Shown here: positions 1 to 64,000 of the stretch, in pieces
How positions within the stretch are numbered: position 1 is the first letter of the stretch
Layout of the letters: each line of letters begins with the position of its first letter
Assembly: GCA_022760435.1 (NCBI GenBank)
Contig: JALEFY010000031.1
Coordinates: forward strand, 62,001-126,000
Length of the DNA stretch: 64,000 nt
Direction: 5' to 3'
DNA from: Neomegalonema sp.
Lineage (GTDB): Bacteria > Pseudomonadota > Alphaproteobacteria > Rhodobacterales > Rhodobacteraceae
Position numbers and translations under genes: made by a program
Notes under the pieces: model-generated
The model's input: the letters and a program-made list of their open reading frames with translations, nothing else
Database searches by the model: none
What the model was told of the DNA's origin: nothing

Positions 1-495
1 CTCCTCGAGCGTGTCGGCCAGAAGGTCATCATGCATCGCGGCCAGGCGGCGCAGCAATCCGCGCCGGATCACCGCATCAGGCGCGCTTTGGGACGGGGCC
101 AGAATGCCGATCCCCACCCCGAGCAGAGCGCGCGGCATGCCGGTGACGCTCTCCAGCGGCGAGGGGCGAAGGGACAAAAGCAGACGCTGATCTTGCTCCT
201 GCGCGCCGAGGCGCTTGCCGCTGGCCTGCTCGAGCAGGGTGATGGCACGCTCGATCGCCCGGCGCAGCAAGTCCGGCTCGCTCTGGCTTTGATCAAGAAT
301 CGCAGCCGGGATCACCACCGCGGGCGGCACATCGAGCCCGGCGCGGGTGAGTTGATCGAGGCAATGGCCGGTCCGGCCGATCTCGTCCGTTGCGCCATAG
401 GTGCCAACGCCGATGCGCAGCGCCAGATCAGCTTGCGCAGCGTCTGCATCTTCGGGGCTGGAGAGGTCGAGGGAAGAGATTTTTTTGCGCGCCAT
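1..495 (-). CDS. PPDK-like protein, N-terminal part (runs off window)
   Basis: The minus strand is open from ATG at 495 to the window edge (165 codons, no stop reached). The translation resembles the N-terminal nucleotide-binding half of pyruvate phosphate dikinase: a GLDVPPAVVIP stretch (like the family's GLPVPPGF), then a helix LLEQASGKRLG and LLLSLRPSPLESVTGMPRALL, which lines up with the PPDK segment LLVSVRSGA..SMPGMMDTVL. The glycine-rich GGKGANL loop expected near the start is replaced by GTYGATDEI, so this may be a divergent or non-catalytic relative. It diverges from the AIPR gene at 695. Full domain content cannot be judged because the C-terminal part lies outside. Confidence 0.6.
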   Translation of the reverse strand, partial: MARKKISSLDLSSPEDADAAQADLALRIGVGTYGATDEIGRTGHCLDQLTRAGLDVPPAVVIPAAILDQSQSEPDLLRRAIERAITLLEQASGKRLGAQEQDQRLLLSLRPSPLESVTGMPRALLGVGIGILAPSQSAPDAVIRRGLLRRLAAMHDDLLADTLEE

Positions 496-694
496 GAGCT
501 TTCGTCACCGTTTGCTCATCGTTCTGCGCTCTTTTGTGGGGGAGCGCAAGTATGCGCCGTACCGGGCATGGGGCGCGCAAAGGGCTCTGCTGCCTGTCAT
601 TTCGCATGTCTCAGCTTCTGACATGCGCCGCCTTCTGACTTGCTCAGGCGTCCGGCGGTATGTAGGCTTGGTTTGTACGGAGTTCAGGACTGTC

Positions 695-2647
695 ATGGAT
701 CAACGCCTCCTCGACGCCTTGCGCAAATTCGCTCGCAATGAGATCGAGTTGTTCGCGACCCCTATCGTGAATGCTCAGGCGGATCCTTTTGTGGGACGGG
801 CGGGCGAGCAGGGGCGCTTGTCGCCTGGCGCGCTCAATCCCGCCGATCCGGAAACCTTCAAGAGACTATCCGTCTATCTCGCCCTGCATCGGCTGGATGT
901 GCCAACCGTCTCCTATGACGACGCGTTCATGGATGATGCCGAGGGCTATCTCGCGATAGACGGCGCGGCGCTCTCGGTGGGCGATGAGCCGATCTATGAT
1001 GTCGATACCGCCCATGCCGCCGCCAGCGAGATCAGCGCGCAATCGCAGGCCGAGAGCGATAGCGCCAATGCGAGGGGCGCGCGACCGCGCATCCTGCTGG
1101 TTCAGGCAACCCCGTTCGAAAGCGTGACCCGTGAACAGCTCGAAACCTTCGGGCAGGATGTCCAGCGCCTCTTTACCCGCGATCCCGATGCGATCGGGGC
1201 GGCGTCGATCGAGCTTGGCCGTGTCGCAAGACTGATCGGCGCGCTGCGCAAGGCGCTGGTCAGCGGTGGGCCCGATTGTCAGCCGCAAGTCGATATCGTG
1301 CTCACTTTCATGGGAAGCTGGCAGCCCAATGAGCGCGCTGCCGGCGTCCTGCAAATGATCCGGGACGATCTGCAAGCCAGCGTGCCCGGTGCGCAGTTTC
1401 GCTTCCATGTCTGGGGCGCGGGCGAGCTGGTCGCAGCCTTTGAGCGGGTGGCGCTGGCGGCTGTCGGTGTTCTCAAATCGGCGCATCTGCTGTCCTTGCC
1501 GCAATTCAAGCGCGGGCCGGAGGGCGGCCAACAGGCTGCGGCGGGCTGGATCGGCTATGCGCCCGCGCGCTCGGTGGTCTCGCTGATCGAAGGGGCCGAC
1601 AAGCAGCCCGATCCGCGGTTGTTCTTCGACAATGTCCGCCATTATCTCGGCGATGATCCCGAAACCAATCCGGGGGCGGCCGGGTTGACCGGAACCCTCA
1701 AGCAAGGGGATGCCGCGCAATTGGTGCTGCGCCATAACGGGATCACCATCGTTGCGCGCTCGGCCGAGATCGACAGCCATTCCGGCGATGTCATGCTGCG
1801 CGACTTTCAGGTCGTGAACGGGGCCCAGACCGCCTTCACCCTGTTTGCCAATCGTGCCATGCTCGAGGAGAGCGGGCCTGCCCATGTCCCCGTCAAGATC
1901 GTGGTCACCGAGGATGAGGCGATCAAGGATGGGGTGGTGCTCGGGGCCAATACCCAATCCGCGGTCGATCGCTACGATATGCTTGCGCGCCGCCCCGAAC
2001 TGCGGGCGCTGCAACTGGCCTTTGAGGCCGACGCGCATTGGTCGCCGCAAAAGCTGTGGTTGCAGCGGCGCCGGGCCGAGCCGTTCAAGACAAGGGTGGC
2101 CGCCGAACGGGTGATCAGCCCGCGTCAGTTGCTCGAGGCCTATGCAGCGGTGATCCTTGGCCTGCCGCACCGGGTGCATGACAATCCGGCCCAGTTCCTT
2201 GATGATGTGCCGGACCGGATCTTTGCCCCGGGTCATGAGCCCAATCTCTATATGGCGCTGGGCTGGATGATCGTGGCCGGTCGTCATTGGGCGGCGCGCA
2301 ATCATCAGCGCTGGGTGGATCGTTGGGAGGGGGGCACGGCGCGTTCGGACGGGTATGCCGCGCGCCATCACTTCCTGTTCGCGCTGTTTCGTCTGGTCGA
2401 CCCCAATCCCGATGCCCTCGATCTGGAGCGCTCACCGGCGGCGGCGGCGCGCTTTGGCAAGCTGGTGAGCCTGTTCGCCGAGCGCGATGCGGCGGCTTTG
2501 ACCGATCTGGCCGGGGTGATTGTGCGCGAGGCTATCGGAGGCAAACTGATCACCGCCGATAGCGCCAGGCGCCTGACCACTACCGAGGCGATACGGGTCA
2601 AGACCGATGCCGCGCGCCAGCGTCTCTACGGTCCAATCAGCGCCTGA
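695..2647 (+). CDS. AIPR-family (abortive infection phage resistance) protein
   Basis: A 650-residue soluble protein. Its centre carries the conserved AIPR features: FFDNVRHYLG, then LRHNGITIVA, QVVNGAQTA (Q at about residue 372), VPVKIVV, and a GANTQSAVDRYD stretch (the family's N-S/T-Q motif). AIPR proteins were named from a lactococcal plasmid abortive-infection protein and often occur alone or beside restriction systems; a biochemical activity is not firmly known. Start ATG 695 was preferred because the frame is open further upstream but would overlap the divergent gene at 495. No partner gene, methylase or toxin-antitoxin pair is next to it. Defence is inferred from family membership only. 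Confidence 0.8.
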   Translation: MDQRLLDALRKFARNEIELFATPIVNAQADPFVGRAGEQGRLSPGALNPADPETFKRLSVYLALHRLDVPTVSYDDAFMDDAEGYLAIDGAALSVGDEPIYDVDTAHAAASEISAQSQAESDSANARGARPRILLVQATPFESVTREQLETFGQDVQRLFTRDPDAIGAASIELGRVARLIGALRKALVSGGPDCQPQVDIVLTFMGSWQPNERAAGVLQMIRDDLQASVPGAQFRFHVWGAGELVAAFERVALAAVGVLKSAHLLSLPQFKRGPEGGQQAAAGWIGYAPARSVVSLIEGADKQPDPRLFFDNVRHYLGDDPETNPGAAGLTGTLKQGDAAQLVLRHNGITIVARSAEIDSHSGDVMLRDFQVVNGAQTAFTLFANRAMLEESGPAHVPVKIVVTEDEAIKDGVVLGANTQSAVDRYDMLARRPELRALQLAFEADAHWSPQKLWLQRRRAEPFKTRVAAERVISPRQLLEAYAAVILGLPHRVHDNPAQFLDDVPDRIFAPGHEPNLYMALGWMIVAGRHWAARNHQRWVDRWEGGTARSDGYAARHHFLFALFRLVDPNPDALDLERSPAAAARFGKLVSLFAERDAAALTDLAGVIVREAIGGKLITADSARRLTTTEAIRVKTDAARQRLYGPISA

Positions 2648-2730
2648 GCCGCGCGCCTGTGCGGAGGGCTCATCCTGGGCGGGGGCTGATGTTGCGCGCT
2701 GGGATGATATCGGCCTTGTCCAAAAGCACG

Positions 2731-2742
2731 GTTTCATGAAAC
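2731..2742. promoter_or_regulatory. Perfect 12-bp palindrome upstream of lysE-like gene
   Basis: GTTTCATGAAAC is a perfect palindrome ending 35 bp before the ATG at 2778, within the 130-bp gap after the AIPR gene. Position and symmetry suit an operator for a dimeric regulator, but no regulator gene is adjacent and no second copy was noticed. Confidence 0.3.
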
Positions 2743-2777
2743 AGTGATCGGGTCGCGTCAGCTTCGGGAACCGGAAG

Positions 2778-3419
2778 ATGCACGAATTCACACAGTTTCT
2801 GCCGGGTATTCTGCTCGCCTATTCGGCCTTTCTGCTCGGTATTGCCAGCCCGGGGCCGAATGTCCTCGCGGTGATGGGCACATCCATGAGTCTTGGCCGA
2901 TCTTGCGGGATCGCCCTCGCGCTGGGCGTCGCGGCGGGCTCCTTTACCTGGGCGGTGCTCGCGGCGGTCGGCTTGTCGGCGCTGCTCGCGAATTTTGCTG
3001 CGGCCCTGATCGTGATCAAGATCCTTGGCGGGCTGTATCTGCTATGGCTGGCCTACAAGTCGCTGCGCTGTGCGGCCAGAAGGTATGAGGTCAGGCCAGA
3101 AGCGCTTGCGGGCAATGATCGGGGTTTGCTCGGATTCGCTATCCGCGGTTACACGGTGCAAATGACCAACCCGAAAGCCGCGCTTGCCTGGATTGCGATC
3201 ACCTCGCTCGGCTTGCAGGAAGGCGCTCCGCTTTGGGTTGCGTTCGTGATTGTGGCCGGGACGACGCTGCTCTCGATCGTCATCCATGTGCTCTATGCAG
3301 TCGGGTTCTCGACCGCCGCCATGGTGCGGATCTATGGACGGGCAAGGCGCGCGATCCAGGCGACGCTCGGGGTCTTCTTCGCCTTTGCTGGCTTCAAGCT
3401 GCTTCTAAGCCGGGTATGA
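2778..3419 (+). CDS. LysE/RhtB-family exporter
   Basis: A 213-residue membrane protein of the LysE family (amino-acid or homoserine-lactone type efflux). It has the usual length and about six hydrophobic segments, and the N-terminal signature LLGIASPGPNVLAVMGTSMSLGRSCGIALALGVAAG is typical (the family's PGP...... G...G..LG). The exported substrate cannot be told from sequence. Its TGA overlaps the ATG of the next gene (ATGA at 3416-3419), so the two are probably co-translated. The ribosome-binding site is weak (GGAAG just before the ATG). Confidence 0.85.
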   Translation: MHEFTQFLPGILLAYSAFLLGIASPGPNVLAVMGTSMSLGRSCGIALALGVAAGSFTWAVLAAVGLSALLANFAAALIVIKILGGLYLLWLAYKSLRCAARRYEVRPEALAGNDRGLLGFAIRGYTVQMTNPKAALAWIAITSLGLQEGAPLWVAFVIVAGTTLLSIVIHVLYAVGFSTAAMVRIYGRARRAIQATLGVFFAFAGFKLLLSRV

Positions 3420-4444
3420 TCCGCATCGCAACGCTCAACCTGCTGCATTTCGCCGAGCCGCCGATCTGGTGGTATCGGCGCGAGGCCGATGGCTCTTCGC
3501 GCTATGATGACGACGCCTGGGCGGCGAAATGCGCCTGGCTGCGCGCGGAGCTTGCCGCCATCAATGCCGATGTGATCGGTTTTCAGGAAGTCGTGAGCAT
3601 CGAGGCGCTGCGCGCGCTCTGCGCCGAGGCGGGATACCCGTATTTCTTCGCCGCGGGTGAGCCCGCGTTTCTCGACGAGCCGCAGGCGGTGATCGAGGCG
3701 AGGGGGCCGGTCTATGATCGCCCGGTCCAGGCGTTGGCCGCGCGCCATCCCTTCACCGCCGAAGCCTTCGGCGCGCCGCCGGGTTTTGCCGCCTCAAGCG
3801 GGCTCGCCCCCGATTGGTCGCTGCGCCGGCCGGCGGTCAAGGCGCTGGTCGATCTGCCGGGGATCGGCGAAGCGCTCGTCTATTGCTGCCATCTCAAATC
3901 CATGGGCATTCGCACGGATGGCACCCTTGCGCCGCTCGCCGCGATGCAGGCGGCCTCGCGCGCCCATGCCGCGGCGCTCCACCGCCGGGCGCTCGAGGCC
4001 AGCGCCCTCATGCATGAGGCAAGCAACCAGATCGAGCAGGCGCATCAGCGCCCGGTCATCGTGATGGGCGATTTCAACGATCTGCCGGACACGGTGCCGC
4101 TCACAGCGCTCAGCCCGCGCCCGCCGCGCGATATCGCCGGGATCGAGCGGGAGGACTGGCCCGAGGCGCTGCGGCTCGAGATCGACCGCTACCGGCTGCG
4201 CGACAGCTATCATCTGGCGCCGCGATCGCCCTTTGCCCCCATGCGTCCGGCGACCCATCGCGAGGGCTCGGCGGTCTCGGTGCTCGACTATATCTTCGTG
4301 TCCTACGCGCTCGATCCCGAGAGCCCCAACGCTGTCGGCCATCTGCGCGAGCATCGGGTCTATGACGCGCATTTTCGCGCTGCCATCCCCGAACAAAGCT
4401 CCGATCACGCGGCTGTGGCCATCGCCATCGCGCCTCTGGACTAG
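3416..4444 (+). CDS. Endonuclease/exonuclease/phosphatase (EEP) fold protein
   Basis: A 342-residue protein of the EEP superfamily (DNase I, exonuclease III, sphingomyelinase-like). Diagnostic segments: MIRIATLNLLHF (metal-binding Asn), DVIGFQEV (metal-binding Glu), a central CCHLKS, VIVMGDFNDLPD (Asp and Asn of the active site), VLDYIFVS, and SSDHAAVAI with the general-base His at the end. The active-site set looks complete. There is no signal peptide, so it should be cytoplasmic. The substrate (nucleic acid, lipid or inositol phosphate) is not predictable. The start overlaps the LysE stop by 4 bp. Confidence 0.8.
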   Translation: MIRIATLNLLHFAEPPIWWYRREADGSSRYDDDAWAAKCAWLRAELAAINADVIGFQEVVSIEALRALCAEAGYPYFFAAGEPAFLDEPQAVIEARGPVYDRPVQALAARHPFTAEAFGAPPGFAASSGLAPDWSLRRPAVKALVDLPGIGEALVYCCHLKSMGIRTDGTLAPLAAMQAASRAHAAALHRRALEASALMHEASNQIEQAHQRPVIVMGDFNDLPDTVPLTALSPRPPRDIAGIEREDWPEALRLEIDRYRLRDSYHLAPRSPFAPMRPATHREGSAVSVLDYIFVSYALDPESPNAVGHLREHRVYDAHFRAAIPEQSSDHAAVAIAIAPLD

Positions 4445-4504
4445 GTCATGCACTCCTAAATCTCGCGGTCTTTCAGGGGCTTGTTCGCCCAGAAATCGCC
4501 GCGA

Positions 4505-4535
4505 CGAAAAAAGCCCCTCGCGGCTGCGAGGGGCT
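4505..4535 (-). terminator. Rho-independent terminator of the PQQ dehydrogenase gene
   Basis: A perfect 10-bp stem AGCCCCTCGC / GCGAGGGGCT (4512-4521 and 4526-4535) with a 4-nt loop; read on the minus strand it is followed by a run of T (GAAAAAA at 4507-4513 on the plus strand). It lies 26 bp after the TAA at 4561-4563. Confidence 0.85.
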
Positions 4536-4560
4536 CCTTCCTGCTCGATTATCGTGCTTC

Positions 4561-6345
4561 TTAGTTTGCGCTGGCCTGCATGGTCGGCAGCTTGAACACC
4601 CAGACCGAACCACCCTGGTTGAGGTACTTCACGGTCTTGGCGACTTCACCGCCCCAGAGCGGAACCGCGCCGCCCCAGCCCGAGACCACGGCGACATATT
4701 GCTCGCCGTCCTCTTCCCAGGTGATCGGCTGGCCGACAACGCCTGAGCCGGTCTGGAACGACCACAGCTTCTCGCCGGTCGCGTCATCCAGAGCGATCAG
4801 ATGGCCTTCGGGGGTGCCGAAGAACACCAGCCCGCCGGCGGTGGTCATCACGCCCGACCACAGCGGGGCCTTGTTCTTGTAGACCCATTTGATCGAGCCA
4901 TCGGCCGGATCAATCGCCTTGAGCGCACCGATATGGTCCTCGAACAGCGGCTTGATGGTGAAGCCGGCGCCCAGATATGCCGCGCCTTTCTTGTAGCTGA
5001 TCGGCTCGTTCCAGATGTCCATGCCCCACTCGTTCGCCGGGACATAGAACATGCCGCTCGATTTCGAGTAAGCCATCGGCATCCAGTTCTTGCCGCCGAG
5101 GAAGGACGGAACCGCGAAGATCACCTTGCCCTTCTTGCCATCGGCTGTATCTGCCGGATTGCCGGGGCGGTTGTCCTCGACAAAGACCGGACGGCCGGAT
5201 TCGAGATCAATGCGCTCGGCCCAGGAGATCTGCTCGACAAACGGGGTGGCGTTGACCAGATCACCATTGGTGCGGTCGAGAACGTAGAAGAACCCGTTCC
5301 GGTCGGCGGTGGCGGCGAGTTGCTTGCCATCGAGATCGAACGGAACCACTTCGTTCACGCCGTCAAAGTCCCAGCCCTCGCGCGGGGTGGTCTGGTAGTG
5401 CCACTTGATATCGCCGGTATCGGGGTCGATCGCGACGCGGCTGGCGGCATAGAGGTTGTCGCCCTTGTTGCCCTCAACCGGAGTGCCGGCATTGCGCAGG
5501 TGGCTGTTCCAGGGTGCCGGGTTGCCAGCGCCGAAGATCAGGGTGTTGGTCGAGGCATCATAGGTGCCGCCGAGCCAGGTCGCCCCGCCGCCGGTCTTCC
5601 ACATGTCACCAGGCCAGGTGGCGTTGAGCTCACCGGTCATGGTGCTCTCTTTGCCGAGCAGTTCGCCCATATGGCCTTCGATCATTGGGCGCGACCAGAT
5701 CAGCTCGCCATTCTCGACCGAGCGCGCATCGACGCGGCCGACGATGCCGAATTCACCGCCCGAAACGCCGGTGACGACCAGTTGGCCATGCTTGGAGGGC
5801 ACGATCACCGGTGCGGCGGTGTAAGAATAACCGGCCTTGTAGTCGCCGAGTTTCTTGCGCCAGATCACATCGCCGGTCTTGCGGTCGAGCGCGACGAGGC
5901 GTGCGTCGAGCGTACCAAAGAAGATGGTGTCGCCGAAGATCGCGGCACCGCGGTTGATCACGTCGCAGCAAGGCAGGATGCCTTCGGGCAGGCGTGCATC
6001 ATATTGCCATACTTCTTCGCCGGTCTTGAGGTCGATGGCGAACAAACGGCTATAGGATGCCGTGACATACATCATGCCGTCATAGATGATCGGCTGGGCT
6101 TCCTGCCCGCGCTGCTTCTCGCCGCCAAAGGAGAAGGCCCAGGCGGGCACGAGATGCTTGACGTTGCTCTTGTTGATCTGCGTCAGCGGGCTGAAGCGCT
6201 GCTGGTGACGCCCCATGCCATTGGTGACGACTTGCGTGGTGATGTCCTGGTCATTGGCCAGGTCCGCTTCGGTCACCTGAGCACTGGCCGCGATGGGCAG
6301 TGCAGCGATGCCGGTCGCGAGCATCCATGCCGCGATGCGTTTCAT
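4561..6345 (-). CDS. PQQ-dependent alcohol dehydrogenase, PedH/ExaF-like, lanthanide type
   Basis: A 594-residue periplasmic quinoprotein that oxidises primary alcohols (ethanol-type rather than strict methanol dehydrogenase, judging by closeness to PedH/ExaF). Signal peptide [22 protein letters not shown]. It keeps the vicinal cysteines C126-C127 ([10 protein letters not shown]) that cap PQQ, the [12 protein letters not shown] and GNPAPWN segments, and repeated beta-propeller motifs such as [24 protein letters not shown]. The catalytic region is [10 protein letters not shown]: catalytic Asp D326 is followed two residues later by D328. Ca-dependent enzymes have Ala/Ser/Thr there; the second Asp is the published marker for rare-earth (La, Ce, Nd) binding. 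Strong RBS GGGAGG ahead of ATG 6345. No cytochrome c partner is adjacent, so the electron acceptor must be elsewhere. Confidence 0.92.
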
Positions 6346-6386
6346 TGATCCGCCTCCCTGAAGTTGGGTCTGTCCGTTGGTCTTTT

Positions 6387-6406
6387 GCCGAACCATCCGG
6401 TTCGGC
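6387..6406. promoter_or_regulatory. 8-bp inverted repeat in the dehydrogenase leader/promoter
   Basis: GCCGAACC-ATCC-GGTTCGGC is a perfect hairpin or dyad 42-61 bp upstream of the dehydrogenase ATG, in the 299-bp divergent gap (6346-6644). There is no T-run after it in the gene's direction, so an operator or 5' leader hairpin is likelier than a terminator. The rest of the gap shows no gene. Confidence 0.4.
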
Positions 6407-6644
6407 GCCTCTCTTGTTGGGTGTCGGGCCCAGGAGCTCGACACGGGATGCCAAGGAACCGCGATGCAGGTCGAGTTTCGTGATGCGAAACTCCAGTCCG
6501 CACAGCGTCCAAAGCTGAGCAAAGTATGGGCAGGTTCCGCGCGGCGGGGGAATTGGCGAAAGGTCGTAACCCTGTTGCCCGGCGGATCGGCGATGATGTC
6601 CGCCGAACGCGAGAATCATCGCGCGGCGGATATGGGAGAGAAAA

Positions 6645-7205
6645 ATGAAGACCTTACGCGGATGGGCAAGCGCGATGATCGCGCCGATGCTGGCGACGCT
6701 CTTGTCGGTGCAGGCCATGGCGCAGGAGCGGTTCGTCATCGAACTCAAGAGCGCGGATGGCGGCTCGATCACGGTCGGCAGCGCCCGGATCGAGGCGGAT
6801 GGCCGCTACGAGATCGCGTGGGACGAGGCGAAATTCACCGATCATTTCCTGTCGATGCGCCCGTTCAAATGCCTTGAGGGGCCGGAAAAGCTGTGGTGCC
6901 GGGTCCCTTATCCGTACGATCTGCAACGCGAGATCCACGGCGATGATCTGACCGATCTAGAATATGATCTGCTCTTTGTCTGGAAAGACGCGGGCAGCTA
7001 CGGCATCGATTTCTGGAACGGCGTCTACTACCGGCTGGCGCGGGAGGCCGATGCGATTCGTGGGCAAATGCTCGCCTTCACGCTCGATGAGCTGGCGATC
7101 CCGCCCGAGCCCGGTACGCGCCCGATCACCGACAAGCATCTGGAGCCGGTCGAGCCGGAAAGCCACTGGCTGCCAGCGATCACATTATCGCGAATTTCGA
7201 AATAG
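6645..7205 (+). CDS. Exported hypothetical protein between PQQ dehydrogenase and pqqA
   Basis: A 186-residue protein with a clear signal peptide ending near VQAMAQ (about residue 27). The mature part is acidic and rich in aromatic residues, with two cysteines (FKCLEGPEKLWCRVPYPYD) that could form a disulfide in the periplasm. No family recognised. It is divergent from the PQQ dehydrogenase and points toward pqqA 117 bp downstream, so a role in PQQ-linked alcohol oxidation is plausible from context only. RBS GGGAGAG precedes ATG 6645. Confidence 0.75.
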   Translation: MKTLRGWASAMIAPMLATLLSVQAMAQERFVIELKSADGGSITVGSARIEADGRYEIAWDEAKFTDHFLSMRPFKCLEGPEKLWCRVPYPYDLQREIHGDDLTDLEYDLLFVWKDAGSYGIDFWNGVYYRLAREADAIRGQMLAFTLDELAIPPEPGTRPITDKHLEPVEPESHWLPAITLSRISK

Positions 7206-7230
7206 CGGTTCGCGATACGACCTTTTGGTC
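7187..7230. promoter_or_regulatory. Inverted repeats between the small exported protein and pqqA
   Basis: ATCGCGAA (7187-7194) and TTCGCGAT (7209-7216) form an 8-bp perfect inverted repeat spanning the stop codon; immediately after is a second palindrome GACCTTTTGGTC (7219-7230). They could be a weak terminator plus an operator for the pqq operon; neither role is proven. Confidence 0.35.
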
Positions 7231-7322
7231 ATGGCCGAGCGCGCGCGGCTTCGTTAGCGTGACCATCACTGGCAAAAGTTATCGCTGGCCTGCAAACGGG
7301 CCGTCAATCTGGAGGAAGAACC

Positions 7323-7397
7323 ATGGTCTGGACTGCACCCAAAGCACAAGAAGTCACCTGCGGCATGGAAATCAACATGTACTTCCCGGCTGAATAA
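7323..7397 (+). CDS. pqqA: PqqA, PQQ precursor peptide (24 aa)
   Basis: A 24-codon gene too short for routine ORF calling. The peptide is MVWTAPKAQEVTCGMEINMY followed by FPAE. It holds the invariant Glu16 and Tyr20 (E-x3-Y) that PqqE cross-links and that become the PQQ skeleton, within the usual EVxxGMEINMY core. Excellent RBS GGAGGAAG 5 bp before the ATG. It stands 23 bp before pqqB and opens the pqqABCDE operon. Confidence 0.96.
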   Translation: MVWTAPKAQEVTCGMEINMYFPAE

Positions 7398-7420
7398 GCC
7401 TCGGGAAAAGGTGAGCTTTC

Positions 7421-8392
7421 ATGATTGAGATGCGCGGAGCGGCGGGCGCGCAGCTCCGCGCTCTTGTTTTGGGGGCGGGCGCTGGTGGCGGTTTCCCGCA
7501 ATGGAATTGTCGGTGCCGCAATTGCGCTTCCTTCTGGGCGGGAGAAGCGGGTTTGGCGCCGATGAGCCAGTCGAGCCTCGCGGTATCCGCTGATGGCGAA
7601 AACTGGCTGCTGCTCAACGCCTCCCCGGATCTGCGCCAGCAGATCATCAACGCCTCGCAGATGCATCCGCGCGCGGGCAAGCGGCACTCCCCGATCAAGG
7701 CCGTGCTGCTCACGAATGGCGATCTCGACCACATCGCCGGGCTGATTACCTTGCGCGAAAAGCAGGGGTTCGATCTGCTCGCGACCGAGGAGATCCACTC
7801 CGTGCTGCGGGCAAATCCGGTGTTCGAGGCGCTGGACCCTGAATTCGTCTCCCGAAAGCCGATCGCGCTCGAGGCGCCGAGCGAGGTGCTGCCCGGGCTT
7901 ACCGTCACCCTGTTCGCGGTGCCGGGCAAGGTGCCGCTGTTTCTCGAGGGCGAGGGGCCGGTGGACACGAGCGCGGTGGGCGAGTTCACCGTCGGGGTCG
8001 AGATCGCGGCCGCCGGGCAGCGGCTGTTCTACATCCCCGGCTGCGCGGCCTTGCCCGCGGATCTGGCGGCGCGGCTCTCGGGCGCGGATCTGCTTTTCTT
8101 CGATGGCACCGTCTATCACGATGACGAAATGATCCGCGAGGGCGTGGGGCACAAGACCGGCGCGCGCATGGGCCATATGGCAATGGCCGGGCCGGGCGGC
8201 TCGCTCGCGGCGTTCAGCGGTCTGCCGATCGGGCGCAAGATCTTCATCCATATCAACAACACCAACCCGGTGCTGCGCGCGGGCAGTACGGAGCGCGCAG
8301 CGGTGCGCGCCGCCGGCTGGGAGATCGCCTGCGACGGGCTCGAAGTCGCGCTCACGCGGCAAGATCAGAGCGCCCAAGCGCAAGGCAGATGA
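7421..8392 (+). CDS. pqqB: PqqB, PQQ biosynthesis metallo-hydrolase-fold protein
   Basis: A 323-residue cytoplasmic protein of the metallo-beta-lactamase fold. Typical segments: GAGAGGGFPQWNCRCRNC near the start, LLLNASPDLRQQI, HSPIKAVLLTNGDLDHIAGL (the family's D-x-D-H metal-binding area), and near the end HINNTNPVL. PqqB is thought to hydroxylate the cross-linked tyrosine of the precursor. Compared with most PqqB it has about 12 extra N-terminal residues ahead of the first strand. Start ATG 7421 follows AAGGTGA. Confidence 0.95.
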   Translation: MIEMRGAAGAQLRALVLGAGAGGGFPQWNCRCRNCASFWAGEAGLAPMSQSSLAVSADGENWLLLNASPDLRQQIINASQMHPRAGKRHSPIKAVLLTNGDLDHIAGLITLREKQGFDLLATEEIHSVLRANPVFEALDPEFVSRKPIALEAPSEVLPGLTVTLFAVPGKVPLFLEGEGPVDTSAVGEFTVGVEIAAAGQRLFYIPGCAALPADLAARLSGADLLFFDGTVYHDDEMIREGVGHKTGARMGHMAMAGPGGSLAAFSGLPIGRKIFIHINNTNPVLRAGSTERAAVRAAGWEIACDGLEVALTRQDQSAQAQGR

Positions 8393-8402
8393 GGCAAAGA
8401 GC

Positions 8403-9146
8403 ATGAGACAGGCCGAGACCCGGGATGCCTTCGAGGCACGGCTGCGCGCCATCGGCGCCGAGCGCTATCACGACAAGCACCCCTTCCACGCCCTGCTGCA
8501 TTTGGGCGGCTGCACGCAAGATCAGGTCCGGGCCTGGGTGCTCAACCGCTACTGCTATCAGGAGGCAATCCCGCGGAAGGATGCCGCCTTCATCTCGCGG
8601 GTCGAGGATCCGGCCCTGCGCCGGGCCTGGCGCTCGCGGATCGAGGATCACGACGGCAGTGCCGAGCATGAGGGCGGCATTGCCCGCTGGCTCCGGCTCG
8701 CCGAGGCGGTGGGGCTCGACCCCGATTACGTCGCCTCCAAGCGCGGGGCGCTGCCCGCCACCCGGTTCGCGGTCGAGGCCTATGTGCGCTTCGTGCGCGA
8801 GATGCCGCTGCTCGATGCGGTGGCGTCCTCGCTGACCGAGCTCTTCGCGCCCAAGATCCACAAGGACCGCATCGCCGGGCTGCTCGCCCATTACGATTTC
8901 GCCAATGAGGCCTCGCTGGCCTATTTCCAACGCCGGCTCAGCGAAGCGCCGCGCGATGTCGCCTTTGGGCTGGCATTCGTGCTCGATCATGCCGACACGC
9001 TGGAAAAGCAGGACGCCGCCGCCGCCGCGCTGACCTTCAAGACCGATGTGCTCTGGGCGCAGCTCGATGCCCTGCACAGCGCCTATGTCGAGCCGGGGCG
9101 GGTGCCGCCCGGCGCCTGGCAACCGGGCGAGGGGATGCTGGCATGA
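8403..9146 (+). CDS. pqqC: PqqC, pyrroloquinoline-quinone synthase
   Basis: A 247-residue enzyme that carries out the last step: ring closure and eight-electron oxidation of AHQQ to PQQ, with O2 and no metal cofactor. The sequence has YHDKHPFHALLHLGGCTQDQVRAWVLNRYCYQ, IPRKDAAFISR, and the ELFAPKIHKDRIAGLLAHYDF block typical of this all-helical family. It starts 10 bp after pqqB and overlaps pqqD by 4 bp (ATGA). Confidence 0.96.
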   Translation: MRQAETRDAFEARLRAIGAERYHDKHPFHALLHLGGCTQDQVRAWVLNRYCYQEAIPRKDAAFISRVEDPALRRAWRSRIEDHDGSAEHEGGIARWLRLAEAVGLDPDYVASKRGALPATRFAVEAYVRFVREMPLLDAVASSLTELFAPKIHKDRIAGLLAHYDFANEASLAYFQRRLSEAPRDVAFGLAFVLDHADTLEKQDAAAAALTFKTDVLWAQLDALHSAYVEPGRVPPGAWQPGEGMLA

Positions 9147-9427
9147 GCGCGCTCAAGGACAGCGATGTGCCGCTCTTGCCGCGCGGGGTGCGCCTGCGCG
9201 AGGATGCGGCGCGGGGTGGCTGGGTGCTGCTCGCGCCCGAGCGGGTGCTGACCCTCGATCCGATCGCGGTGGCGGTGCTGCGCGAGCTTGACGGGGAGCG
9301 CGATTTCGCCGCCATCACCGCCGCGCTCGCCGCCGCCTATGCCGCGCCCCAAGAGGTGATCGCCAAGGACGCCCGCGCCTTTCTTGAGGATCTGATGGAC
9401 AAGCGCATGGTCGAGGTGGCGCCGTGA
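9143..9427 (+). CDS. pqqD: PqqD, PqqA-binding chaperone
   Basis: A 94-residue small wHTH-like peptide chaperone (RiPP recognition element) that presents PqqA to PqqE. Characteristic text: LPRGVRLREDAARGGWVLLAPERVLTLDPIAVAVLREL, then LAAAYAAPQEVIAKDARAFLEDLMDKRMV. It overlaps both pqqC (ATGA) and pqqE (GTGA), as expected for tight co-translation with its partner PqqE. It is a separate gene here rather than fused to PqqC as in some methylotrophs. Confidence 0.95.
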   Translation: MSALKDSDVPLLPRGVRLREDAARGGWVLLAPERVLTLDPIAVAVLRELDGERDFAAITAALAAAYAAPQEVIAKDARAFLEDLMDKRMVEVAP

Positions 9428-10548
9428 GCCAGATCCCCCCGCCTCCGTCGGCAATGCTGGCCGAACTCACCCATCGCTGCCCGCTCTCCTGCCCCTATTG
9501 CTCGAACCCGCTGGAGCTGACCGCGCGCGAGGCCGAGCTTTCGGCGCCGCAATGGGCCGAGGTCTTCACGCAAGCCGGTGCGCTCGGGGTGCTGCAAGTG
9601 CATCTGTCGGGCGGTGAGCCGCTGGCCCGGCGCGATCTGCCCGATCTGGTGAGCGCGGCGGTGGCGGCGGGGCTCTATACCAATCTGATCACCTCCGGCA
9701 TCGGGCTGACCGAGGCGCGGCTGAAGGATCTGGCGGGGCGCGGGCTCGACCATATCCAGCTCTCGATCCAGGGTCCGAATGCGCAGATCGCCGATCGGGT
9801 CGGCGGCTACAAGGGCGGCTATGACAAGAAGATGGAGGTCGCGGGCTGGATCGCTGCCGAAGGCATCCCCCTGACCGTCAACGCGGTGATGCATCGGCAC
9901 AATCTCGATCGGCTCGAGGAGGTGTTCGCGCTCGCGCTGCGGCTCGGGGCGCGGCGGCTCGAGGTTGCGACGGTGCAGTTCCATGGCTGGGCGGCGCGCA
10001 ACAAGGCAGCCTTGATGCCGACCCGCGCGCAGGTTGAGGCGGCGAACAGGTCGGTGGCGGCGGCGCGCGAACGGCTCAAGGGGCGGTTGGTGATCGACTA
10101 TGTGCCGGCCGATTACTATGCCCGCTTTCCCAAGCCCTGCATGGGCGGTTGGGGGCGGGTGGGTCTCGTGGTCACCCCCGATGGCACGGTGATGCCCTGC
10201 CACGCCGCGCACACGATCCCGCATCTGCGCTTCGAGAACGCAAAGGACACGCCGCTCGCGCAGATCTGGACGGGCAGCCCGGCCTTCAACGCCTATCGCG
10301 GCACGGACTGGATGCGCGAGCCCTGTCGGTCCTGCGATCGGCGCGAGGTCGATTTCGGCGGCTGCCGCTGTCAGGCGATGGCCTTTGCCGGTGCGGCGGA
10401 AGAAGCCGACCCGGTCTGCGAGAAATCGCCCCATCACGGCGTGATGGCAGCAATGGCGGAGGCGTCGGTAGCGCCGGAGCTTGAGGGCGGATCACCCGGC
10501 GGGGGGGCGATTGATGACGTTGCCTTTACCTATCGCGATAACGCCTGA
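9424..10548 (+). CDS. pqqE: PqqE, radical SAM PqqA Glu-Tyr cross-linking enzyme
   Basis: A 374-residue radical SAM/SPASM protein that makes the C-C bond between Glu and Tyr of PqqA. The radical SAM cluster is C19-x3-C23-x2-C26 (CPLSCPYC), followed by LSGGEPLARRDL. Auxiliary cluster cysteines are in the C-terminal half: CMGGWGRVGLVV, VMPCHAAH, and CRSCDRREVDFGGCRC. GTG start inside the pqqD stop (GTGA). Its 3' end overlaps the following regulator gene by 35 bp. Confidence 0.96.
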   Translation: MSQIPPPPSAMLAELTHRCPLSCPYCSNPLELTAREAELSAPQWAEVFTQAGALGVLQVHLSGGEPLARRDLPDLVSAAVAAGLYTNLITSGIGLTEARLKDLAGRGLDHIQLSIQGPNAQIADRVGGYKGGYDKKMEVAGWIAAEGIPLTVNAVMHRHNLDRLEEVFALALRLGARRLEVATVQFHGWAARNKAALMPTRAQVEAANRSVAAARERLKGRLVIDYVPADYYARFPKPCMGGWGRVGLVVTPDGTVMPCHAAHTIPHLRFENAKDTPLAQIWTGSPAFNAYRGTDWMREPCRSCDRREVDFGGCRCQAMAFAGAAEEADPVCEKSPHHGVMAAMAEASVAPELEGGSPGGGAIDDVAFTYRDNA

Positions 10549-11536
10549 GGCTCGGCGGCTGATCGGCGTGGCGCTGTTGCTCGCGGCGGCGGCGCTGCTC
10601 GCCCTGGGAGCGCTTCTTGCGCGTGGCCCCGATCCACGCGCGCTGGCGCTGGCGATGACGCAGATCACGCAGCAGCGCCTCGATGCTTTCGCGGCGCTGG
10701 CCGAGCGCGGGGATGAGGTCGCCGCCCGCTGGCATGTGGCCGAGCAATCCGGGATGCTCGGCGCCGCCCTGATTGCCGATGGCGAGATCCGCTTTCCCGA
10801 TCCCCAAGGGCTGCTGCATGTCAGCGATGATGCGACCTTCGCCGATTTGCGCTCGGTGCTGCCGCGGCTGAGCGCGCAGGGCTCGGGGCTGCATTGGTGG
10901 CCGAGCGGCGATCTCGCGCGGATCATCGCCTGCGATGCCGGGCGCGCCCCGCAGGCCTGCGCGGTCTTCGAGGAAGCCGCTCTGCGGGCGCAGGTCTCGG
11001 GGGAGACCGGTGCGCCGCTCCTGCCGAGCGCATCCGGTGCGGGCGGGATCGCCGGATTTGGCTTCTGGCGCTGGGAGCGAGCGGGCCGCGCGTTCTGGCC
11101 GTTCCTGCTCGGCGCGCTCGTGCTGGCGAGCGGCGGGGCGGGGCTCCTTTGGCCGCGGGTTCAGCGCGCGGCGCCGGAGCGGGTCGAACCACGGCCCGCC
11201 GAGCCGCATCCCTCCGTTCCTCTTGCCACCTCTGCGCCCTTGCTGATGGGCGATCTGCGCATCGACCGCGCTGCCCTGCGCGCCTTTCGCGGCAACGCCA
11301 TGATCGAGCTCACCCCGCGCGATCTGGCGCTTTTGCAATGCCTGCACGATCATGCGGGCGAGGCGGTGCATCGCGATGTGCTGTTCGATGCCGGTTGGGG
11401 GCGCGATCACATGCCCAACAGCCGCTCGCTCGACCAATATGTCTCGGCCCTGCGCAAGAAGATCGAGCGAGACCCGGCCCGCCCGGCGATCATCCGCACC
11501 GTGCGCGGGGTCGGCTATCGCTATGATGCGGCTTGA
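10514..11536 (+). CDS. Membrane-anchored winged-helix (OmpR/PhoB-type) regulator
   Basis: A 340-residue protein with an N-terminal membrane helix (about residues 16-36), an extracytoplasmic region with two Cys (ACDAGRAPQAC), a second helix near 195-215, a Pro/Glu-rich linker, and a C-terminal OmpR-type DNA-binding domain (about 240-340) ending RSLDQYVSALRKKIE...IIRTVRGVGYRYD. This is the reverse of ToxR/CadC, where the DNA-binding domain is N-terminal. There is no receiver domain. It begins inside pqqE (35-bp overlap), after a GGGGGGG stretch, so it is co-expressed with the pqq genes. A sensor of periplasmic alcohol, metal or PQQ status is an inference. A TTG start at 10481 in the same frame is the alternative. 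Confidence 0.8.
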   Translation: MTLPLPIAITPEARRLIGVALLLAAAALLALGALLARGPDPRALALAMTQITQQRLDAFAALAERGDEVAARWHVAEQSGMLGAALIADGEIRFPDPQGLLHVSDDATFADLRSVLPRLSAQGSGLHWWPSGDLARIIACDAGRAPQACAVFEEAALRAQVSGETGAPLLPSASGAGGIAGFGFWRWERAGRAFWPFLLGALVLASGGAGLLWPRVQRAAPERVEPRPAEPHPSVPLATSAPLLMGDLRIDRAALRAFRGNAMIELTPRDLALLQCLHDHAGEAVHRDVLFDAGWGRDHMPNSRSLDQYVSALRKKIERDPARPAIIRTVRGVGYRYDAA

Positions 11537-11663
11537 ATCGCGCACAAAAACAGTGCCTTGCATGATCTTACATGGATCTGACACAGTGCCCGCGCCTTGC
11601 TGGCATGGTGAAAGCGACAGCACCGGCGTGCTGCGAATCGAACCTGAAACCGTGAGGGAGGAA

Positions 11664-12218
11664 ATGATGCGACGACTGACACTCTTGGTGGCCCCGCTGA
11701 TGGCCGCGACGCTGGTCATGCCCGCGCAGGCCGAGGAGATCGAGGGCGGCGAGCTCAACCCCGAGGAGCTTTCACTCAACTATTTCATGCGCAAGCTCGA
11801 GCGCGGCGAGACCGACCCGATCGCCAATTCCGCAGGCTATCTCGCCGCCAAATCCGGCGATTACGCCACCGCCCGCCGGATCTTTGAGCCGCAGGCGGCG
11901 GCGGGCAATACGCAGGCGATGACCTGGCTCTCCTGGATGGAGGACAATGGCCTTGGCGCGCCCGAGAATGCCGAACGGGCGGCCGAATGGGATCGCAAGG
12001 CCGCCGAGCTCGGGGATTCGGTGGCGATGTTCAATTACGGCCTCGATCTGTTGCGCGGTCGCGGGGTCGAGAAGAGCGCGGCCAAGGGCCGGGCGATGAT
12101 CGACCGGGCTGCGAGTGCCGGTGACGATACCGCGCAGGAGTTGCAGCGCTCGGGCTATGATGTCGACGCCGTCACGCCCGATGCCGATGCGTGGAAATAC
12201 GACCGTCGGCTCTACTAA
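11664..12218 (+). CDS. Secreted Sel1/TPR-repeat protein
   Basis: A 184-residue protein with signal peptide (cleavage near MPAQAEE). It holds Sel1-like repeats: AKSGDYATARRIFEPQAAAGNTQAMTWLSWMEDNGLG, AERAAEWDRKAAELGDSVAMFNYGLDLLRGRGV, AKGRAMIDRAASAGDDTAQ. Such repeats mediate protein-protein contacts. Strong RBS GAGGGAGG; two adjacent ATGs (11664, 11667) are possible. It lies 127 bp after the membrane regulator and faces the ABC transporter tail to tail. Possible periplasmic partner of the PQQ system, by context only. Confidence 0.8.
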   Translation: MMRRLTLLVAPLMAATLVMPAQAEEIEGGELNPEELSLNYFMRKLERGETDPIANSAGYLAAKSGDYATARRIFEPQAAAGNTQAMTWLSWMEDNGLGAPENAERAAEWDRKAAELGDSVAMFNYGLDLLRGRGVEKSAAKGRAMIDRAASAGDDTAQELQRSGYDVDAVTPDADAWKYDRRLY

Positions 12219-12252
12219 GCCGGCCCGGTCGGGATCACTTACAGCACTCGCC

Positions 12253-12290
12253 GCTCACCCCTGGGCGCTCACCCCTGGGCGCTCACCCCT
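12253..12290. repeat. 14-bp tandem repeat at the end of the ABC permease gene
   Basis: GCTCACCCCTGGGC occurs twice exactly (12253-12266, 12267-12280), with a third partial copy (12281-12290) that contains the permease stop codon. The unit is not a multiple of 3, so on the minus strand each copy offers TGA in a different frame. It looks like a local slippage duplication. Confidence 0.85.
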
Positions 12291-13074
12291 TGCCGCGCAC
12301 CATGCCGCGGCGAGGGTCATAGCCGAGCAGCGCCCCGACCAGAAACACCGCCAGCGCCAGCCCGACCCAGAGCAACGCCGACCCGTTGACTTGCGCATAG
12401 AGAGCAAAGCGGATCAGCTCCACCGCATGGGTGAACGGGTTGAGCGCACAGATCCAGTGCAGCGTCTGCGAGCTCTCCGCCATCTTCCACAGCGGATAAA
12501 GCGCGCTCGAGAGAAAGAAGGTCGGGAAGATCACGAAATTCATCACCCCGGCGAAATTCTCCAGCCGGTCGATGGTCGAGGACAATAGCAGCCCCAGCGC
12601 GCCGAGCATCATGCCGCTCAGCACCAGCACCGGCAGCGCCAGCAGATAGCCGCCCACAGGCATCACCACCCCGTAAGCCGCAGCGATCGCCAGGAACGCA
12701 TAGGCTTGCAGGATCGAGATCAAGGTGCCGCCGAGCAGCTTGCAGATCAGCAGCCACCAGCGAGGCAAGGGGCTGGTCAGCAGCAGCCGCATCGAGCCCA
12801 TCTCCCGATCATAGACCAGCGACAGCGAGGATTGCATTCCGTTGAAGAGCTGGATCATGCCGACAAGCCCGGGCACGATATAGGTCTCGTACTGGATATA
12901 GGTCTGGTAGGGCGGGGTGATCGAGAGCCCGAGCGCGGCGCGAAACCCGGCCGCGAAGACCAGCAGCCAGACCAGCGGGCGCACCAGCGCGGCCAGAAAC
13001 CGCTCGCGCTGCTGGACGAACCGCCAGATCTCGCGCCCGGCAATGGCGAGAAGGGCGCTCAGATAAGCGCTCAT
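12283..13074 (-). CDS. ABC-2 type permease, PedC-like, PQQ-alcohol-system associated
   Basis: A 263-residue ABC-2 membrane protein with six hydrophobic segments and the conserved IQLFNGMQSSLSLVYDREMGSMRLLLTSPLPRWWLL stretch seen in the permease linked to PQQ-dependent alcohol oxidation (PedC group), and the late LNPFTHAVELIRFALYAQ. It pairs with the ATPase upstream (4-bp overlap ATGA). The substrate of this exporter family is unknown; the family link to PQQ gene clusters is established, and here it stands beside pqqABCDE. Confidence 0.88.
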   Translation of the reverse strand: MSAYLSALLAIAGREIWRFVQQRERFLAALVRPLVWLLVFAAGFRAALGLSITPPYQTYIQYETYIVPGLVGMIQLFNGMQSSLSLVYDREMGSMRLLLTSPLPRWWLLICKLLGGTLISILQAYAFLAIAAAYGVVMPVGGYLLALPVLVLSGMMLGALGLLLSSTIDRLENFAGVMNFVIFPTFFLSSALYPLWKMAESSQTLHWICALNPFTHAVELIRFALYAQVNGSALLWVGLALAVFLVGALLGYDPRRGMVRGKG

Positions 13075-13829
13075 GCCGCCGCCTCATCCGTGTGGGTCAG
13101 CGCCGCGAAGCGCTCGGCGAGGCTCTGCCCGGCGCATAGATCGGCGACGATCCCCTGCGCGCGCACCCGCCCCTGATGCAGGATCAACGCCTGATCCTGC
13201 GGCTCGATCTCATCGACCAGATGCGTCGCCCAGAGCGCGGTGATCCCTTGCTCGCGGCACAGCGCATGGACGTGATCGGTGATCGCGCGGCGCGAGGGGG
13301 CATCGAGGCCGACGGTTGGCTCGTCGAGCAGCAGGAGGGCGGGGCGATGGATGAGGGCGCGGGCGATCTCCACCCGTCGCCGCTGCCCGCCCGAAAGCGC
13401 GCGCGCCTTGCGCCCGGCCAGATCCGCAAGCCCGATCGCAGCCAGCGCCGCCTCGCCGCGTTCGGTGGCCTGCCGGCGCGAGAGCCCGTGCAGAGCGCCG
13501 AAATAGCGGATATTGTGCATGACGCTCAGGTCCAGATCGAGGGTCGATTGTTGGAACACCACCCCCATCTGCGCCAGCGCCGCGCGCGGCTCGGCACCCA
13601 GATCATGGCCCATGACCGCGATCCGCCCGGCCCGGCTCACGAACAGCCGGGTCAGCAGCGCGAACAGGGTCGATTTTCCCGCGCCATTGGGCCCCAGCAA
13701 CGCGCAGAACTGCCCCCGCGCCAGCGTTACGCTCACATCGGCGAGCGCGCGCACCGGGCCATAGGCATAGCTCAGCCCCTCGATCGCGAGCGCGGGCTCG
13801 GAAGAGTGCTCGGATGCGAATGAGGACAT
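13071..13829 (-). CDS. ABC transporter ATPase of the PQQ-alcohol system
   Basis: A 252-residue ATPase. Walker A GPNGAGKST, Q-loop VVFQQSTLDLDLSV, signature LSGGQRRRVEIARAL, Walker B ALLLLDEPTVGLD and the switch His in LWATHLVDE are all intact. The VFQQSTLDLDLSV text is characteristic of the ATPase found with PQQ alcohol dehydrogenase clusters. Start at ATG 13829 is favoured because GGAG lies about 9 bp upstream; an upstream ATG at 13844 lacks an RBS. It shares 4 bp with the permease gene, forming a two-gene export unit. Confidence 0.88.
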   Translation of the reverse strand: MSSFASEHSSEPALAIEGLSYAYGPVRALADVSVTLARGQFCALLGPNGAGKSTLFALLTRLFVSRAGRIAVMGHDLGAEPRAALAQMGVVFQQSTLDLDLSVMHNIRYFGALHGLSRRQATERGEAALAAIGLADLAGRKARALSGGQRRRVEIARALIHRPALLLLDEPTVGLDAPSRRAITDHVHALCREQGITALWATHLVDEIEPQDQALILHQGRVRAQGIVADLCAGQSLAERFAALTHTDEAAA

Positions 13830-13985
13830 GCGCGAAAGCTCCATCACGGCGGGCTCGCAGCCTAACAGCTCGGCCCGCGCCCGTCACCCGCGCCAAAGGT
13901 GCCGGGACGCGAAACATGTCCCCCGCCTTGGCCGCACCGGCACCCGCCGCTATATGTGAGCAAGGAGCGGCTCGAAGAGGACGAC

Positions 13986-14639
13986 ATGCTGGGATATCTG
14001 CGCGCGCTGGGCACGGGCGCCTATCTGCTTCATCAGGGCGCCTCCTCGCTGCTCGATCGGCAGGCTGAGCAGGCGGTGGAGGCCGTGCGCGAGGAGCTGG
14101 TCGGCCGCTTCTCCGCCGAGCTCAAGGCGCAGACCCATGAGACCTTGCTGGCCGCCGCCGCCTCGGGACTGGTGAAGATCGCCGTGCTGTCGCTGGTGAT
14201 GATCGCCCATCGCTATGCGGTGTTCGGCGATCAGGCGCTGTTCTGGATCCTGGTGTTTCTCACCCTCGCCTTCGTCGCTGTGGATACGGTGCGCTTCTGG
14301 CCCAAGGCGCGGGCGGCGCTCGTCTATCTGCGCGCCAGCCGCTTTCGAGTGCTCGCCGCGGTCAAGCTCGCGATCAAGGATCAGGTCTATGCCCAGATCA
14401 AGGCGCGGGTCGAGGAGCGGGCGGGCGGGCTGCTCAGCAAGGCCGTCCATGCGGTGGCCCTGCGCGATCGTCAGCAATTCACCGCCAGCCTGACCGACAG
14501 GATCTACAAGCGCTATGAGTCCGAATTGCTGCTCAAGATGATGGAGCATATCGGCGCCGAGATCGGGCGGATCGCGCTGATCTTCACCACCTATCTGGTG
14601 TTCTCGCTCGCCTTTATCGGCCCGCTGCTGGCAAGGTAA
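13986..14639 (+). CDS. Membrane protein of unknown function
   Basis: A 217-residue protein, not recognised. It has a helical N-terminal part rich in Ala/Glu (HQGASSLLDRQAEQAVEAVREELVGRF), two membrane segments around residues 63-83 and 91-104, a long basic amphipathic middle, and a final hydrophobic stretch IFTTYLVFSLAFIGPLLA. Start ATG 13986 after GAAGAGGAC. It is divergent from the ABC exporter and convergent with the secreted six-cysteine protein. No signal peptide. Confidence 0.6.
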   Translation: MLGYLRALGTGAYLLHQGASSLLDRQAEQAVEAVREELVGRFSAELKAQTHETLLAAAASGLVKIAVLSLVMIAHRYAVFGDQALFWILVFLTLAFVAVDTVRFWPKARAALVYLRASRFRVLAAVKLAIKDQVYAQIKARVEERAGGLLSKAVHAVALRDRQQFTASLTDRIYKRYESELLLKMMEHIGAEIGRIALIFTTYLVFSLAFIGPLLAR

Positions 14640-14655
14640 GCGAGACGCTCGCCGC

Positions 14656-15798
14656 TTACCGCTTGCGCGGGGCGAAGACGCCGAGTTCGGGCTGGTAGAT
14701 CAGCACCGTATCGGCATCGCAGACCAGCGCTTTCACGCCGTTTTGCACCATGCCGAGGATGCCGACCCGCTTGCAGCTTGCATCGTTCAGATCGGGGTCA
14801 TTTGCGATATGGTCCATGACTGCAATCGGCGGCGTGCCATTGGAGAGCCGCACCTCGCAATCATTGAGCCGCCCCCAGCGATCCCAGAACCCGCAGCGCA
14901 GCAGGTCATCCTTGCCATCGCTGTCGAAGTCATGCAGCAGGCGGATCCGGCCTTCTTCATCCTTCTTCTCGTTGTAATAGTCGCTTGAGCGCAGGTTCAC
15001 GAGCGCCTGAACCTCGCGGCGCACGGATTTGGAGAGGGTGGCGGGCTTGCCATCGCGGATCGCGTGATAGGAGATCGTCTCTTCATAATCATCGGTGCTC
15101 GACCCCTCGTTCTTGGAGACGAATTTCACCGCCCAGCCGCCGTCGCGCACTTCCAGTTCGGGCGGGTTCACATCGGGGAAGGAATAGACATCCTCGATCT
15201 GCTCGACCGAGAAATGCCCGTCGCCATGATAGACCACGAAGGCGTAATCGGGCGGGCAGCAATTGCCGCCGCCGAAGATCGAGATCAACGCGTCCTCGGT
15301 GCCGTTGCCGTCGAAATCCTCGGTGAACAGGATCTCGATGCGGAACATCTCCCATTCCTGGATCTGGTAGCGCAGCCCATCAACATCACCCCAGAGCGTG
15401 CCATTGTAGAAATCGACCGAGGTGACCTCATAGGTCACCGGCTCGGTGGGCTCAGGCGGGCGCGCGGCGCTGCCGCTGCGCTGGGTGCGCACGCCGCCGC
15501 ATTCGCGGGCGACATCCATCAGGCAACTGCGATAGGCGGCAAACTGTGCCTCGCAATCGCGCGGCTGGGCGGCGACCTCGCCGGTGCCGGCATCGATGAC
15601 CCCGGCGCCGAGCCGGGTCAGGCAGACGGCCGCGACCTGTTTTCCGCAGGTGGCTTGCGGTGCCGAGCAAAGCTGGGATTGTTGCGCCTGTGCCGGCGCG
15701 ATTGGCAGCGCAAGCAAGAGGGGAATGGCGAGCAGGAGCGGAACTGCGCAGACGCAAAGGATCGGGTTCTTGAAAGTCCGGGCAATCGCTGCTCGCAT
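14656..15798 (-). CDS. Secreted protein: six-Cys domain plus calcium-type DxDxDG repeats
   Basis: A 380-residue exported protein. The signal peptide is long (about 38 residues, ending APAQAQQ). Then comes a domain with spacing C-x6-C-x7-C-x22-C-x9-C-x7-C, containing LTRLGAG and AAYRSCL, which is shared with the protein at 18390-19154 and not recognised as a known family. The C-terminal half has two FG-GAP/EF-like metal loops, DFDGNGTEDALI and DFDSDGKDDLLRC, as in extracellular VCBS-type proteins, and a NCCPPDY motif. RBS GGGAG 7 bp before the ATG. A divergent protease cluster begins 291 bp away on the other strand. Confidence 0.72.
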   Translation of the reverse strand: MRAAIARTFKNPILCVCAVPLLLAIPLLLALPIAPAQAQQSQLCSAPQATCGKQVAAVCLTRLGAGVIDAGTGEVAAQPRDCEAQFAAYRSCLMDVARECGGVRTQRSGSAARPPEPTEPVTYEVTSVDFYNGTLWGDVDGLRYQIQEWEMFRIEILFTEDFDGNGTEDALISIFGGGNCCPPDYAFVVYHGDGHFSVEQIEDVYSFPDVNPPELEVRDGGWAVKFVSKNEGSSTDDYEETISYHAIRDGKPATLSKSVRREVQALVNLRSSDYYNEKKDEEGRIRLLHDFDSDGKDDLLRCGFWDRWGRLNDCEVRLSNGTPPIAVMDHIANDPDLNDASCKRVGILGMVQNGVKALVCDADTVLIYQPELGVFAPRKR

Positions 15799-15828
15799 CG
15801 GGTTGCTCCCTCATCATCACGTGGTCTG

Positions 15829-15911
15829 ATCTTGGTGCGAACTTGGCGCAAACTTGGCCAGACCTTGGCTGGATCTTGGCCCGAACCTGCCCCAATCCTG
15901 GCCCAGGTCGG
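15829..15911. repeat. Array of about seven degenerate (A)CTTGG repeats at 10-12 bp spacing
   Basis: In the 291-bp divergent gap 15799-16089, the motif A-C/T-C-T-T-G-G or a close variant starts at about 15829, 15841, 15852, 15862, 15873, 15885 and 15895. The spacing is close to one DNA turn. The block sits 30-115 bp upstream of the ATG at 15798. It may be a multi-site operator or simply a decayed tandem repeat. No gene is evident in the gap. Confidence 0.55.
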
Positions 15912-16089
15912 TCGCTCGGGTGTAGGCCGGAACCCGAATGTCGCCTCAAACGCGAGTTAAAGCTAGTGCATCCTTAACAGCCACGCCAAGCTCGGATAAG
16001 CAAGGTGGCAGAAATAGCGTGCATTCAAAGAGTGCTTGGCCGGGCGACAGGCGTTGCCAGGCCGACAGTATGATCGGGAGGCAAATCAT

Positions 16090-16701
16090 ATGCGCATCGG
16101 ATCCGCGATGAAGGTGGCGATCGCCGCACTGCTCGCTCTGGGGAGCGTTGCCCCGGCTGGGGCCGAGATCTGTGATGTCAAATTCTATGATTCCCATCTG
16201 GGCAAGATCACGGGAGATGCGGATCGGCGCTGGCAGCGCGGCGATCAGTTCATTCTTTGCTTTACTCCAACCTCCGATGGCTTTGCCTCGCTATGGGACC
16301 GCATTCCGAGCAATGCACCGGTCGAGCGGCTGGTGCCCAATGCCAATTACCGCGGTGTGGGTGAGAAAGCGGCGCTGGTCGCGGGCGGGCAGGAAACCTG
16401 CTTTGGCACCGGCAAGGATGGCTATTATCTGGTGATGGATCCGGCTGATGGCGACGGGTTCGGGCTGATGTTCCTGATTTTTCAGGAGAAGGAAGATCTT
16501 CATCCGACAGAGGCCAGCTTTGACACCGGGCGCCGCTTCGCCAGCCGGTATGAGGCGCTCGGGGCCGGTACCATCGCGGTCGGGCCCGAGGCGGCGCAAG
16601 AGCATGACGCACAGACCGCCGCGCCCGAGGGAGCGGCACGCTCTTGCCCCAATGGCCAGCGCCCCCGCAAATCCTTCAATTACAGCTATCGCGTGGAGTG
16701 A
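16090..16701 (+). CDS. Secreted DUF4384-like protein
   Basis: A 203-residue protein with signal peptide (ALLALGSVAPAGAE). After it comes a domain matching the DUF4384 pattern: RGDQFILCFTPTSDGFASLWDRIPSNAPVERLVPNANY (family theme: property of being read into a surface, 'GD...... S D GY L.L...P.G....L.PN'). A second Cys pair (ETCFGTGKDGYY) may form a disulfide. DUF4384 domains often accompany proteases or kinases in surface or stress modules. Strong RBS GGGAGG. The trypsin-like gene starts 4 bp after its stop, so they form an operon. Confidence 0.72.
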   Translation: MRIGSAMKVAIAALLALGSVAPAGAEICDVKFYDSHLGKITGDADRRWQRGDQFILCFTPTSDGFASLWDRIPSNAPVERLVPNANYRGVGEKAALVAGGQETCFGTGKDGYYLVMDPADGDGFGLMFLIFQEKEDLHPTEASFDTGRRFASRYEALGAGTIAVGPEAAQEHDAQTAAPEGAARSCPNGQRPRKSFNYSYRVE

Positions 16702-16705
16702 GCCG

Positions 16706-17629
16706 ATGCGCGCCTGTCACCGTGTTCTGCGTGCCGCCCTGCTGGTTGCTGCGCTGGCGCTTTTGCCCGTCGCAACCGCGCTCGCGCAGCAAATCGGGCT
16801 CGATCTGAACAAGAAGATGTCTTGCCGCGATGTCGAGCTGGGCGAGTCGGTCTTTCATGTGGCGGGCGGGACGGATGCGGATCCGCGCAAATATCCGTTC
16901 ATCGTTCAGCTCAATATCAATGGCGCCAATTGCGGCGGATCGCTGATCGCGCAAGGGCTGGTCCTGACCGCGGCCCATTGTGTTTTGCGCAGCGATCTGA
17001 GCTTGCGCGTCGATGCCGGGATTGACGGCCGCCTTGATGATCCACGCCAGATCGTGGTGCGGCGGCCCTCCTCCGATGGCAGGGCCGCGGGAGAGCAGCG
17101 CGGGGTGAGCCGGATCTTCGTTCACCCCAAATTCGACTACCGCCAGCTTGATGGCGATGTCGCGATCCTGCGGCTTGATAGCCCCTTTGACATGCCCGAT
17201 CGCGAGCTCGTCACCCTCGCGGATCAATGGCTCGATGGCGGCTTTGCTGCGGGCGGTGAATGTGCTCGGGTCGCTGGCTGGGGGCGCACCGATGTCCTCG
17301 GCTCGGATCTGAAAGTCGTCACGCGCGGCAAGCAAACCGAACTGTTGCAAGAGCTCAATCTCGAGATTGTCGAGCAGGAGCGCTGCGAGAAACGCTATCC
17401 GCGCTATGTGACCGAAAACATGATGTGCGCGGGCGATGGTGTGCCTGGCTTCAACACTTGCAAGGGCGATAGTGGCGGTCCGCTGGTTGTAGATGTCGGC
17501 GGTCCGGTGCAGATTGGTGTCGTGAGTTGGGCCTTTGGCTGTGCGCAGGCGGAGCACTACTCGGTCTTTGCTCGCGTCGGTGCTCCGGAAATCAGAGGAT
17601 GGATTGATGAGACGATTTTCGGCCGCTAG
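16706..17629 (+). CDS. Secreted trypsin-like serine protease (S1 family)
   Basis: A 307-residue protein with signal peptide (ending ATALAQQ). A full chymotrypsin-fold triad is visible: H91 in TAAHC, D151 in GDVAIL, S256 in CKGDSGGP. The fold's N-terminal sequence VAGGTDADPRKYPFIVQL resembles the activation site IVGG of zymogens, so cleavage before VAGG could activate it. Paired cysteines follow trypsin (NCGGS...AAHC; MMCAGDG...NTCKGDSGG). S1 proteases are uncommon in Alphaproteobacteria outside the HtrA type. It overlaps the next gene by 23 bp. Confidence 0.9.
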   Translation: MRACHRVLRAALLVAALALLPVATALAQQIGLDLNKKMSCRDVELGESVFHVAGGTDADPRKYPFIVQLNINGANCGGSLIAQGLVLTAAHCVLRSDLSLRVDAGIDGRLDDPRQIVVRRPSSDGRAAGEQRGVSRIFVHPKFDYRQLDGDVAILRLDSPFDMPDRELVTLADQWLDGGFAAGGECARVAGWGRTDVLGSDLKVVTRGKQTELLQELNLEIVEQERCEKRYPRYVTENMMCAGDGVPGFNTCKGDSGGPLVVDVGGPVQIGVVSWAFGCAQAEHYSVFARVGAPEIRGWIDETIFGR

Positions 17630-18365
17630 GGGCCTCTTCGTCCTTTCTTTACTGGGCCTGCTCCTTGTTCTGCCCGGACAAAGAGCGCAGGCGCAGATCC
17701 TCGATTGCTCGATCATGGATTGCCTGGACGCGTCGTACCTGCCGCCTTCGGGGCCCAATGACATGGCCGAAGTGATCCGCCGCGCGCAGGGGTTTTACGG
17801 CGTTGATACAAGGGTCTATGTGGTCTCGCATCGCGAGTCCGCTGCCAAGCTGCCGGTCTTTGTGCTCAAGCGCCCCGGTCTGATCGATGCCGACCAGATC
17901 CATGTGCCCGACATCTATCATGCCTCGATCGAGTTCCAGCATGCGGGCGAGAAGCATTTCATCTGGCACTACATCATCGGCCATGAGATGGCCCATGCCT
18001 TCCAGAAGCATAGCCGCCTGATCGAGGCGATGGGGGCGGGGATGTTCCGGTCCAATGTCGCGGTCGAGCTGCACGCCGATTTCATGGCCGGGTTCTTTCT
18101 GGGCCGAGAATATGGGCTCGATGTGCTGGCGATCGACCAACTGGCTCGGGAGCTGGAAACCATCCCCGCTGGCAAGCCAGGCGATGTGCATTTCCACGGT
18201 GCGCCGCGTCAGCGCTATTTCGTGATGACCCAAGGGGCGCTGTTTGCCCTGCGCCGCCCGGTGCCGACGCTCAATGAGGCCAATGCCGAAGCGATTGGCG
18301 TGGCTTTTGATCATATTCCGAATGCGACACAGACCAAACCGGGCTGGCCCGCGCTCGGGCAATGA
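17607..18365 (+). CDS. Secreted HExxH zinc metalloprotease-like protein
   Basis: A 252-residue protein with signal peptide (ending QRAQAQ). It carries IIGHEMAHAFQKH (H126, E127, H130: gluzincin-type zinc site) followed about 24 residues later by ELHADFMAG (E154), a plausible third ligand, so the catalytic centre looks complete. An N-terminal Cys pair (LDCSIMDCLD) may make a disulfide. No family name can be given beyond zincin. Start overlaps the trypsin gene by 23 bp, indicating co-translation. Two proteases of different mechanism in one transcript is noteworthy. Confidence 0.75.
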   Translation: MRRFSAARGLFVLSLLGLLLVLPGQRAQAQILDCSIMDCLDASYLPPSGPNDMAEVIRRAQGFYGVDTRVYVVSHRESAAKLPVFVLKRPGLIDADQIHVPDIYHASIEFQHAGEKHFIWHYIIGHEMAHAFQKHSRLIEAMGAGMFRSNVAVELHADFMAGFFLGREYGLDVLAIDQLARELETIPAGKPGDVHFHGAPRQRYFVMTQGALFALRRPVPTLNEANAEAIGVAFDHIPNATQTKPGWPALGQ

Positions 18366-18389
18366 CAACACGGCGATAGGAGAAGAGCG

Positions 18390-19154
18390 ATGCTAAAGTT
18401 CGAAAGAGTGACGGCGCTTCTCGGCGCCTGCCTGATGGCGATCTTCCTGACAGCGCCGGGCGCTTGGGCAGAGCAGGCGGGGGGGCAGGATTTCTGCGCC
18501 AATCCGCAAAAGAGTTGCGCGCGCATGGTCAGCCCGTCTTGTCTGCAACGGCTCGGGGCAGGCTCGGTCGAGGCCGGTGAAGATCAGGCGGGCTCGTGCG
18601 CCGAGCAGTTCAAGGCCTATCGCAGCTGTCTGCAAACCGTGGCCAATCTGTGCCCACGCACCAGTTCCCCGGCTCCGACGCCGTCCCCGGTGCCCGCACC
18701 GGTCTCCAAGCCTGCGCCTTCGGGGGGCGGCGATGCGGCTCGGGTTGAATATTGCCGCGATAGCATGCAGACCTGCCTGTCCGATGTGTCCGATGATTAC
18801 AGCTCCTGCGCATATGGCGAGAGCTCCGATTGCCAAAGCCAATGCCGTGATCAGCGCAATCTGGCGCGCGAGGATTGCCGAGAAAGCCACAAATCCTGCC
18901 TGACCACCGGGTTCTTCGAGCCGGTGGTGTTCATCGAGCCTGCTTGCCTGGGTGAGGCAACGCCGACCAGTGACTATCCACCGGCAGCGCCCTATCCGCC
19001 TGCGACGCCGCAAGCGCAGTATTCCTATATCTGCCGCAATGGCCTTTACTGGTGTCAGATGTTCCAGGCTGGCCCGGTCGGCACGCCCTGCTGGTGCAAT
19101 GCCAATCCGATGACCGGCGTGCCTTACTTTGAAGGGTTCATCTCCTCCAATTGA
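18390..19154 (+). CDS. Secreted Cys-rich protein with six-Cys domain and Pro-rich linker
   Basis: A 254-residue exported protein: signal peptide (ending PGAWAEQ), a six-cysteine domain with spacing C-x6-C-x7-C-x18-C-x9-C-x7-C and the shared QRLGAG and KAYRSCL text of the protein at 14656-15798, then a Pro/Ala/Ser linker, then a second Cys-rich part (YCRDSMQTC, SDCQSQC, REDC, SCL) and a final CRNGLYWC...PCWC. In total more than 18 cysteines, which implies a disulfide-rich extracellular protein. It is last in the 16090-19154 operon (RBS GGAGAAG) and overlaps the MFS gene by 31 bp tail to tail. Confidence 0.75.
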   Translation: MLKFERVTALLGACLMAIFLTAPGAWAEQAGGQDFCANPQKSCARMVSPSCLQRLGAGSVEAGEDQAGSCAEQFKAYRSCLQTVANLCPRTSSPAPTPSPVPAPVSKPAPSGGGDAARVEYCRDSMQTCLSDVSDDYSSCAYGESSDCQSQCRDQRNLAREDCRESHKSCLTTGFFEPVVFIEPACLGEATPTSDYPPAAPYPPATPQAQYSYICRNGLYWCQMFQAGPVGTPCWCNANPMTGVPYFEGFISSN

Positions 19155-20347
19155 TCGTGACCGCTGCGCAGGCGCGAGAGTGCCAGCGCGGCAATGAGAC
19201 CTGACGCGGCGAGCAAGGCGGAAAAGCCATAGCTTGCCGCACCAAAGGACGGGTAGAGCATGGCAGCGGCCCAGGTCGCCAGCGCCATGCCGACACCGCC
19301 GGAGACCGCCGAGACCAGCCCTTGCGCCGATCCAACCAGCTTTGGCGGCGCATTGTCCGAAACAAAGCCGATCACCGAAAGATGCATCAGCCCGAAGCTG
19401 AAGGCATGCAGGGTTTGCAAGGCGAAGGCTGGCAAGGCGCTCGGGTCGAGGCTCATAAGCCCCCAACGCATCGCGCCGCCAACTGCCGCGAGCATCAGCG
19501 CATGGGCGGAGCCGAGCCGTGCCATCACCGAACGTCCGATCCAGAACAGGAAGATCTCGGCCATCACCCCCCAGGCCCAGAGCGCGCCGATCAGCGTCTC
19601 CGAATATCCCAATGAACGCCAATGCACCGAGCCATAGGCATAGAAGATCGCATGGCTGGCATTGATGCAGGACGCAGCCAGCAGGAACAGCGCGAAGCGG
19701 CGCTCCTTGAGCAGGGCCAGCCCGGCAATGAGCGCGGGGCGCTCGGATCTGGTGGTGCGCAGCAAGGGCGCATGCCATCCGGCCCAGGCGACGATGAGGC
19801 TGGCAAGGGCTGCGAACCAGATCACCGCATCAGTGCCCAGTCCCTGCATCAGCAGCCCGACGCTCAAGGTTGCGGCCAGAAAGGCGAAGGACCCGATCGA
19901 GCGTGCGCGCCGGTAGGAAAACCCGAGCCGCAGCGAGGCCGCATAGCCATGCGCATCCGAGAGCGGTATCAGCCCGGCAAAGCAGCCCGCGATCAGGATC
20001 TGGAGCATCAGCAAGTGCAGCGGATCGCGCCAGATCAGGCTCGATAGCGCCCCGAGCATCGCGCACAGCGCCAGCAAGCCCAGCATGGCGGCCGGATGCC
20101 CCCAGCGATCGGAGAGTGCGGGCAGGGCCAGTCCGGCAGCGATCTTGCCGACCATGGCGAGGGTCAGGATCTGGCCGATCCGTTCATCGCTCAGCCCCTG
20201 GGCGCTCAGCCAGAGCGGACCGAAGGCCATGAAGGCGCCCAGCGCCATGAAGATCCCGCCATAGAGGATCGAAAAGCGCAACTCATGCTGCCAGGGCGAT
20301 GGGGACTTTTCGTGGGCGCCTGCGGAGGATGTTGCCGGGGGCGTCAT
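19124..20347 (-). CDS. MFS transporter, HcaT/phenylpropionate-permease-like
   Basis: A 407-residue major facilitator with about 12 membrane segments. The opening ...RFSILYGGIFMALGAFMAFGPLWLSAQGLSDERIGQIL matches the MFS_1-like/HcaT branch, where the N-terminal YF..F...G.. P.L..... L G S...IG pattern is diagnostic. Substrate unknown; the branch name derives from phenylpropionate uptake in E. coli. Its ATG overlaps the mobB stop (ATGA), so it is expressed with mobAB, an unusual partner. Its 3' end overlaps the Cys-rich gene by 31 bp on the opposite strand. Confidence 0.82.
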   Translation of the reverse strand: MTPPATSSAGAHEKSPSPWQHELRFSILYGGIFMALGAFMAFGPLWLSAQGLSDERIGQILTLAMVGKIAAGLALPALSDRWGHPAAMLGLLALCAMLGALSSLIWRDPLHLLMLQILIAGCFAGLIPLSDAHGYAASLRLGFSYRRARSIGSFAFLAATLSVGLLMQGLGTDAVIWFAALASLIVAWAGWHAPLLRTTRSERPALIAGLALLKERRFALFLLAASCINASHAIFYAYGSVHWRSLGYSETLIGALWAWGVMAEIFLFWIGRSVMARLGSAHALMLAAVGGAMRWGLMSLDPSALPAFALQTLHAFSFGLMHLSVIGFVSDNAPPKLVGSAQGLVSAVSGGVGMALATWAAAMLYPSFGAASYGFSALLAASGLIAALALSRLRSGHDQLEEMNPSK

Positions 20348-20892
20348 CGTTTTCGCGCTGTCTGCTTGGGCGGCAGGCCGGATTGCTCGAGCACGAAATC
20401 GGCAATGGCCTCCACGGCATCGAGGGAAAAGCGCGGGCAGGGCAGATCGGCAATGGCATGATCGCTGGCCACCGCGCGAATGCTCGGATCATGCGGGGCA
20501 AGCAGATCGGTGCTGCGCGCATCGCGGCGCTGTACTTCGAGCTTGGGATGCGGGTGCTGCTTGAAGCCTTCGATCAATACCAGATCTACCGGCGCCAGCT
20601 TGCTCAGAAGGGTTTCAACCTCCGGCTCGGGGTCGGCGCGCAGTTCATGCATCAAGGCCCAGCGCTGGGCGCTGGCGATCAGCACTTCGCTGGCCCCGGC
20701 GGCACGGTGGCGGAAGCTGTCCTTGCCATCATGGTCGATATCGAAGGCGTGATGGGCATGTTTGAGGGTCGAGACGGTGAAGCCGCGCGCGCACAAACAG
20801 GCCACGAGGCGCTCCATCAGGGTTGTCTTGCCGGCATTCTTCCAGCCCACGATGCCGAACACTGGTTGCTTCACAGGCTGGTCCACGATCAT
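20344..20892 (-). CDS. mobB: MobB, molybdopterin-guanine dinucleotide accessory GTPase
   Basis: A 182-residue P-loop protein that assists MobA in attaching GMP to molybdopterin. Walker A is GWKNAGKTTLMERL; LKHAHHAFDIDHDGKDSFRHRAAGA and LVLIEGFKQHPHPKLEVQR are typical MobB blocks. RBS GGGAG abuts ATG 20892, so the in-frame GTG at 20886 may be the true start. It follows mobA by 7 bp and overlaps the MFS gene by 4 bp. Confidence 0.93.
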   Translation of the reverse strand: MIVDQPVKQPVFGIVGWKNAGKTTLMERLVACLCARGFTVSTLKHAHHAFDIDHDGKDSFRHRAAGASEVLIASAQRWALMHELRADPEPEVETLLSKLAPVDLVLIEGFKQHPHPKLEVQRRDARSTDLLAPHDPSIRAVASDHAIADLPCPRFSLDAVEAIADFVLEQSGLPPKQTARKR

Positions 20893-20899
20893 CTCCCGC

Positions 20900-21508
20900 T
20901 CAGGTCAATTCAGGATGGGCTTCAAGCAAGGCCCGAGCTGCGTCCATATCAGCCGGTGTGTTGACATTGAAGAACGGATCGACGGGGACCGCATCAAAGC
21001 GCACCGGCGTGCTGCCCTGCGCCTCGATACAGCGTATGAGGGCGCCCTGGCCGCGCTCAACAGCCGCGCGCACGCTCTCAAGCGCGCTGACCGGCCATAG
21101 CGCGAAGGTCGGATGGGCGCGATCGAGCGAGCTGGGCAGGGCGACATTGCCCCCTTGCCGGGCCTGCAAGAGCCGGGCGACGAGATCTTGCGGGAAAAAG
21201 GGCGTATCGACCGCAGCGCTCACGATCTGGGTGAAACCGTGCGCCTGGGCATGCTGGAGCCCGGCGAGTATGCCCGCCAGCGGCCCGCCATCTTCGACCG
21301 GATCGGCGAGCCGGACCGGCACCTGGTCAGGATCGCTCGGGCTGGCACTGGCGACGCTGATGGCGAGCTGAGCGACCTGTGGTGCCAGTCTGGCGCAGGC
21401 GCGATCGAGCATGCGCTGCCCGCCCAGGCATAGTTGCGCCTTGTCCAGCCCCATGCGCCGCCCTTTGCCACCGGCGAGAATGACACCGAGCACCTGATTT
21501 TTTGCCAT
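20900..21508 (-). CDS. mobA: MobA, molybdenum cofactor guanylyltransferase
   Basis: A 202-residue nucleotidyltransferase that uses GTP to make molybdopterin guanine dinucleotide, the cofactor form for DMSO-reductase-type enzymes. The N-terminal LAGGKGRRMGLDKAQLCLGG is the classic LAGGxGxRMGxDKA signature; DPVEDGGPLAGILAGL and AAVDTPFFP (metal-binding Asp) follow, and FFNVNTPADM lies near the end. ATG 21508 was chosen; an in-frame GTG at 21514 is an alternative. Divergent from pyk. Confidence 0.94.
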   Translation of the reverse strand: MAKNQVLGVILAGGKGRRMGLDKAQLCLGGQRMLDRACARLAPQVAQLAISVASASPSDPDQVPVRLADPVEDGGPLAGILAGLQHAQAHGFTQIVSAAVDTPFFPQDLVARLLQARQGGNVALPSSLDRAHPTFALWPVSALESVRAAVERGQGALIRCIEAQGSTPVRFDAVPVDPFFNVNTPADMDAARALLEAHPELT

Positions 21509-21675
21509 CGTCACTGCCTTGTCGTTTCCGGTTGCCGCCGATCATGCTAGGTACCGGGCGCACGCCATGTTTGAGCGCAGCCCCGCCAGATGTCCGTTCG
21601 GGCATGCCTATTCTAGCAGCAATCGGCCGAGCAGAGGATTGTTGTGCCTGGCGGGGAATAATGGAGGAGAAGCCA

Positions 21676-23124
21676 ATGCGTCGCTACCGTAACGTGAAGA
21701 TCCTCGCCACGCTGGGGCCGGCATCTGACACGCCCGAAAAGATCCGCGCGCTCTATGAGGCCGGGGCGGATGTCTTTCGGATCAATATGAGCCATGGCAG
21801 TCACGAAGATGCGGCCGAGCGTCATGCCGCCGTGCGTCAGGTCGAGGATGAGGTCGGCGCGCCCATCGCGATCCTGGCCGATCTGCAAGGGCCCAAGCTG
21901 CGCATCGACACCTTTGCCAAGGATGGCGGGGAGCTGCTTGAGGTCGGGCAGGCGTTTCGTCTCGATCTCGATCACACGCCCGGCGATGCGCGCCGGGTCT
22001 ACCTGCCGCATCCGGAGATCATCGGGGCGCTCAAGCCCGATAACACGCTGCTGATCAATGATGGCAAGATCCGCCTGACCGTAACGGAGGCCGGCAGCGA
22101 CTATGTCGAGACGCGGGTGGAAGTCGGCGGGCAGATCTCCAATCGCAAGGGCGTGAATGTGCCCGATGTCGAGATCCCGCTCGCGGCGCTGACCGAGAAG
22201 GACCGCGAAGATCTCGAGGTCATGTGCTCCTTGGGCATCGACTGGCTGGCACTGTCCTTCGTGCAGCGCCCGTCGGATGTGATCGAGGCGCGTGATCTGG
22301 CAGCGGGCCGGGCGGCGATCATGGCCAAGATCGAGAAGCCGCAAGCGGTCGATCAGATTGATGGCATTCTGGATGTTGCCGACGGTATCATGGTCGCGCG
22401 CGGCGATCTGGGGGTCGAGCTGCCGGCGCAGGCGGTGCCGCCGATCCAGAAGCGCCTGGTGCGCCGTGCCCGCTCGATGGGCCGCCCTGTCGTCGTCGCG
22501 ACCCAGATGCTCGAGAGCATGATCACCTCGCCGACCCCGACGCGGGCCGAAGTCACCGATGTCTCCAACGCGATCTATGAGGGGGCGGATGCGGTGATGC
22601 TGTCGGCGGAGTCGGCGGTTGGGCAATACGCTCCCCAGGCCGTGGCGATGATGCGCGATGTGGCCGAAGCCGTGGAGGCGGATGCCAACTACCGCATCAT
22701 CCTCACCCGCTCGCGCACCCCGGCAGAGCCGACGGTCCCCGATGCGATCACCGCCGCCGCGCGTGAGGTGGCCGAGACGCTGGAAGTGAAGGCGATCTGC
22801 TGCTTCACCCATACCGGCACCACTGCCATGCGCATGGCGCGCGAGCGCCCGCTGGTGCCGATCGCGATCATGACCCCGATCCGCAAGACCGCACGGCGCA
22901 TGGCCTTGCTTTGGGGCGCGCATTGTGTGGTGACCAAGGATGTCGGCCGGTTCAAGGAAGCGGTGATCTCGGCTCTGGAAATGGCCGAGCAGCACGAGTT
23001 TGCCGATCATGGCGACTATATTGCGGTGATTGCCGGGGTGCCGTTCAATGTGGCGGGCACCACCAACATCCTGCGCATCGCTCAGGTTGGTGAAAAGGTC
23101 GGGCCGGGCGATACCATCGTCTGA
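21676..23124 (+). CDS. pyk: Pyruvate kinase
   Basis: A 482-residue glycolytic enzyme (PEP + ADP to pyruvate + ATP). Characteristic segments in order: KILATLGPASDTPEKI, FRINMSHGSHEDA, ADLQGPKLRID, NDGKIRL, SFVQRPSDV, AIMAKIEKPQAVD (catalytic Lys), GIMVARGDLGVE, ATQMLESMI, EVTDVSNAIYEGADAVMLSAESA, and the C-terminal regulatory domain with CCFTHTGTTA. Start ATG 21676 follows GGAGGAG; an upstream ATG at 21661 overlaps that RBS. Confidence 0.96.
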   Translation: MRRYRNVKILATLGPASDTPEKIRALYEAGADVFRINMSHGSHEDAAERHAAVRQVEDEVGAPIAILADLQGPKLRIDTFAKDGGELLEVGQAFRLDLDHTPGDARRVYLPHPEIIGALKPDNTLLINDGKIRLTVTEAGSDYVETRVEVGGQISNRKGVNVPDVEIPLAALTEKDREDLEVMCSLGIDWLALSFVQRPSDVIEARDLAAGRAAIMAKIEKPQAVDQIDGILDVADGIMVARGDLGVELPAQAVPPIQKRLVRRARSMGRPVVVATQMLESMITSPTPTRAEVTDVSNAIYEGADAVMLSAESAVGQYAPQAVAMMRDVAEAVEADANYRIILTRSRTPAEPTVPDAITAAAREVAETLEVKAICCFTHTGTTAMRMARERPLVPIAIMTPIRKTARRMALLWGAHCVVTKDVGRFKEAVISALEMAEQHEFADHGDYIAVIAGVPFNVAGTTNILRIAQVGEKVGPGDTIV

Positions 23125-23251
23125 TCCAGCGCCAGAGCTGACAGGTTGTCCCCGGGTCTGTTCGGGCCGGGGGCAACATCTCGCGGCTCGGCTGCGTGCA
23201 ATGGGGTCGCGTAAGAGCGGGTGCCCGAAAGGGGGGGGCGAAGGGGGAGCG

Positions 23252-24160
23252 ATGATCTGGTTTCGAGCCCTGCTGGTTACGCTCACCATCGCCGCGCTGG
23301 CGCTGGTCGAGAAGGCGCAATTCGCCTTCGCGCTGCTCACAGCGGCGCTGACCCTTTACACTGGCACTCGGTTGCAGATTATCCGCAGCTATCACGCCAG
23401 AAGCTTCTTCATTCGGCCGACCAAGCCGCATTCGCCCTTCTGGCTGCGGGTCATCGCGCTCGGCGCGGTCGTCCTGCGGGCGCTTTTATGCCTGATCTTC
23501 GTCCTGGTGGTCTTCTCCAGCGAGGATCGTGATCTGGTCTTCGCGCGCGGCCTGGTCTTTGCCGCTGTCATCCTCGCGGGGCTGCTCCTCACGCAACTGG
23601 CCAGCCGGGCGCTCGGCTACAGGCCGCAATATTTCGACTATTACATCGGCCCGTTCCTCTATGGGGCCTTGTTCTATCTGCTGGTATCGGTGCTGTTTCA
23701 GATCGATATAACCGCCGAGGCCGCGCAGATCGCCGGCCGCGACGATCAGCCGAGCCTGATCACCCGCTGGTTCCTGTCGGCCTCCGAAGCGTTGTTCGGT
23801 CCCGAGATCGGCGAGGTCTACAAGGCGCTGGTGGGGGCGCTCGATCAGATTGTGGCGCAGATGTTGTTCGACGAGGATCCCGAGGCCTTCATCCATGATT
23901 TCTCGGCGACGGCCGATGCGGTGCGCCGTCTCAATGACAAGTTGCAGGACCTGATCGCGAGTTTGCTCGGACCGATCTTTCGCCCCTTGTTCGCAGCGCT
24001 CGGGATCCCGCAGACAGCGCTGGCCTATGTCCTGCGCAGCTTGTCGCTCAACATCCTGTTTGGCTATGTGATCGCGACCTGGACGAGCTTTATCCGCGGC
24101 TATCGCACGCAGCGGCTCGCCGAATATCGCGAAGAGCTTCGGCAGCAAGAGCAGCTCTGA
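23252..24160 (+). CDS. Polytopic membrane protein of unknown function
   Basis: A 302-residue protein with several hydrophobic segments (near residues 5-22, 25-37, 65-84, 96-113, 130-150), then an amphipathic middle with FSATADAVRRLNDKLQDLIASLLGPIF, and a C-terminal hydrophobic segment LSLNILFGYVIATWTSFIRGY. No family recognised. RBS AAGGGGGAG precedes ATG 23252; it follows pyk by 127 bp and may share its transcript. Confidence 0.65.
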   Translation: MIWFRALLVTLTIAALALVEKAQFAFALLTAALTLYTGTRLQIIRSYHARSFFIRPTKPHSPFWLRVIALGAVVLRALLCLIFVLVVFSSEDRDLVFARGLVFAAVILAGLLLTQLASRALGYRPQYFDYYIGPFLYGALFYLLVSVLFQIDITAEAAQIAGRDDQPSLITRWFLSASEALFGPEIGEVYKALVGALDQIVAQMLFDEDPEAFIHDFSATADAVRRLNDKLQDLIASLLGPIFRPLFAALGIPQTALAYVLRSLSLNILFGYVIATWTSFIRGYRTQRLAEYREELRQQEQL

Positions 24161-24306
24161 AGCAGCGCTGCGGCGGCCCTTCGTATCGCCGCATCGGCTG
24201 ATCTGTCAGGTCAGGGTATCAGACAAGACCTCCCCCGATATCGACAGTCCGGGCCGAAAAGCCGCACTCTGGTTGCAGAAAATATCAGGCCCGCTGGAGT
24301 TCACCC

Positions 24307-25455
24307 GTGACCAAGATCGACCAGATTGAGACATGGATCCTCGATATCCCGACCATTCGCGGCCATGTGCTGTCGATGACCACCATGCGCGAGCAGTCGG
24401 TGGTTCTGGTACGGGTGCGCTTTTCTGACGGCTCGATCGGTCTTGGCGAGGGCACCTCGATCGGTGGCATGAGCTACGGGGCGGAGAGCGCCGAAAGCAT
24501 CAAGAGCGCGATCGATTGCTATATCGGCCCGGCGCTGATCGGCCATGATGGTGACAATATCAACGGCGCGATTGCGCTGGCCGAGAAGGTCGTGCGCGGC
24601 AACCCGATCGCGCGCTGTGCGGTGGAGACCGCGCTTTGGGACGGGCTCGCCCGGCGGCTCGATGTGCCGCTCTCGCAACTCTTCGGCGGCGCGGTGCGTG
24701 AGGCGATGCCCTGCGCCTGGACCCTCGCCAGCGGCAATAGCGAGACCGATATCGCCGAGGCGCTCGAGATGATCGAGACCCGCCGCCACAACATCTTCAA
24801 GCTCAAAATCGGCAAGCGCCCGGTGCGCGCGGATATCGAGCATGTCGGCAAGATCAAGCAGGCACTCGGCGATCGGGCGAGCATCCGGGTCGATGTGAAC
24901 CAGGCGTGGTCGATCCATGATGCGCGCTGGGGCCTGAAGGGCTTGCAGGAGATCGGCGTCGATCTCGTCGAGCAGCCGATCCGCGCCGGTCTCACCACCG
25001 CGCTGCGCGGCCTGACCACCGGCTACGAGATCGCGGTGATGGCCGACGAGGCGCTGCAAGGGCCGGAGGACGCGATGAGCGTCGCCGCCGAGCGCTCCGC
25101 CGATGTGTTCGCGGTCAAGATTGCCCAGTCGGGCGGGCTCAAGCGCGGCTCGGAAGTGGTCGCGATCGCGCAGGCCGCCGGGATCGAGCTCTATGCCGGC
25201 ACCATGCTCGAGGCCGGGATCGGCACCGCCGCCGCCCTCCAGCTCTTTGCCACTGTCGATCAACTCGCCTGGGGCAGTGAGCTTTTCGGCCCGCTGTTGC
25301 TCACCGACCAGATCCAGGCCGAGCCGATCACCTATGCCGATTTCTCGGTGCACGTGCCGCAAGGGCCGGGCATCGCCGTGACCCTCGATCTGGACAAGGT
25401 CGAGTTCTACCGCCGCGACCGCAACCGCAGCCTGCACTCGATCGCAGGCGAGTAA
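24307..25455 (+). CDS. catB: Muconate cycloisomerase
   Basis: A 382-residue enolase-superfamily enzyme that turns cis,cis-muconate into muconolactone in the catechol ortho pathway. Visible: the N-terminal capping domain (IDQIETWILDIPTIRGHVLSM), the K-x-K catalytic motif in IFKLKIGKRP, metal ligands in RVDVNQAWS, LVEQPI and VMADEAL, and the second catalytic Lys in VFAVKIAQSGG. GTG start after a CTGGAG site. It heads the benzoate cluster although catA and catC are not in the window. Confidence 0.9.
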   Translation: MTKIDQIETWILDIPTIRGHVLSMTTMREQSVVLVRVRFSDGSIGLGEGTSIGGMSYGAESAESIKSAIDCYIGPALIGHDGDNINGAIALAEKVVRGNPIARCAVETALWDGLARRLDVPLSQLFGGAVREAMPCAWTLASGNSETDIAEALEMIETRRHNIFKLKIGKRPVRADIEHVGKIKQALGDRASIRVDVNQAWSIHDARWGLKGLQEIGVDLVEQPIRAGLTTALRGLTTGYEIAVMADEALQGPEDAMSVAAERSADVFAVKIAQSGGLKRGSEVVAIAQAAGIELYAGTMLEAGIGTAAALQLFATVDQLAWGSELFGPLLLTDQIQAEPITYADFSVHVPQGPGIAVTLDLDKVEFYRRDRNRSLHSIAGE

Positions 25456-25516
25456 GCGGCGCACTTCGCCGGGACTGCATCCGGCCAACAACGACAAGAC
25501 AGGCAACTGACCGCAA

Positions 25517-25532
25517 CACCTCGAGAGAGGTG
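25517..25532. promoter_or_regulatory. Short inverted repeat before benA
   Basis: CACCTC-GAGA-GAGGTG, a perfect 6-bp hairpin or dyad 38-53 bp upstream of the benA ATG in the 115-bp catB-benA gap. It could be a leader hairpin or operator. No T-run. Confidence 0.3.
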
Positions 25533-25570
25533 ACTGGCACCGCTTTGCGCCAAACCAGGAGGAAAAACCG

Positions 25571-26959
25571 ATGTATACCCAGGCACAGCTCGATGAGATC
25601 GACCGCCGCCTCGACGGCATCGTTCAGGAAGACGCGGATAACGGCATCTTCCGCGCCCGCCGCGACATGTTCACCGATGAGGAACTGTTTGAACTCGAGA
25701 TGAAGCACATCTTCGAGGGCAACTGGATCTACATGGCGCATGAAAGCCAGATCCCGAACCCGGGCGATTACTTCACCCTCTACATGGGCCGCACGCCGGT
25801 GGTCATCACCCGCGACAGGGAAGGCGAGCTGCACGCGCTGGTCAATGCCTGCTCGCACCGCGGCGCGATGCTCTGCCGCTTCAAGCGCCAGAACAAGACC
25901 ACCTTCACCTGCCCGTTCCATGGCTGGACCTTCTCCAACACCGGCAAGCTGCTGAAGGTGAAGGACCCCAAGGGCGCCGGTTACCCCGAGCAGTTCAACA
26001 AGGATGGCAGCCACGATCTGACCAAGGTCGCCCGCTTCGAGAGCTATCGCGGCTTCCTGTTCGGCTCGCTCAACGCCGATGTCGCCCCGCTCGAGGAATA
26101 TCTGGGCGAAGCGCGCAAGATGATCGACATGGTCGCCGATCAGTCCGAGGAAGGGCTGGAAGTGCTGCGCGGCTCATCGACCTACACGTATGATGGCAAC
26201 TGGAAGCTCCAGGCCGAGAACGGCGCCGATGGCTATCACGTCTCGGCGGTGCACTGGAACTATGTCGCCACCACCTCGCGCCGCACGCAAGACGGCAAGG
26301 AAGACAAGATCAAGGCCAATGACGCCTCCAAATGGGCGCAGCAAAAGGGCGGCTTCTACAGCTTTGACAATGGCCACCTGCTGCTCTGGACGACCTGGGC
26401 CGACCCGACCAACCGCCCGCTCTATCCGCGTCAGGAGGAGCTGGTGTCCAAATACGGTCAGGCCCGCGCCGACTGGATGATCGGCTATCTGCGCAACCTG
26501 TGCCTCTATCCGAACGTGTTCCTGATGGACCAGTTCAGCTCGCAGCTGCGCGTCTTCCGCCCGATCGACGTCAACAAGACCGAAGTGACGATCTACTGCA
26601 TCGCGCCCAAGGGTGAGGATCAGGCCGCGCGTACCCGCCGCATCCGCCAGTACGAGGATTTCTTCAACGCTTCGGGCATGGCGACGCCGGACGATACCGA
26701 GGAATTCCGCGCCACCCAACGCGGCTATGCCGGTTCGGCCCACGCGCCCTGGAACGATCTGACCCGCGGCGCGACGCAATGGATCCAGGGACCGGATGAT
26801 GAGGCGAAGGCCATCGGGCTCGAGCCGATCCTGTCGGGTGCGCGCACCGAGGATGAGGGCCTGTTCGTCATCCAGCACAAGCAGTGGACCGAGCGCATGG
26901 CCAAGGCCGTCGCCAAGGAACGCGAAACTGCTTCCTCGCAACCCCTCGCCGCGGAGTAA
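25571..26959 (+). CDS. benA: Benzoate 1,2-dioxygenase, large (alpha) subunit
   Basis: A 462-residue Rieske non-heme iron oxygenase subunit that dihydroxylates benzoate with O2 and electrons from BenC. Rieske [2Fe-2S] ligands are C94-x-H96 and C114-x2-H117 (CSHRGAMLC...CPFHGW). The mononuclear iron site is in [18 protein letters not shown] (bridging Asp, two His). Long blocks such as [13 protein letters not shown] and [17 protein letters not shown] closely follow known BenA proteins. RBS AGGAGGAAA. First gene of benABCD. Confidence 0.95.
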
Positions 26960-26964
26960 GCGTC

Positions 26965-27537
26965 ATGATCAGCACTGCAGGATTGTTCAAATCGGCCAAA
27001 TCGGCCGAAACCGCCCCCGCTGCGAGCGCGACCGAGGCTACCAAGACCATGATGAGCTATAACGACATCCAGGCTTTCCTCTTCGCGGAGGCACGCTGCC
27101 TTGATGATCGCGAGTGGGATGAGTGGCTGACCTACTACCACGCCGATTGCCCGTTCTGGATGCCGGCCTGGGATGATCACGACACGCTGACCGAAGACCC
27201 GCTCAACGAAATGTCGCTGATCTACTACCCCGACAAGAGCGGGATCGAGGATCGGGTGTTCCGGATCAAGACCGACCGCTCGTCCGCGACCTCGCTGCCC
27301 GAGCCGCGCACCCAGCATCACCTCTCCAATATCGAGGTGCTGGAGCAGACGCCCGAGCAGATCAAGCTGCGCTTCAACTGGCACACGCTGACCTATCGCT
27401 ACGGCACCACCGATCAGCACTGGGGCATGTCGTTCTACACCATCGACACCAGCGGCGAGCGCCCGCTCATCGCGGACAAGAAAGTCGTGCTCAAGAACGA
27501 TCAGATCCACCACGTGATCGACGTCTACCACATCTGA
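26965..27537 (+). CDS. benB: Benzoate 1,2-dioxygenase, small (beta) subunit
   Basis: A 190-residue ring-hydroxylating dioxygenase beta subunit (cystatin-like fold), structural partner of BenA in the alpha3-beta3 oxygenase. Typical: IQAFLFAEARCLDDREWDEWLTYYHADCPFWMPAW, SLIYYPDKSGIEDRVFRIKTDRS and the final KKVVLKNDQIHHVIDVYHI. An Ala/Lys/Thr-rich N-terminal extension of about 28 residues precedes the conserved part; an ATG pair before SYNDI could be an alternative start. The GGAG RBS overlaps the benA stop. Confidence 0.93.
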   Translation: MISTAGLFKSAKSAETAPAASATEATKTMMSYNDIQAFLFAEARCLDDREWDEWLTYYHADCPFWMPAWDDHDTLTEDPLNEMSLIYYPDKSGIEDRVFRIKTDRSSATSLPEPRTQHHLSNIEVLEQTPEQIKLRFNWHTLTYRYGTTDQHWGMSFYTIDTSGERPLIADKKVVLKNDQIHHVIDVYHI

Positions 27538-27547
27538 CGACGCGCCT

Positions 27548-27573
27548 GGGGCGGGCGGATCTTCGCTCGCCCC
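27548..27573. other. Intergenic stem-loop between benB and benC
   Basis: GGGGCGGGCG (27548-27557) pairs with CGCTCGCCCC (27564-27573), one G-U pair, 6-nt loop. No T-run follows, so it is more likely an mRNA-stabilising or processing hairpin that separates oxygenase from reductase expression than a full terminator. Confidence 0.5.
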
Positions 27574-27663
27574 GATCGCCAGCAAGAGACAAGAAAATCA
27601 GCCGCAGGAGGAGCAAGGCCCGCACAGGCCCTCCATCCGGCGGCGCAGGGAGGACTGCACGCC

Positions 27664-28695
27664 ATGACCTACAAGATTGCCCTCAACTTTGAAGACGGCG
27701 TGACCCGGATGATTGATTGCGGGCCCGATGAGTTGGTCACGGAAGCGGCCTTTCGCCAGCGCATCAACGTGCCGATGGATTGCCGCGACGGCGTCTGCGG
27801 CACCTGCAAATGCTTTGCCGAAAAGGGCGAATACGAGCTCGAGTTTTATCTCGACGAGGCGATGACCGAGGAAGAGGCCGAGCAAGGCTATGTGCTCACC
27901 TGCCAGATGCGCCCGCAATCCGATTGCGTGATCCGCATCCCCGCATCCTCCGCCGCCTGCAAGACCGCTGCCGAGGCGATCGGCGGCACCGTGCTCGGGG
28001 TCGATGCGCTGTCGGCGACCTCCTTCTCGCTGCGGGTGAAGCTCGATAAGCCGATGAGCTTTCTGCCCGGGCAATATGTGAATGTGAGCGTGCCGGGCGC
28101 GGGCAAGACGCGCTCCTATTCCTTCTCCTCGCTGCCGGGATCGGATGAGGCGAGCTTTCTCATTCGCAATCTGCCGGGCGGGGTGATGAGCACCTATCTC
28201 GCCGAGCGCGCGGGGCCCGGCGACAAGCTCGAGCTTGCGGGGCCGATGGGCACCTTCTATCTGCGCCCGATCGAACGGCCGCAACTGTGGCTCGCGGGCG
28301 GGACCGGCATGGCGCCGTTCCTCTCCATGCTCGAGCAACTGGCGCAGACCGGGACCGAGCAGCCGATCACGCTCTATTACGCCGTCACCCGCGCCGCCGA
28401 TCTGGTGGAGCTGGACCGGGTCATGGCGCTGGCGGCGAAGATCGGCACCGTCACCGTGATCACCATCATCGCCTCGCCGGATGAGGCGCATGAGCGCAAG
28501 GGGTTTGTCACCGATCATCTGGGCGCCGAGGATCTTCAGGGCGGCAATGTCGATGCCTATCTGTGCGGCCCGCCGCCGATGGTCGATGCGGTGCGCGCGC
28601 ATTTCGCCAAGCTCGGGGTCGAGCCTGCGTCCTTCCATTTCGAGAAGTTCAACCCGACCGAGGAAACCAGCGCGGCGGAGGCTGTGGGATCATGA
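27664..28695 (+). CDS. benC: Benzoate 1,2-dioxygenase electron-transfer reductase
   Basis: A 343-residue reductase: N-terminal plant-type [2Fe-2S] ferredoxin domain (CRDGVCGTCKC ... VLTCQMRP), FAD domain with RSYSFSS, and NAD domain with LAGGTGMAPFLSML and a C-terminal YLCGPPPMVDAVRAHF. It passes electrons from NADH to BenAB. It starts after an intergenic hairpin, 126 bp beyond benB, and overlaps benD by 4 bp. Confidence 0.95.
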   Translation: MTYKIALNFEDGVTRMIDCGPDELVTEAAFRQRINVPMDCRDGVCGTCKCFAEKGEYELEFYLDEAMTEEEAEQGYVLTCQMRPQSDCVIRIPASSAACKTAAEAIGGTVLGVDALSATSFSLRVKLDKPMSFLPGQYVNVSVPGAGKTRSYSFSSLPGSDEASFLIRNLPGGVMSTYLAERAGPGDKLELAGPMGTFYLRPIERPQLWLAGGTGMAPFLSMLEQLAQTGTEQPITLYYAVTRAADLVELDRVMALAAKIGTVTVITIIASPDEAHERKGFVTDHLGAEDLQGGNVDAYLCGPPPMVDAVRAHFAKLGVEPASFHFEKFNPTEETSAAEAVGS

Positions 28696-29528
28696 GCCCC
28701 AAGCCGGGATCCAAACCTTCGCTCAATCCTGAGCCATCCGAGCAAGCTGCCGCAGGCCGCTTCACCGGCAAGGTGATGGTGGTGACCGGCGCCGCGCAAG
28801 GGATTGGCCGCCGGGTGGCCGAGCGTGCCGCTGCCGAAGGCGCGCAGGTGTTGATCGTCGATCGCTCCGAGCACCGCAAGGAGGTGGTCTCGGCGATCCG
28901 CGCGGCGGGCGGCGTGGCCGAAGCGGTCTCGGCCAATCTCGAAACCTGGAAAGGGTGCGAGAAGGCGATGGCGAAGGCGGTGAGCCTTTACGGGCGCATC
29001 GACATTCTCATCAACAATGTCGGCGGCACGATCTGGGCGCAGCCCTTCGAGCACTATCAGCCCAAGCAGATCGAGGCCGAGGTGCGCCGCTCACTGTTCC
29101 CGACCCTCTATTGCTGCCGCGCCGCGCTCGAGCCGATGCTGGAGGCGGGGCGCGGGGTGATCGTCAACGTCTCCTCGATCGCGACCCGCGGGCTCAACCG
29201 GGTGCCCTATGCCGCGGCCAAGGGCGGGGTGAACGCGCTCACCGCGAGCCTTGCCTGGGAAGTGGCCGAGCGCGGCATTCGGGTGGTGGCAACCGCACCG
29301 GGCGGCACCGAGGCGCCGCCGCGCAAGGTCCCGCGCAACCCCAATGCCGAGGAAGAACAGCGCGAGGACTGGTACCAGACCATCGTCGATCAGACGGTCC
29401 AGTCTTCCTTCATGAAGAGATACGGCACGCTCGATGAGCAGGCAGGCCCGATCCTGTTCCTGGCCTCGGACGATGCCGCCTACATCACCGGAGTGACCCT
29501 GCCCGTCGGTGGGGGTGATCTGGGATAG
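28692..29528 (+). CDS. benD: Benzoate cis-diol dehydrogenase
   Basis: A 278-residue short-chain dehydrogenase converting 1,6-dihydroxycyclohexa-2,4-diene-1-carboxylate to catechol, CO2 and NADH. Rossmann motif VTGAAQGIGRRVAERAA, NNVGG, catalytic Ser in VNVSSIAT, Y-x3-K in VPYAAAKGG, and the C-terminal ASDDAAYITGVTLPVGGG. An N-terminal Pro/Ser tail of about 20 residues is longer than in most BenD. ATGA overlap with benC. Confidence 0.93.
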   Translation: MSPKPGSKPSLNPEPSEQAAAGRFTGKVMVVTGAAQGIGRRVAERAAAEGAQVLIVDRSEHRKEVVSAIRAAGGVAEAVSANLETWKGCEKAMAKAVSLYGRIDILINNVGGTIWAQPFEHYQPKQIEAEVRRSLFPTLYCCRAALEPMLEAGRGVIVNVSSIATRGLNRVPYAAAKGGVNALTASLAWEVAERGIRVVATAPGGTEAPPRKVPRNPNAEEEQREDWYQTIVDQTVQSSFMKRYGTLDEQAGPILFLASDDAAYITGVTLPVGGGDLG

Positions 29529-29567
29529 GGCGTTTGCGCCCACAATTGTGACCGGGAGGAAAGTGAA

Positions 29568-30758
29568 GTGACAAGAATAAACAAGACTTCAAAATTTGCG
29601 ATCAAGGGCGCGCTTGCCGCGCTCGCACTGGGCCTGAGCGCGCAAGGCGCCTTGGCCGAGAAGGTCAAGGTCGGCCTGCTGCTGCCTTATTCGGGTGTCT
29701 ATGCCGCGCTTGGCAATGACATCCAGGCCGGCTTCGAACTCGGGCTCGAGACCTTCGGCAAGGAATATGACTTCGTCATCGCCAACGAAGATACCGAAGT
29801 GAAGCCGCCGCAAGGTCTGGCCAAGGCGCGCAAGCTGATCTTGCAATACAAGGTCGATGTGATGGCCGGTATCGTCTCCTCGGGCGTGCTCGGGGCGGTC
29901 CGCGATCTGGTTGACGGCGCAAAGGTGCCGCTGATCGTCGCCAATGCGGGTAATGACGATGCGACGGGCGCCAAATGCAGCCCCTACATCACCCGCATGT
30001 CGTTCTCGAACGCGCAAGTGAACCGCCCGATGGGCAAATGGCTCGCTGAGCAGGGCGTGAAGAAGGTCTTCACCCTCGCGCCCGACTATGCCGCCGGTCG
30101 TCAGATGATCGACGCCTTCACCGCAAGCTTCACGGCTGCGGGCGGTGAGATCGTCGGTCAGGAATACACTCCGTTCCGCAAGACCCAGGATTTTGGCCCG
30201 TATCTGGCTAAAGCGAAGGCAAGCGGTGCCGAGGCGGTGTTCGTGTTCTACGCGGGCGGCGAGGCGATCTCCTTCGTCAAGCAATATGACAGTTTCGGGC
30301 TGAAGAAGGACATCCCGCTTTACGGCTCGGGCTTCCTGACCTCCTCGCTCTATGTGAATGCCGAAGGTCCGGCAGCTGAGGGCGTGATCACCTCGCTGCA
30401 CTATGTGCCGACCCTCGATAACCCCGAGAACAAGGCTTTCGTCGAGGCGTTCAAGGCCAAGACCGGCCGCCTGCCCTCGGAGTTTTCGGCCCATGGCTAT
30501 GATGCCGCGCGCGCGCTGGTCGAAGCCCTGAACACAGGCGCACGCGGACGCGAAGGCATCGCCAATGCCCTGCGCTCCGTCAGCTTTACCGGGCCGCGCG
30601 GCGAGACCTCGATCGACCCGGCGACCGGTAACATCGTTCAGCCGATCTATGTCTACGAGACCGTGGCTGGTGAGAATGGCTTGACCCAGAAAGTGCTGGC
30701 ATCCTTGCCGGTCGAAGCCGATCCGGCCAATGGCTGCGCGATGCCTGCGCCGAAGTAA
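29568..30758 (+). CDS. ABC transporter substrate-binding protein (aromatic-acid type, LivK fold)
   Basis: A 396-residue periplasmic binding protein of the branched-chain amino acid type (Peripla_BP_6). Signal peptide to GALAEKVK. Typical: VGLLLPYSGVYAALGNDIQAGFELGLE, VDVMAGIVSSGVLGAVRDL, FTLAPDYAAGRQM. GTG start with RBS GGGAGGA. Placed just after benD and before its own permeases, so benzoate or a related aromatic acid is the inferred ligand; members of this fold are known to bind aromatic acids in other Alphaproteobacteria. Confidence 0.88.
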   Translation: MTRINKTSKFAIKGALAALALGLSAQGALAEKVKVGLLLPYSGVYAALGNDIQAGFELGLETFGKEYDFVIANEDTEVKPPQGLAKARKLILQYKVDVMAGIVSSGVLGAVRDLVDGAKVPLIVANAGNDDATGAKCSPYITRMSFSNAQVNRPMGKWLAEQGVKKVFTLAPDYAAGRQMIDAFTASFTAAGGEIVGQEYTPFRKTQDFGPYLAKAKASGAEAVFVFYAGGEAISFVKQYDSFGLKKDIPLYGSGFLTSSLYVNAEGPAAEGVITSLHYVPTLDNPENKAFVEAFKAKTGRLPSEFSAHGYDAARALVEALNTGARGREGIANALRSVSFTGPRGETSIDPATGNIVQPIYVYETVAGENGLTQKVLASLPVEADPANGCAMPAPK

Positions 30759-30773
30759 GGCCCGAGCAATGGG

Positions 30774-30800
30774 CCCGGCCTTCGCACCCTGAAGGCCGGG
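30774..30800. other. Intergenic stem-loop after the binding-protein gene
   Basis: A perfect 10-bp stem CCCGGCCTTC / GAAGGCCGGG with a 7-nt loop, 15 bp after the binding-protein stop and 60 bp before the permease start. It lacks a T-run. Hairpins here commonly raise binding-protein mRNA above that of membrane components. Confidence 0.65.
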
Positions 30801-30859
30801 TCCCGTCTCAAGATCGTTTCTGGAGGTTTGCCTCTGGATCCTACCATGAGGATGGTTCG

Positions 30860-31759
30860 ATGACCCCCGCCTTGCTGACCGCAGGCCCGTTGGCGCTTGA
30901 CGCCAGTTTCTGGGTTCTGCAAGGGCTCAATGCCCTGCAACTCTCGATGCTCTTGTTTCTGCTCTCGGTCGGGCTGACGGTGATCTTCGGCCTGATGCAT
31001 TTCGTCAATCTCGCCCATGGCTCGCTCTATGCGATGGGCGCCTATGTGGCGGCCTCCGCTGCCGGGCTGATGGGCTATTGGGCCGGAGTGCTGCTCGCCC
31101 CGCTCGCGGTCGCGGCCTTTGGTGTGCTGCTCTATTGGGGGCTGATCCGCCGCATGCGCCGCTCGGGACCGATGGCGCAGGTGCTGGTGACCTTCGGGCT
31201 GATCTTCGTGATGCTCGATCTCACGCGCATCGTCTGGGGCGATCTGGCGCTCGCCGCGCCGATGCCGGAGCTGCTGTCCGGGCGGCTCACGATCCTGGGG
31301 CTTGAATACCCGATCTATCGCCTGGTCATCATCGTGCTCGGCGGGCTGATCTATGGCGGGCTCTACTGGGTGCTCTCGCGCACCCAGATCGGGGCGATGA
31401 TCCGCGCCGGTGTCGATAACGACGCCATGGCCTCCTGCCTGGGGATCAATGTCGAGCAGCTATTTTTCCTGGTCTTTTGCGTCGGCTGCGCCCTGGCCGG
31501 ACTGGCTGGCGCCGTCGCCGCGCCGCTGTTGTCGGTGACGCCGGAGATGGGCCTGTCGATCCTGATCCCGACCTTGATCGTGATCGTCATCGGCGGGCTT
31601 GGCAGCCTGAAAGGCGCCATCGCTGGCTCGCTGATCTTCGGCTTTGTGCAGACCTTCGGCGCCGTACTCGCCCCGCAACTGGCTTCGGTGCTGATCTACG
31701 CGCTGCTGGCCGCCGTGCTGGTCATCAAACCGGTCGGGTTGTTCCCGGCAAGAGGATAG
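30860..31759 (+). CDS. ABC transporter permease, LivH-type
   Basis: A 299-residue inner-membrane permease. The signature QLSMLLFLLSVGLTVIFGLMHFVNLAHGSLYAMGAYVA and the late VIVIGGLGSLKGAIAGSLIFGFVQTF are diagnostic of LivH proteins. About eight membrane helices. RBS GAGGA before ATG 30860. It is 4 bp from the LivM-type gene, forming the translocation pore with it. Confidence 0.9.
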   Translation: MTPALLTAGPLALDASFWVLQGLNALQLSMLLFLLSVGLTVIFGLMHFVNLAHGSLYAMGAYVAASAAGLMGYWAGVLLAPLAVAAFGVLLYWGLIRRMRRSGPMAQVLVTFGLIFVMLDLTRIVWGDLALAAPMPELLSGRLTILGLEYPIYRLVIIVLGGLIYGGLYWVLSRTQIGAMIRAGVDNDAMASCLGINVEQLFFLVFCVGCALAGLAGAVAAPLLSVTPEMGLSILIPTLIVIVIGGLGSLKGAIAGSLIFGFVQTFGAVLAPQLASVLIYALLAAVLVIKPVGLFPARG

Positions 31760-31763
31760 CGTC

Positions 31764-32768
31764 ATGTTTCGTCACACCCCTTTTCGTTACGCAACTCTGG
31801 CCCTGCTGGCCGCATTGGCGGTGCTCTACACGCTCAATGCCGAATATTTCGGGCTCGAGCTCGTCGCCGAGATCGCGGTGCTCGCCATCCTCGTGCTGGC
31901 GCTCGACATGGTGGCGGGCTTCGGCGGCATGGTCTCGCTGTGCCATGGCGCGCTGATGGGGATCGGCGCCTATGCCTATGCGCTGCTGACCACCGCAGGC
32001 GGGCTCACCGCGCCGGTCGGGATGCTCGGTGCCATCGCCATCACCGCCGCCTTTGCCTGGGTGATCGGCGCGATCTGCTCGCGCTCGCACGGGATCTATT
32101 TTATCATGGCAACGCTGGCGATGGGGCAGATGGCGTATTCCTATGTCTTCGAGGCCCCGATCTTCGGCGGTGATGACGGGCTTTCGGGCATCTCCCGGCT
32201 CGATCTGAGCCTGATCGGGCTCGATCTCAATGACGGGCGCAGCTTTGCGTTCTTCTGTTTGGTGATGCTCGGTCTTGCCTACGGGTTCAGCGCGCTGGTG
32301 CTGAGCTCCGGACTCGGACGCTCCCTGAGCGGCGTGATGCATAGCGAGCAGCGGATGCGCGCGCTGGGTGCCTGCGTCTGGCGGGTGAAGGCCGACATGT
32401 TCGGCGTCTCCGGGGGCATCGCGGGCCTTGCCGGTGTGCTCGCGGCCCAGCATGTGATGTTCGTCTCCCCCGGCCTTCTGGCCTGGACCGTCTCCGGCGA
32501 GGCGCTGGTGGTGGTGATCCTTGGCGGGCTGGGCACGCTCGTCGGCCCGCTGGTCGGCGCCGTCGCCTTCATCATGCTCAAGCACGAGATCAGCGACATG
32601 ACCAGCTACTGGCACCTTGTCGTCGGCCTGATCCTGATCGCGGTAGTAATGAGCGGGGCGAACGGGATCTTTGGCTGGATCGAGAGCCAGGTCGAGCGCT
32701 GGCGCCCACGCCGCGCAGCGATGACCGATGAGGAAATCCGCAAGCGGGAGGTGCTGAGCGATGCTTGA
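31764..32768 (+). CDS. ABC transporter permease, LivM-type
   Basis: A 334-residue permease. LDMVAGFGGMVSLCHGALMGIGAYAYALL, GIYFIMATLAMGQMAY and LGTLVGPLVGAVAFIMLKHEI are LivM hallmarks. The C-terminal cytoplasmic tail is basic and acidic (WRPRRAAMTDEEIRKREVLSDA). Its end overlaps the next ATPase gene by 8 bp, indicating coupled translation. Confidence 0.9.
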   Translation: MFRHTPFRYATLALLAALAVLYTLNAEYFGLELVAEIAVLAILVLALDMVAGFGGMVSLCHGALMGIGAYAYALLTTAGGLTAPVGMLGAIAITAAFAWVIGAICSRSHGIYFIMATLAMGQMAYSYVFEAPIFGGDDGLSGISRLDLSLIGLDLNDGRSFAFFCLVMLGLAYGFSALVLSSGLGRSLSGVMHSEQRMRALGACVWRVKADMFGVSGGIAGLAGVLAAQHVMFVSPGLLAWTVSGEALVVVILGGLGTLVGPLVGAVAFIMLKHEISDMTSYWHLVVGLILIAVVMSGANGIFGWIESQVERWRPRRAAMTDEEIRKREVLSDA

Positions 32769-33504
32769 GACACGCAAATTGTGCAAGAGCTTCGGCGCGA
32801 TCGACGTGACCAAATCGGTCTCGATCAAGCTGGAGCGCGGTGAGCGGCGGGTGATCCTCGGCCCCAATGGCGCGGGCAAGACCACGCTCTTCAACCAGCT
32901 CGTCGGCGAGCTGCGCCCCGATAGCGGCGAGATCCATCTGGCGGGCGAGGACGTGACCGCCCTGCCGGTGGCCGCCCGCACCCGCCGCGGCCTCTCGCGC
33001 AGCTATCAGAAGAACACGCTGTTCGACGGGCTGACGGTCGAGGAGAACCTTTCGCTCGCGGCTGCGGTCGCCACCGGCCATGAAAGCTCAATGTGGGTGG
33101 ATAGCCTGACCCGCCCGGATGTGCGCGAGATCGTGCAGGAGGTCGCCAATCAGGTGAACCTCATGCCCTATCTGCACGCCAAGGTCAGCGCGGTCTCCTA
33201 CGGGGTGCGCCGCCAGCTCGAGGTCGGGGTGGCGCTGGCCACCCGTCCGCTGGTGCTGCTGATGGATGAGCCGACCTCCGGCGTCGGGCCGGAAATGTCG
33301 AAGGGTTTTCACGACCTGCTCAACAACCTGCCGCGCGATCTGACGCTCTTGATCATCGAGCATGACATGGATCTGGCCTTCGATGTCGCCGACACCATCA
33401 CCGTGCTCAATTATGGCGAAGTGGTCTTTGACGGCGAGCCGGAGGCGGCGCGCGGCTCGAGCCTGCTCAAGGAGATTTATCTGGGGAGCTGGGAAGATGC
33501 TTGA
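32761..33504 (+). CDS. ABC transporter ATPase, LivG-type
   Basis: A 247-residue ATPase: Walker A GPNGAGKTTL, the LivG-type LSRSYQKNTLFDGLTVEENL in place of the Q-loop region, and Walker B LVLLMDEPTSGVGPEM. The signature is altered: VSYGVRRQLEVGVAL replaces LSxGxQRxLEIAxAL, as in some LivG of this transporter group. The switch His is in IIEHDMDL. It overlaps both neighbours by 8 bp. Confidence 0.9.
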   Translation: MLETRKLCKSFGAIDVTKSVSIKLERGERRVILGPNGAGKTTLFNQLVGELRPDSGEIHLAGEDVTALPVAARTRRGLSRSYQKNTLFDGLTVEENLSLAAAVATGHESSMWVDSLTRPDVREIVQEVANQVNLMPYLHAKVSAVSYGVRRQLEVGVALATRPLVLLMDEPTSGVGPEMSKGFHDLLNNLPRDLTLLIIEHDMDLAFDVADTITVLNYGEVVFDGEPEAARGSSLLKEIYLGSWEDA

Positions 33505-34198
33505 GCTCAAGGCAATCAAATCGGGCTATGGCGAGACGCAGGTGCTGCACGGGCTCTCGCTCGATGCCGGGCGCGGACGGGTGACGGCGATCCTCGGGCG
33601 CAATGGCGCGGGCAAGAGCACGACGCTGAAAACGGTGATGGGCCTGCTGCCGCTCAAGGGCGGGGAGATCCGTTTCGAGGGTTCGCCGCTCACCAATGCG
33701 CGCCCGTTCAACATCGCCAAGCGTGGCATCGCCTATGTGCCCGAGACCCGCGACATCTTCCCCTCGCTCTCGGTGCGCGAGAATCTCGAGCTGGCCGAGA
33801 AGCGGTTCTGCGGGCCGGCGGCGCGCTGGACGATGGAAAAGGTGATCGAGCTCTTCCCGCGCCTTGGCGAGCGGATGGAGAATGGCGGCACCCAGCTCTC
33901 TGGGGGTGAGCAACAGATGCTCGCCATCGCCCGCGCCCTGCTGATGAACCCGCGCCTGCTGATCCTCGACGAGCCGACCGAGGGGCTGGCGCCGATCATC
34001 GTCAAGCTGATCCATGACAAGCTCGCCGCCCTGCGCGCGGAGGGCCTGTCGATGGTGCTGGTCGAGCAGAATTTCGGCTTCGCCACCTCGCTCGCGGATG
34101 ATGTGAAGGTCATCTCCAAGGGGCAGGTGGTGTGGACCGGCAGTTCGGCCGAGATCCGCGCCGATACCGAAGCGCAGCATCGCTGGCTGGGTGTCTGA
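33497..34198 (+). CDS. ABC transporter ATPase, LivF-type
   Basis: A 233-residue ATPase and last gene of the aromatic-acid transporter. LELKAIKSGYGETQVLHGLSL is the classic LivF opening; Walker A GRNGAGKSTTL, signature LSGGEQQMLAIARALL, Walker B LLILDEPTEGLAP, then MVLVEQNFGFA. All motifs are intact. ATG 33497 lies inside the LivG-type stop. Confidence 0.92.
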   Translation: MLELKAIKSGYGETQVLHGLSLDAGRGRVTAILGRNGAGKSTTLKTVMGLLPLKGGEIRFEGSPLTNARPFNIAKRGIAYVPETRDIFPSLSVRENLELAEKRFCGPAARWTMEKVIELFPRLGERMENGGTQLSGGEQQMLAIARALLMNPRLLILDEPTEGLAPIIVKLIHDKLAALRAEGLSMVLVEQNFGFATSLADDVKVISKGQVVWTGSSAEIRADTEAQHRWLGV

Positions 34199-34213
34199 GC
34201 CGGGCCCTCGCCT

Positions 34214-35446
34214 TCACCCACGCATGATCGCGGGCAGATCGGTGCGATCGCCCGCGGCATAGCTCATCGCGGCCCGGCGCAGCGGGGCGATCTGGCCAAA
34301 GGCCGACAGGCCCAGCCGGCGCAGCATCCGCACCGGGGCCATGTCGTTGGAAAACAGGCGGTTGAGGCCATCGGTCGCCAGCGAGATCCCCAGGCTGTCA
34401 GGGCGGCGCCATTCGGCATAGCGCTCGAGCACGCCGCCATCGCCCAGATCCTCGCCATAGCGCTGCGCATTGCCCAGCACCTCGGCCAGCGCCGCGGCGT
34501 CTCGGAGCCCGTAGTTGAAGCCCTGCCCGGCAATCGGGTGCATCCCGCGCGCGGCATCGCCGACCAGCGCCAGGCGCTCTTGCACGAACGCGCGCGCCAC
34601 CGTGGTGTTGAGCGGATAGACCCAGCGCTTGCCATCAAGCTCCAGCGCACCGAGGAAATCCCCGAACCGGCGCCGCAGCTCCGCCAGATAGACCGCATCG
34701 CTCACCGAGCGCAGCGCCTCGGCCATATCGCCGCGCTCGGTCCAGACCAGTGAGGAGCGATGCCCGCCCGAAAGCGGCAGGATCGCGAACGGGCCAGCGG
34801 GCAGGAAATACTCATGCGCGACCCCGTGATGCGGGCGCTCGTGGCGCACGGCGCAGACCAGGCCGATCTGATCATACTCGGCGGCGATGCGCTCGATCCC
34901 GGCGGCCTTCGCGATCGCCGAGCGGCGCCCGTCACAGGCGATGGCGAGCGGGGTGCGGATCTGCGAGCCGTCATCGAGGGTGATCGTCGCCCCGAACCCG
35001 TCGCGCGCCACGCTGCTGGCCTTGGTGCCATCCCGGTAGTCGATCAGCGGGCTCGCCGCCACCTTGTCGAGCAGCGCGATGCGCAGCACCGGATCCTCGA
35101 CCATATGGCCAAAGCCCTGCGCCAGCTCGCGGCTGTCGAAATGCACGAAATGCGGCGAGGCCTTGCGCCCCGGCTCGCCATCGCTGACCAGGATATCGAG
35201 GATCTCCTGCGCATCCGGCGCGATCGCCTCCCACACCCCAAGAGCCGAAAGCATCCGGCGCGAGGCGAGGGCAATGGCATAGGCACGGCCATCGAAGTCC
35301 CGCGCGCGCGAAACCTTGAGCGGCAGCGGGTCGAGCACAACGCTCGCGATCCCTTCCGCCGCCAGCGCCAGCGCCAATGCCGAGCCGACCAGCCCGCCGC
35401 CGATGATGACCGTCTGTGCCTGCGCCTGTGCGGTGTTCTCGGCCAT
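34214..35446 (-). CDS. UbiH/UbiF-family FAD-dependent ubiquinone-biosynthesis hydroxylase
   Basis: A 410-residue flavoprotein monooxygenase. N-terminal GxGxxG dinucleotide motif IIGGGLVGSALALALAAEG, the middle DG motif ACDGRRSAIAKAAGI, and the C-terminal GD motif ALVGDAARGMHPIAGQGFNYGLRDAAAL, which is the UbiH/F/VisC/Coq6 signature. It probably hydroxylates a polyprenylphenol ring in ubiquinone synthesis; which ring carbon cannot be told. Start ATG 35446 after GGAGCAAGAG. It converges with the aromatic transporter and diverges from the amidase gene. Confidence 0.88.
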   Translation of the reverse strand: MAENTAQAQAQTVIIGGGLVGSALALALAAEGIASVVLDPLPLKVSRARDFDGRAYAIALASRRMLSALGVWEAIAPDAQEILDILVSDGEPGRKASPHFVHFDSRELAQGFGHMVEDPVLRIALLDKVAASPLIDYRDGTKASSVARDGFGATITLDDGSQIRTPLAIACDGRRSAIAKAAGIERIAAEYDQIGLVCAVRHERPHHGVAHEYFLPAGPFAILPLSGGHRSSLVWTERGDMAEALRSVSDAVYLAELRRRFGDFLGALELDGKRWVYPLNTTVARAFVQERLALVGDAARGMHPIAGQGFNYGLRDAAALAEVLGNAQRYGEDLGDGGVLERYAEWRRPDSLGISLATDGLNRLFSNDMAPVRMLRRLGLSAFGQIAPLRRAAMSYAAGDRTDLPAIMRG

Positions 35447-35536
35447 GCTCTTGCTCCTATGCGCCCGATATGCTTGGTTGAGCCCTTCTGAACGAGAACG
35501 GCTCGCTGCTTTTCTCATGTGGAGGGGCCCTTGTCG

Positions 35537-36895
35537 ATGTCGAGCCGGATCAGCGCGATTGCGACCAAAAGCGCCGCCGAGATAGGTCGCGCGATCGGCG
35601 CCGGGGCGGTGCGCGCCGAAAGCCTTACCGAGCATTATCTGATGATCGCCGAAGGGCGAGAGGAAGTTTATGTGCTTCTGTGCCCCGAGCGGGCATTGGC
35701 CGAGGCGCGGGCGGCGGATCGGCGGGCGGCGCTGGGCGATCGGCGCTCAAGGCTCGACGGGGTGCCGATCAGCTGGAAGGATCTGTTCGATCTCGCCGGT
35801 GAGCCGAGCGAGGCCGGCTCGGCGCTGCTCAAGGGCCAGATCGTGGCGCGCGATGGTGAGGCGGTGCGGCGGCTCGCGCGGGCCGGGCTGGTAGCCTTGG
35901 GCAAGACCCATATGAGCGAGCTGGCATTCTCCGGGCTCGGCTACAACCCGATCACCGCCACGGCGCCTTGCGCCTTTGACGAGACGCTTGTCGCGGGCGG
36001 ATCCTCGTCGGGGGCGGCGGCCTCGGTCGCGATGGGACTGGCGGCGGCGGCGATCGGCTCGGATACCGGCGGCTCGGTGCGCATCCCCTCGGCCTGGTCG
36101 GGGCTGGTCGGGCTCAAGACCACCCATGGCGCGATCCCGCTCACCGGTACCGTGCCGCTCAGCCCGTCCCTTGACACGATCGGCCCGCTCTGCCGCACGA
36201 TCGAGGATGCCGCCGTCTTCTACGCCCTGCTCACCGGCAAGCGCGAACCCGATCTGACAGGCGCTTCCCTCATCGGCCTGCATTTCTGGGCTGCGCAAGG
36301 CGCGGTGCTGGAGGCGTGCGATCCCGAGATCCTCGACGGTTTCGAGGCGGCGCTCGCCCGGCTCGAGGGTGCCGGTGCCGTGATCACGCGCGCGCCGATC
36401 CCCGAATTCGAGACCGCCTTGCAGGTCACCGCGCAGCAGGGCGGCATCGTCAATACCGAAGGCTATGCGATCTGGGGCGACCAGCTCGAAGCGCGGCCCG
36501 AGCTGGTCTATCCGATGGTGCTCGAGCGCTTTCGCTCCGGGCGCAGCTTTCGTGCCGATCAGATCGACGGCGCACGGCTGATGCTGCAAGGGCTCGCGCG
36601 CGCCTATCAGCGCCGCACCGCCGGTTTTGACGCCGTGCTGATGCCGACCACCGCCAATCTGCCGCCGAAGATCGCCGATCTCGCCGCGGACCCGGATTAT
36701 GCGATGCGCCAGAACATGCTGGCTTTGCGCAATACCAGGCTCGCCAATCTGCTGGGCCTGTGCGCCCTCGCACTGCCAAGCGGGCGCTCTGCCTCAGGAT
36801 TGCCACTTTCTGTTTCTTTGTACGGCGGCCCGTTCGAGGAGGCGCGGCTCCTGCGCCTTGGCGCAGCGTGCGAGCGCGCCCTCGCTCTGGCTTGA
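35537..36895 (+). CDS. Amidase signature family protein
   Basis: A 452-residue amidase (Ser-cisSer-Lys triad). Lys is in VPISWKDLFDL, the two serines are in GGSSSGAAASVA and GSDTGGSVRIPSAWSGLVGLKTT. The C-terminal tail LALPSGRSASGLPLSVSLYGGPFEEARLL is typical of the group related to AtzF and GatA. The natural amide is unknown. Start ATG 35537 has GGAGGGG 9 bp upstream; a TTG at 35531 is also possible. It is followed 14 bp later by the aminotransferase, a pairing seen in Rhodobacteraceae. Confidence 0.88.
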   Translation: MSSRISAIATKSAAEIGRAIGAGAVRAESLTEHYLMIAEGREEVYVLLCPERALAEARAADRRAALGDRRSRLDGVPISWKDLFDLAGEPSEAGSALLKGQIVARDGEAVRRLARAGLVALGKTHMSELAFSGLGYNPITATAPCAFDETLVAGGSSSGAAASVAMGLAAAAIGSDTGGSVRIPSAWSGLVGLKTTHGAIPLTGTVPLSPSLDTIGPLCRTIEDAAVFYALLTGKREPDLTGASLIGLHFWAAQGAVLEACDPEILDGFEAALARLEGAGAVITRAPIPEFETALQVTAQQGGIVNTEGYAIWGDQLEARPELVYPMVLERFRSGRSFRADQIDGARLMLQGLARAYQRRTAGFDAVLMPTTANLPPKIADLAADPDYAMRQNMLALRNTRLANLLGLCALALPSGRSASGLPLSVSLYGGPFEEARLLRLGAACERALALA

Positions 36896-36909
36896 GTGAA
36901 AGGATTTCC

Positions 36910-38106
36910 ATGCTCCCGGAACGGCTGACGGCCCTGCCCGAATACGCATTCCCCCGCCTGCGCGCCCTGCTCGGCGAGACCGCCCCCGGCAAGCCGCAGA
37001 TCGACTTTTCGATCGGCGAGCCCAAGCACGCGCCGCCGGCATTCATCCGCCCGATCCTCGATGCGCATTTCGACAAGCTCGCGGGCTATCCGCCGATCGA
37101 GGGCACCGAGAGCTTTCGCGCGGCGGTGCGCGACTGGCTGAGCATGCGCTATCACCTGCCGCAAGGCTGGGCGGAGCAGAACCTCAAGGTGCTGCCGCTC
37201 AACGGCACGCGCGAGGGGCTGTTCATGTCGGTGCTCGCCACCACGCCCGAGCGCAAGAACCGCCAGCGCCCGGCGGTGCTGCTGCCCAACCCCTTCTACC
37301 AATGCTATGCGGCGGCGACCCTGACCGCCGGTGCCGAGCCGATCTATCTGTCGGCCACGCAAGAGACCGGCTTTTTGCCCAGCCTCGATCTGCCCGAGCC
37401 GATGCTCGAGCGCACGGCGGCGTTCTTCTTGTGCTCGCCCGCCAATCCGCAAGGCGCGGTGGCGAGCCGCGATTACTGGCGCCGTCTGCTGGAACTGGCG
37501 CAAAAGCATGATTTCCTGATCTTCGCCGATGAGTGCTATTCGGAGATCTACCGCGGCGCGGCGCCGGTCGGGGTGCTTCAGGTCGCGGCCGAGATCGGTG
37601 CCGACCCAAACCGGGTCCTCGCCTTTCATTCGCTCTCCAAACGCTCGAACCTCGCCGGGCTGCGCTCAGGCTTTGTGGCCGGAGGCGAGGCGCCGCTGGC
37701 GGCTGTTCAGCGCCTCAAGGCCTATGGCGGCGCGCCCAATCCGCTGCCAGCGCTCCATGCCGCCGAGGCCGCCTGGCGCGACGAGGCGCATGTCATCGCC
37801 AACCGCGCGCTTTACGCCGAGAAATTCGCGTTTGCTGACGAACTGTTTACCTCTCTGCCCGCATACCAGTCACCTGAGGCCGGGTTCTTCTTGTGGATCC
37901 GGGTGGGTGACGGCGAATCCGTCACCAAGGACTTGTGGCGAGAGGACGGGGTGAAGGTGTTGCCCGGTTCCTATCTCTCCCGCCGGGACGCCGATGGGCT
38001 GGATCCGGGGGCCGAATACATCCGTGTCGCGCTGGTCGCGCCGCTGGAACAGGTCCGGGAGGGATTGGGACGTTTGCACGAAAGGCTCCTGACACTCGCC
38101 TCCTAG
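36910..38106 (+). CDS. PLP-dependent class I/II aminotransferase (DapC-like)
   Basis: A 398-residue aspartate-aminotransferase-fold enzyme. SIGEPKHAPPAFI, CSPANPQGAVASRDYW, FADECYSEIYRG and the PLP-lysine segment SLSKRSNLAGLRSGFVAG are all present. The overall text matches proteins annotated as succinyldiaminopimelate transaminase, which supply the lysine/peptidoglycan pathway; this specificity is inferred. ATG 36910 follows AAAGGA. Between amidase and ftsK. Confidence 0.85.
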   Translation: MLPERLTALPEYAFPRLRALLGETAPGKPQIDFSIGEPKHAPPAFIRPILDAHFDKLAGYPPIEGTESFRAAVRDWLSMRYHLPQGWAEQNLKVLPLNGTREGLFMSVLATTPERKNRQRPAVLLPNPFYQCYAAATLTAGAEPIYLSATQETGFLPSLDLPEPMLERTAAFFLCSPANPQGAVASRDYWRRLLELAQKHDFLIFADECYSEIYRGAAPVGVLQVAAEIGADPNRVLAFHSLSKRSNLAGLRSGFVAGGEAPLAAVQRLKAYGGAPNPLPALHAAEAAWRDEAHVIANRALYAEKFAFADELFTSLPAYQSPEAGFFLWIRVGDGESVTKDLWREDGVKVLPGSYLSRRDADGLDPGAEYIRVALVAPLEQVREGLGRLHERLLTLAS

Positions 38107-38124
38107 AATGGGAGGCAGATCGAC

Positions 38125-40881
38125 ATGGCAGCGCGTCCGTTTTTCACCGCCGAGGAACGCAAGGCGGTCGGACAGGCCCTCAAGCGCATCGCTGGACCGG
38201 TGATTTGTTTTGCCGCTCTGGCTTACTGCCTGAGCTTGATGAGTTATGACCCGGCCGATCCGGGCCCGTTCAGTGCGACCTGGCGCGAGCCGACCAACTG
38301 GCTCGGCGCGACCGGTGCCTGGTTCGCCGATGCCGCGATGCGGCTGTTCGGGCTCGTTGCGCTGGTGATCGGATTGCTGGGTTTTGGCCTCGGCTGGCGC
38401 GTGCTTCAGGATGAGCCGATCTGGCAAAGCGCCGGGCGCATGATCGCCACCCCCTTTGCCCTCATTGCGCTTTGCGTGTTCGCCTCCGCCCATAGCATCG
38501 CCGCCCCCGCTGGCGGCGGGCTTGGCGGATTGGTCGGCGATTTCTTCTTCGGGTTGGCAATGGACAGCCTGCCCTTTCAAAATCAAAGCGGCCGTCTGGT
38601 GCTGGTCACCCTCCTCGCTCTGTTCGCCTCGCTCGGCCTCGGCCTTTACGCGATCGGTGCGAGCCGAGAGGGGGTGCGCAAGGTCATCGCCCATGGCATC
38701 GAGCAAGCCGTGCTGCTCGGATCCGTGCTGGGCGCCGGTTTTCGCGATATCGCGCAGGCCTCCAACGATCATCAATATGCCACGGTCGCGGATGCGCCCG
38801 ATCCGGTTTGGTCGAGTTTTGACGCCAAGCCCGATGAGCAGGGCGGCTTTGGTGGTCAGCTTGAGCGTCTGGGCGAAGGGGTCAGCCGCCGGGTGATCGA
38901 CTGGAGCGATCGCCTCGGTGCGCTTCTCGGCTATGGCGAGCCGCCCTTGCGCGCCGTCCCCCCGGCACCGCGCGGTTTTGAACCCGATGAGGACGAGGCG
39001 CCGCAATTGGCTCTGCCTGCGCCGCAGGGCTATGAGCAAGCGGTGATCGAGCCCGAGCCGATTGAAGCGGTGCAGCAGACCGCCGAGCCCGAGGGCGACG
39101 AGCCGGAGACCTTCCCCTTCGCGGTCTTTGATCCGACGGCCGATCTCGAGCTCGACCCGCGCAGCCTGGCCGATTGGCAAGGCGATCACCCTGAAACTGG
39201 GCTTGTCCCAGAAGCGGAGCAGGAGCCCGAACCGGAGCACGCGCTTGGCGCGCAAGAAACCTCTGACGATTTTGCGGATACCAGCGGCGCCGAGCAGCTC
39301 GTCTTTGAGGACAGCGCACTCGAAGCACCTGTTGCGTCCGAGGCGGATCCGTTCGATCTGCGCGAGCCGGGCATTGATGGCTATGTCACCCCGGCGCTCG
39401 ATCTGCTGGCCGAACCCGACCCGGATCGCCCGTCGGTGATGAGCGAGGCCACGCTCGCGCAAATGACCGAGCAGCTTATCACCGTGCTCGGCGATTTCGG
39501 CGTGCGCGGCGAGATCGTGCGCGCGAGCCCCGGCCCGGTCGTCACCCTGTTCGAGCTGGAGCCCGCCCCCGGCACCAAAGCGTCGCGCGTGATCAACCTC
39601 GCCGATGACATCGCCCGCTCGATGAGTGCTGTCTCGGCCCGGATCTCCACCGTGCCCGGGCGCAACGTGATCGGGATCGAGCTGCCGAACCCGGCCCGCG
39701 AGACCGTGTTGCTGCGCGAGCTGATCGCCCATCCGAGCTTTGCCGAGCATGAGGGCCTGTTGCCTCTGGCGCTGGGCAAGGACATCGCCGGCGAGCCGGT
39801 GGTGGCGGATCTGGCGAAGATGCCGCATTTGCTGATCGCGGGCACCACCGGCTCGGGCAAGTCGGTCGCGATCAACACCATGCTGCTCTCGCTGCTCTAT
39901 CGGCTTTCGCCCGATCAGGTGCGCCTGATCATGATCGACCCGAAGATGCTGGAATTGTCGGTCTATAACGACATCCCGCATCTGCTCGCTCCCGTGGTCA
40001 CCGATCCCAAGCAAGCGGTGCAGGCACTCAAATGGGTCGTGCGCGAGATGGAGACCCGCTATCAGAAGATGGCCAAGCTCAATGTGCGCGGCCTGGCCAG
40101 CTATAACGCCAAGATCGAGGAAGCGATCGAGCGCGGCGAGCAGTTCGAGCGGGTCGTGCAGACCGGCTTTGACGAGGTGAGCGGCCAACCGATCTACGAG
40201 ACCGAATATTTCGACCCCGAGCCGATGCCGCTGATCGTCGTCGTCGTCGATGAGATGGCCGATCTGATGCTGGTCGCGGGCAAGGAGATCGAATGGTGCA
40301 TCCAGCGCCTGGCGCAAATGGCGCGGGCGTCCGGTATCCACCTCATCATGGCCACACAGCGGCCATCAGTCGATGTGATCACCGGCACCATCAAGGCGAA
40401 TTTCCCGATCCGGATCAGCTTCCAGGTGACCTCGAAAATCGACAGTCGGACCATTCTTGGCGAACAGGGCGCCGAGCAATTGCTCGGGCGCGGCGACATG
40501 TTGTATTCGGCAGGCGGCGCTCGGACGGCTCGGGTGCATGGCCCGTTTGTCTCCGATGACGAGGTGCAGGACATCGTCACCCATCTGCGCCGCCTCGGCG
40601 AGCCGGATTTCAAGGTCGAATTTGCCAGCGAAGACGACGAGCCCGACGGTTTTGGCGGTGATTTCGGCGGCGATGCGGCTTCGGATGATGATGCTCTGTA
40701 TCAACGCGCCGTTGCAATCGCGGTGAATGAACGCAAAGCCTCGACGAGCTTTATTCAGCGCAAGCTACAGATCGGCTATAACCGCGCCGCACGCATCGTC
40801 GATCAGATGGAGGAGCGCGGGGTGGTCAGCCCGGCCAATCACGTCGGCAAACGCGAAGTTCTGGTGGGGCAGGCGACCTGA
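38125..40881 (+). CDS. ftsK: DNA translocase FtsK
   Basis: A 918-residue septal motor that pumps chromosome termini to the dif site. N-terminal part has four or five membrane segments (residues about 20-195); an acidic Glu/Pro-rich linker runs to about 440; then the alpha/beta motor with Walker A GTTGSGKS (about 573-580) and Walker [14 protein letters not shown]; the C-terminal gamma winged helix ([29 protein letters not shown]) reads KOPS sites. Length is in the normal range for Alphaproteobacteria. Confidence 0.97.
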
Positions 40882-40938
40882 GGCGATTGCCCCCCGCTTA
40901 TCGAGAGACCCGGAGGAAGACCCGGGGTTGGAGGAAGA

Positions 40939-41544
40939 ATGATGAACCGCCGCACTTTGCTCAGCTCGCTGCTGGGCGCGTTTTTGGGCGCGCTGGTGCC
41001 CCTTGCCGCTGTTGCCAATGACGAAGATGTCGTGCGCATCAATGCCTATCTCAACAGCATCAAGACCATGCAGGGCCAGTTCGTGCAGATCGCGCCCGAT
41101 GGGGTCGTCTCCGAGGGGGATTTCTATATCCGCCGCCCCGGTCGGCTGCGTTTTGAATATGCCCGCCCCAATCCGACCCGCGTCATTGCCGACGGGTTCT
41201 GGGTCGCGGTCGAGGATCGCTCGCTCAATTCGCAAGATCGCTTCCCGCTCAGCCAGACCCCGCTGTATTTGCTGCTGAAGGAAGACGTGGACCTGCTGTC
41301 CGAAGGCGCGATCCAGAAGGTCGAGCGGAGCCAGGGGCAGTTGCGGGTAACCGCGATCGACCCCAATGAGACAGAGCAAGGGTCGGTGACCATGGTGTTC
41401 GACGCCAACCCGGTCGCGCTCAAGCAATGGATCGTGACCGATCCGCAAGGCTTGACCACGACGATCGCCCTGCGCAACGCCAAACATGATTTGCCACTGG
41501 ACGCGGCCCTGTTTGTGATCGAAGATCCAAGATCTCGAGAGTAA
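40939..41544 (+). CDS. lolA: LolA-like outer-membrane lipoprotein carrier
   Basis: A 201-residue periplasmic chaperone that carries lipoproteins to the outer membrane. Signal peptide MMNRRTLLSSLLGAFLGALVPLAAVAND, then INAYLNSIKTMQGQFVQIAPDGVVSEGDFYIRRPGRLRFEY, the standard LolA opening (the family's F.Q....G....G.....RP...R.EY). RBS GGAGGAAG. Position after ftsK is the usual one in Rhodobacteraceae. Confidence 0.9.
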   Translation: MMNRRTLLSSLLGAFLGALVPLAAVANDEDVVRINAYLNSIKTMQGQFVQIAPDGVVSEGDFYIRRPGRLRFEYARPNPTRVIADGFWVAVEDRSLNSQDRFPLSQTPLYLLLKEDVDLLSEGAIQKVERSQGQLRVTAIDPNETEQGSVTMVFDANPVALKQWIVTDPQGLTTTIALRNAKHDLPLDAALFVIEDPRSRE

Positions 41545-41558
41545 CCACAGGAGCCTTC

Positions 41559-42917
41559 GTGTCTTCTGACAGTATGAGCGAGGCACTCACCTGGCTCAGG
41601 GACCATCGCGTCTCCGAGATTGAGTGCCTCGTGCCGGATATGGCCGGCATCGCCCGCGGCAAGATCCTGCCGACCGATAAATTCATCACCAGCATCGGCT
41701 CCGACACGCTGCGGTTGCCCGAATCGATCTTCTTGCAGACCGTGACGGGCGACATGATCGACAGCGAGGTGATGGATGATACCGAGCCCGATGTCCTGCT
41801 CGCCCCCGATCTGAGCGCCATGCGCCTGGTGCCCTGGTATGCGGAACCGACGGCGCAGGTGATCTGCGATGTCAAACGCCGCGATGGCTCTCCGGTGGAG
41901 GTCGCGCCGCGTCAGGTCTTGCGCAAGGTTCTGGCCCTTTATGAAGCGCGCGGCTGGTGCCCGGTGGTGGCGCCGGAGCTGGAATTCTTCCTTGCCGAGC
42001 CCAATCTCGACCCGGATCTGCCGTTGCGCCCACCCGTGGGCAAATCGGGGCGACGCGAGTCGGGGCGTCAGTCCTACAGCATCGATGCGGTCAACGAGTT
42101 CGACCCGATGTTCGAGGACATGTACGACTTTTGCGAAGCGCAGAAGATCGATATCGACACGCTGATCCACGAATCGGGGGTCGCTCAGGTCGAGATCAAC
42201 TTCATCCATGGCGATGCGCTCTCGCTCGCCGATCAGGTGTTCCTGTTCAAGCGCACGATCCGGCAGACGGCGCAGCGGCACAACATTTACGCGACCTTCA
42301 TGGCCAAGCCCTATGAGCGCGAGCCGGGCTCGGCGATGCATATTCATCAAAGCCTGATTGATATCGAGAGCGGCGAGAACCTGTTTGCGGATGAGAATGG
42401 CAAGAACACGCCGTTGTTCATGAGCTATATCGCGGGTTTGCAGCGCTATCAGCCTGACGCCATGGCGCTGATCGGGCCGAATGTGAACTCTTACCGGCGC
42501 CTCGTGCGCGACTATGCGGCGCCACTCAATGTGCATTGGGCCGAGGAGAACCGCACCGTTGGCCTCAGGATCCCGCATTCGGGCCGCAACTCGCGGCGGG
42601 TGGAGAACCGGGTGCCTGGTGCGGATGCCAATCCTTACATCGCCTTCGCGGCCTCGCTCATCTGCGGGTATCTGGGGATGGTCGATGGGCTCGAGCCCAC
42701 CCAGCCGACCGCGGGCGTTGCGTATCAGAAAAAGGGCAACGCGCTGCCGCGGCACATCCTCGACGCGCTCTCGAAATTGCGGCAGAGTTCTGCGCTCAAG
42801 CGGGCGCTGGGCGAGGACTTCGTGCAGGTGTTCTACGAGGTGAAGATGGCCGAGCACGAGGCCTATTCGCAGGTGATCTCGGCTTGGGAGAGGGAGCATC
42901 TGCTGCTCAATGTCTGA
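41559..42917 (+). CDS. Glutamine synthetase family protein (PuuA-like)
   Basis: A 452-residue enzyme of the glutamine synthetase fold. Landmarks: VPDMAGIARGKILP at the start, APELEFFLAEP (metal Glu), GVAQVEINFIHGDAL, FMAKPYEREPGSAMHIHQSL, RIPHSGRNSRRVENRVPGADANPYIAFAA. The N-terminal MAGIARGK... text and lack of the adenylylation loop point to gamma-glutamylation of amines or polyamines (PuuA/GlnA2-like), not ammonium assimilation. GTG start with CAGGAG. Confidence 0.85.
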   Translation: MSSDSMSEALTWLRDHRVSEIECLVPDMAGIARGKILPTDKFITSIGSDTLRLPESIFLQTVTGDMIDSEVMDDTEPDVLLAPDLSAMRLVPWYAEPTAQVICDVKRRDGSPVEVAPRQVLRKVLALYEARGWCPVVAPELEFFLAEPNLDPDLPLRPPVGKSGRRESGRQSYSIDAVNEFDPMFEDMYDFCEAQKIDIDTLIHESGVAQVEINFIHGDALSLADQVFLFKRTIRQTAQRHNIYATFMAKPYEREPGSAMHIHQSLIDIESGENLFADENGKNTPLFMSYIAGLQRYQPDAMALIGPNVNSYRRLVRDYAAPLNVHWAEENRTVGLRIPHSGRNSRRVENRVPGADANPYIAFAASLICGYLGMVDGLEPTQPTAGVAYQKKGNALPRHILDALSKLRQSSALKRALGEDFVQVFYEVKMAEHEAYSQVISAWEREHLLLNV

Positions 42918-42964
42918 TAGCGCGGGGGCATGCGTTGAATGTGATCAGCGCTGCCTCCTTGGTG

Positions 42965-42996
42965 CTTGACCTTCCAGCAAGGGGAAGCTGCATGTA
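42965..42996 (+). promoter_or_regulatory. CueR/HmrR-type promoter-operator for the copper ATPase
   Basis: A TTGACC -35 element (42965-42970) is followed by a dyad CTTCC-AGCAAGG-GGAAG (42970-42986) inside an over-long spacer of about 19-20 bp before a weak -10 (ATGTAA, 42991-42996). This is the layout and sequence of Cu(I)-sensing MerR-family operators. It ends 21 bp before ATG 43018. No cueR-like gene is in the window. Confidence 0.8.
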
Positions 42997-43017
42997 ACGG
43001 TCATGGAGGAACCGACC

Positions 43018-45519
43018 ATGTCCGATTGCTGCGCCCCTTTCCAGCCGAACGCCGCCGCACCTGATGCCGCCGCACCTGATGCCGCCGCGCCGATCATTCG
43101 CGATCCGGTCTGCGCCATGACCGTCGATCCGGACGCCGGCAAGCCGCGCCATGAGCATGACGGGCAGGTCTATCATTTCTGCTGCGAGGGCTGCCGGAGC
43201 AAGTTCGCCGCCGATCCTGCGGCCTATCTCACCGCCACCGATCCGGTCTGCGGCATGAGCGTGAACCGCGCCTCGGCCCGCTTTGTCGCCAAGCACGCCG
43301 GGCAGCGGTATTTCTTTTGCTCCGAGCGCTGTCACGCGAAATTCGAGGCCGAGCCGGAGCGCTTCCTCGGCGATCTGCCCGAGCCCGAGCCGATGCCCGC
43401 AGGCACTCTTTATATCTGCCCGATGTGCCCGGAGGTCGAGAGCGATCACCCCGATGACTGTCCGATCTGCGGCATGGCGCTCGAGCCGGCGCTGCCCTGC
43501 GCGGATGCCGGACCCAACCCGGAGCTGATCGATTTTCGCCGCCGATTGCTGATCGGTGCGCCCTTCGCGCTCGTGGTGGTGCTGCTGGAGATGGGGGGGA
43601 TGCTCGGCCTGCCCTGGGACGCATGGCTGGGCGCGAGCACCGCGCGCTGGCTCCAGGCGCTGTTCGCGGGGCCGGTGGTGCTGTGGGTGGGCTTGCCGTT
43701 CTTCAAGCGCGGCCTGTCCTCGATCCAGAGCGGTCATTACAACATGTGGACCCTGATCGCGATCGGCACCGGCGCCGCCTTCGCCTTCAGCCTGCTGTCG
43801 CTGCTGCTGCCCGGGCTGTTCCCGGCCACCATGCGCGGCGAGGCTGGCCCGCCGCTCTATTTCGAGGCCGCGTCGGTGATCATCATTCTGGTGCTGGTCG
43901 GCCAGATCCTCGAGCTCACCGCGCGTGAGAAGACCGGCGACGCGATCCGGGCGCTGATGGATCTGAGCCCCAAGACCGCGCGCCGCCTCACCGATCAGGG
44001 CGAGGAGGACGTTGCGCTCGATGCGGTCAAGGCCGGGGACCGGCTGCGGGTGCGTCCGGGCGAGAGCGTGCCGGTGGACGGGGTGCTGCTCGAGGGCCGC
44101 TCGGCGGTCGACGAGAGCATGATGACCGGCGAGGCAGTGCCGGTCGAGAAGGTCGCGGGCGATCCGGTGACGGGCGGCACCTTCAACCGCTCGGGCAGTT
44201 TCGTGATGCGGGCCGAGGCGGTGGGCAATGCGACGGTGCTCGCGCGGATCGTCGCGATGGTGGCGCAGGCGCAGCGCTCGCGCGCGCCGATCCAGGCGCT
44301 GGCCGATCGGGTGGCGGGCTGGTTCGTGCCGACGGTGGTCGCGGTCGCGGTGCTCGCCTTTGTGCTGTGGCTGATCTTCGGGCCGACCCCGGCGCTCGGC
44401 TATGCGGTGGTGGCGGCGGTGAGCGTCCTGATCATCGCCTGCCCCTGCGCGCTGGGTCTGGCGACGCCGATGTCGATCATGGTCGCGACCGGGCGCGGCG
44501 CGCAGGCCGGAGTGCTGATCCGCGATGCCGAGGCGCTCGAGCGCTTTGCCTCGGTCGAGGCGCTGGTGATCGACAAGACCGGCACGCTCACCGAAGGGCG
44601 CCCGGTGCTGACCGACCTCCATCCGCTGGGCGGTCGCGACCCGAATGCAGTGCTGACGCTCGCCGCAGCGCTGGAACGAGGCTCCGAGCATCCGCTGGCC
44701 GAAGCGATCCTGAGCGCGGCGCAGGCGCGTGGGCTCGGTCCCCTGGCGGTCGAGGGCTTCGAGGCGATCACCGGCCAGGGCGTGCGCGGCGAAGTAGAGG
44801 GGCGCCTGGTGGCGTTCGGCAATGCGGCGCTGATGGCGGCGCTCGGGCTCGACACTGGGCGCGAGGCGACCCGGATAGCCGCGCTGCAAGCCGAGGGCAA
44901 GACGGTGATGCTGCTGGCCGAGGGCGAGGAACTCGCGGGCCTGATCGCGGTCGCCGATCCTCTCAAGGAGAGCAGCGAGGCGGCGATCAAGGCGCTGCGC
45001 GAGGCTGGTCTGCGGGTGGTGATGGCCACGGGCGACAGTCTGCGCACGGCGCAGGCGGTGGCCGGGCGGCTCGGGATCGACGAGGTGCGCGCCGAGGTGC
45101 AACCCGCGGACAAGGCGGCGCTGGTGGGCGCATTGCAGGCGCAGGGGCTCAAGGTCGCGATGGCCGGGGACGGGGTGAATGACGCCCCGGCGCTGGCGGC
45201 GGCCGATATCGGCATCGCGATGGGCACCGGCACCGATGTTGCGGTGGAAAGCGCCGGCATCACGCTGGTGAAGGGCGATCTGCGCGGCATCCTGCGCGCC
45301 CGCACGCTGGCGCAAGCGACGATGAGCAATATCCGGCAGAACCTGTTCTTCGCCTTCTTCTACAACGCCATCGGAGTGCCGATCGCGGCTGGCATTCTCT
45401 ACCCGATCTTCGGGCTGCTGCTCTCCCCGATGATCGCCGCCGCCGCCATGAGCCTGTCCTCGGTCTCGGTGATCGGCAACGCCCTGCGCCTGCGCGGGCT
45501 CAAGCTGGAGGAGACCTGA
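43018..45519 (+). CDS. copA: Copper-exporting P1B-type ATPase with YHS and heavy-metal-binding domains
   Basis: An 833-residue inner-membrane Cu(I) exporter. Instead of classical CxxC HMA domains the N-terminus has an [10 protein letters not shown] repeat, two YHS domains (DPVCAMTV...FCCEGC and DPVCGMSV...FCSERC) and a YICPMCPE...[10 protein letters not shown] heavy-metal-binding domain. Membrane CPC motif C475-P-C477, phosphorylated D519 in DKTGTLTEG, the EHPLAEAI nucleotide-site His, and [20 protein letters not shown] are intact. ATG 43018 has GGAGGA 8 bp upstream; ATG 43003 lacks an RBS. Controlled by the operator just upstream. Confidence 0.93.
43051..43091 (+). repeat. In-frame 15-bp tandem repeat in copA
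   Basis: GCCGCCGCACCTGAT occurs twice exactly (43051-43065, 43066-43080) with a partial third, encoding AAAPD units in the flexible N-terminus of the copper ATPase. Unit length keeps the frame, so copy number may vary between strains. Confidence 0.85.
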
Positions 45520-45586
45520 CCGGGTGAAGGGGCGGCAAGCGGATGCGCGCCGGGCTTGTCGCGCCTCCGATCTGCTCGCCCAGCCC

Positions 45587-45615
45587 AGTCCCGTCCAGTC
45601 CCGTCCAGTCCAGTC
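45587..45615. repeat. 10-bp tandem repeat downstream of copA
   Basis: AGTCCCGTCC occurs twice exactly (45587-45606), followed by AGTCC and AGTC, in the 135-bp convergent gap between copA and fmdB. No terminator stem was recognised in the gap. Confidence 0.8.
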
Positions 45616-45654
45616 TTGCCCAGCCCCCCGGCGACGCGCTTCAGGGTGAGAGCG

Positions 45655-45993
45655 TCAATGCGAGATCATCCAGGGCCGCTTGGCCGGGAAGCTTTTCGAG
45701 CCATCCGGGCGGTAGAGCGTGCCGCTCTTGCCCTTCTTCGCATCATTGCCGCCGCCGCAACAGCTGCAGCCCGGACCGTGGCCGGAGCGCTTTGGACTGT
45801 CGGCGCTGCGCTCGTTGGTCTCATGCGCGCGCCGCTTCTCGGAGCTGAGCACCGCAAGGCGCGGGGCGGTCATCATCACCCGCGCCGCCTGCGCCGCGCA
45901 GCTCGGGCAGGGCTGTGGATCGGCATAGCGGGCAATGGAGGCCATCGCCTCGAACGGGCCGCAGTCATCGCACCAGTATTCATAGACGGGCAT
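45655..45993 (-). CDS. fmdB: FmdB-family zinc-ribbon protein
   Basis: A 112-residue protein. The N-terminal MPVYEYWCDDCGPFEAMASIARYADPQPCPSC is the FmdB zinc ribbon (two C-x2-C pairs). The C-terminal part is basic with a GCSCCGGGND Cys cluster. FmdB was first described beside the formamidase gene of Methylophilus as a putative regulator; here it is the last gene of the same kind of operon, 95 bp after fmdA. Confidence 0.85.
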   Translation of the reverse strand: MPVYEYWCDDCGPFEAMASIARYADPQPCPSCAAQAARVMMTAPRLAVLSSEKRRAHETNERSADSPKRSGHGPGCSCCGGGNDAKKGKSGTLYRPDGSKSFPAKRPWMISH

Positions 45994-46088
45994 GGTCGGT
46001 CTTCCGCTTTGTCAGTGGGCGTTTTCGGTGAGATCGGGTCGAGCGAGGATCGGGACGCCGGTGAGGCGTCCCGAGACGAGCGCCGGGC

Positions 46089-47318
46089 TCAGATATCCGG
46101 GGCCATCGGAATATCGACCGAGCCGTCGAGATATTTCGTCGGCCCGTCCGCATTCGGCATCAGGTCCCATTCAAAGATGTCGGTCGGCAGCCAGAGCGTC
46201 GCGCAGGCATTGGGGATGTCGACCACGCCCGAGATATGCCCCTGCACCGGCGCCGTGCCCAGGATCGCATAGGCCTGCGCGCCGGTATATCCGAACTTCT
46301 TGAGATACTCGATCGCGTTCAGGCAGGCCTGACGATAGGCGATATGCACATCGAGATAATGCTGGGTCCCGCTCTCATCGACCGAGATCCCCTCGAAGAT
46401 CAGATAATCATCGTATTTCGGCACGATCGGCGAGGGGCGGAAGAGCGGGTTCTTGACCCCGTATTTGGCGACCCCGTCCTTGATCAGCTCGACCTTCAGA
46501 TGCAGCCAACCGGCCATCTCGATCGCGCCGCAGAAGGTGATCTCGCCATCGCCCTGGCTGAAATGCAGATCGCCCATCGAGAGCCCGGCGCCCTCCACAT
46601 AGACCGGGAAGTAGATCTTGCAGCCGCGGCTCAGATCCTTGATGTCGCAATTGCCGCCATGCTCGCGCGGGGGCACGGTGCGCGCGCCTTCCGCGGCCGC
46701 CTTGTCGCGCGCCTCGCCGGTCAACTTGCCCATATGCGCGCTTTGGGTATTGGGCAGCGCCGCGAGCGGCGGGGTGCGGGTCGGGTTGGTATCAAACAGC
46801 GCCTTCTCGCGGCTGTTCCACATGTCGAGCATCGAGCGATCGGGCAGGCAGCCGATCAGCCCGGGATGGATCAGCCCGGCATATTTGACCCCCGGCACAT
46901 GGCGCGAGCGGGTGAACATGCCCTCGAAATCCCAGATCGACTTTTGCGCCAGCGGGAAGTGGTTGGTGAGGAACCCGCCACCATTTTGCTTGGAGAAAAA
47001 GCCGTTGAAGCCCCAGAGGCTGTCATCCTTGGCGCCGATATCGAGGATCTCGACCACCAGCAGATCGCCCGGCTCTGCGCCCTTCACCCCGATCGGGCCG
47101 GAGAGATAGTGCACCTGCTCGAGCTCGACATCGCGCACATCGGCGGCGTTGTCGTCATTCTTGATCTGCCCGCCGGTCCAGTCATAGGTCTCGATCTTGA
47201 AATCATCGCCCGGCTCGACCCAGACCGCGATCGGGATATCCGGATGCCAGCGGTTATGCACATTGGGATTGGTATGCGGGCTCTCGCTCAGGTTCACTTC
47301 GATCAAAGTATCAGCCAT
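46089..47318 (-). CDS. fmdA: Formamidase (acetamidase/formamidase family)
   Basis: A 409-residue enzyme hydrolysing formamide to formate and ammonia. Family landmarks: HNRWHPDIPIAVWVEPGD, DWTGGQIKNDDNAADV, YLSGPIGVKGAEPGDLLVVEILDI, REHGGNCDIKDLSRGCKIYFPVYVEGAGLSMGDLHFSQGDGEITFCGAIE (metal/catalytic site region), and QAYAILGTAPVQGHISGVVDIPNACATLWLP. RBS GGGAGAAC. It follows urtE by 30 bp, so imported amide can be hydrolysed directly; no urease genes are present. Confidence 0.95.
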   Translation of the reverse strand: MADTLIEVNLSESPHTNPNVHNRWHPDIPIAVWVEPGDDFKIETYDWTGGQIKNDDNAADVRDVELEQVHYLSGPIGVKGAEPGDLLVVEILDIGAKDDSLWGFNGFFSKQNGGGFLTNHFPLAQKSIWDFEGMFTRSRHVPGVKYAGLIHPGLIGCLPDRSMLDMWNSREKALFDTNPTRTPPLAALPNTQSAHMGKLTGEARDKAAAEGARTVPPREHGGNCDIKDLSRGCKIYFPVYVEGAGLSMGDLHFSQGDGEITFCGAIEMAGWLHLKVELIKDGVAKYGVKNPLFRPSPIVPKYDDYLIFEGISVDESGTQHYLDVHIAYRQACLNAIEYLKKFGYTGAQAYAILGTAPVQGHISGVVDIPNACATLWLPTDIFEWDLMPNADGPTKYLDGSVDIPMAPDI

Positions 47319-47348
47319 GGGTGTTCTCCCCTTCTTGAAAGCGCCCGA

Positions 47349-48038
47349 TCAGACGGACAGGAAACGCGAGACCGCCGCTTCATCGACGGCATCGCGGGTG
47401 GCTTCGTGGACAAAATTGCCGTTCTCGATCACCAGCACGCGGTCGGCGACATCGAGGGCAAAGCTGAGCACCTGTTCGGAAACGACGATCGACAGGCCCT
47501 TCTCGTCGCGGATCTTGCGCAAGGTCCGGCCCATCTCCCGGATGATCGAGGGCTGGATGCCCTCGGTCGGCTCATCGAGCAGCAGCACCTTGGGCTTTGA
47601 GGCCAGGGCACGAGCGATGGCGAGCTGCTGTTGCTGCCCGCCCGAGAGGTTGCCCCCGCGCCGGTTCTTCATCTCCAGCAGCACCGGGAACAGCTCGTAG
47701 ATATCGCCGGGCACCGAGCGCTCGCCGGTCACGGTGAGGCCGGTCTCGACATTCTCCTGCACCGTCATCGCCGAGAAGATCATCCGGCCTTGCGGCACAT
47801 AGGCGATGCCGTTTGCGACGCGCTGATGCGATTTCATGTCGGTGATCGGGGTCTGATCGACGCTCACTGAGCCCGATTTGGTCGGCACGATCCCCATCAA
47901 TGTCTTCATGAGCGTGGTCTTGCCCATGCCATTGCGGCCCATGATCGCCACGATCTCGTTGGGCTGCACGGTGAAATCGAGCCCGTGCAGCACCTCCGAA
48001 GCGCCATAGGCGGCGCGCAAGTCCTGAACATTCAGCAT
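47349..48038 (-). CDS. urtE: Urea/short-chain amide ABC transporter ATPase UrtE
   Basis: A 229-residue ATPase with the UrtE form of the LivF family: LNVQDLRAAYGASEVLHGLDF, Walker A GRNGMGKTTLMKTLMG, YVPQGRMIFSAMTVQENVETG, signature LSGGQQQQLAIARAL, Walker B LLLDEPTEGIQPSI, then IVVSEQVLSFAL. RBS AAGGAGATCG. Sits between urtD and fmdA. Confidence 0.92.
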   Translation of the reverse strand: MLNVQDLRAAYGASEVLHGLDFTVQPNEIVAIMGRNGMGKTTLMKTLMGIVPTKSGSVSVDQTPITDMKSHQRVANGIAYVPQGRMIFSAMTVQENVETGLTVTGERSVPGDIYELFPVLLEMKNRRGGNLSGGQQQQLAIARALASKPKVLLLDEPTEGIQPSIIREMGRTLRKIRDEKGLSIVVSEQVLSFALDVADRVLVIENGNFVHEATRDAVDEAAVSRFLSV

Positions 48039-48050
48039 CTTCGATCTCCT

Positions 48051-48800
48051 TCAATGCCCCAGATAGACTTCGACGACCTTCGGGTCGGCCTGCACATGCT
48101 CCATCGTGCCCTCGGACAGGATCTGGCCCTGATGCAGGACGGTGACCCGGGTCGCGATGTCCTCGACGAATTTCATGTCGTGCTCGATCACGATCACCGA
48201 GCGGTCCTGGATGATGCGGTTGAGCAGCTCGGCGGTTTTCTTGCGCTCGGCCACCGACATGCCGGCCACCGGCTCATCGAGCATCAGCAGCTCGGGATCC
48301 TGGATCAGCAGCATCCCGATCTCGAGCCACTGCTTCTGGCCATGGCTCAGATAGGCCGCCTTCTCATCGAGCGCGTCGGTCAGGAAGATCGTCTGCGTGA
48401 TCTGCTCGATGCGCTCGATCACTTCGAGATCGCGCTTGAAGGCGAGCGCGCCAAACACGCCATGCCCCTTGGGGTAGGAGATCTCGAGATTCTCGAAGAC
48501 GGTGAGATCCTCATAGACCGATGGCGTCTGGAACTTGCGCCCGACCCCGGCATGGACGATCTGATCCTCGCGCATCTTCAAGAGCTCCTGGCCCTTGAAT
48601 TTCACCGAGCCTTCGGTGGCCTTGGTGCGCCCGCAGATCAGATCGAGCACCGTGGTCTTGCCCGCGCCATTGGGGCCGATGATCACCCGGCACTCATTGG
48701 GCTCGACATAGAAGCTGAGGTCATTGACCGCCTTGAACCCGTCGAAGGACACGGTGAGCCCCTCGACCATCAGCACGAAATTGGGATTGACGTAATTCAT
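48051..48800 (-). CDS. urtD: Urea/short-chain amide ABC transporter ATPase UrtD
   Basis: A 249-residue ATPase of the UrtD type: VEGLTVSFDGFKAVNDLSFYVEPNECRVIIGPNGAGKTT, GRKFQTPSVYEDLTVFENLEIS, YLSHGQKQWLEIGMLL (the SHGQ form of the signature is typical of UrtD), LLMLDEPVAGMS, VIVIEHDMKFV. RBS GGAGG. 12 bp separate it from urtE. Confidence 0.93.
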   Translation of the reverse strand: MNYVNPNFVLMVEGLTVSFDGFKAVNDLSFYVEPNECRVIIGPNGAGKTTVLDLICGRTKATEGSVKFKGQELLKMREDQIVHAGVGRKFQTPSVYEDLTVFENLEISYPKGHGVFGALAFKRDLEVIERIEQITQTIFLTDALDEKAAYLSHGQKQWLEIGMLLIQDPELLMLDEPVAGMSVAERKKTAELLNRIIQDRSVIVIEHDMKFVEDIATRVTVLHQGQILSEGTMEHVQADPKVVEVYLGH

Positions 48801-48809
48801 TCTCGCCTC

Positions 48810-49952
48810 CTATTCCGCCGGGGCGCCGACGAAATCGGCATCCTTGCTGTTGGATTTGCTACGCAGCTTGTCGAAGAGGGGCTTCACGCGCGGGGCGATG
48901 AAGTCGTCGTAGAGACCGGCCAGCCCCTTGGGGAAGGCGAGCACCACGGCGATGAACAGCGCGCCAAGGCCGAGCAGCCACAATTCGGGGAAGCTCTCGG
49001 AAAAGGTGGTCTTGGCCCAGTTCACAACCAGCGCGCCGTAGACCGCGCCGAGGATCGAGAGCCGCCCGCCAACCGCGCAGAAGATAACCATCTCGATCGA
49101 GGGGACGATGCCGACGAAGCTCGGCGACATGAACCCGACCTGAAGCGTGAACATCGCACCGCCGATCGCGGCAAAGGCGGCACCGGCGCAAAACACGAAG
49201 GTCTTGAAATCGGCGACGTCATAGCCCGAGAAGCGCACCCGATCCTCCTGGTCGCGCATGGCGATCAGGATCCGCCCAAGCTTGGAGCGGCGGATATATT
49301 GCGCCGCGAACAGGCAGGCGAAGAGCAGACCGCCATTGACGAAGTAGAGGATATTCTTCGCCTCGTCGGTGCGGATGTCCCAGCCCATCAGCGTGCGCAG
49401 ATCGGTGATGCCGTTGACGCCGCCGGTATAGCCTTGCTGGCCAATGATCAAGATGGTCATGATCGCGGCGATCGCCTGGGTGATGATCGCGAAATACACC
49501 CCGCCCACCCGGCGCCGGAACATCGCAACCCCGATGATGAAGGCGAAGATCACCGGCACCAGCACCACCGCGATCACGGTGAAGGTGAAGCTGTGGAAGG
49601 GCTGCCACCAGAACGGCAATTCAGTGAGCTGGTTCCAGTCCATGAAGTCGGGAATGCCCGGGGTGGACTGGATCTTGGTATTCTCCGGCGTCGAGGCTTC
49701 GAGCTTGAGGAACATGGCCATGCAATAGCCGCCAAGGCCGAAGAACACCCCTTGCCCAAGGCTCAGGATCCCGCCCGCGCCCCAGCACAGCACGAGGCCA
49801 AGCGCGACGAAGGCATAGGTGAGATATTTGCCGAACAGGTTCAGGCGGAACGGGTCGAGGATCAGCGGGAAGATCACGAAGATCAGCAGGGCGAGGATGG
49901 CGAAGCCGACCATTTCCTGCATACTCATGAAGCGATTGCTTTGCGGTTTCAT
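48810..49952 (-). CDS. urtC: Urea/short-chain amide ABC transporter permease UrtC
   Basis: A 380-residue LivM-type permease, the long UrtC form: GLVLCWGAGGILSLGQGVFFGLGGYCMAMFLKLE, GVYFAIITQAIAAIMTILIIGQQGYTGGVNGITDL, YVGLMSPSFVG-like VGFMSPSFVGIVPSIEMVIFCAVGGR. A C-terminal charged tail follows the last helix. About ten hydrophobic segments. Confidence 0.93.
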   Translation of the reverse strand: MKPQSNRFMSMQEMVGFAILALLIFVIFPLILDPFRLNLFGKYLTYAFVALGLVLCWGAGGILSLGQGVFFGLGGYCMAMFLKLEASTPENTKIQSTPGIPDFMDWNQLTELPFWWQPFHSFTFTVIAVVLVPVIFAFIIGVAMFRRRVGGVYFAIITQAIAAIMTILIIGQQGYTGGVNGITDLRTLMGWDIRTDEAKNILYFVNGGLLFACLFAAQYIRRSKLGRILIAMRDQEDRVRFSGYDVADFKTFVFCAGAAFAAIGGAMFTLQVGFMSPSFVGIVPSIEMVIFCAVGGRLSILGAVYGALVVNWAKTTFSESFPELWLLGLGALFIAVVLAFPKGLAGLYDDFIAPRVKPLFDKLRSKSNSKDADFVGAPAE

Positions 49953-49977
49953 TGATGCGGTCTCCTATGGCGGGCGA

Positions 49978-50904
49978 TCATTTGCGCAGCTTCAGGGCGA
50001 ACAGACCCTGCGGGCGGATCATCAGGATGCCGACCACGGTCAGCAGGGTGAGGACCTTGGCCATCGAGCCGGAGAGGAAGAACTCCATGATCGATTGCGC
50101 CTGACTGATCGAGAAGGCCGAGGCGATGGTGCCAAGCAGGCTCGCAGCGCCGCCGAAGACCACGACCAGGAAGGTATCGACGATATAAAGCTGGCCCGCG
50201 GTCGGGCCGGTCGAGCCGATCATCGTGAAGGCCGAACCCGCCACCCCTGCCACGCCGCAGCCGATGCCGAAGGTCAGCCGGTCGGTCCATTCGGTATTGA
50301 TGCCGACGGCCCCGGCCATCACCCGGTTCTGCACCACGGCGCGCACCTGCTTGCCCCAGCTCGAGCGGAACATCATCAGATAGACGGCGATCGAGATACT
50401 GACCGCGAGCACCATCACGAAGATCCCGTTGATCGGCACCTCGATCATGTCGGTGAGCGGCAAGGACCCCATCATCCAGTCGGGGATGGTCACCCCCACT
50501 TCACGCGCGCCAAAGACGGAGCGGTAGATCTGTTGCAAGATCAGCGACAGGCCCCATGTGGCCAGCAGCGTATCAAGCGGGCGCTTGTAGAGATGCCGGA
50601 TCAGCGCCCATTCGACAAAAAGCCCGAGCGCGCCGGAGGCAATGAAGGCGCAGATCATCGCAATGAAAAAGTAGATGCCGAACAGATCCGGCAAGTAAGC
50701 CTCGAAGAAATTCGACAGCATGTAGGTGACATAGGCGCCAAGGATCATGAACTCGCCATGGGCCATGTTGATCACGCCCATCTGGCCAAAGATGATCGCA
50801 AGACCCAGCGCCATCAGCACAAAGACAGAAAAAAGGATCAGCCCGGCGAAGCCTTGCATGGCAAAAATCGCGAGCAATTCCTGGCTCGAATAGTCGGCAA
50901 ACAT
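49978..50904 (-). CDS. urtB: Urea/short-chain amide ABC transporter permease UrtB
   Basis: A 308-residue LivH-type permease with FSVFVLMALGLAIIFGQMGVINMAHGEFMILGAYVTYM, the UrtB GINTEWTDRLTFGIGCGVAGVAGSAFTMIGSTGPTAGQLYIVDTFLVVVFGGAASLLGTIASAF. It lacks the long N-terminal periplasmic extension of some urea UrtB proteins. RBS GAGGGAGG. Confidence 0.93.
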   Translation of the reverse strand: MFADYSSQELLAIFAMQGFAGLILFSVFVLMALGLAIIFGQMGVINMAHGEFMILGAYVTYMLSNFFEAYLPDLFGIYFFIAMICAFIASGALGLFVEWALIRHLYKRPLDTLLATWGLSLILQQIYRSVFGAREVGVTIPDWMMGSLPLTDMIEVPINGIFVMVLAVSISIAVYLMMFRSSWGKQVRAVVQNRVMAGAVGINTEWTDRLTFGIGCGVAGVAGSAFTMIGSTGPTAGQLYIVDTFLVVVFGGAASLLGTIASAFSISQAQSIMEFFLSGSMAKVLTLLTVVGILMIRPQGLFALKLRK

Positions 50905-50956
50905 GACCGGGCCTCCCTCAGGTCAGTCAGGTGAATGGGACAATGAAAGAAGGTGC

Positions 50957-50994
50957 CGGGGCTGGCGCGCCTGCGGAAAACGCAGCCAGCCCCG
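50957..50994 (-). other. Stem-loop between urtA and urtB
   Basis: CGGGGCTGG (50957-50965) pairs with CCAGCCCCG (50986-50994), and CTGCG (50971-50975) with CGCAG (50981-50985), with a 5-nt bulge and a GAAAA loop: 14 base pairs in all. It begins 11 bp after the urtA stop. With only a weak T-rich tail it probably protects urtA mRNA or terminates partially. Confidence 0.7.
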
Positions 50995-51004
50995 ACGCTG
51001 AGGG

Positions 51005-52285
51005 TTACTGGTAACCCTCGGGGAACGGATCGGGCTCAACGAGGTCCGCCGTTTCAAAAACGACCTCGTATTGCCCGTCCGCTTTCGCGCGACCGACACG
51101 AGTTTTCGACCACAGGTGATGGTTTTCGTGGACCTTCACATAGCCTTCCGGCGCCGTGGTCAGCTCGATGCCCGGGGAGGCGGCGCGAACCTTGTCAACA
51201 TCAAACGAGCCCGCTTTTTCGACCGCGGCTTTCCACAACCATGGGCCCAGATAGGCGGCCTGGGTCACATCGCCGATCACCATGTCCTCGCCCCACATTT
51301 CCTTGAAGGCTTTGACGAAGGCGAGGTTGTTGTCGTTTTGCAGGCTCTGGAAGTATTTCATGCAGGCATAGGCGCCTTCGATATTCTCGCCGCCAATGCC
51401 GCGGATCTCGTCTTCGGTCACCGAGATGGTGAGCAGAAGCGGCTTTTCCTTGGTCATGTCGATACCAGCAGCCTTGAGCTGCTTGTAGAAGGCCACGTTC
51501 GAGCCGCCGACGACGATCGCGTAGATCACATCCGGCTTTTTCAGGCGGATCTTGTTGATCACCGAGTTGAACTGGGTGTGGCCGAGCGGATAATATTCCT
51601 CGCCGACCACTTTCAGGCCGAGCTTCTCGATATGCTTGCGCGCGATCTTGTTCGAGGTACGCGGCCAGATATAGTCCGAACCGAGCAGGTAGAAGGACTT
51701 GGCACCCTTGGTCTTGGTCACCCAGTCGATACCGGCGATGATCTGCTGCGTCGCTTCCTGACCGGTGTAGATCACGTTCGGCGACTGCTCGAGCCCCTCA
51801 TAGAAGGTCGGGTAGTAGAGGAAACCATTATACTGCTCGAACACCGGCAGCACCGCCTTGCGGCTCGCGGAGGTCCAGCAGCCCATCACCGAGGCGACCT
51901 TGTCATTGACGAGCAGTTTTTTCGCCTTTTCGGCGAAAGTCGGCCAGTCGGAGGCGCCGTCTTCCTGGATGTATTCGATCTTGCGGCCCAGGATCCCGCC
52001 CATCGCGTTGATCTGGTCGATCGCGAGCTTTTCGGCCTGCACCGACCCGGTTTCCGAGATCGCCATGGTGCCGGTGATCGAGTGCAGAATGCCGATTGTT
52101 ACCGTGTCATCGGTGACGGCAAGCCCGGTCGTGTTGATTTCTGCGGTCGGAAAGCTCTGTGCGTTCCCAAAACTGGGGGCAAACAGCGACGCGGTCAGGG
52201 CGGTTCCGCCGAGCAGGACCGAGCGGCGGGACAGGCCCGCGGCCCGAGCGTCTTTCTTGCCATTAGGGAAATCTTGATCTGACAT
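51005..52285 (-). CDS. urtA: Urea/short-chain amide ABC transporter substrate-binding protein (UrtA/FmdD-like)
   Basis: A 426-residue periplasmic binding protein with a twin-arginine signal (LSRRSVLLGGTALTASLFAPSFGNAQ), as is usual for UrtA. Then TVTIGILHSITGTMAISETGSVQAEKLAIDQINAMGGILGRKIEY, SVMGCWTSASRKAVLPVFE, YYPTFYEGLEQSPNVIYTGQEATQQI. The same protein group includes FmdD, the amide/urea receptor of Methylophilus; with fmdA downstream, formamide or acetamide is likely a ligand. RBS AAGGAGG. First gene of the operon. Confidence 0.93.
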   Translation of the reverse strand: MSDQDFPNGKKDARAAGLSRRSVLLGGTALTASLFAPSFGNAQSFPTAEINTTGLAVTDDTVTIGILHSITGTMAISETGSVQAEKLAIDQINAMGGILGRKIEYIQEDGASDWPTFAEKAKKLLVNDKVASVMGCWTSASRKAVLPVFEQYNGFLYYPTFYEGLEQSPNVIYTGQEATQQIIAGIDWVTKTKGAKSFYLLGSDYIWPRTSNKIARKHIEKLGLKVVGEEYYPLGHTQFNSVINKIRLKKPDVIYAIVVGGSNVAFYKQLKAAGIDMTKEKPLLLTISVTEDEIRGIGGENIEGAYACMKYFQSLQNDNNLAFVKAFKEMWGEDMVIGDVTQAAYLGPWLWKAAVEKAGSFDVDKVRAASPGIELTTAPEGYVKVHENHHLWSKTRVGRAKADGQYEVVFETADLVEPDPFPEGYQ

Positions 52286-52399
52286 ATCGCCTCCTTGGTG
52301 CGGTTTTTCTCCGGCCTCCAGCGGTTGCCGGAGCAGTTGAGACTCGCTTTCTGCGTGTCTCTGTCCAAGGATGGTGCTGAGATATGCTGCACTGCGACA

Positions 52400-52417
52400 T
52401 ACGTCAGATGACGTATA
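52400..52417. promoter_or_regulatory. Perfect 8+8 palindrome in the urtA / kinase divergent promoter
   Basis: ATACGTCA-GA-TGACGTAT: perfect 8-bp arms with 2-bp spacer, in the 234-bp gap 52286-52519, about 115 bp from the urtA start and about 100 bp from the kinase start. Symmetry and location suit a dimeric response regulator with a LuxR-type domain, such as the one at 56032. No gene is present in the gap. Confidence 0.6.
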
Positions 52418-52519
52418 GTTCTGCGCGTTTTACCGGTGCAGGATGCTTTCAACGCCAAAAATCCACGCGCTCTTTGCTGCGGTGCAAAGGGCGTGCGCGC
52501 AATGGAAAGGACGCATTCG

Positions 52520-55500
52520 ATGAGGATGGAGCCGGGTCAGGAAGGCCAGAACGCCGCCTCCCCCCGATCGGGCGAAAAAGCGGACCCGAAAGCCGGTCTG
52601 GATGTGTGTGGAGAATCGGCCCAACAGATGACCTTCGCCTTCACCGCCCCGCCCGAGCGGCGACGCTATAACCGCTGGGTTGCCGATGAGACGCTCGAGG
52701 ATTTTGCCCTGCGCTTCACCGCAAGACGGGCGCGGCGCTGGTCTATGGCCCGGGTCGCCAATACCGCCATCGGGTCGATCTCGTTTCTGGCGCTCGAGGC
52801 CATCGGCGGCGCCATCACCCTGAGCTATGGTTTCGAGACCGCCGTCACCGCGATCCTGCTGGTCGGGATGGTGCTGTTTCTGACCGCCTTCCCGATCAGC
52901 TATTACGCGGCGCGCTACGGGGTCGATATCGATTTGCTGACCCGCGGCGCCGGCTTTGGCTATATCGGCTCGACCCTGACCTCGCTGATCTATGCGTCCT
53001 TCACCTTCATCTTCTTTGCACTAGAGGCCGCGATCCTGAGCCTGGCGCTCGAGTATTGTTTCGGGATCCCGCTTGCGCTTGGCTATATCCTCAATGCGTT
53101 GGTGGTGATCCCGCTGGTGACGCACGGGTTCACCAAGATCTCGATTTTTCAGGCCTGGACGCAGCCATTCTGGATCGTGCTGCATCTGCTGCCCTTCGTC
53201 ATGCTCGGCTTTAGCGGCTATGATCTGGAGCGCTGGACCGGGTTTGAAGGGGCGGCCGGGCAGGGGCTGAGCGTCTTGACCCTCGGCGCTGCTCTGGGGG
53301 TGGTGGCCTCGCTCATTGCCCAGATTGGCGAGCAGGTGGATTTCCTGCGCTTCTTGCCGGAGCCCAAGACCGCGCGTGAGCGTCGGAACTGGTGGCTGGC
53401 CCTGATCGCGGCCGGGCCCGGATGGGCGGTGCTGGGGGTGCTGAAGATGCTTGCCGGCTCCTATCTGGCGACATTGGCGCTGGGGGCGGGCGCCTCGATC
53501 GAGGCGGCGGGAGATCCGACGCGCATGTATGCCAGCGCCTTTGCCAGCGTCTTCGATCATCCTGCGATCGTGCTCACCCTGACAGGCGGCTTCGTCCTGC
53601 TCTCCCAGCTCAAGATCAACGTGACCAACGCCTATGCTGGCTCGATCGCCTGGTCGAACTTCTTCTCCCGCCTCACCCATAGCCATCCGGGGCGGGTGGT
53701 GTGGCTGGTGTTCAATGTCGCCATCGCGCTGATGCTGATGGAGCTGGGCGTGTTCGGCGCGCTCGAGAGCACGCTAGCGCTCTACTCACATGTGGCGCTG
53801 GCCTGGATCGGGGCGCTGGTCGCCGATCTGGTGATCAATAAGCCGCTGGGTCTGAGCCCGCCGGGGATCGAGTTCCGCCGTGCGCATCTCTATGACATCA
53901 ATCCGGTCGGGCTCGGCGCGATGAGCGGCGCCTGTCTGCTGGTGATCCTCGCCGGGCTTGGCCTTTTTGGCCCCAGTGCTGCGGCGCTGACCCCGGTGAT
54001 CGCGCTCGGGGCGAGCCTGATCCTGGCGCCGCTGATCGCCTATGTGAGCGGTGGGCGCTATTACATCGCCCGCCCTGCCGCCCAAGCGCCCGCGGCGCTG
54101 CATGTCTGCTCGGTCTGCGAATACCGCTTTGATCCCGAAGACATCACCCATTGCCCGTTCTATAGCGGCCCGATCTGCTCGCTATGCTGTAGCCTCGACA
54201 GCCGTTGCCGGGATGCCTGCAAGCCCGAGGCCCGGATCGCCCGCCAGGCCAGCCGTTGGCTCGACACCTATCTGCCAGCGCCGCTGAAGGCCGCGGTGAC
54301 CTCGCGTTTCGGCAAGTTCGCCCTTCTCGGCGGCCTGCTCGCCATGGTGTTCGGGGGCGTGCTCTGGCTGGTCAGCCGCAGCGCCGCCAGCCCGCATTTC
54401 GAGGCGCATCTGGCGGTGATCTTCGCCGCCGGGCTGTTCGTGATCGGGGTTTTGAGCTGGATGTTCGTGCTGGCGGCGGAGAGCCAGGCCCAGGCGCGCG
54501 ATGAGGCGGAGATCCAGACCCAGCGGTTGCTGCGCGAGATCCGTGCCCATGAGCGCACCGACCGCCAACTCCAGGAAGCGCGCGACAAGGCCGAGGCGGC
54601 GAACCTCGCCAAGACCCGCTACATGGCCGGGCTCAGCCATGAGCTGCGCACCCCGCTCAACTCGATCTTCGGCTTTGCCCAGATCCTCGAAAACGACCCG
54701 GCGACCCCGGCGCATCGGCGCGAGGCGGTCTCGACCATCCGGCGCAGCTCCGAGCATCTGGCCGGGCTGATCGAGGGGCTGCTCGACATCTCGAAGATCG
54801 AGGCCGGGCGTCTCGAGATCAATCGCGACCGGGTCAATCTGCGGCTGTTTCTCAACCAGATCGCCAATATTTTTGAAGAGCGCGCGCGGCTCGAGGGGAT
54901 CGATTTCAGCGTGTCGCTCGCCTCGAACCTGCCCGAATGGGTTGCGGTCGATGAGAAACGCCTGCGCCAGATCATCATCAATCTTCTGTCCAACGCGATG
55001 CGCTATACCGAGAAAGGCTCGGTCTCGCTCTCGATCACCTATCGCAGCGAGGTTGCCGAGATTCTGGTGGCCGATACCGGATGCGGGATCGCGCCGGAGG
55101 ATCTCGAGCGGATCTGGCAGCCCTTTGAGCGCGGCGGCAATGCGGCTATCGCGGGCTCGGGGCTTGGGCTCACGATCACCAAGCTGCTGGTGAATATTCT
55201 GGGCGGGGATATCGAGGTCACCAGCACGCTCGGGCAAGGCAGCGCGTTTCGGGTGCGGCTGATGCTGCCCTCGCTCGGAGGGCAGGGGCCGCGCTCGGCG
55301 CTCGAGCAGAGCACGGCGCGGATCCTGGGCTATCGTGGGCGGCGGCGGGTGATCCTGGTGGTGGATGACGATCTCAATCACCTGCGGATGATCGAGAGCA
55401 CGCTGACCCCGCTCGGTTTCGAGGTCTATCGGGCCAGCGGCGCCGAAGAAGCGCGCTTGCTGCTCGGGGCTGTGCAGCCGGATCTGTTCTTGCTCGATAT

Positions 55501-56035
55501 CGACATGCCCGGCGCCAGCGGATGGGATCTGGCGGCGCATCTGCGCCAGAACGGCTATCGCTCGACCCCGGTGGTGATGGTCTCTGGCCATGCATTGGAG
55601 GCTCGCACGCGCGGGCCCGAAAACCTGCTGCATGACGCGTTCATCGTCAAACCGGTCAATCTCGAGGATCTGACCGAGCGGATCCGGCAATTGCTCGGTC
55701 TCGAATGGGTGATGGGGCCGAGCGCGGTGCCTGCGCGAGCCACCGACCGGGCGGTGGCGGCGCGGCAATTGAATGCGGGTCAGGCGCGCCAGCTCCTCGG
55801 GCTGGCCGAGTTGGGGCTCGCAGGCGAGCTGCGCAAATCCTTCGATGCGATCGAGGCGGACGAGCCTGATCTGCGCGAAGCGCTGGCGCCGCTGCGGGCG
55901 CGGCTATCGGTGTTTGACCTGCCAGCGATCGTGCGCCTGCTCGCCCCGTTCGCGCTCAAGCAAACCGCGCCGGGCAAAGCGGAGCAACGCCCGGCCAATG
56001 AGCCTTTGTCAGTGAAAGAGGGAGAGGCAGGATGA
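52520..56035 (+). CDS. Hybrid histidine kinase with NCS1-transporter-like sensor half
   Basis: A 1171-residue protein. Residues about 50-510 resemble nucleobase:cation symporter-1 proteins (about 12 membrane segments; FRRAHLYDINPVGLGAM-type text near the end). A Cys-rich segment follows at about 530-570 (CSVCEYRF...HCPF...CSLCCSLDSRCRDAC), a possible metal site; then two more helices, a coiled coil, HisKA with H707 in GLSHELRTPLNS, HATPase (NLLSNAMRYT, DTGCGIAPED, GSGLGLTITK), and a receiver domain with D993 in LLDIDMPG. Start ATG 52520 (GAAAGGA upstream) chosen over ATG 52502. Divergent from urtA; overlaps its response regulator by 4 bp. Amide or urea sensing is inferred from context. Confidence 0.85.
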   Translation: MRMEPGQEGQNAASPRSGEKADPKAGLDVCGESAQQMTFAFTAPPERRRYNRWVADETLEDFALRFTARRARRWSMARVANTAIGSISFLALEAIGGAITLSYGFETAVTAILLVGMVLFLTAFPISYYAARYGVDIDLLTRGAGFGYIGSTLTSLIYASFTFIFFALEAAILSLALEYCFGIPLALGYILNALVVIPLVTHGFTKISIFQAWTQPFWIVLHLLPFVMLGFSGYDLERWTGFEGAAGQGLSVLTLGAALGVVASLIAQIGEQVDFLRFLPEPKTARERRNWWLALIAAGPGWAVLGVLKMLAGSYLATLALGAGASIEAAGDPTRMYASAFASVFDHPAIVLTLTGGFVLLSQLKINVTNAYAGSIAWSNFFSRLTHSHPGRVVWLVFNVAIALMLMELGVFGALESTLALYSHVALAWIGALVADLVINKPLGLSPPGIEFRRAHLYDINPVGLGAMSGACLLVILAGLGLFGPSAAALTPVIALGASLILAPLIAYVSGGRYYIARPAAQAPAALHVCSVCEYRFDPEDITHCPFYSGPICSLCCSLDSRCRDACKPEARIARQASRWLDTYLPAPLKAAVTSRFGKFALLGGLLAMVFGGVLWLVSRSAASPHFEAHLAVIFAAGLFVIGVLSWMFVLAAESQAQARDEAEIQTQRLLREIRAHERTDRQLQEARDKAEAANLAKTRYMAGLSHELRTPLNSIFGFAQILENDPATPAHRREAVSTIRRSSEHLAGLIEGLLDISKIEAGRLEINRDRVNLRLFLNQIANIFEERARLEGIDFSVSLASNLPEWVAVDEKRLRQIIINLLSNAMRYTEKGSVSLSITYRSEVAEILVADTGCGIAPEDLERIWQPFERGGNAAIAGSGLGLTITKLLVNILGGDIEVTSTLGQGSAFRVRLMLPSLGGQGPRSALEQSTARILGYRGRRRVILVVDDDLNHLRMIESTLTPLGFEVYRASGAEEARLLLGAVQPDLFLLDIDMPGASGWDLAAHLRQNGYRSTPVVMVSGHALEARTRGPENLLHDAFIVKPVNLEDLTERIRQLLGLEWVMGPSAVPARATDRAVAARQLNAGQARQLLGLAELGLAGELRKSFDAIEADEPDLREALAPLRARLSVFDLPAIVRLLAPFALKQTAPGKAEQRPANEPLSVKEGEAG

Positions 56036-56952
56036 AGCGTCCAGATGCTCTTCCAAGCCGGATCGTGCTGATCGTCGATGATGATCCGGGCTCGCTCGCC
56101 ATGGTCTCTCAGGCGATGGAGGAGGCGGGCATGATGGTGATGGTCGCGCGCGATGGGCAGGCGGCGATCGAACTGGCCCGCCGCATATCGCCCGATGTCA
56201 TCCTGCTCGATGCGGTGATGCCGGGGATGGACGGGTTCGAGACCTGCCGCAGGCTCAAGGCGCCGCCGCTCTCGATCGATGCGCCGGTGGTGTTCATGAC
56301 CGGGCTGAGCGATGCCGAGCATATCCTGGCCGGGCTGGGGGCGGGCGGGGTGGATTATGTCACCAAGCCGCTCAATCTCGAGGAACTGGTTGCGCGGGTC
56401 ACGGTGCATCTGGTCAATGCGCGCCTCATCCGCAGCGCGCGCGATGCGCTTGATAGCAGCGGCCATTCGGTGCTCGCATTCCGTGAGGATGGCAGCTTGT
56501 CATGGGGATCGCCGCAAGCGCTGCAAATGCTCGAAGGTGTCGCCGATCTGACCGATCCGCAAAGCACCCTGCGCCGCGAAGCGCTGGCCTGGCTGGAAAA
56601 CCTGCCCGCCACGCCGGTCTCGCATAGCGAGCCATTCTTGATGATCCGCGAGCGGCTTGCCTTGCACTATATCGGGGCGACCCAGGCAGGGGAATGGCTG
56701 GTCCGGCTTGAGAACCGGCTGGAGGAGCGTCCCGAAGAGCGGCTGGAGCGGGTCTTTGGCCTGACCGCGCGCGAGGCGGAAGTGCTGCTCTGGCTCACGC
56801 GCGGCAAGACCAATCGCGATATCGGCGATATCCTCTCACTCAGCGCGCGCACCGTGAACAAGCATCTCGAACAGGTCTTTCACAAGATGGGCGTCGACAA
56901 TCGCACATCGGCCGCCGTGCTGGCGGATCGGGCGATCTTGCAGGACCATTGA
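56032..56952 (+). CDS. Response regulator, receiver plus LuxR-type HTH
   Basis: A 306-residue regulator. Receiver domain about 10-130 (acidic DDD near IVLIVDDDPGS, phosphoacceptor D60 in ILLDAVMPGMDG, Thr in FMTGLS, Lys in VTKPLN). A middle region of about 100 residues without clear family, perhaps PAS-like. C-terminal LuxR HTH: LTAREAEVLLWLTRGKTNRDIGDILSLSARTVNKHLEQVFHKMGVDNRTSAAV. Translationally coupled to the kinase (ATGA). Likely controls the urt-fmd operon. Confidence 0.9.
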   Translation: MKRPDALPSRIVLIVDDDPGSLAMVSQAMEEAGMMVMVARDGQAAIELARRISPDVILLDAVMPGMDGFETCRRLKAPPLSIDAPVVFMTGLSDAEHILAGLGAGGVDYVTKPLNLEELVARVTVHLVNARLIRSARDALDSSGHSVLAFREDGSLSWGSPQALQMLEGVADLTDPQSTLRREALAWLENLPATPVSHSEPFLMIRERLALHYIGATQAGEWLVRLENRLEERPEERLERVFGLTAREAEVLLWLTRGKTNRDIGDILSLSARTVNKHLEQVFHKMGVDNRTSAAVLADRAILQDH

Positions 56953-57379
56953 CGCCGCGTCCTTCTTCTTCGCTGCGTTCCCGCGCCGCATTGACAGGAA
57001 ATTCCCCTGAACTTTCAAGGCGACTGTGGCAAAGAAGCCATTCTGGACCGTCCCGTCCGGGTTGCTTTTCGAGGCAAGATTTGGGGGCAGGCGTGATCTG
57101 TCTCAAGGGCGGCGGGGTGCAAGGCCTTGAAAAATAGGGGGCAAACCCTTGTCTGCACCAGTTTTACCACGATGTATCAGAATTAGACGGCGCAATTAGC
57201 TCTATGGTTAACAATAGCGGCTCTATTTCTGCGCGCTCAAGCGGTTTTTACAGCTTCCCGCATTAATTAAATTTCTGTTATCCCTTCAAACGTCGTCTGC
57301 CACGAGCCGTTGATTCCGCACCGGGGCAATCGCGGTGGCTTCCCAAGTATCGTGGTTCTGTCTTGAGAGGGAGAGTAGA
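56953..57379. other. 427-bp intergenic region, AT-richer than surroundings
   Basis: No convincing gene. The stretch about 57140-57290 is markedly AT-rich for this genome (for example TTAATTAAATTT near 57263) and probably holds the promoter of the rhodanese gene. A TTGACA at 56991 has no matching -10. No clear terminator for the response regulator was seen. Confidence 0.5.
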
Positions 57380-58072
57380 GTGTTTAAATCGACCACAATC
57401 GCAGGTTTCGTCCGCGTATTTGCCGTCCTCATCGGGCTGCTTTCCGCAGCATTCGCATCGGCTGCCTTCGCCCAGGGCAAGCCGGTCAAGATCACCGATG
57501 AAATCACGGTCTTTGAATTCTCGATCGACGGGAAGAACTTCCGGATCGAGCGGGAAAACGATCCGACCGCGCGCATTGAGGATGGTTTTGCCAAGACCTC
57601 CCGCGCCTGCCCACCCTTCTGCATTCACGCCATGAGCGCCGCCCCGGGTGTCGAGACGGTCGGCGAGCTCGAGGTGATGGATTACATCCGCAACAAGGTG
57701 GAAACCGGCAAGGGCCTGCTCGTCGATGCACGGATCCCGGTCTGGTACCAGAAGGGCACCATCCCTGGTTCGGTGAACATCCCGTTCTTCGTTCTTGACC
57801 CGAACAAGAACCCCTATCAGGACCAGATCCTCAAAGCGCTGGGTGCCACCAAATCCTCGAGCGGTCGCTGGAACTTCACCGCCGCCAAGGATCTGCTGCT
57901 GTACTGCAATGGGCCCTGGTGTGATCAGTCGCCGCGCGCGATCGAGAACCTGATCGATGCAGGCTATCCGACCGGCAAGCTGTTCTACTATCGGGGCGGC
58001 ATGCAAAACTGGCTGATGCTGGGTCTGAGCGTTGATCGTCCGGGCTCCAACCCTGTCGCACGGGCGAATTAA
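57380..58072 (+). CDS. Periplasmic rhodanese-like protein with CPPFC and CNGPWC motifs
   Basis: A 230-residue exported protein: signal peptide (ending SAAFAQ), a small domain ending in SRACPPFCIHAM, then a rhodanese fold with VDARIPVWYQKGTIPGSVNIPF and the active-site loop YCNGPWCDQSPRAIENL, where the first Cys sits in the sulfur-accepting position. The extra Cys of the loop and the CPPFC pair suggest thiol-disulfide chemistry. GTG start 57380 with RBS GAGAGGGAGAG. Followed by the LysM protein. Sulfur donor or acceptor unknown. Confidence 0.82.
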   Translation: MFKSTTIAGFVRVFAVLIGLLSAAFASAAFAQGKPVKITDEITVFEFSIDGKNFRIERENDPTARIEDGFAKTSRACPPFCIHAMSAAPGVETVGELEVMDYIRNKVETGKGLLVDARIPVWYQKGTIPGSVNIPFFVLDPNKNPYQDQILKALGATKSSSGRWNFTAAKDLLLYCNGPWCDQSPRAIENLIDAGYPTGKLFYYRGGMQNWLMLGLSVDRPGSNPVARAN

Positions 58073-58151
58073 GCATCGCGCAAGAGACGCATGGCGGGAT
58101 CGGCGCGCGGCGTCGCCCCCCCCTCTTTTCCAGCCAGTTCAGGAGGCGAAG

Positions 58152-59072
58152 ATGAAACGCCCAATTCTAAGGATCGCGCCCTCGCATCGAGGTCCGCGAT
58201 TTCTCGTGACCGCACTCGGCTCGTGCCTGGCCGCAGCTGCGCTCATCGCACCGTTGCCGGGCGCAGCCCAGTCCAGCCCAACCGCTCCGCGGCTCAATAC
58301 CCCATCCGCACCGTCGCAGCCGGAGTTGCGCAGCTTCTCGCAAAGCAGTGACGGACGCGTCGCCACGCCCGCGCCGAGCAGTGCCGCTTCCGGCGAAGAC
58401 GAGAAGATGCGCTCGCTCACCGATCAGATCCTGGGCGGTTTGCCCAAACCGGCGGAAGAACCACAGCCAGCCGGGGATCGCGACAAGATGCGCTCGATGA
58501 CGGCAGATGTGTTGTCTTCGCTCTACACGCTTGGCGAAGCTGATCGGGCGGGCGTTTCCGCAGACGATCAGGCAGCCGAGCTACGCCAGCAACTTGCCGA
58601 TCTGGTTGCCAAAGCGCAAGAAGCGGGCGAGTCGCCCGAATATGTGGCGGCGCTGATTGATGAGGCGTTGGCCGAGAACCCCAACCGGGCGCTCCCCGCC
58701 GCGCTCTCCAATGAGCGGGGTGAGCTGGACACGCAGGCGCTGATTGCTGTGATCGTCACCGAGCAAGCCCGCCGCGATCAAGCCGCCGATCCCTATATCG
58801 CGGCGCTGATGGCGGAAGGTGAGAGCCAGAGCACCGGCGCGATCAACCGCAGCGGTGTCGATGACACCCGGGCCAAGCGGGCCTTCCTCGAGGCCCTCGC
58901 CGAGCGCAAGGTGGATGAGTATTACATCGTCCGGTCCGGCGATACGCTGGGCAGCATCGCGCAGCGCTCTTACGGGGACGCGTTCATGTATCGCAAGATC
59001 TACAACGCCAATCGTGACATTTTGCGCAGCCCGAATTTCATCGAGGTCGGCCAGCGGCTCTATCTGCCGTAA
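58152..59072 (+). CDS. Secreted LysM-domain protein
   Basis: A 306-residue protein with a signal peptide (ending PLPGAAQS), a Ser/Pro-rich low-complexity region with two similar EDEKMRSLTDQIL and DRDKMRSMTADVL units, an acidic helical middle, and a C-terminal LysM (YYIVRSGDTLGSIAQRSYGDAFMYRKIYNANRDIL...IEVGQRLYLP) that binds peptidoglycan. RBS AGGAGG. Distal gene of the rhodanese unit, closed by the terminator downstream. Confidence 0.85.
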   Translation: MKRPILRIAPSHRGPRFLVTALGSCLAAAALIAPLPGAAQSSPTAPRLNTPSAPSQPELRSFSQSSDGRVATPAPSSAASGEDEKMRSLTDQILGGLPKPAEEPQPAGDRDKMRSMTADVLSSLYTLGEADRAGVSADDQAAELRQQLADLVAKAQEAGESPEYVAALIDEALAENPNRALPAALSNERGELDTQALIAVIVTEQARRDQAADPYIAALMAEGESQSTGAINRSGVDDTRAKRAFLEALAERKVDEYYIVRSGDTLGSIAQRSYGDAFMYRKIYNANRDILRSPNFIEVGQRLYLP

Positions 59073-59093
59073 AAGCCGCCCCGCGCATCACGC

Positions 59094-59127
59094 AAGCTGC
59101 GCCGAGGCTTCCCGGCGCAGCTTTTTT
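59094..59127 (+). terminator. Rho-independent terminator after the LysM gene
   Basis: Perfect 10-bp stem AAGCTGCGCC / GGCGCAGCTT with a 10-nt loop followed by six T (59122-59127), 22 bp after the LysM stop and 10 bp before the end of the convergent RND gene. Confidence 0.93.
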
Positions 59128-59136
59128 GTGTCCGTC

Positions 59137-62100
59137 TCAGGCGAAGGCGTTGTCGAGGCGTTGGCCCTCGCGCCGCTTGATCGGGGCCAGCCGCCGGATG
59201 ATGACGAAGAACAGCGGCACGAACAGAACCCCGAGCACCGTCGCCGCAGTCATCCCGCCCAGCACGCCCGAGCCGATCGCATTGCGGCCCGCAGCCCCCG
59301 CGCCGGAGCTGAGCACCAGCGGCGTCACCCCGAGCGAGAAGGCCATCGAGGTCATGATGATCGGGCGAAACCGCTGCCGCGCCGCTTCCTTCACCGCCTC
59401 ATAGAGATCCATGCCCCGCTCATGCAGATCGCGGGCGAATTCGACGATCAGGATCGCGTTCTTGCCAGTCAGCCCGATCGTGGTCAGCAGCCCAACCTGG
59501 AAGAACACGTCATTCGAATACCCGCCGAGCCAGGCCGCCCCGATCGCTCCGAGCACGCCAAGCGGCATCGCCAGCATCACCGCGATCGGCACCGCCCAGC
59601 TCTCATACAGCGCCGCGAGGCTCAGAAACACCACTGCGAGCGAGAGCATATAGAGCAAGGGCGCTTGCCCGCTGGTCTGGCGCTCCTCGAGCGAGAGGCC
59701 GGTCCAGGACAGCCCGAAGCCTTCGGGCAGCCGGGCGGCGAGGCTTTCGAGCGCGCTCATCGCCTCACCGGTGGTCACGCCGGGCGCGGGTGAACCTTGC
59801 AATTGCACCGCCGGAACGCCGTTATAGCGATAGAGCCCTTGCGGTCCGTTGCTCCAATTGCCGGTCACGAAGTTCGACAGCGGCACAAGGCCCCCTGAGG
59901 CATTACGGGCGCGCCATTTCTCGATGTCCTCCGGCAACGCCCGGGCATCGGGTTCGCCCTGCACATAGACGCGCTTGATCCGTCCCTGATTGATGAAGTC
60001 GTTCACATACCGCCCGGCCCAGGCGACCGAGAGCAGCTCATTGACCTGCGCCGGGGTCAGCCCCATCGCCCCGGCCTTGCGCCAGTCGATATCGAGCGCG
60101 TATTGCGCCGTGTCCTGCAACCCGTTCGGGCGCATCGAGGCAATGCTTGGATCCTGCCCCGCCATGCCCAGTAGCTGATTGCGCGCATCGATCAGTTCCT
60201 CATGGCTCTGGCCGCCGCGCGCTTGCAGATAGACATCAAAGCCGCTGACATTGCCGAGCTCGCGCACCGCCGGGGGGACCACCGGGAAGATCATCGCATC
60301 CTGCACCCGCGAGAGTGCCCCGAAGGCGCGTCCGGCGATTGCCTGCGCGCTCTGGCCGGGGGCGAGGCGCTCGGACCAATCCTTCAGCCGCACGAAAGCC
60401 AGCCCGACATTCTGGCCGCTCCCGGCAAAGGAGAAGCCTGTGACCGTGAAGACCGAGGCGACATTGTCCTTCTCGGTTTCCCGGAAATGCCGGTCGACCT
60501 GCTCGAGCACCGCCTCGGTGCGCTCGGCGGTGGCACCCGCGGGCCCCTGGACGAGGGTGAACATGATCCCCTGATCCTCATTGGGCAAAAAGCCGGTCGG
60601 GGTACGCATGAACAGGAACACCATGCCGCCGACCAGCGCCAGATAGAGGATGCCGAGCCGGACCGGGCGCCGGGTCAGCCAGCCAACCGCGCCGACATAA
60701 GAGCCGGTGCCGCGCTGAAAGTTGCGGTTGAACCAGGCCAATGGTCCGCGCGGGCGGTGCTCGGGATCATGGGGTTTGAGCAGCGTCGCACACAGCGCCG
60801 GGGTCAGCACGATCGCCACCACCACCGACAGCGCCATGGCCGAGACGATGGTGATCGAGAATTGCCGGTAGATCACCCCGGTCGAGCCGCCAAAGAACGC
60901 CATCGGCACGAACACAGCCGAAAGCACCAGCGCGATCCCGATCAGTGCGCCGGTGATCTGGTCCATGGATTTCTTGGTCGCTTCAACCGGCGACAGCCCG
61001 TCCTCGGCCATGATCCGCTCGACATTCTCCACCACCACGATGGCGTCATCAACGAGCAGGCCGATGGCCAGAACCATGGCCAGCATGGTCAGGGTGTTGA
61101 TCGAAAAGCCGAATACCGCCAGCACGCCAAAGGTGCCCAGCAGCACCACCGGCACCGCCAGTGTCGGGATCAAGGTGGCGCGCAGGTTGCCGAGGAACAG
61201 CAGCATCACCAGGAACACCAGCACAATCGCCTCGATCAGCGTCTTGACCACTTCCTCGATCGAGATCTGGACGAAGGGGGTGGTGTCATAGGGGATGGTG
61301 TAGACCACGCCTTCGGGGAAAAAGGCGGAAAGCTCTTCCACCCGCGCCTTCACCGCCTCGGCGGTGTCGAGCGCATTGGCACCGCTGGCCAGGGTAAGCG
61401 CCATACCGGCGGCAGGCTGGCCATTGTAATGGGTGATGGTCGAGTAGCTCTCGGCGCCGATCTCGACCCGGGCGACATCGCGCAGCAGCACCAGACCGCC
61501 ATCGGTATCCGAGCGCAGCACGATCTGCTCAAAATCAGCCGGACTTTGCAACAGCGATTGCGCGGCGACGGTGGCGTTGAGCATCTGGCCTTCCGGCGCT
61601 GGCAGGGCGCCGAACTGACCGGCGGAGACCTGCGCGTTCTGCGCCTGAACCGCGCTCACCACATCCGAGGCGCTCAGCTCATAGGCGGCGAGCTTGGCCG
61701 GGTCGAGCCAGATCCGCATCGCATAGGAGGAGCCGAATACGCGCACATCGCCGACCCCGTTCACCCGGCTGATCTCGTCCACGACATTGGAGACGAGATA
61801 GTCGGAAAGATCGACTTGCTCGAGCCCGCCATCCTCCGAGATCAGCGCCACCACGAGCAGAAAGCCGGCCGAGGACTTGCGCACCGTCACGCCCTGGCGC
61901 TGCACCTGTTCAGGGAGGAGCGCTGTGGCCTGGCTCAGCTTGTTTTGCACCTGCACCTGCGCGATGTCCGGATCGGTACCGGTTTCAAAATTGAGCGTGA
62001 TGCTCGCGCTGCCCGCCGATGTCGAGCTGGAGCTGAGATAGCGCAAGCCATCGAGCCCGGTCATCTGCTGCTCGAGCACCTGGGTGACGGTGTTCTCCAC

Positions 62101-62268
62101 CGTTTGGGCCGAGGCGCCGGGATAGGTGGCGCTCACGGTCACCGAGGGCGGGGCGATCTGCGGGTATTGCGCGACCGGCAGGCTCAGGATCGACAGCGCA
62201 CCAGCGCCCATGATCAGGATGGCGATGACCCAGGCGAAGACTGGCCGGGTGATGAAAAAACGGGCCAT
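59137..62268 (-). CDS. RND efflux pump inner-membrane transporter (AcrB/MexB type, HAE1)
   Basis: A 1043-residue proton-driven drug efflux pump. N-terminal MARFFITRPVFAWVIAILIMGAGALSILSLPVAQYPQIAPPSV is the HAE1 signature; twelve helices and two large periplasmic loops; proton-relay Asp pair in LLVDDAIVVVENVER; GLTGKNAILIVEFARD in the second half. Full length. It follows the membrane-fusion gene by 44 bp. The outer-membrane TolC partner is not in the window. Confidence 0.95.
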   Translation of the reverse strand: MARFFITRPVFAWVIAILIMGAGALSILSLPVAQYPQIAPPSVTVSATYPGASAQTVENTVTQVLEQQMTGLDGLRYLSSSSTSAGSASITLNFETGTDPDIAQVQVQNKLSQATALLPEQVQRQGVTVRKSSAGFLLVVALISEDGGLEQVDLSDYLVSNVVDEISRVNGVGDVRVFGSSYAMRIWLDPAKLAAYELSASDVVSAVQAQNAQVSAGQFGALPAPEGQMLNATVAAQSLLQSPADFEQIVLRSDTDGGLVLLRDVARVEIGAESYSTITHYNGQPAAGMALTLASGANALDTAEAVKARVEELSAFFPEGVVYTIPYDTTPFVQISIEEVVKTLIEAIVLVFLVMLLFLGNLRATLIPTLAVPVVLLGTFGVLAVFGFSINTLTMLAMVLAIGLLVDDAIVVVENVERIMAEDGLSPVEATKKSMDQITGALIGIALVLSAVFVPMAFFGGSTGVIYRQFSITIVSAMALSVVVAIVLTPALCATLLKPHDPEHRPRGPLAWFNRNFQRGTGSYVGAVGWLTRRPVRLGILYLALVGGMVFLFMRTPTGFLPNEDQGIMFTLVQGPAGATAERTEAVLEQVDRHFRETEKDNVASVFTVTGFSFAGSGQNVGLAFVRLKDWSERLAPGQSAQAIAGRAFGALSRVQDAMIFPVVPPAVRELGNVSGFDVYLQARGGQSHEELIDARNQLLGMAGQDPSIASMRPNGLQDTAQYALDIDWRKAGAMGLTPAQVNELLSVAWAGRYVNDFINQGRIKRVYVQGEPDARALPEDIEKWRARNASGGLVPLSNFVTGNWSNGPQGLYRYNGVPAVQLQGSPAPGVTTGEAMSALESLAARLPEGFGLSWTGLSLEERQTSGQAPLLYMLSLAVVFLSLAALYESWAVPIAVMLAMPLGVLGAIGAAWLGGYSNDVFFQVGLLTTIGLTGKNAILIVEFARDLHERGMDLYEAVKEAARQRFRPIIMTSMAFSLGVTPLVLSSGAGAAGRNAIGSGVLGGMTAATVLGVLFVPLFFVIIRRLAPIKRREGQRLDNAFA

Positions 62269-62312
62269 GAATAAAGCCTTCTATGCGATCTGAGAGGGGA
62301 GACGCGGTGCGG

Positions 62313-63500
62313 TCACTGGGTCGGGGTCGCGGCGGCGCGGCTCTCTTGCGTTGTTGGACGGATCTGCGGGCTGACCTTGGCCCCAGCGCGCGTTTTCTGG
62401 GTGCCTGCGACGATGATCCGGTCTCCGTCCGAGAGACCATCGGTGACGATCCAATTGTCGCCGCGGGCCTGTTTGATGGTGAGCACCCGCTCTTCGACCA
62501 CATCATTGGCGCCAACAACCAAAGCGGTCGGGCGTCCGCGCCGGTCGCGCGCCACCCCTTCTTGCGGCGCAAAGACCGCGCCGCGGGCGACGCCCTGTGG
62601 CATTTCCACCTGCACATACATGCCGGGCAGTAACAATCGGTCGGGATTGGCGAAGGAGAGCCGCAGGGTCACCACGCCGGTTTGCTCATTCACGTAAGGT
62701 TCGGCGGCGGTCAGGGTGCCGACTTGCTCAAAGCTCGACCCATCGGCGAGGGTCAGGCGCACTTCGGTGGTCGCCGGTTCCTGATCATTGAGTTGCGCGC
62801 GCTTGAAGGCCAGCAGCTCGGCGGCAGATTGGGTGACATCGACCAGAACCGGATCGAGTGAGCGGATGACCGCCAGCGCGCTGGCCTGACCATTGGTCAC
62901 CAGAGCCCCGCGCGTTGCCAGCGAGCGGCCGATAATGCCCGAGAGCGGGGCGCGGATGATCGTGCGTTCGAGCTCGATCTGGGTGCTGGCCAGATCGGCT
63001 TTGGCCACATCGAGCGAGGCGGCGGCGGTATCGCGGGCGGCGATTGCTTCATCGAGGGTCTGCTGGCTGGAGACGCGGCGAGAGACAAGCTCTTCGATCC
63101 GCCGGGCCTCGCTCTCGGCAACCCGCAATTGCGCCTCGGCCAGCGTGACCTGCGCCTGCGCTGCGGCAACCTTTGCGCGATACGTGGCGTCATCGATCTG
63201 GAAGAGCGGGTCGCCATTGCTCACCGGTGAGCCTTCGGTGAACAGCCGCTCGACGATGATCCCATCAACCTGCGGGCGCACTTCGGCTGTGGCCGAGGCG
63301 ACCACGCGGCCGGGCAGGGTGGCGGTCAGGGTGATGTCCTGCGCAACCAGGGTCTCGACCGTGACCGCTTGCGGCGGCGCCTCCTGCCCGCTGCCTCCTG
63401 GGGCTTGTTGGGCGAGCGCCGGAGCGGTGCTCAACCCGCCAAGCGCCAGAAGGGTGATCAGGGCCCGGCGCAATCCGGGGCGGGCTGACACGAACATCAT
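62313..63500 (-). CDS. RND efflux periplasmic adaptor (membrane-fusion protein, AcrA/MexA type)
   Basis: A 395-residue adaptor with a signal peptide (ending APALAQQ; no lipobox Cys, unlike AcrA). Lipoyl-like halves (LPGRVVASATAEVRPQVDGIIVERLFTEGSPV; IIRAPLSGIIGRSLATRGALV) flank an alpha-helical hairpin (VTLAEAQLRVAESEARRIEEL). C-terminal KVSPQIR text is typical. Links the RND pump to an outer-membrane channel. Divergent from the TetR gene. Confidence 0.93.
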   Translation of the reverse strand: MMFVSARPGLRRALITLLALGGLSTAPALAQQAPGGSGQEAPPQAVTVETLVAQDITLTATLPGRVVASATAEVRPQVDGIIVERLFTEGSPVSNGDPLFQIDDATYRAKVAAAQAQVTLAEAQLRVAESEARRIEELVSRRVSSQQTLDEAIAARDTAAASLDVAKADLASTQIELERTIIRAPLSGIIGRSLATRGALVTNGQASALAVIRSLDPVLVDVTQSAAELLAFKRAQLNDQEPATTEVRLTLADGSSFEQVGTLTAAEPYVNEQTGVVTLRLSFANPDRLLLPGMYVQVEMPQGVARGAVFAPQEGVARDRRGRPTALVVGANDVVEERVLTIKQARGDNWIVTDGLSDGDRIIVAGTQKTRAGAKVSPQIRPTTQESRAAATPTQ

Positions 63501-63655
63501 GGACGGAACCTTTCAGGCTTTCGCGGGCAATGCGAACGGGATTGCCGCGCGATGGAATTACAAAACCAATGCGTGTTGAAAATGATCGCGCGGCGGATTA
63601 TTTCAAGGGGAAATGACCGCGCGACCGCGGAAAATGTCGGGAGGACGGAGAAAAA
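63501..63655. promoter_or_regulatory. Divergent promoter region of the efflux operon and TetR gene
   Basis: A 155-bp gap, AT-richer than coding DNA. It contains an imperfect inverted repeat: GCGCGG...ATTTC (63588-63604) against GAAAT...CCGCGC (63610-63622), a plausible TetR operator although the arms are not evenly spaced. Confidence 0.4.
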
Positions 63656-64000
63656 TTGACGAAAAACGAAAAAGTTCCACTTCGCGACGCAAAAGATCCG
63701 CAATTTGAGGACGGCTGCTGCGGTCAGATGCCAGAAGCGCGAATGCCAGAAGCGCAGAGGCAAGGAGCACTGAGACAAGGCGGCAAGCGCGGGCGGCCGC
63801 CGCAGATGAGCCGGCAAGAGCGCGAGCGGGCGATCATCGAAGCCTTCGAGACCACGGTCGCGCGCGCGGGTCTGCGCGGGGCGACGATGCAGGCGGTTGC
63901 CGAGGCCGCCGGGATGTCCAAGCGCACGGTCTATGATATCTTTGGCAGCCGCGATGCGATCTTCACCGCCTGGGTGCGTCACATCCGGGCCGGGTTCGTG
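63656..64000 (+). CDS. TetR-family repressor, N-terminal part (runs off window)
   Basis: At least 115 residues, cut by the window edge. KRGRPPQMSRQERERAIIEAF then GLRGATMQAVAEAAGMSKRTVYDIFGSRDAIF is a TetR helix-turn-helix. It is placed as AcrR/MexR-type local repressors are. A TTG start at 63656 has GAGGACGGAG just upstream; ATGs at 63728 and 63743 within an imperfect tandem repeat of ATGCCAGAAGCGC (units at 63728 and 63743) are alternatives. The ligand-binding part is outside the window. Confidence 0.8.
   Translation, partial: MTKNEKVPLRDAKDPQFEDGCCGQMPEARMPEAQRQGALRQGGKRGRPPQMSRQERERAIIEAFETTVARAGLRGATMQAVAEAAGMSKRTVYDIFGSRDAIFTAWVRHIRAGFV

Follow-up and report, generated by a model that had tools for sequence, protein, structure and literature searches.

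Results

Organization of the locus

The window analyzed here is a 64,000-nucleotide stretch of the genome of a Neomegalonema sp. (G000), in which a first-pass annotation had drawn attention to five neighboring genes; all five open reading frames, together with the HEMAH motif and the catalytic triad ascribed to their products, were reproduced in our analysis. The minus strand encodes six-Cys protein 1 (14656..15798; 380 aa), which carries a signal peptide, a six-Cys domain at approximately residues 44-100 and an FG-GAP-like C-terminal part that matches FG-GAP_3 at an E-value of only 0.49. The 291-bp divergent gap contains an 11-bp direct repeat with the core CTTGG (15828..15904, seven units), which lies 30-106 bp upstream of six-Cys gene 1. 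The plus strand encodes an exported DUF4384-like protein (16090..16701; 203 aa), an exported S1 trypsin-fold serine protease (16706..17629; 307 aa), an exported zincin (17607..18365; 252 aa) whose start overlaps the trypsin gene by the 23 bp described earlier, and six-Cys protein 2 (18390..19154; 254 aa), which has a signal peptide, a six-Cys domain at approximately residues 33-89 and a second cysteine-rich half ending CRNGLYWCQMFQAGPVGTPCWC. The tight packing of the exported plus-strand genes (DUF4384-like, trypsin and zincin) was likewise reproduced, with export and the signal peptides of the five proteins judged by eye. An Rfam scan of window positions 14000-20000 gave no match, and PADLOC and PHROGs gave no convincing match on the locus. 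Elsewhere in the window (8403-10548), genes that by eye read as pqqC, pqqD and pqqE of PQQ biosynthesis are followed by a gene resembling a membrane-bound winged-helix regulator. As the comparisons below make clear, the locus holds two separate things, a conserved exported protease operon and a family of six-Cys proteins.

The exported protease operon

The likeness of the first operon protein to DUF4384 is clearer in its orthologs; the window protein itself falls below threshold (16.2 bits against PF14326, E 0.011, with a Pfam cut-off of 27 bits). Orthologs occur in five genera, and the four that were scanned score better, at 21-26 bits and E-values of 9.9e-6 to 2.9e-4 (three of them between 1e-5 and 5e-5, the remaining one at 3e-4), with one reaching 27.4 bits in a genome scan. 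No such reservation applies to the trypsin-like protease, which matches PF00089 at 151 bits (cut-off 20.6; E 4.4e-44) and shares with the S1A enzymes the fold, the GDSGG motif and a complete His-Asp-Ser triad, as identified by alignment and visible in TAAHC, GDVAIL and GDSGG. It differs from them at chymotrypsin position 189, where the alignment reads Asn in the window and in the related genome G403, while the enzymes of two more distant operons (type A, below) keep the Asp of trypsin; as such, the window and G403 enzymes probably do not share the specificity of the type A enzymes.

The zincin (HEMAH...ELHAD) is best described as a distant relative of the KPN_02809/YpfJ proteins (NF050010, PF04228), of which the YpfJ protein from Klebsiella has been shown to be active as a zinc protease (PMC3269727). 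Each of the five operon zincins scanned gives a match to NF050010, with E-values of 3e-7 to 1e-3 (7.8e-5 for the window protein), but at 19-30 bits they lie far under the curated cut-off of 250 bits and outside the family as so defined; PF04228 was matched by one ortholog, at an E-value of 0.15. The likeness consists of the HExxH and ELxAD region, and the operon zincins are further set apart by a signal peptide and by their operon context. Both the HExxH motif and the downstream Glu of ELxAD, which we take to be the third zinc ligand, do not vary among the five operon zincins that were aligned and are also found in the G902 protein. Export, the triad and the zinc motif together make it likely that these are active periplasmic or surface proteases. 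A search of genome contigs for the zincin by degenerate patterns gave no match. G171 encodes a second, paralogous exported zincin (L003 1007-2220, contig C2, minus strand; 29% identical to the window zincin), which is followed by a gene for an exported SH3-like protein in a context unlike that of the operon.

The neighbors proved to be conserved together, as the first-pass annotation would have predicted. The order DUF4384-trypsin-zincin is the same in four genera (G000, G403, G171 and G409), and DUF4384-zincin is found without a trypsin at the locus in G396, where a six-Cys gene follows, and in G902. The operons fall into two types, type B (G000, G396, G403 and G902) and type A (G171 and G409), the latter ordered as lipoprotein, DUF4384-like, trypsin, zincin and two further exported proteins. 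The DUF4384-trypsin-zincin set of G403 adjoins metG, and the operons of G396 and G902 both adjoin an MFS transporter and metG. In an alignment without G902, operon proteins are 39-57% identical within a type and only 20-38% identical between types, which argues that the unit is old. It is also rare, with strong zincin matches in 4 of 293 relatives and additionally in G171, and core zincins in 5 of the 395 genera that were sampled within the family; a plasmid search with the zincin and six-Cys protein 2 gave no match. The operon is thus, to judge from these alignments, a rare, old and order-conserved exported set that spans two deep branches of the family, and this combination is the usual mark of a functional unit. 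The earlier claim of one exported functional unit is accordingly supported for DUF4384-(trypsin)-zincin, and for the downstream six-Cys gene in two genomes only. The last gene of the type A operons (L012 9821-10696; L108 3435-4358) encodes an exported protein without a family match, in which HDNE...NRNF...LHNN recalls the M14 carboxypeptidases by eye; it is possibly a very divergent M14-like enzyme, and Pfam, NCBIfam and PDB lend the carboxypeptidase assignment no support.

The six-Cys domain and its family

The cysteine spacings of the two window domains are exactly as first reported, C-x6-C-x7-C-x22-C-x9-C-x7-C in six-Cys protein 1 and C-x6-C-x7-C-x18-C-x9-C-x7-C in six-Cys protein 2, with RLGAG and AYRSCL common to both. 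A search with one recovers the other at an E-value of 8.6e-11, and the two domains are therefore homologous beyond chance. The initial failure to recognize the domain was borne out, as none of the Pfam and NCBIfam families reaches its threshold over this region. A search of the same genome with the 18390-19154 protein found three further members outside the window (E <=5e-8), two of them in tandem on contig C35 and the third on C31; the tandem pair (L010 8883-10963) is 30% identical over its length, indicating local duplication within the family. When all candidates were scored, five copies were counted in G000, 25 in G396 (all at E <=2.6e-8; a profile built from the five of G000 had first revealed many members there), one in G403, four in G902 and none in G171 or G409, for a total of 35 members in four genomes. 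G396 is Rhodobacteraceae MAG.057, recovered from a Posidonia banquette (PMC8547425). Across the class, in 385 genomes with at most 16 candidates scored in each, the domain was found in the Neomegalonema genome and in none of the 384 others, and a DNA-pattern search returned MAG.057 together with two apparent chance matches devoid of any six-Cys profile match. Weak matches in other genomes (E 1e-3 to 1e-2), mostly partial, were taken as chance.

In an assembled set of 34 members, the median distance from the start codon to the domain is 25.5 residues, and at least six cysteines are kept in 32. The domain thus follows the signal peptide immediately. The C-terminal parts vary, with PG_binding_1 in at least nine members, an FGE-sulfatase domain in four, a caspase domain in one and, in some, a remainder without a Pfam match. 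Taken together, the sequences describe a module, as yet without a name, that forms the N-terminal part of an expanded family of exported proteins. Both window proteins have full-length orthologs in G396, six-Cys protein 1 at 31% identity over 367 aa (E 7e-45; contig C293) and six-Cys protein 2 at 38% over 226 aa (E 1e-42), and a six-Cys protein of 484-497 aa is common to G396 and G902 at 52% identity. The C-terminal half of six-Cys protein 2 (18735-19150) has a cysteine pattern of its own, ending CRNG-Y-C-M-QAGP-G--C-C, which is kept in the G396 ortholog, and we regard this half as a second unnamed module.

The fold of the six-Cys domain was approached by several routes, and the weak matches obtained pointed consistently to the mitochondrial CHCH proteins. 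Weak Pfam matches to UPF0203 and CX9C were seen in 10 and 7, respectively, of 24 natural domains (best 0.0026), and in none of 24 shuffles with the cysteines fixed. All 24 chains returned by a profile search of the PDB were of the mitochondrial CHCH type, although not significantly so (best E 0.08), and a shuffled profile returned no such chain. Two AlphaFold2 runs that differed in the leading sequence, but drew on a single alignment of five sequences, both predict four helices with a final helix of 20-22 residues (mean pLDDT 75 and 74), and Foldseek placed CHCH chains among its top matches, none of them significant (best E 1.6 and 4.6). A viral fold library gave no meaningful match. The domain shares with Mdm35/TRIAP1 (UPF0203), COX17, CHCHD5, NDUFS5 and UQCRH a C-x9-C helix with C-x-x-x-F-x-x-Y-x-x-C-L, predicted helices and an oxidizing compartment. 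However, it is bacterial, is exported by a signal peptide and has six cysteines, and C-x9-C is found in the second half only, on which the match mainly rests; the first half reads C-x6-C-x7-C with RLGAG, so that the twin CX9C pattern is lacking. We conclude that the domain is predicted to be helical and cysteine-rich, with a resemblance to CHCH proteins that is consistent but weak, and for which convergence is likelier than kinship.

Discussion

Neither the operon nor the six-Cys domain was found described in the literature searched, which lay mostly outside subscription journals, in keeping with the initial statement that no known system could be matched. What is newly recognized here is an unnamed exported domain family, present in up to 25 copies per genome, that is tracked by a rare and conserved protease operon. 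When the same 293 relatives were searched with both profiles, four genomes gave clear zincin matches, and clear six-Cys matches were confined to three of these four. G902, which was found through its zincin, was then seen to have four six-Cys genes. The suggested co-occurrence of the six-Cys domain with the proteases therefore holds in one direction, as all four six-Cys genomes carry the type B zincin branch, but not in the other, as the type A operons of G171 and G409 exist in genomes without any six-Cys protein even with all candidates scored. Since all four genomes with the domain could belong to one clade, this correspondence is suggestive only. At the level of gene order, the same six-Cys ortholog directly follows the zincin in the window and in G396 (L105 5166-6053, minus strand). 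Bracketing of the proteases by two six-Cys proteins, as originally proposed, looks local to the Neomegalonema genome: the genes to either side of the operon on its G396 contig are unrelated, and the ortholog of the divergent gene lies on another contig, placing that gene outside the conserved unit.

Given these associations, we tentatively favor an exported envelope proteolysis module in which six-Cys proteins would serve as clients or adaptors, a reading that we hold at somewhat less than even probability. The six-Cys domain would fold in the oxidizing periplasm into a disulfide-stapled helical unit, and may give a range of otherwise unrelated envelope proteins a shared means of docking or anchoring; peptidoglycan-binding domains are present in many of these proteins, and such partners point to the envelope of the producer itself. 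The zincin, together with the trypsin where present, would process or police six-Cys and other envelope proteins, with the DUF4384 protein as a putative adaptor or regulator; a precedent is the fusion of DUF4384 to trypsin and pseudo-caspase domains in other alphaproteobacterial proteins (PMC6426788). If six-Cys proteins are indeed substrates of the protease, the two would offer a new example of co-evolution between a protease and a shared N-terminal module. Against such a module stand the occurrence of the type A operons where there are no six-Cys proteins, the absence of the trypsin from the locus in two six-Cys genomes, and the possibility that co-occurrence reflects only the common descent of four related genera. 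Furthermore, no conserved cleavage motif was seen C-terminal to the six-Cys domain, and the conserved Arg of RLGAG is no obvious target for a trypsin with Asn rather than Asp at position 189. A much bolder version, in which the domain is a true bacterial CHCH relative and the periplasmic docking tag of a large exported family maintained by a dedicated envelope protease, we consider very improbable. The recurrent resemblance, weak as it is, nonetheless means that whether mitochondrial CX9C domains arose in bacteria can be asked concretely of this family.

The possibility that the exported endoproteases simply digest environmental protein for nutrition, and that the six-Cys proteins are envelope proteins with no connection to them whose genes adjoin by chance, is the best of the alternatives, although we judge it unlikely. 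All of the products look exported, most six-Cys genes are dispersed at other loci, and the type A operons add a lipoprotein and two exported proteins, one of which is M14-like by eye; that carboxypeptidase reading, however, found no backing in the databases, and a nutritional role leaves unexplained the DUF4384 protein, the match between the six-Cys family and the type B zincin, and the six-Cys gene behind the zincin in two genomes.

Less probable still is a stress or death module akin to the prokaryotic caspase systems, in which DUF4384 and trypsin would have been split into exported genes and the zincin would replace the caspase. Alphaproteobacterial proteins that fuse DUF4384 and trypsin to pseudo-caspases, as trypsin / QC pseudo-orthocaspase / DUF4384 fusions, have been reported (PMC6426788), and they resemble the present operon in pairing an active-looking trypsin-like domain with DUF4384 within the Alphaproteobacteria. 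They differ in being one fused protein with a p20 domain, whereas here the genes are separate and exported, a zincin takes its place, and a Pfam scan of the five window proteins detected no caspase p20 domain. Caspase-like proteins that match DUF4384 weakly do occur in G000, G396 and G403, and one six-Cys protein (L041 1345-2580, contig C126 of G396) bears a caspase domain (Pfam 6.7e-16) that by reading appears to lack the catalytic His and Cys, making it a probable exported pseudo-caspase; this gene is but one of 35, the operon contains no caspase gene, and all of its members look exported.

Small cysteine-rich exported domains can be protease inhibitors, and this, along with the variable C-terminal domains and copy numbers of 1 to 25, would suit an antagonistic role, in which the proteases are secreted to attack competitors, hosts or prey and the six-Cys proteins are either surface effectors or inhibitors that shield the producer. 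We hold this to be quite improbable, as neither a dedicated secretion system nor an immunity gene or toxin domain could be recognized, PADLOC and PHROGs were unconvincing, nothing specific was found for the predation or host interaction raised in the first-pass annotation, and the peptidoglycan-binding and FGE domains indicate the envelope of the producer itself.

Last, the repeat that had been noted in the divergent gap is real, at approximately seven 11-bp units. CTTGG occurs five times at exact 11-bp steps (15831-15875), after which the array is degenerate to 15904, and none of 20,000 shuffles held even three CTTGG in register. A genome-wide search found the array once, at this locus only, which rules it out as a regulatory site common to the six-Cys genes; a promoter element and an unstable repeat are the candidate readings.

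Follow-up and report, generated by a model that had tools for sequence, protein, structure and literature searches.

The window analysed here, a 64,000-nucleotide stretch of a Neomegalonema sp. contig (JALEFY010000031.1), carries a transporter-fused histidine kinase gene followed by a response regulator gene. The pair lies divergent from a urtABCDE-fmdAB cluster, with a palindrome in the gap between urtA and the kinase. The features are as follows.

45655..45993, minus strand, FmdB zinc-ribbon protein
46089..47318, minus strand, FmdA formamidase/acetamidase (NF045496, about 755 bits; cut-off 500)
47349..48038, minus strand, UrtE ATPase
48051..48800, minus strand, UrtD ATPase
48810..49952, minus strand, UrtC permease
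49978..50904, minus strand, UrtB permease
51005..52285, minus strand, UrtA, amide-type substrate-binding protein (TIGR03407, 554.8 bits; cut-off 492.75)
52399..52416, no strand assigned, candidate operator ATACGTCAGATGACGTAT = ATACGTCA-GA-TGACGTAT in the urtA-kinase gap (consensus TACG-N8-CGTA; no binding data)
52502..56035, plus strand, transporter-fused hybrid histidine kinase (1177 aa, ATG start; alternative in-frame GTG at 52436)
52685..54076, plus strand, NCS1/CodB-like transmembrane half (about aa 62-525; AlphaFold2 model, fold match and profile alignment)
54107..54223, plus strand, Cys cluster (aa 536-574; eight Cys, CxxC-x11-C-x7-C-x2-CC-x5-C-x3-C)
54317..54472, plus strand, additional two-helix transmembrane (TM) hairpin (aa 606-657; hydropathy and AlphaFold2 model)
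54611..54808, plus strand, HisKA (DHp) domain with phospho-acceptor His713 (Pfam and motif)
54950..55267, plus strand, HATPase_c (CA) domain (Pfam)
55352..55687, plus strand, kinase receiver domain, Asp999 (Pfam and motif)
56032..56952, plus strand, cognate LuxR/NarL-type response regulator (306 aa; REC 12-123, Asp60; HTH 244-298)

The original prediction began the kinase at 52520; the ORF begins 18 bp further out, at 52502. The HisKA, HATPase and receiver domains it had proposed were borne out by Pfam (HisKA 704-769, E 2e-18; HATPase_c 817-922, 4e-24; Response_reg 951-1062, 1e-17) and by intact catalytic motifs, namely SHELRTP with His713, the N box, the G boxes and LLDIDMPG with Asp999. With all three domains present and their catalytic residues in place, the protein meets the definition of a hybrid histidine kinase. 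Weak matches to RNase III, Lips and zinc-finger models (E 0.03 to 3) were treated as noise. No Hpt domain was found, and the phosphorelay route is therefore uncertain. The proposed coupling to a LuxR-type regulator was likewise supported, as the two ORFs overlap by 4 bp and the second matches Response_reg and GerE/LuxR, with the receiver motif LLDAVMPG at Asp60. The arrangement as a whole, with the divergent urt-fmd genes, recurs in scores of genomes and is therefore real, not a product of chance.

The membrane half gave no credible Pfam match, nor did 15 relatives at E values up to 10, and a PF02133 search of the genome did not detect it; membership of PF02133 by sequence was thus ruled out. 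Neither the half, nor its profile, nor the relative L014 retrieved a transporter when solved structures were searched by sequence, and the sequence link to the cytosine permease model is distant, running only via L013 (E 3e-4) and L014 (E 1.6e-16). An AlphaFold2 model of the half (pLDDT 83.6, pTM 0.85) gave CodB (Z 32.4, 399 residues, 3.4 A) and Mhp1 (Z 27.7) as its best fold matches. The next family after NCS1 reached Z 25.3, and SLC5-type structures (NIS, SiaT, CHT1 and DUR3) were listed below NCS1. Profile-profile alignment of the half with the CodB family covered 417 columns at a probability of 98.9%. Together, the modelled half and this alignment meet the NCS1 requirement for a LeuT/Mhp1 fold with 12 TM helices. 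On the model, the membrane half is NCS1-like by fold; the earlier description of an NCS1-like half of about 12 helices holds in that sense, but by sequence the half falls outside PF02133.

Conservation of the substrate and Na+ sites was not observed, since the nucleobase- and Na+-binding residues of CodB are changed in the kinase half. Arg283 and Tyr378 match CodB Arg216 and Tyr285, Thr168 replaces Gln105, and the aromatics that sandwich the base are replaced (Trp108 by Phe171 or Leu, Phe204 by Leu271), leaving this NCS1 feature unmet. At the Na2 site, the profile alignment places Lys371/Ile372, with Lys371 invariant, at CodB ligands Thr278/Thr279, and a gapped alternative places Val374/Thr375 there; neither alignment keeps both hydroxyls, so the NCS1 Na2 site is not met either. 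The two aromatic replacements make a nucleobase ligand unlikely, and the argument that NCS1 members carry purines and hydantoins is therefore not what supports the case. Core pocket residues were identical across all labelled kinases (123/123) and nine permeases. The kinases differ from the permeases at several otherwise fixed positions: in TM1 they have E99 where the permeases have F/Q, and F95 where these have Y; in TM8, A379 replaces S. For positions separating urea- from amide-linked kinases (F171L, T375M/A, S270A, G362A) no claim is made, because the tree has just two changes at F171 and T375, and supported branches yield no more than two independent pairs.

The predicted Cys-rich cluster was confirmed. 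Its residues (C536, C539, C551, C559, C562, C563, C569 and C573) are nearly invariant and probably bind metal; most stand-alone permeases have the cluster too, though with a smaller number of Cys. Two TM helices absent from the original prediction (aa 606-624 and 639-657) lie between the cluster and HisKA. This hairpin joins the DHp domain through a long helix, and stand-alone permeases are without it. No credible Pfam match was obtained for aa 530-700, although the presence of a STAC model in Pfam was not confirmed; the sequence there consists of the Cys cluster and the hairpin.

The same pocket residues recur in stand-alone permeases whose genes sit in loci for urease, formamidase or amidase. 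Urease operons of K. pneumoniae and of Acinetobacter plasmids contain one; in Moraxella and Tsukamurella the neighbour is fmdA, in Arthrobacter the permease gene precedes amiE and acs, and Methylovirgula has it next to the kinase, fmdAB and amiE but has no urt there. In Acinetobacter baumannii the permease takes the place of urt, and it and the kinase are transcribed away from each other on either side of the palindrome. Such proteins currently carry the names "cytosine permease" or "allantoin permease", and this applies to the Klebsiella pneumoniae urease-operon protein too. None was seen in a scan of viral contigs. A distant stand-alone relative in Rhodococcus (L014, 28%) adjoins hydantoinase genes. 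The membrane half may represent an undescribed NCS1-derived urea/short-amide family with Lys where the coupling sodium ion would sit, in which one pocket serves two forms, stand-alone permeases and a kinase-fused sensor driving a dedicated regulon via TACG-N8-CGTA; this is a proposal that we can neither favour nor discount. The stand-alone form is a candidate urea permease of the urease operons in which it now bears cytosine or allantoin permease annotations.

The divergent orientation of the kinase and regulator genes relative to urtABCDE-fmdAB was as predicted, with UrtA and FmdA scoring above their model cut-offs. The genome has another, urease-linked urt set; the kinase-adjacent one is its amide-type paralogue, and the two UrtA proteins are about 40% identical. 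As TIGR03407 scores urease-linked and kinase-linked UrtA equally (556.6 vs 555.2 bits), the model cannot tell urea from amide UrtA, and urea transport by the neighbouring Urt proteins is not shown. An amide-linked paralogue in Bradyrhizobium has been argued from context to carry an amide other than urea (PMC3098086).

A lack of co-occurrence with amide or urea genes had been named beforehand as a result that would refute the prediction, and co-occurrence proved near complete. The kinase was detected by strong match in 65 of 397 proteobacterial genomes. It was present in 43 of 44 FmdA-bearing genomes, spanning 16 families, vs 22 of 353 without FmdA (p 6e-40), and 43 of 47 fmdA genes lay 20 kb or less from it. 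Of the 134 kinase loci, 91 adjoined amide genes, 32 urea genes and 1 both, 124 in all; among the ten loci without such neighbours, eight are truncated and only L149 and L164 give 20 kb to judge by. UrtA-like proteins are common (165/397 genomes over the cut-off), but chance co-occurrence from this source was ruled out by adjacency and by the FmdA result. Five genomes have two kinases (G286, G326, G340, G461 and G521), one beside fmdA and the other beside urease. The neighbours belong to several unrelated enzyme families (FmdA, AmiE, AmiF and urease), and a separate importer is present in nearly all kinase loci. Kinase genes changed between amide and urea partners at least seven times on the tree, and the exact ligand may therefore differ between lineages. 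The module is often plasmid-borne with IS elements around it; most of the membrane half is contained in 502 plasmid records, and matching Klebsiella plasmid records number 342.

The palindrome TACG-N8-CGTA occurs once in the whole genome from which the window was taken. An exact copy was present in 73 of 104 amide-type kinase-urtA gaps, vs 0.25 in shuffles, and allowing one mismatch raised this to 94 of 104, vs 9.2. Beyond this gap, only 11 copies were found in 60 loci, six of them directly upstream of a separate fmdA; the palindrome also lies upstream of amiE (L016) and urtA (L141, L142 and L145). Many urease-linked loci that have no urt next to them lack it (L138, L143, L144, L146, L147 and L166), as do L148, L152 and the non-hybrid loci L131 and L132, indicating that the regulon is not uniform.

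We consider it likely that the kinase and regulator form a transporter-derived two-component system that responds to urea or to short-chain amides such as formamide and acetamide, and governs how these are taken up and hydrolysed. This reading draws on domain order, the modelled NCS1-like fold, linkage to urt, fmd, ami and ure genes, the conserved palindrome, and a pocket core common with the stand-alone permeases; ligand, transport and DNA binding are inferred, and no ligand, phosphotransfer or DNA-binding experiments on this kinase system were found in the literature. The ligand would enter the NCS1-like half and shift its alternating-access equilibrium, with Lys371 occupying the sodium ion's place. 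Movement might then be relayed by the cytoplasmic Cys cluster and by the hairpin to the DHp helix, setting the kinase/phosphatase balance at His713. Phosphate would reach Asp60 of the regulator, directly or via Asp999, and the regulator is presumed to bind TACG-N8-CGTA and turn on urtABCDE-fmdAB, perhaps with its own operon.

The original prediction proposed that an amide or urea is sensed by binding or transport. Co-occurrence, the common palindrome and the stand-alone relatives support the sensing part; sequence does not resolve binding from transport. Sensing by binding alone fits as well as transport, and genomic linkage cannot separate the two. Within the amide/urea-sensing reading, it is possible, though in our view less likely than not, that the fused half is a true transceptor of the kind proposed for CbrA, a working transporter whose signalling reports flux, instead of a receptor locked for sensing. 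Its core pocket residues are those of the permeases, and CbrA, the best-studied analogue, transports histidine with a Lys at its Na2 site (PMC13022988). However, the kinase halves depart from the permeases at E99, F95 and A379, and the separate importer would make transport by the sensor redundant.

That the signal is instead general nitrogen state or a co-travelling compound bound by the NCS1-like half, such as ammonia from the amidase, cyanate or a purine degradation product, seems to us unlikely. NCS1 proteins elsewhere bind nucleobases and hydantoins, L014 has its hydantoinase neighbours, and ammonia represses the fmd genes of M. methylotrophus (PMC10781810). In contrast, the substrate class that FmdA, AmiE, AmiF and urease have in common is small amides, and the Leu271 and Phe171 replacements disfavour a nucleobase. 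The plasmid and IS setting might also suggest a hitch-hiking gene island whose kinase regulates something else, but we give this very little credence, as genomes of 16 families keep the linkage while partners changed independently (amide urt, urea urt, urease, stand-alone permease), and the palindrome, present only once in the window's genome, lies exactly before those genes.

The proposed urea/amide sensing by a transporter-derived kinase has several parallels, although no NCS1-fused or amide-sensing kinase was found in the open literature, which is no proof of absence. CbrA of Pseudomonas, an SLC5-STAC-PAS histidine kinase, likewise carries a LeuT-fold transporter half (PMC13022988, PMC7096432). 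The Na2 site of CbrA holds a Lys, and here the invariant Lys371 aligns with a Na2 ligand; both proteins have a soluble linker module between transporter and kinase. CbrA has an SLC5 fold, STAC and PAS linkers and a link to histidine, whereas the present kinase is closest to NCS1 in its modelled fold, shows the Cys cluster and TM hairpin in its linker region, and lies with urea/amide genes. The partner of CbrA is CbrB, not a LuxR-type regulator as here. CrbS/R and RpuS/R, SLC5-STAC kinases, are likewise transporter-fused and control the uptake or use of small nutrients, and CrbS is described as a hybrid kinase (PMC5715377, PMC9100948); they respond to acetate or pyruvate and have an SLC5 fold and a STAC domain. 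The Amt-type sensor kinase of Kuenenia (PMC5764959) also joins a nitrogen-compound transporter domain to a histidine kinase, with an ammonium transporter fold and another gene context. Among NCS1 transporters, CodB and Mhp1 (PMC9379551) are the best structural matches; the kinase half differs in lacking a PF02133 match and in its added C-terminal Cys cluster. Transporter-fused kinases are a small known class (SLC5, ammonium transporter) to which the present kinase adds another transporter fold, and the palindrome and stand-alone siblings make the conversion of transporter to receptor testable in matched pairs.

At the level of gene clusters, fmdCABDEF of Methylophilus methylotrophus combines a formamidase with a short-amide/urea importer and is induced by formamide and urea; the accessible part of that source describes no transporter-fused kinase (reviewed in PMC10781810). 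The urea uptake cluster of Klebsiella CG307/ST307 plasmids has the urtABC(DE)-formamidase content seen here, and a term search of PMC5506382 and PMC13060141 returned formamidase and the transport of urea, but neither a two-component system nor a sensor kinase. The same kinase lies divergent from such a urt-formamidase cluster on L012, a related Klebsiella plasmid. Hospital plasmids described with a urea uptake cluster also carry the kinase sensor, through which many bacteria may detect urea and formamide.

The original prediction placed a hybrid histidine kinase and a LuxR-type response regulator divergent from urtABCDE-fmdAB, and this arrangement was borne out by the open reading frames, Pfam domains and neighbouring genes:

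52399-52416: palindrome TACG-N8-CGTA, copy ATACGTCAGATGACGTAT, between urtA and the kinase gene
52502-56035, + strand: kinase ORF, 1177 aa
56032-56952, + strand: regulator ORF, overlapping the end of the kinase ORF by 4 bp

The kinase contains HisKA, HATPase_c and receiver domains and the regulator a receiver and a LuxR-type HTH, with catalytic features kept in both (kinase His713, N box, G boxes and Asp999; regulator Asp60). The divergent set upstream runs urtA-B-C-D-E, then fmdA-fmdB. Directly downstream of the regulator, a rhodanese-domain protein with a signal-like N-terminal stretch is encoded at 57335-58072.

A Pfam scan gave no credible match for the membrane half of the kinase, either in the window or in 15 relatives. 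An AlphaFold2 model of aa 41-699, with an alignment of 37 loci as input (pLDDT 83.6, pTM 0.85), matched CodB best (Z 32.4, 399 residues, 3.4 Å), then Mhp1 (Z 27.7), with the next family at Z 25.3. Profile comparison with the CodB family spanned the whole half at a probability of 98.9%; its E-value is valid for a single comparison. Kinase-free relatives of the half (stand-alone permeases) matched the NCBIfam cytosine permease model (L013, E 3e-4; L014, E 1.6e-16). Because of the structural match, the profile comparison and this sequence bridge, we assign the half to the NCS1 fold, in a branch not covered by PF02133. The L014 protein, a distant relative (28%) on a Rhodococcus gordoniae plasmid (L014:5888-11386), bridges the half's family and known NCS1 proteins and adjoins hydantoinase/oxoprolinase genes and a PucR-type regulator.

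The 12-helix core is followed by an 8-Cys cluster, two transmembrane helices, a long helix and HisKA:

kinase aa 606-624 and 639-657: extra transmembrane helices, after the Cys cluster

Stand-alone relatives lack this hairpin and terminate shortly past the Cys cluster. A 618-aa kinase (L133:7857-9713) has a related Cys-rich and transmembrane part without the NCS1-like half.

A search of 397 proteobacterial genomes found the kinase half in 67 (E<=0.001), including 65 strong matches, and FmdA above its cut-off in 44. The two occurred together in 43 genomes (Fisher p 6e-40 over the 397 genomes, uncorrected for relatedness), from 16 families as tallied from the table of FmdA genomes, and 43 of 47 fmdA genes had a kinase within 20 kb. 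UrtA above its own cut-off was far commoner (165/397). Kinase loci (134; some genomes were counted twice, so these are loci rather than independent species) were labelled amide for amide-type UrtA, FmdA, AmiE or AmiF, and urea for urea-type UrtA or UreC. Amide genes were present at 91, urea genes at 32, both at 1 and neither at 10, eight of the last being short, cut by a contig end or short-flanked (exceptions L149 and L164). A divergent kinase form of 885-894 aa, shorter than the hybrid one, adjoins fmdA-fmdB at L131:4162-10138 and L132:4189-10284, without the palindrome or the usual attached regulator gene.

The window's genome encodes a second UrtA, next to ureC, that shares about 40% identity with the UrtA of the window; TIGR03407 scores both alike. 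This second urt set (L140, G000:C13:64500-84000) lies beside urease genes. A Bradyrhizobium amide-linked paralogue was earlier suggested to carry formamide or acetamide (PMC3098086), and in Methylophilus both formamide and urea elicit a response of the fmd genes (PMC10781810). The kinase adjoins amide-type urt in some loci and urea-type urt in others; in five two-kinase genomes, one kinase accompanies fmdA and the other urease. The urea label requires at least 7 changes on the kinase tree, and thus partners have been exchanged repeatedly while the pocket core remained fixed.

Using the residue key of the CodB structure paper (PMC9379551), CodB Gln105, Trp108, Phe204 and Ala207 correspond to kinase Thr168, Phe171, Leu271 and Gln274. 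The Na2 ligands Thr278/Thr279 align with Lys371/Ile372. Neither a gapped nor an ungapped TM8 alignment retains both sodium hydroxyls; the ungapped one preserves the CodB Arg216-Tyr285 pair (kinase Arg283, Tyr378). Eleven residues were invariant in 123/123 labelled kinases (Thr168, Glu175, Gln274, Glu277, Gln278, Asp280, Gln369, Lys371, Asn373, Asn376 and Tyr378) and identical in 9 stand-alone proteins. Judging from sequence, we infer that such a polar pocket, which lacks the base-stacking pair, would suit small amides more than purines.

Of 104 non-identical amide-type urtA-kinase gaps, 73 contained the exact palindrome, against a mean of 0.25 and at most 1 after shuffling, and so did 7 of 17 gaps of the urea type (0.05 when shuffled). 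With one mismatch allowed, the amide-type count rose to 94 of the 104 (9.2 shuffled). Exact copies in 60 full loci numbered 42 within the gap and 11 outside, six of the latter directly upstream of fmdA as a separate unit (L034, L035, L038, L049, L072, L079). It also precedes amiE in L016, and urtA in L141, L142 and L145, three loci whose urtA and kinase genes do not diverge from each other. The window's genome holds one copy in total, even with up to 2 mismatches. No palindrome was found upstream of stand-alone permeases lacking a kinase neighbour; in A. baumannii, where kinase and regulator diverge from a stand-alone relative without urt (L210:4382-10605), it lies exactly between kinase and permease:

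L210, A. baumannii: palindrome copy ATACGCAAAATAACGTAT, between kinase/regulator and stand-alone permease

We infer that the palindrome is the regulator's binding site.

Other stand-alone relatives lie within urease operons, on Acinetobacter plasmids (L013, L215) and a chromosome-sized K. pneumoniae record (L209), or adjoin fmdA (Moraxella L213, Tsukamurella L214). In Methylovirgula L016, one adjoins the kinase, fmdAB and amiE, with urt absent from the 22 kb. In Arthrobacter L212, one is upstream of amiE and acs. The 'cytosine permease' gene ending the K. pneumoniae urease operon (CP125156.1, L209:8956-10563) encodes a protein with the same pocket residues and Cys cluster as the kinase family, and is probably a misnamed urea permease. 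On the Arthrobacter sp. U41 plasmid (L212:7013-13131), consecutive genes for the permease, an aliphatic amidase, an ATPase and an acetate-CoA ligase look like an acetamide utilisation set. A Streptomyces copy (L211) had no urea/amide-type or kinase neighbour. Kinase halves and stand-alone forms fell on two sides of one branch (support 90/98), as a single fusion would give, although the root is uncertain. Fixed positions distinguish the forms (kinase/stand-alone: F95/Y, E99/F or Q, A379/S and a few more).

The half matched 530 plasmid records, 342 of them from Klebsiella. Among 5426 E. coli genomes it was rare, with just 6 carrying it. On Klebsiella plasmid NZ_CP039952.1 (L012:12518-18400), urtA-E and the gene of an AmiF-type formamidase lie divergent from the kinase gene. 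Papers on CG307/ST307 name a urea uptake cluster; a term search of passages from them did not find 'two-component' or 'sensor kinase' (PMC5506382, PMC13060141).

Gene context, the palindrome and the stand-alone siblings give good support to the suggestion that the kinase may sense an amide or urea; the identity of the ligand, any transport by the fused half, the order of phosphotransfer and DNA binding rest on inference alone. In another, independent kinase with a fused transporter, CbrA, the Na2 site is filled by a Lys (PMC13022988); here Lys371 aligns with a Na2 ligand of CodB. We regard the window's kinase as a variant of the known transporter-fused kinases, since by inference it operates like CbrA-type transceptor kinases but has a transporter half nearest NCS1 and a different linker.
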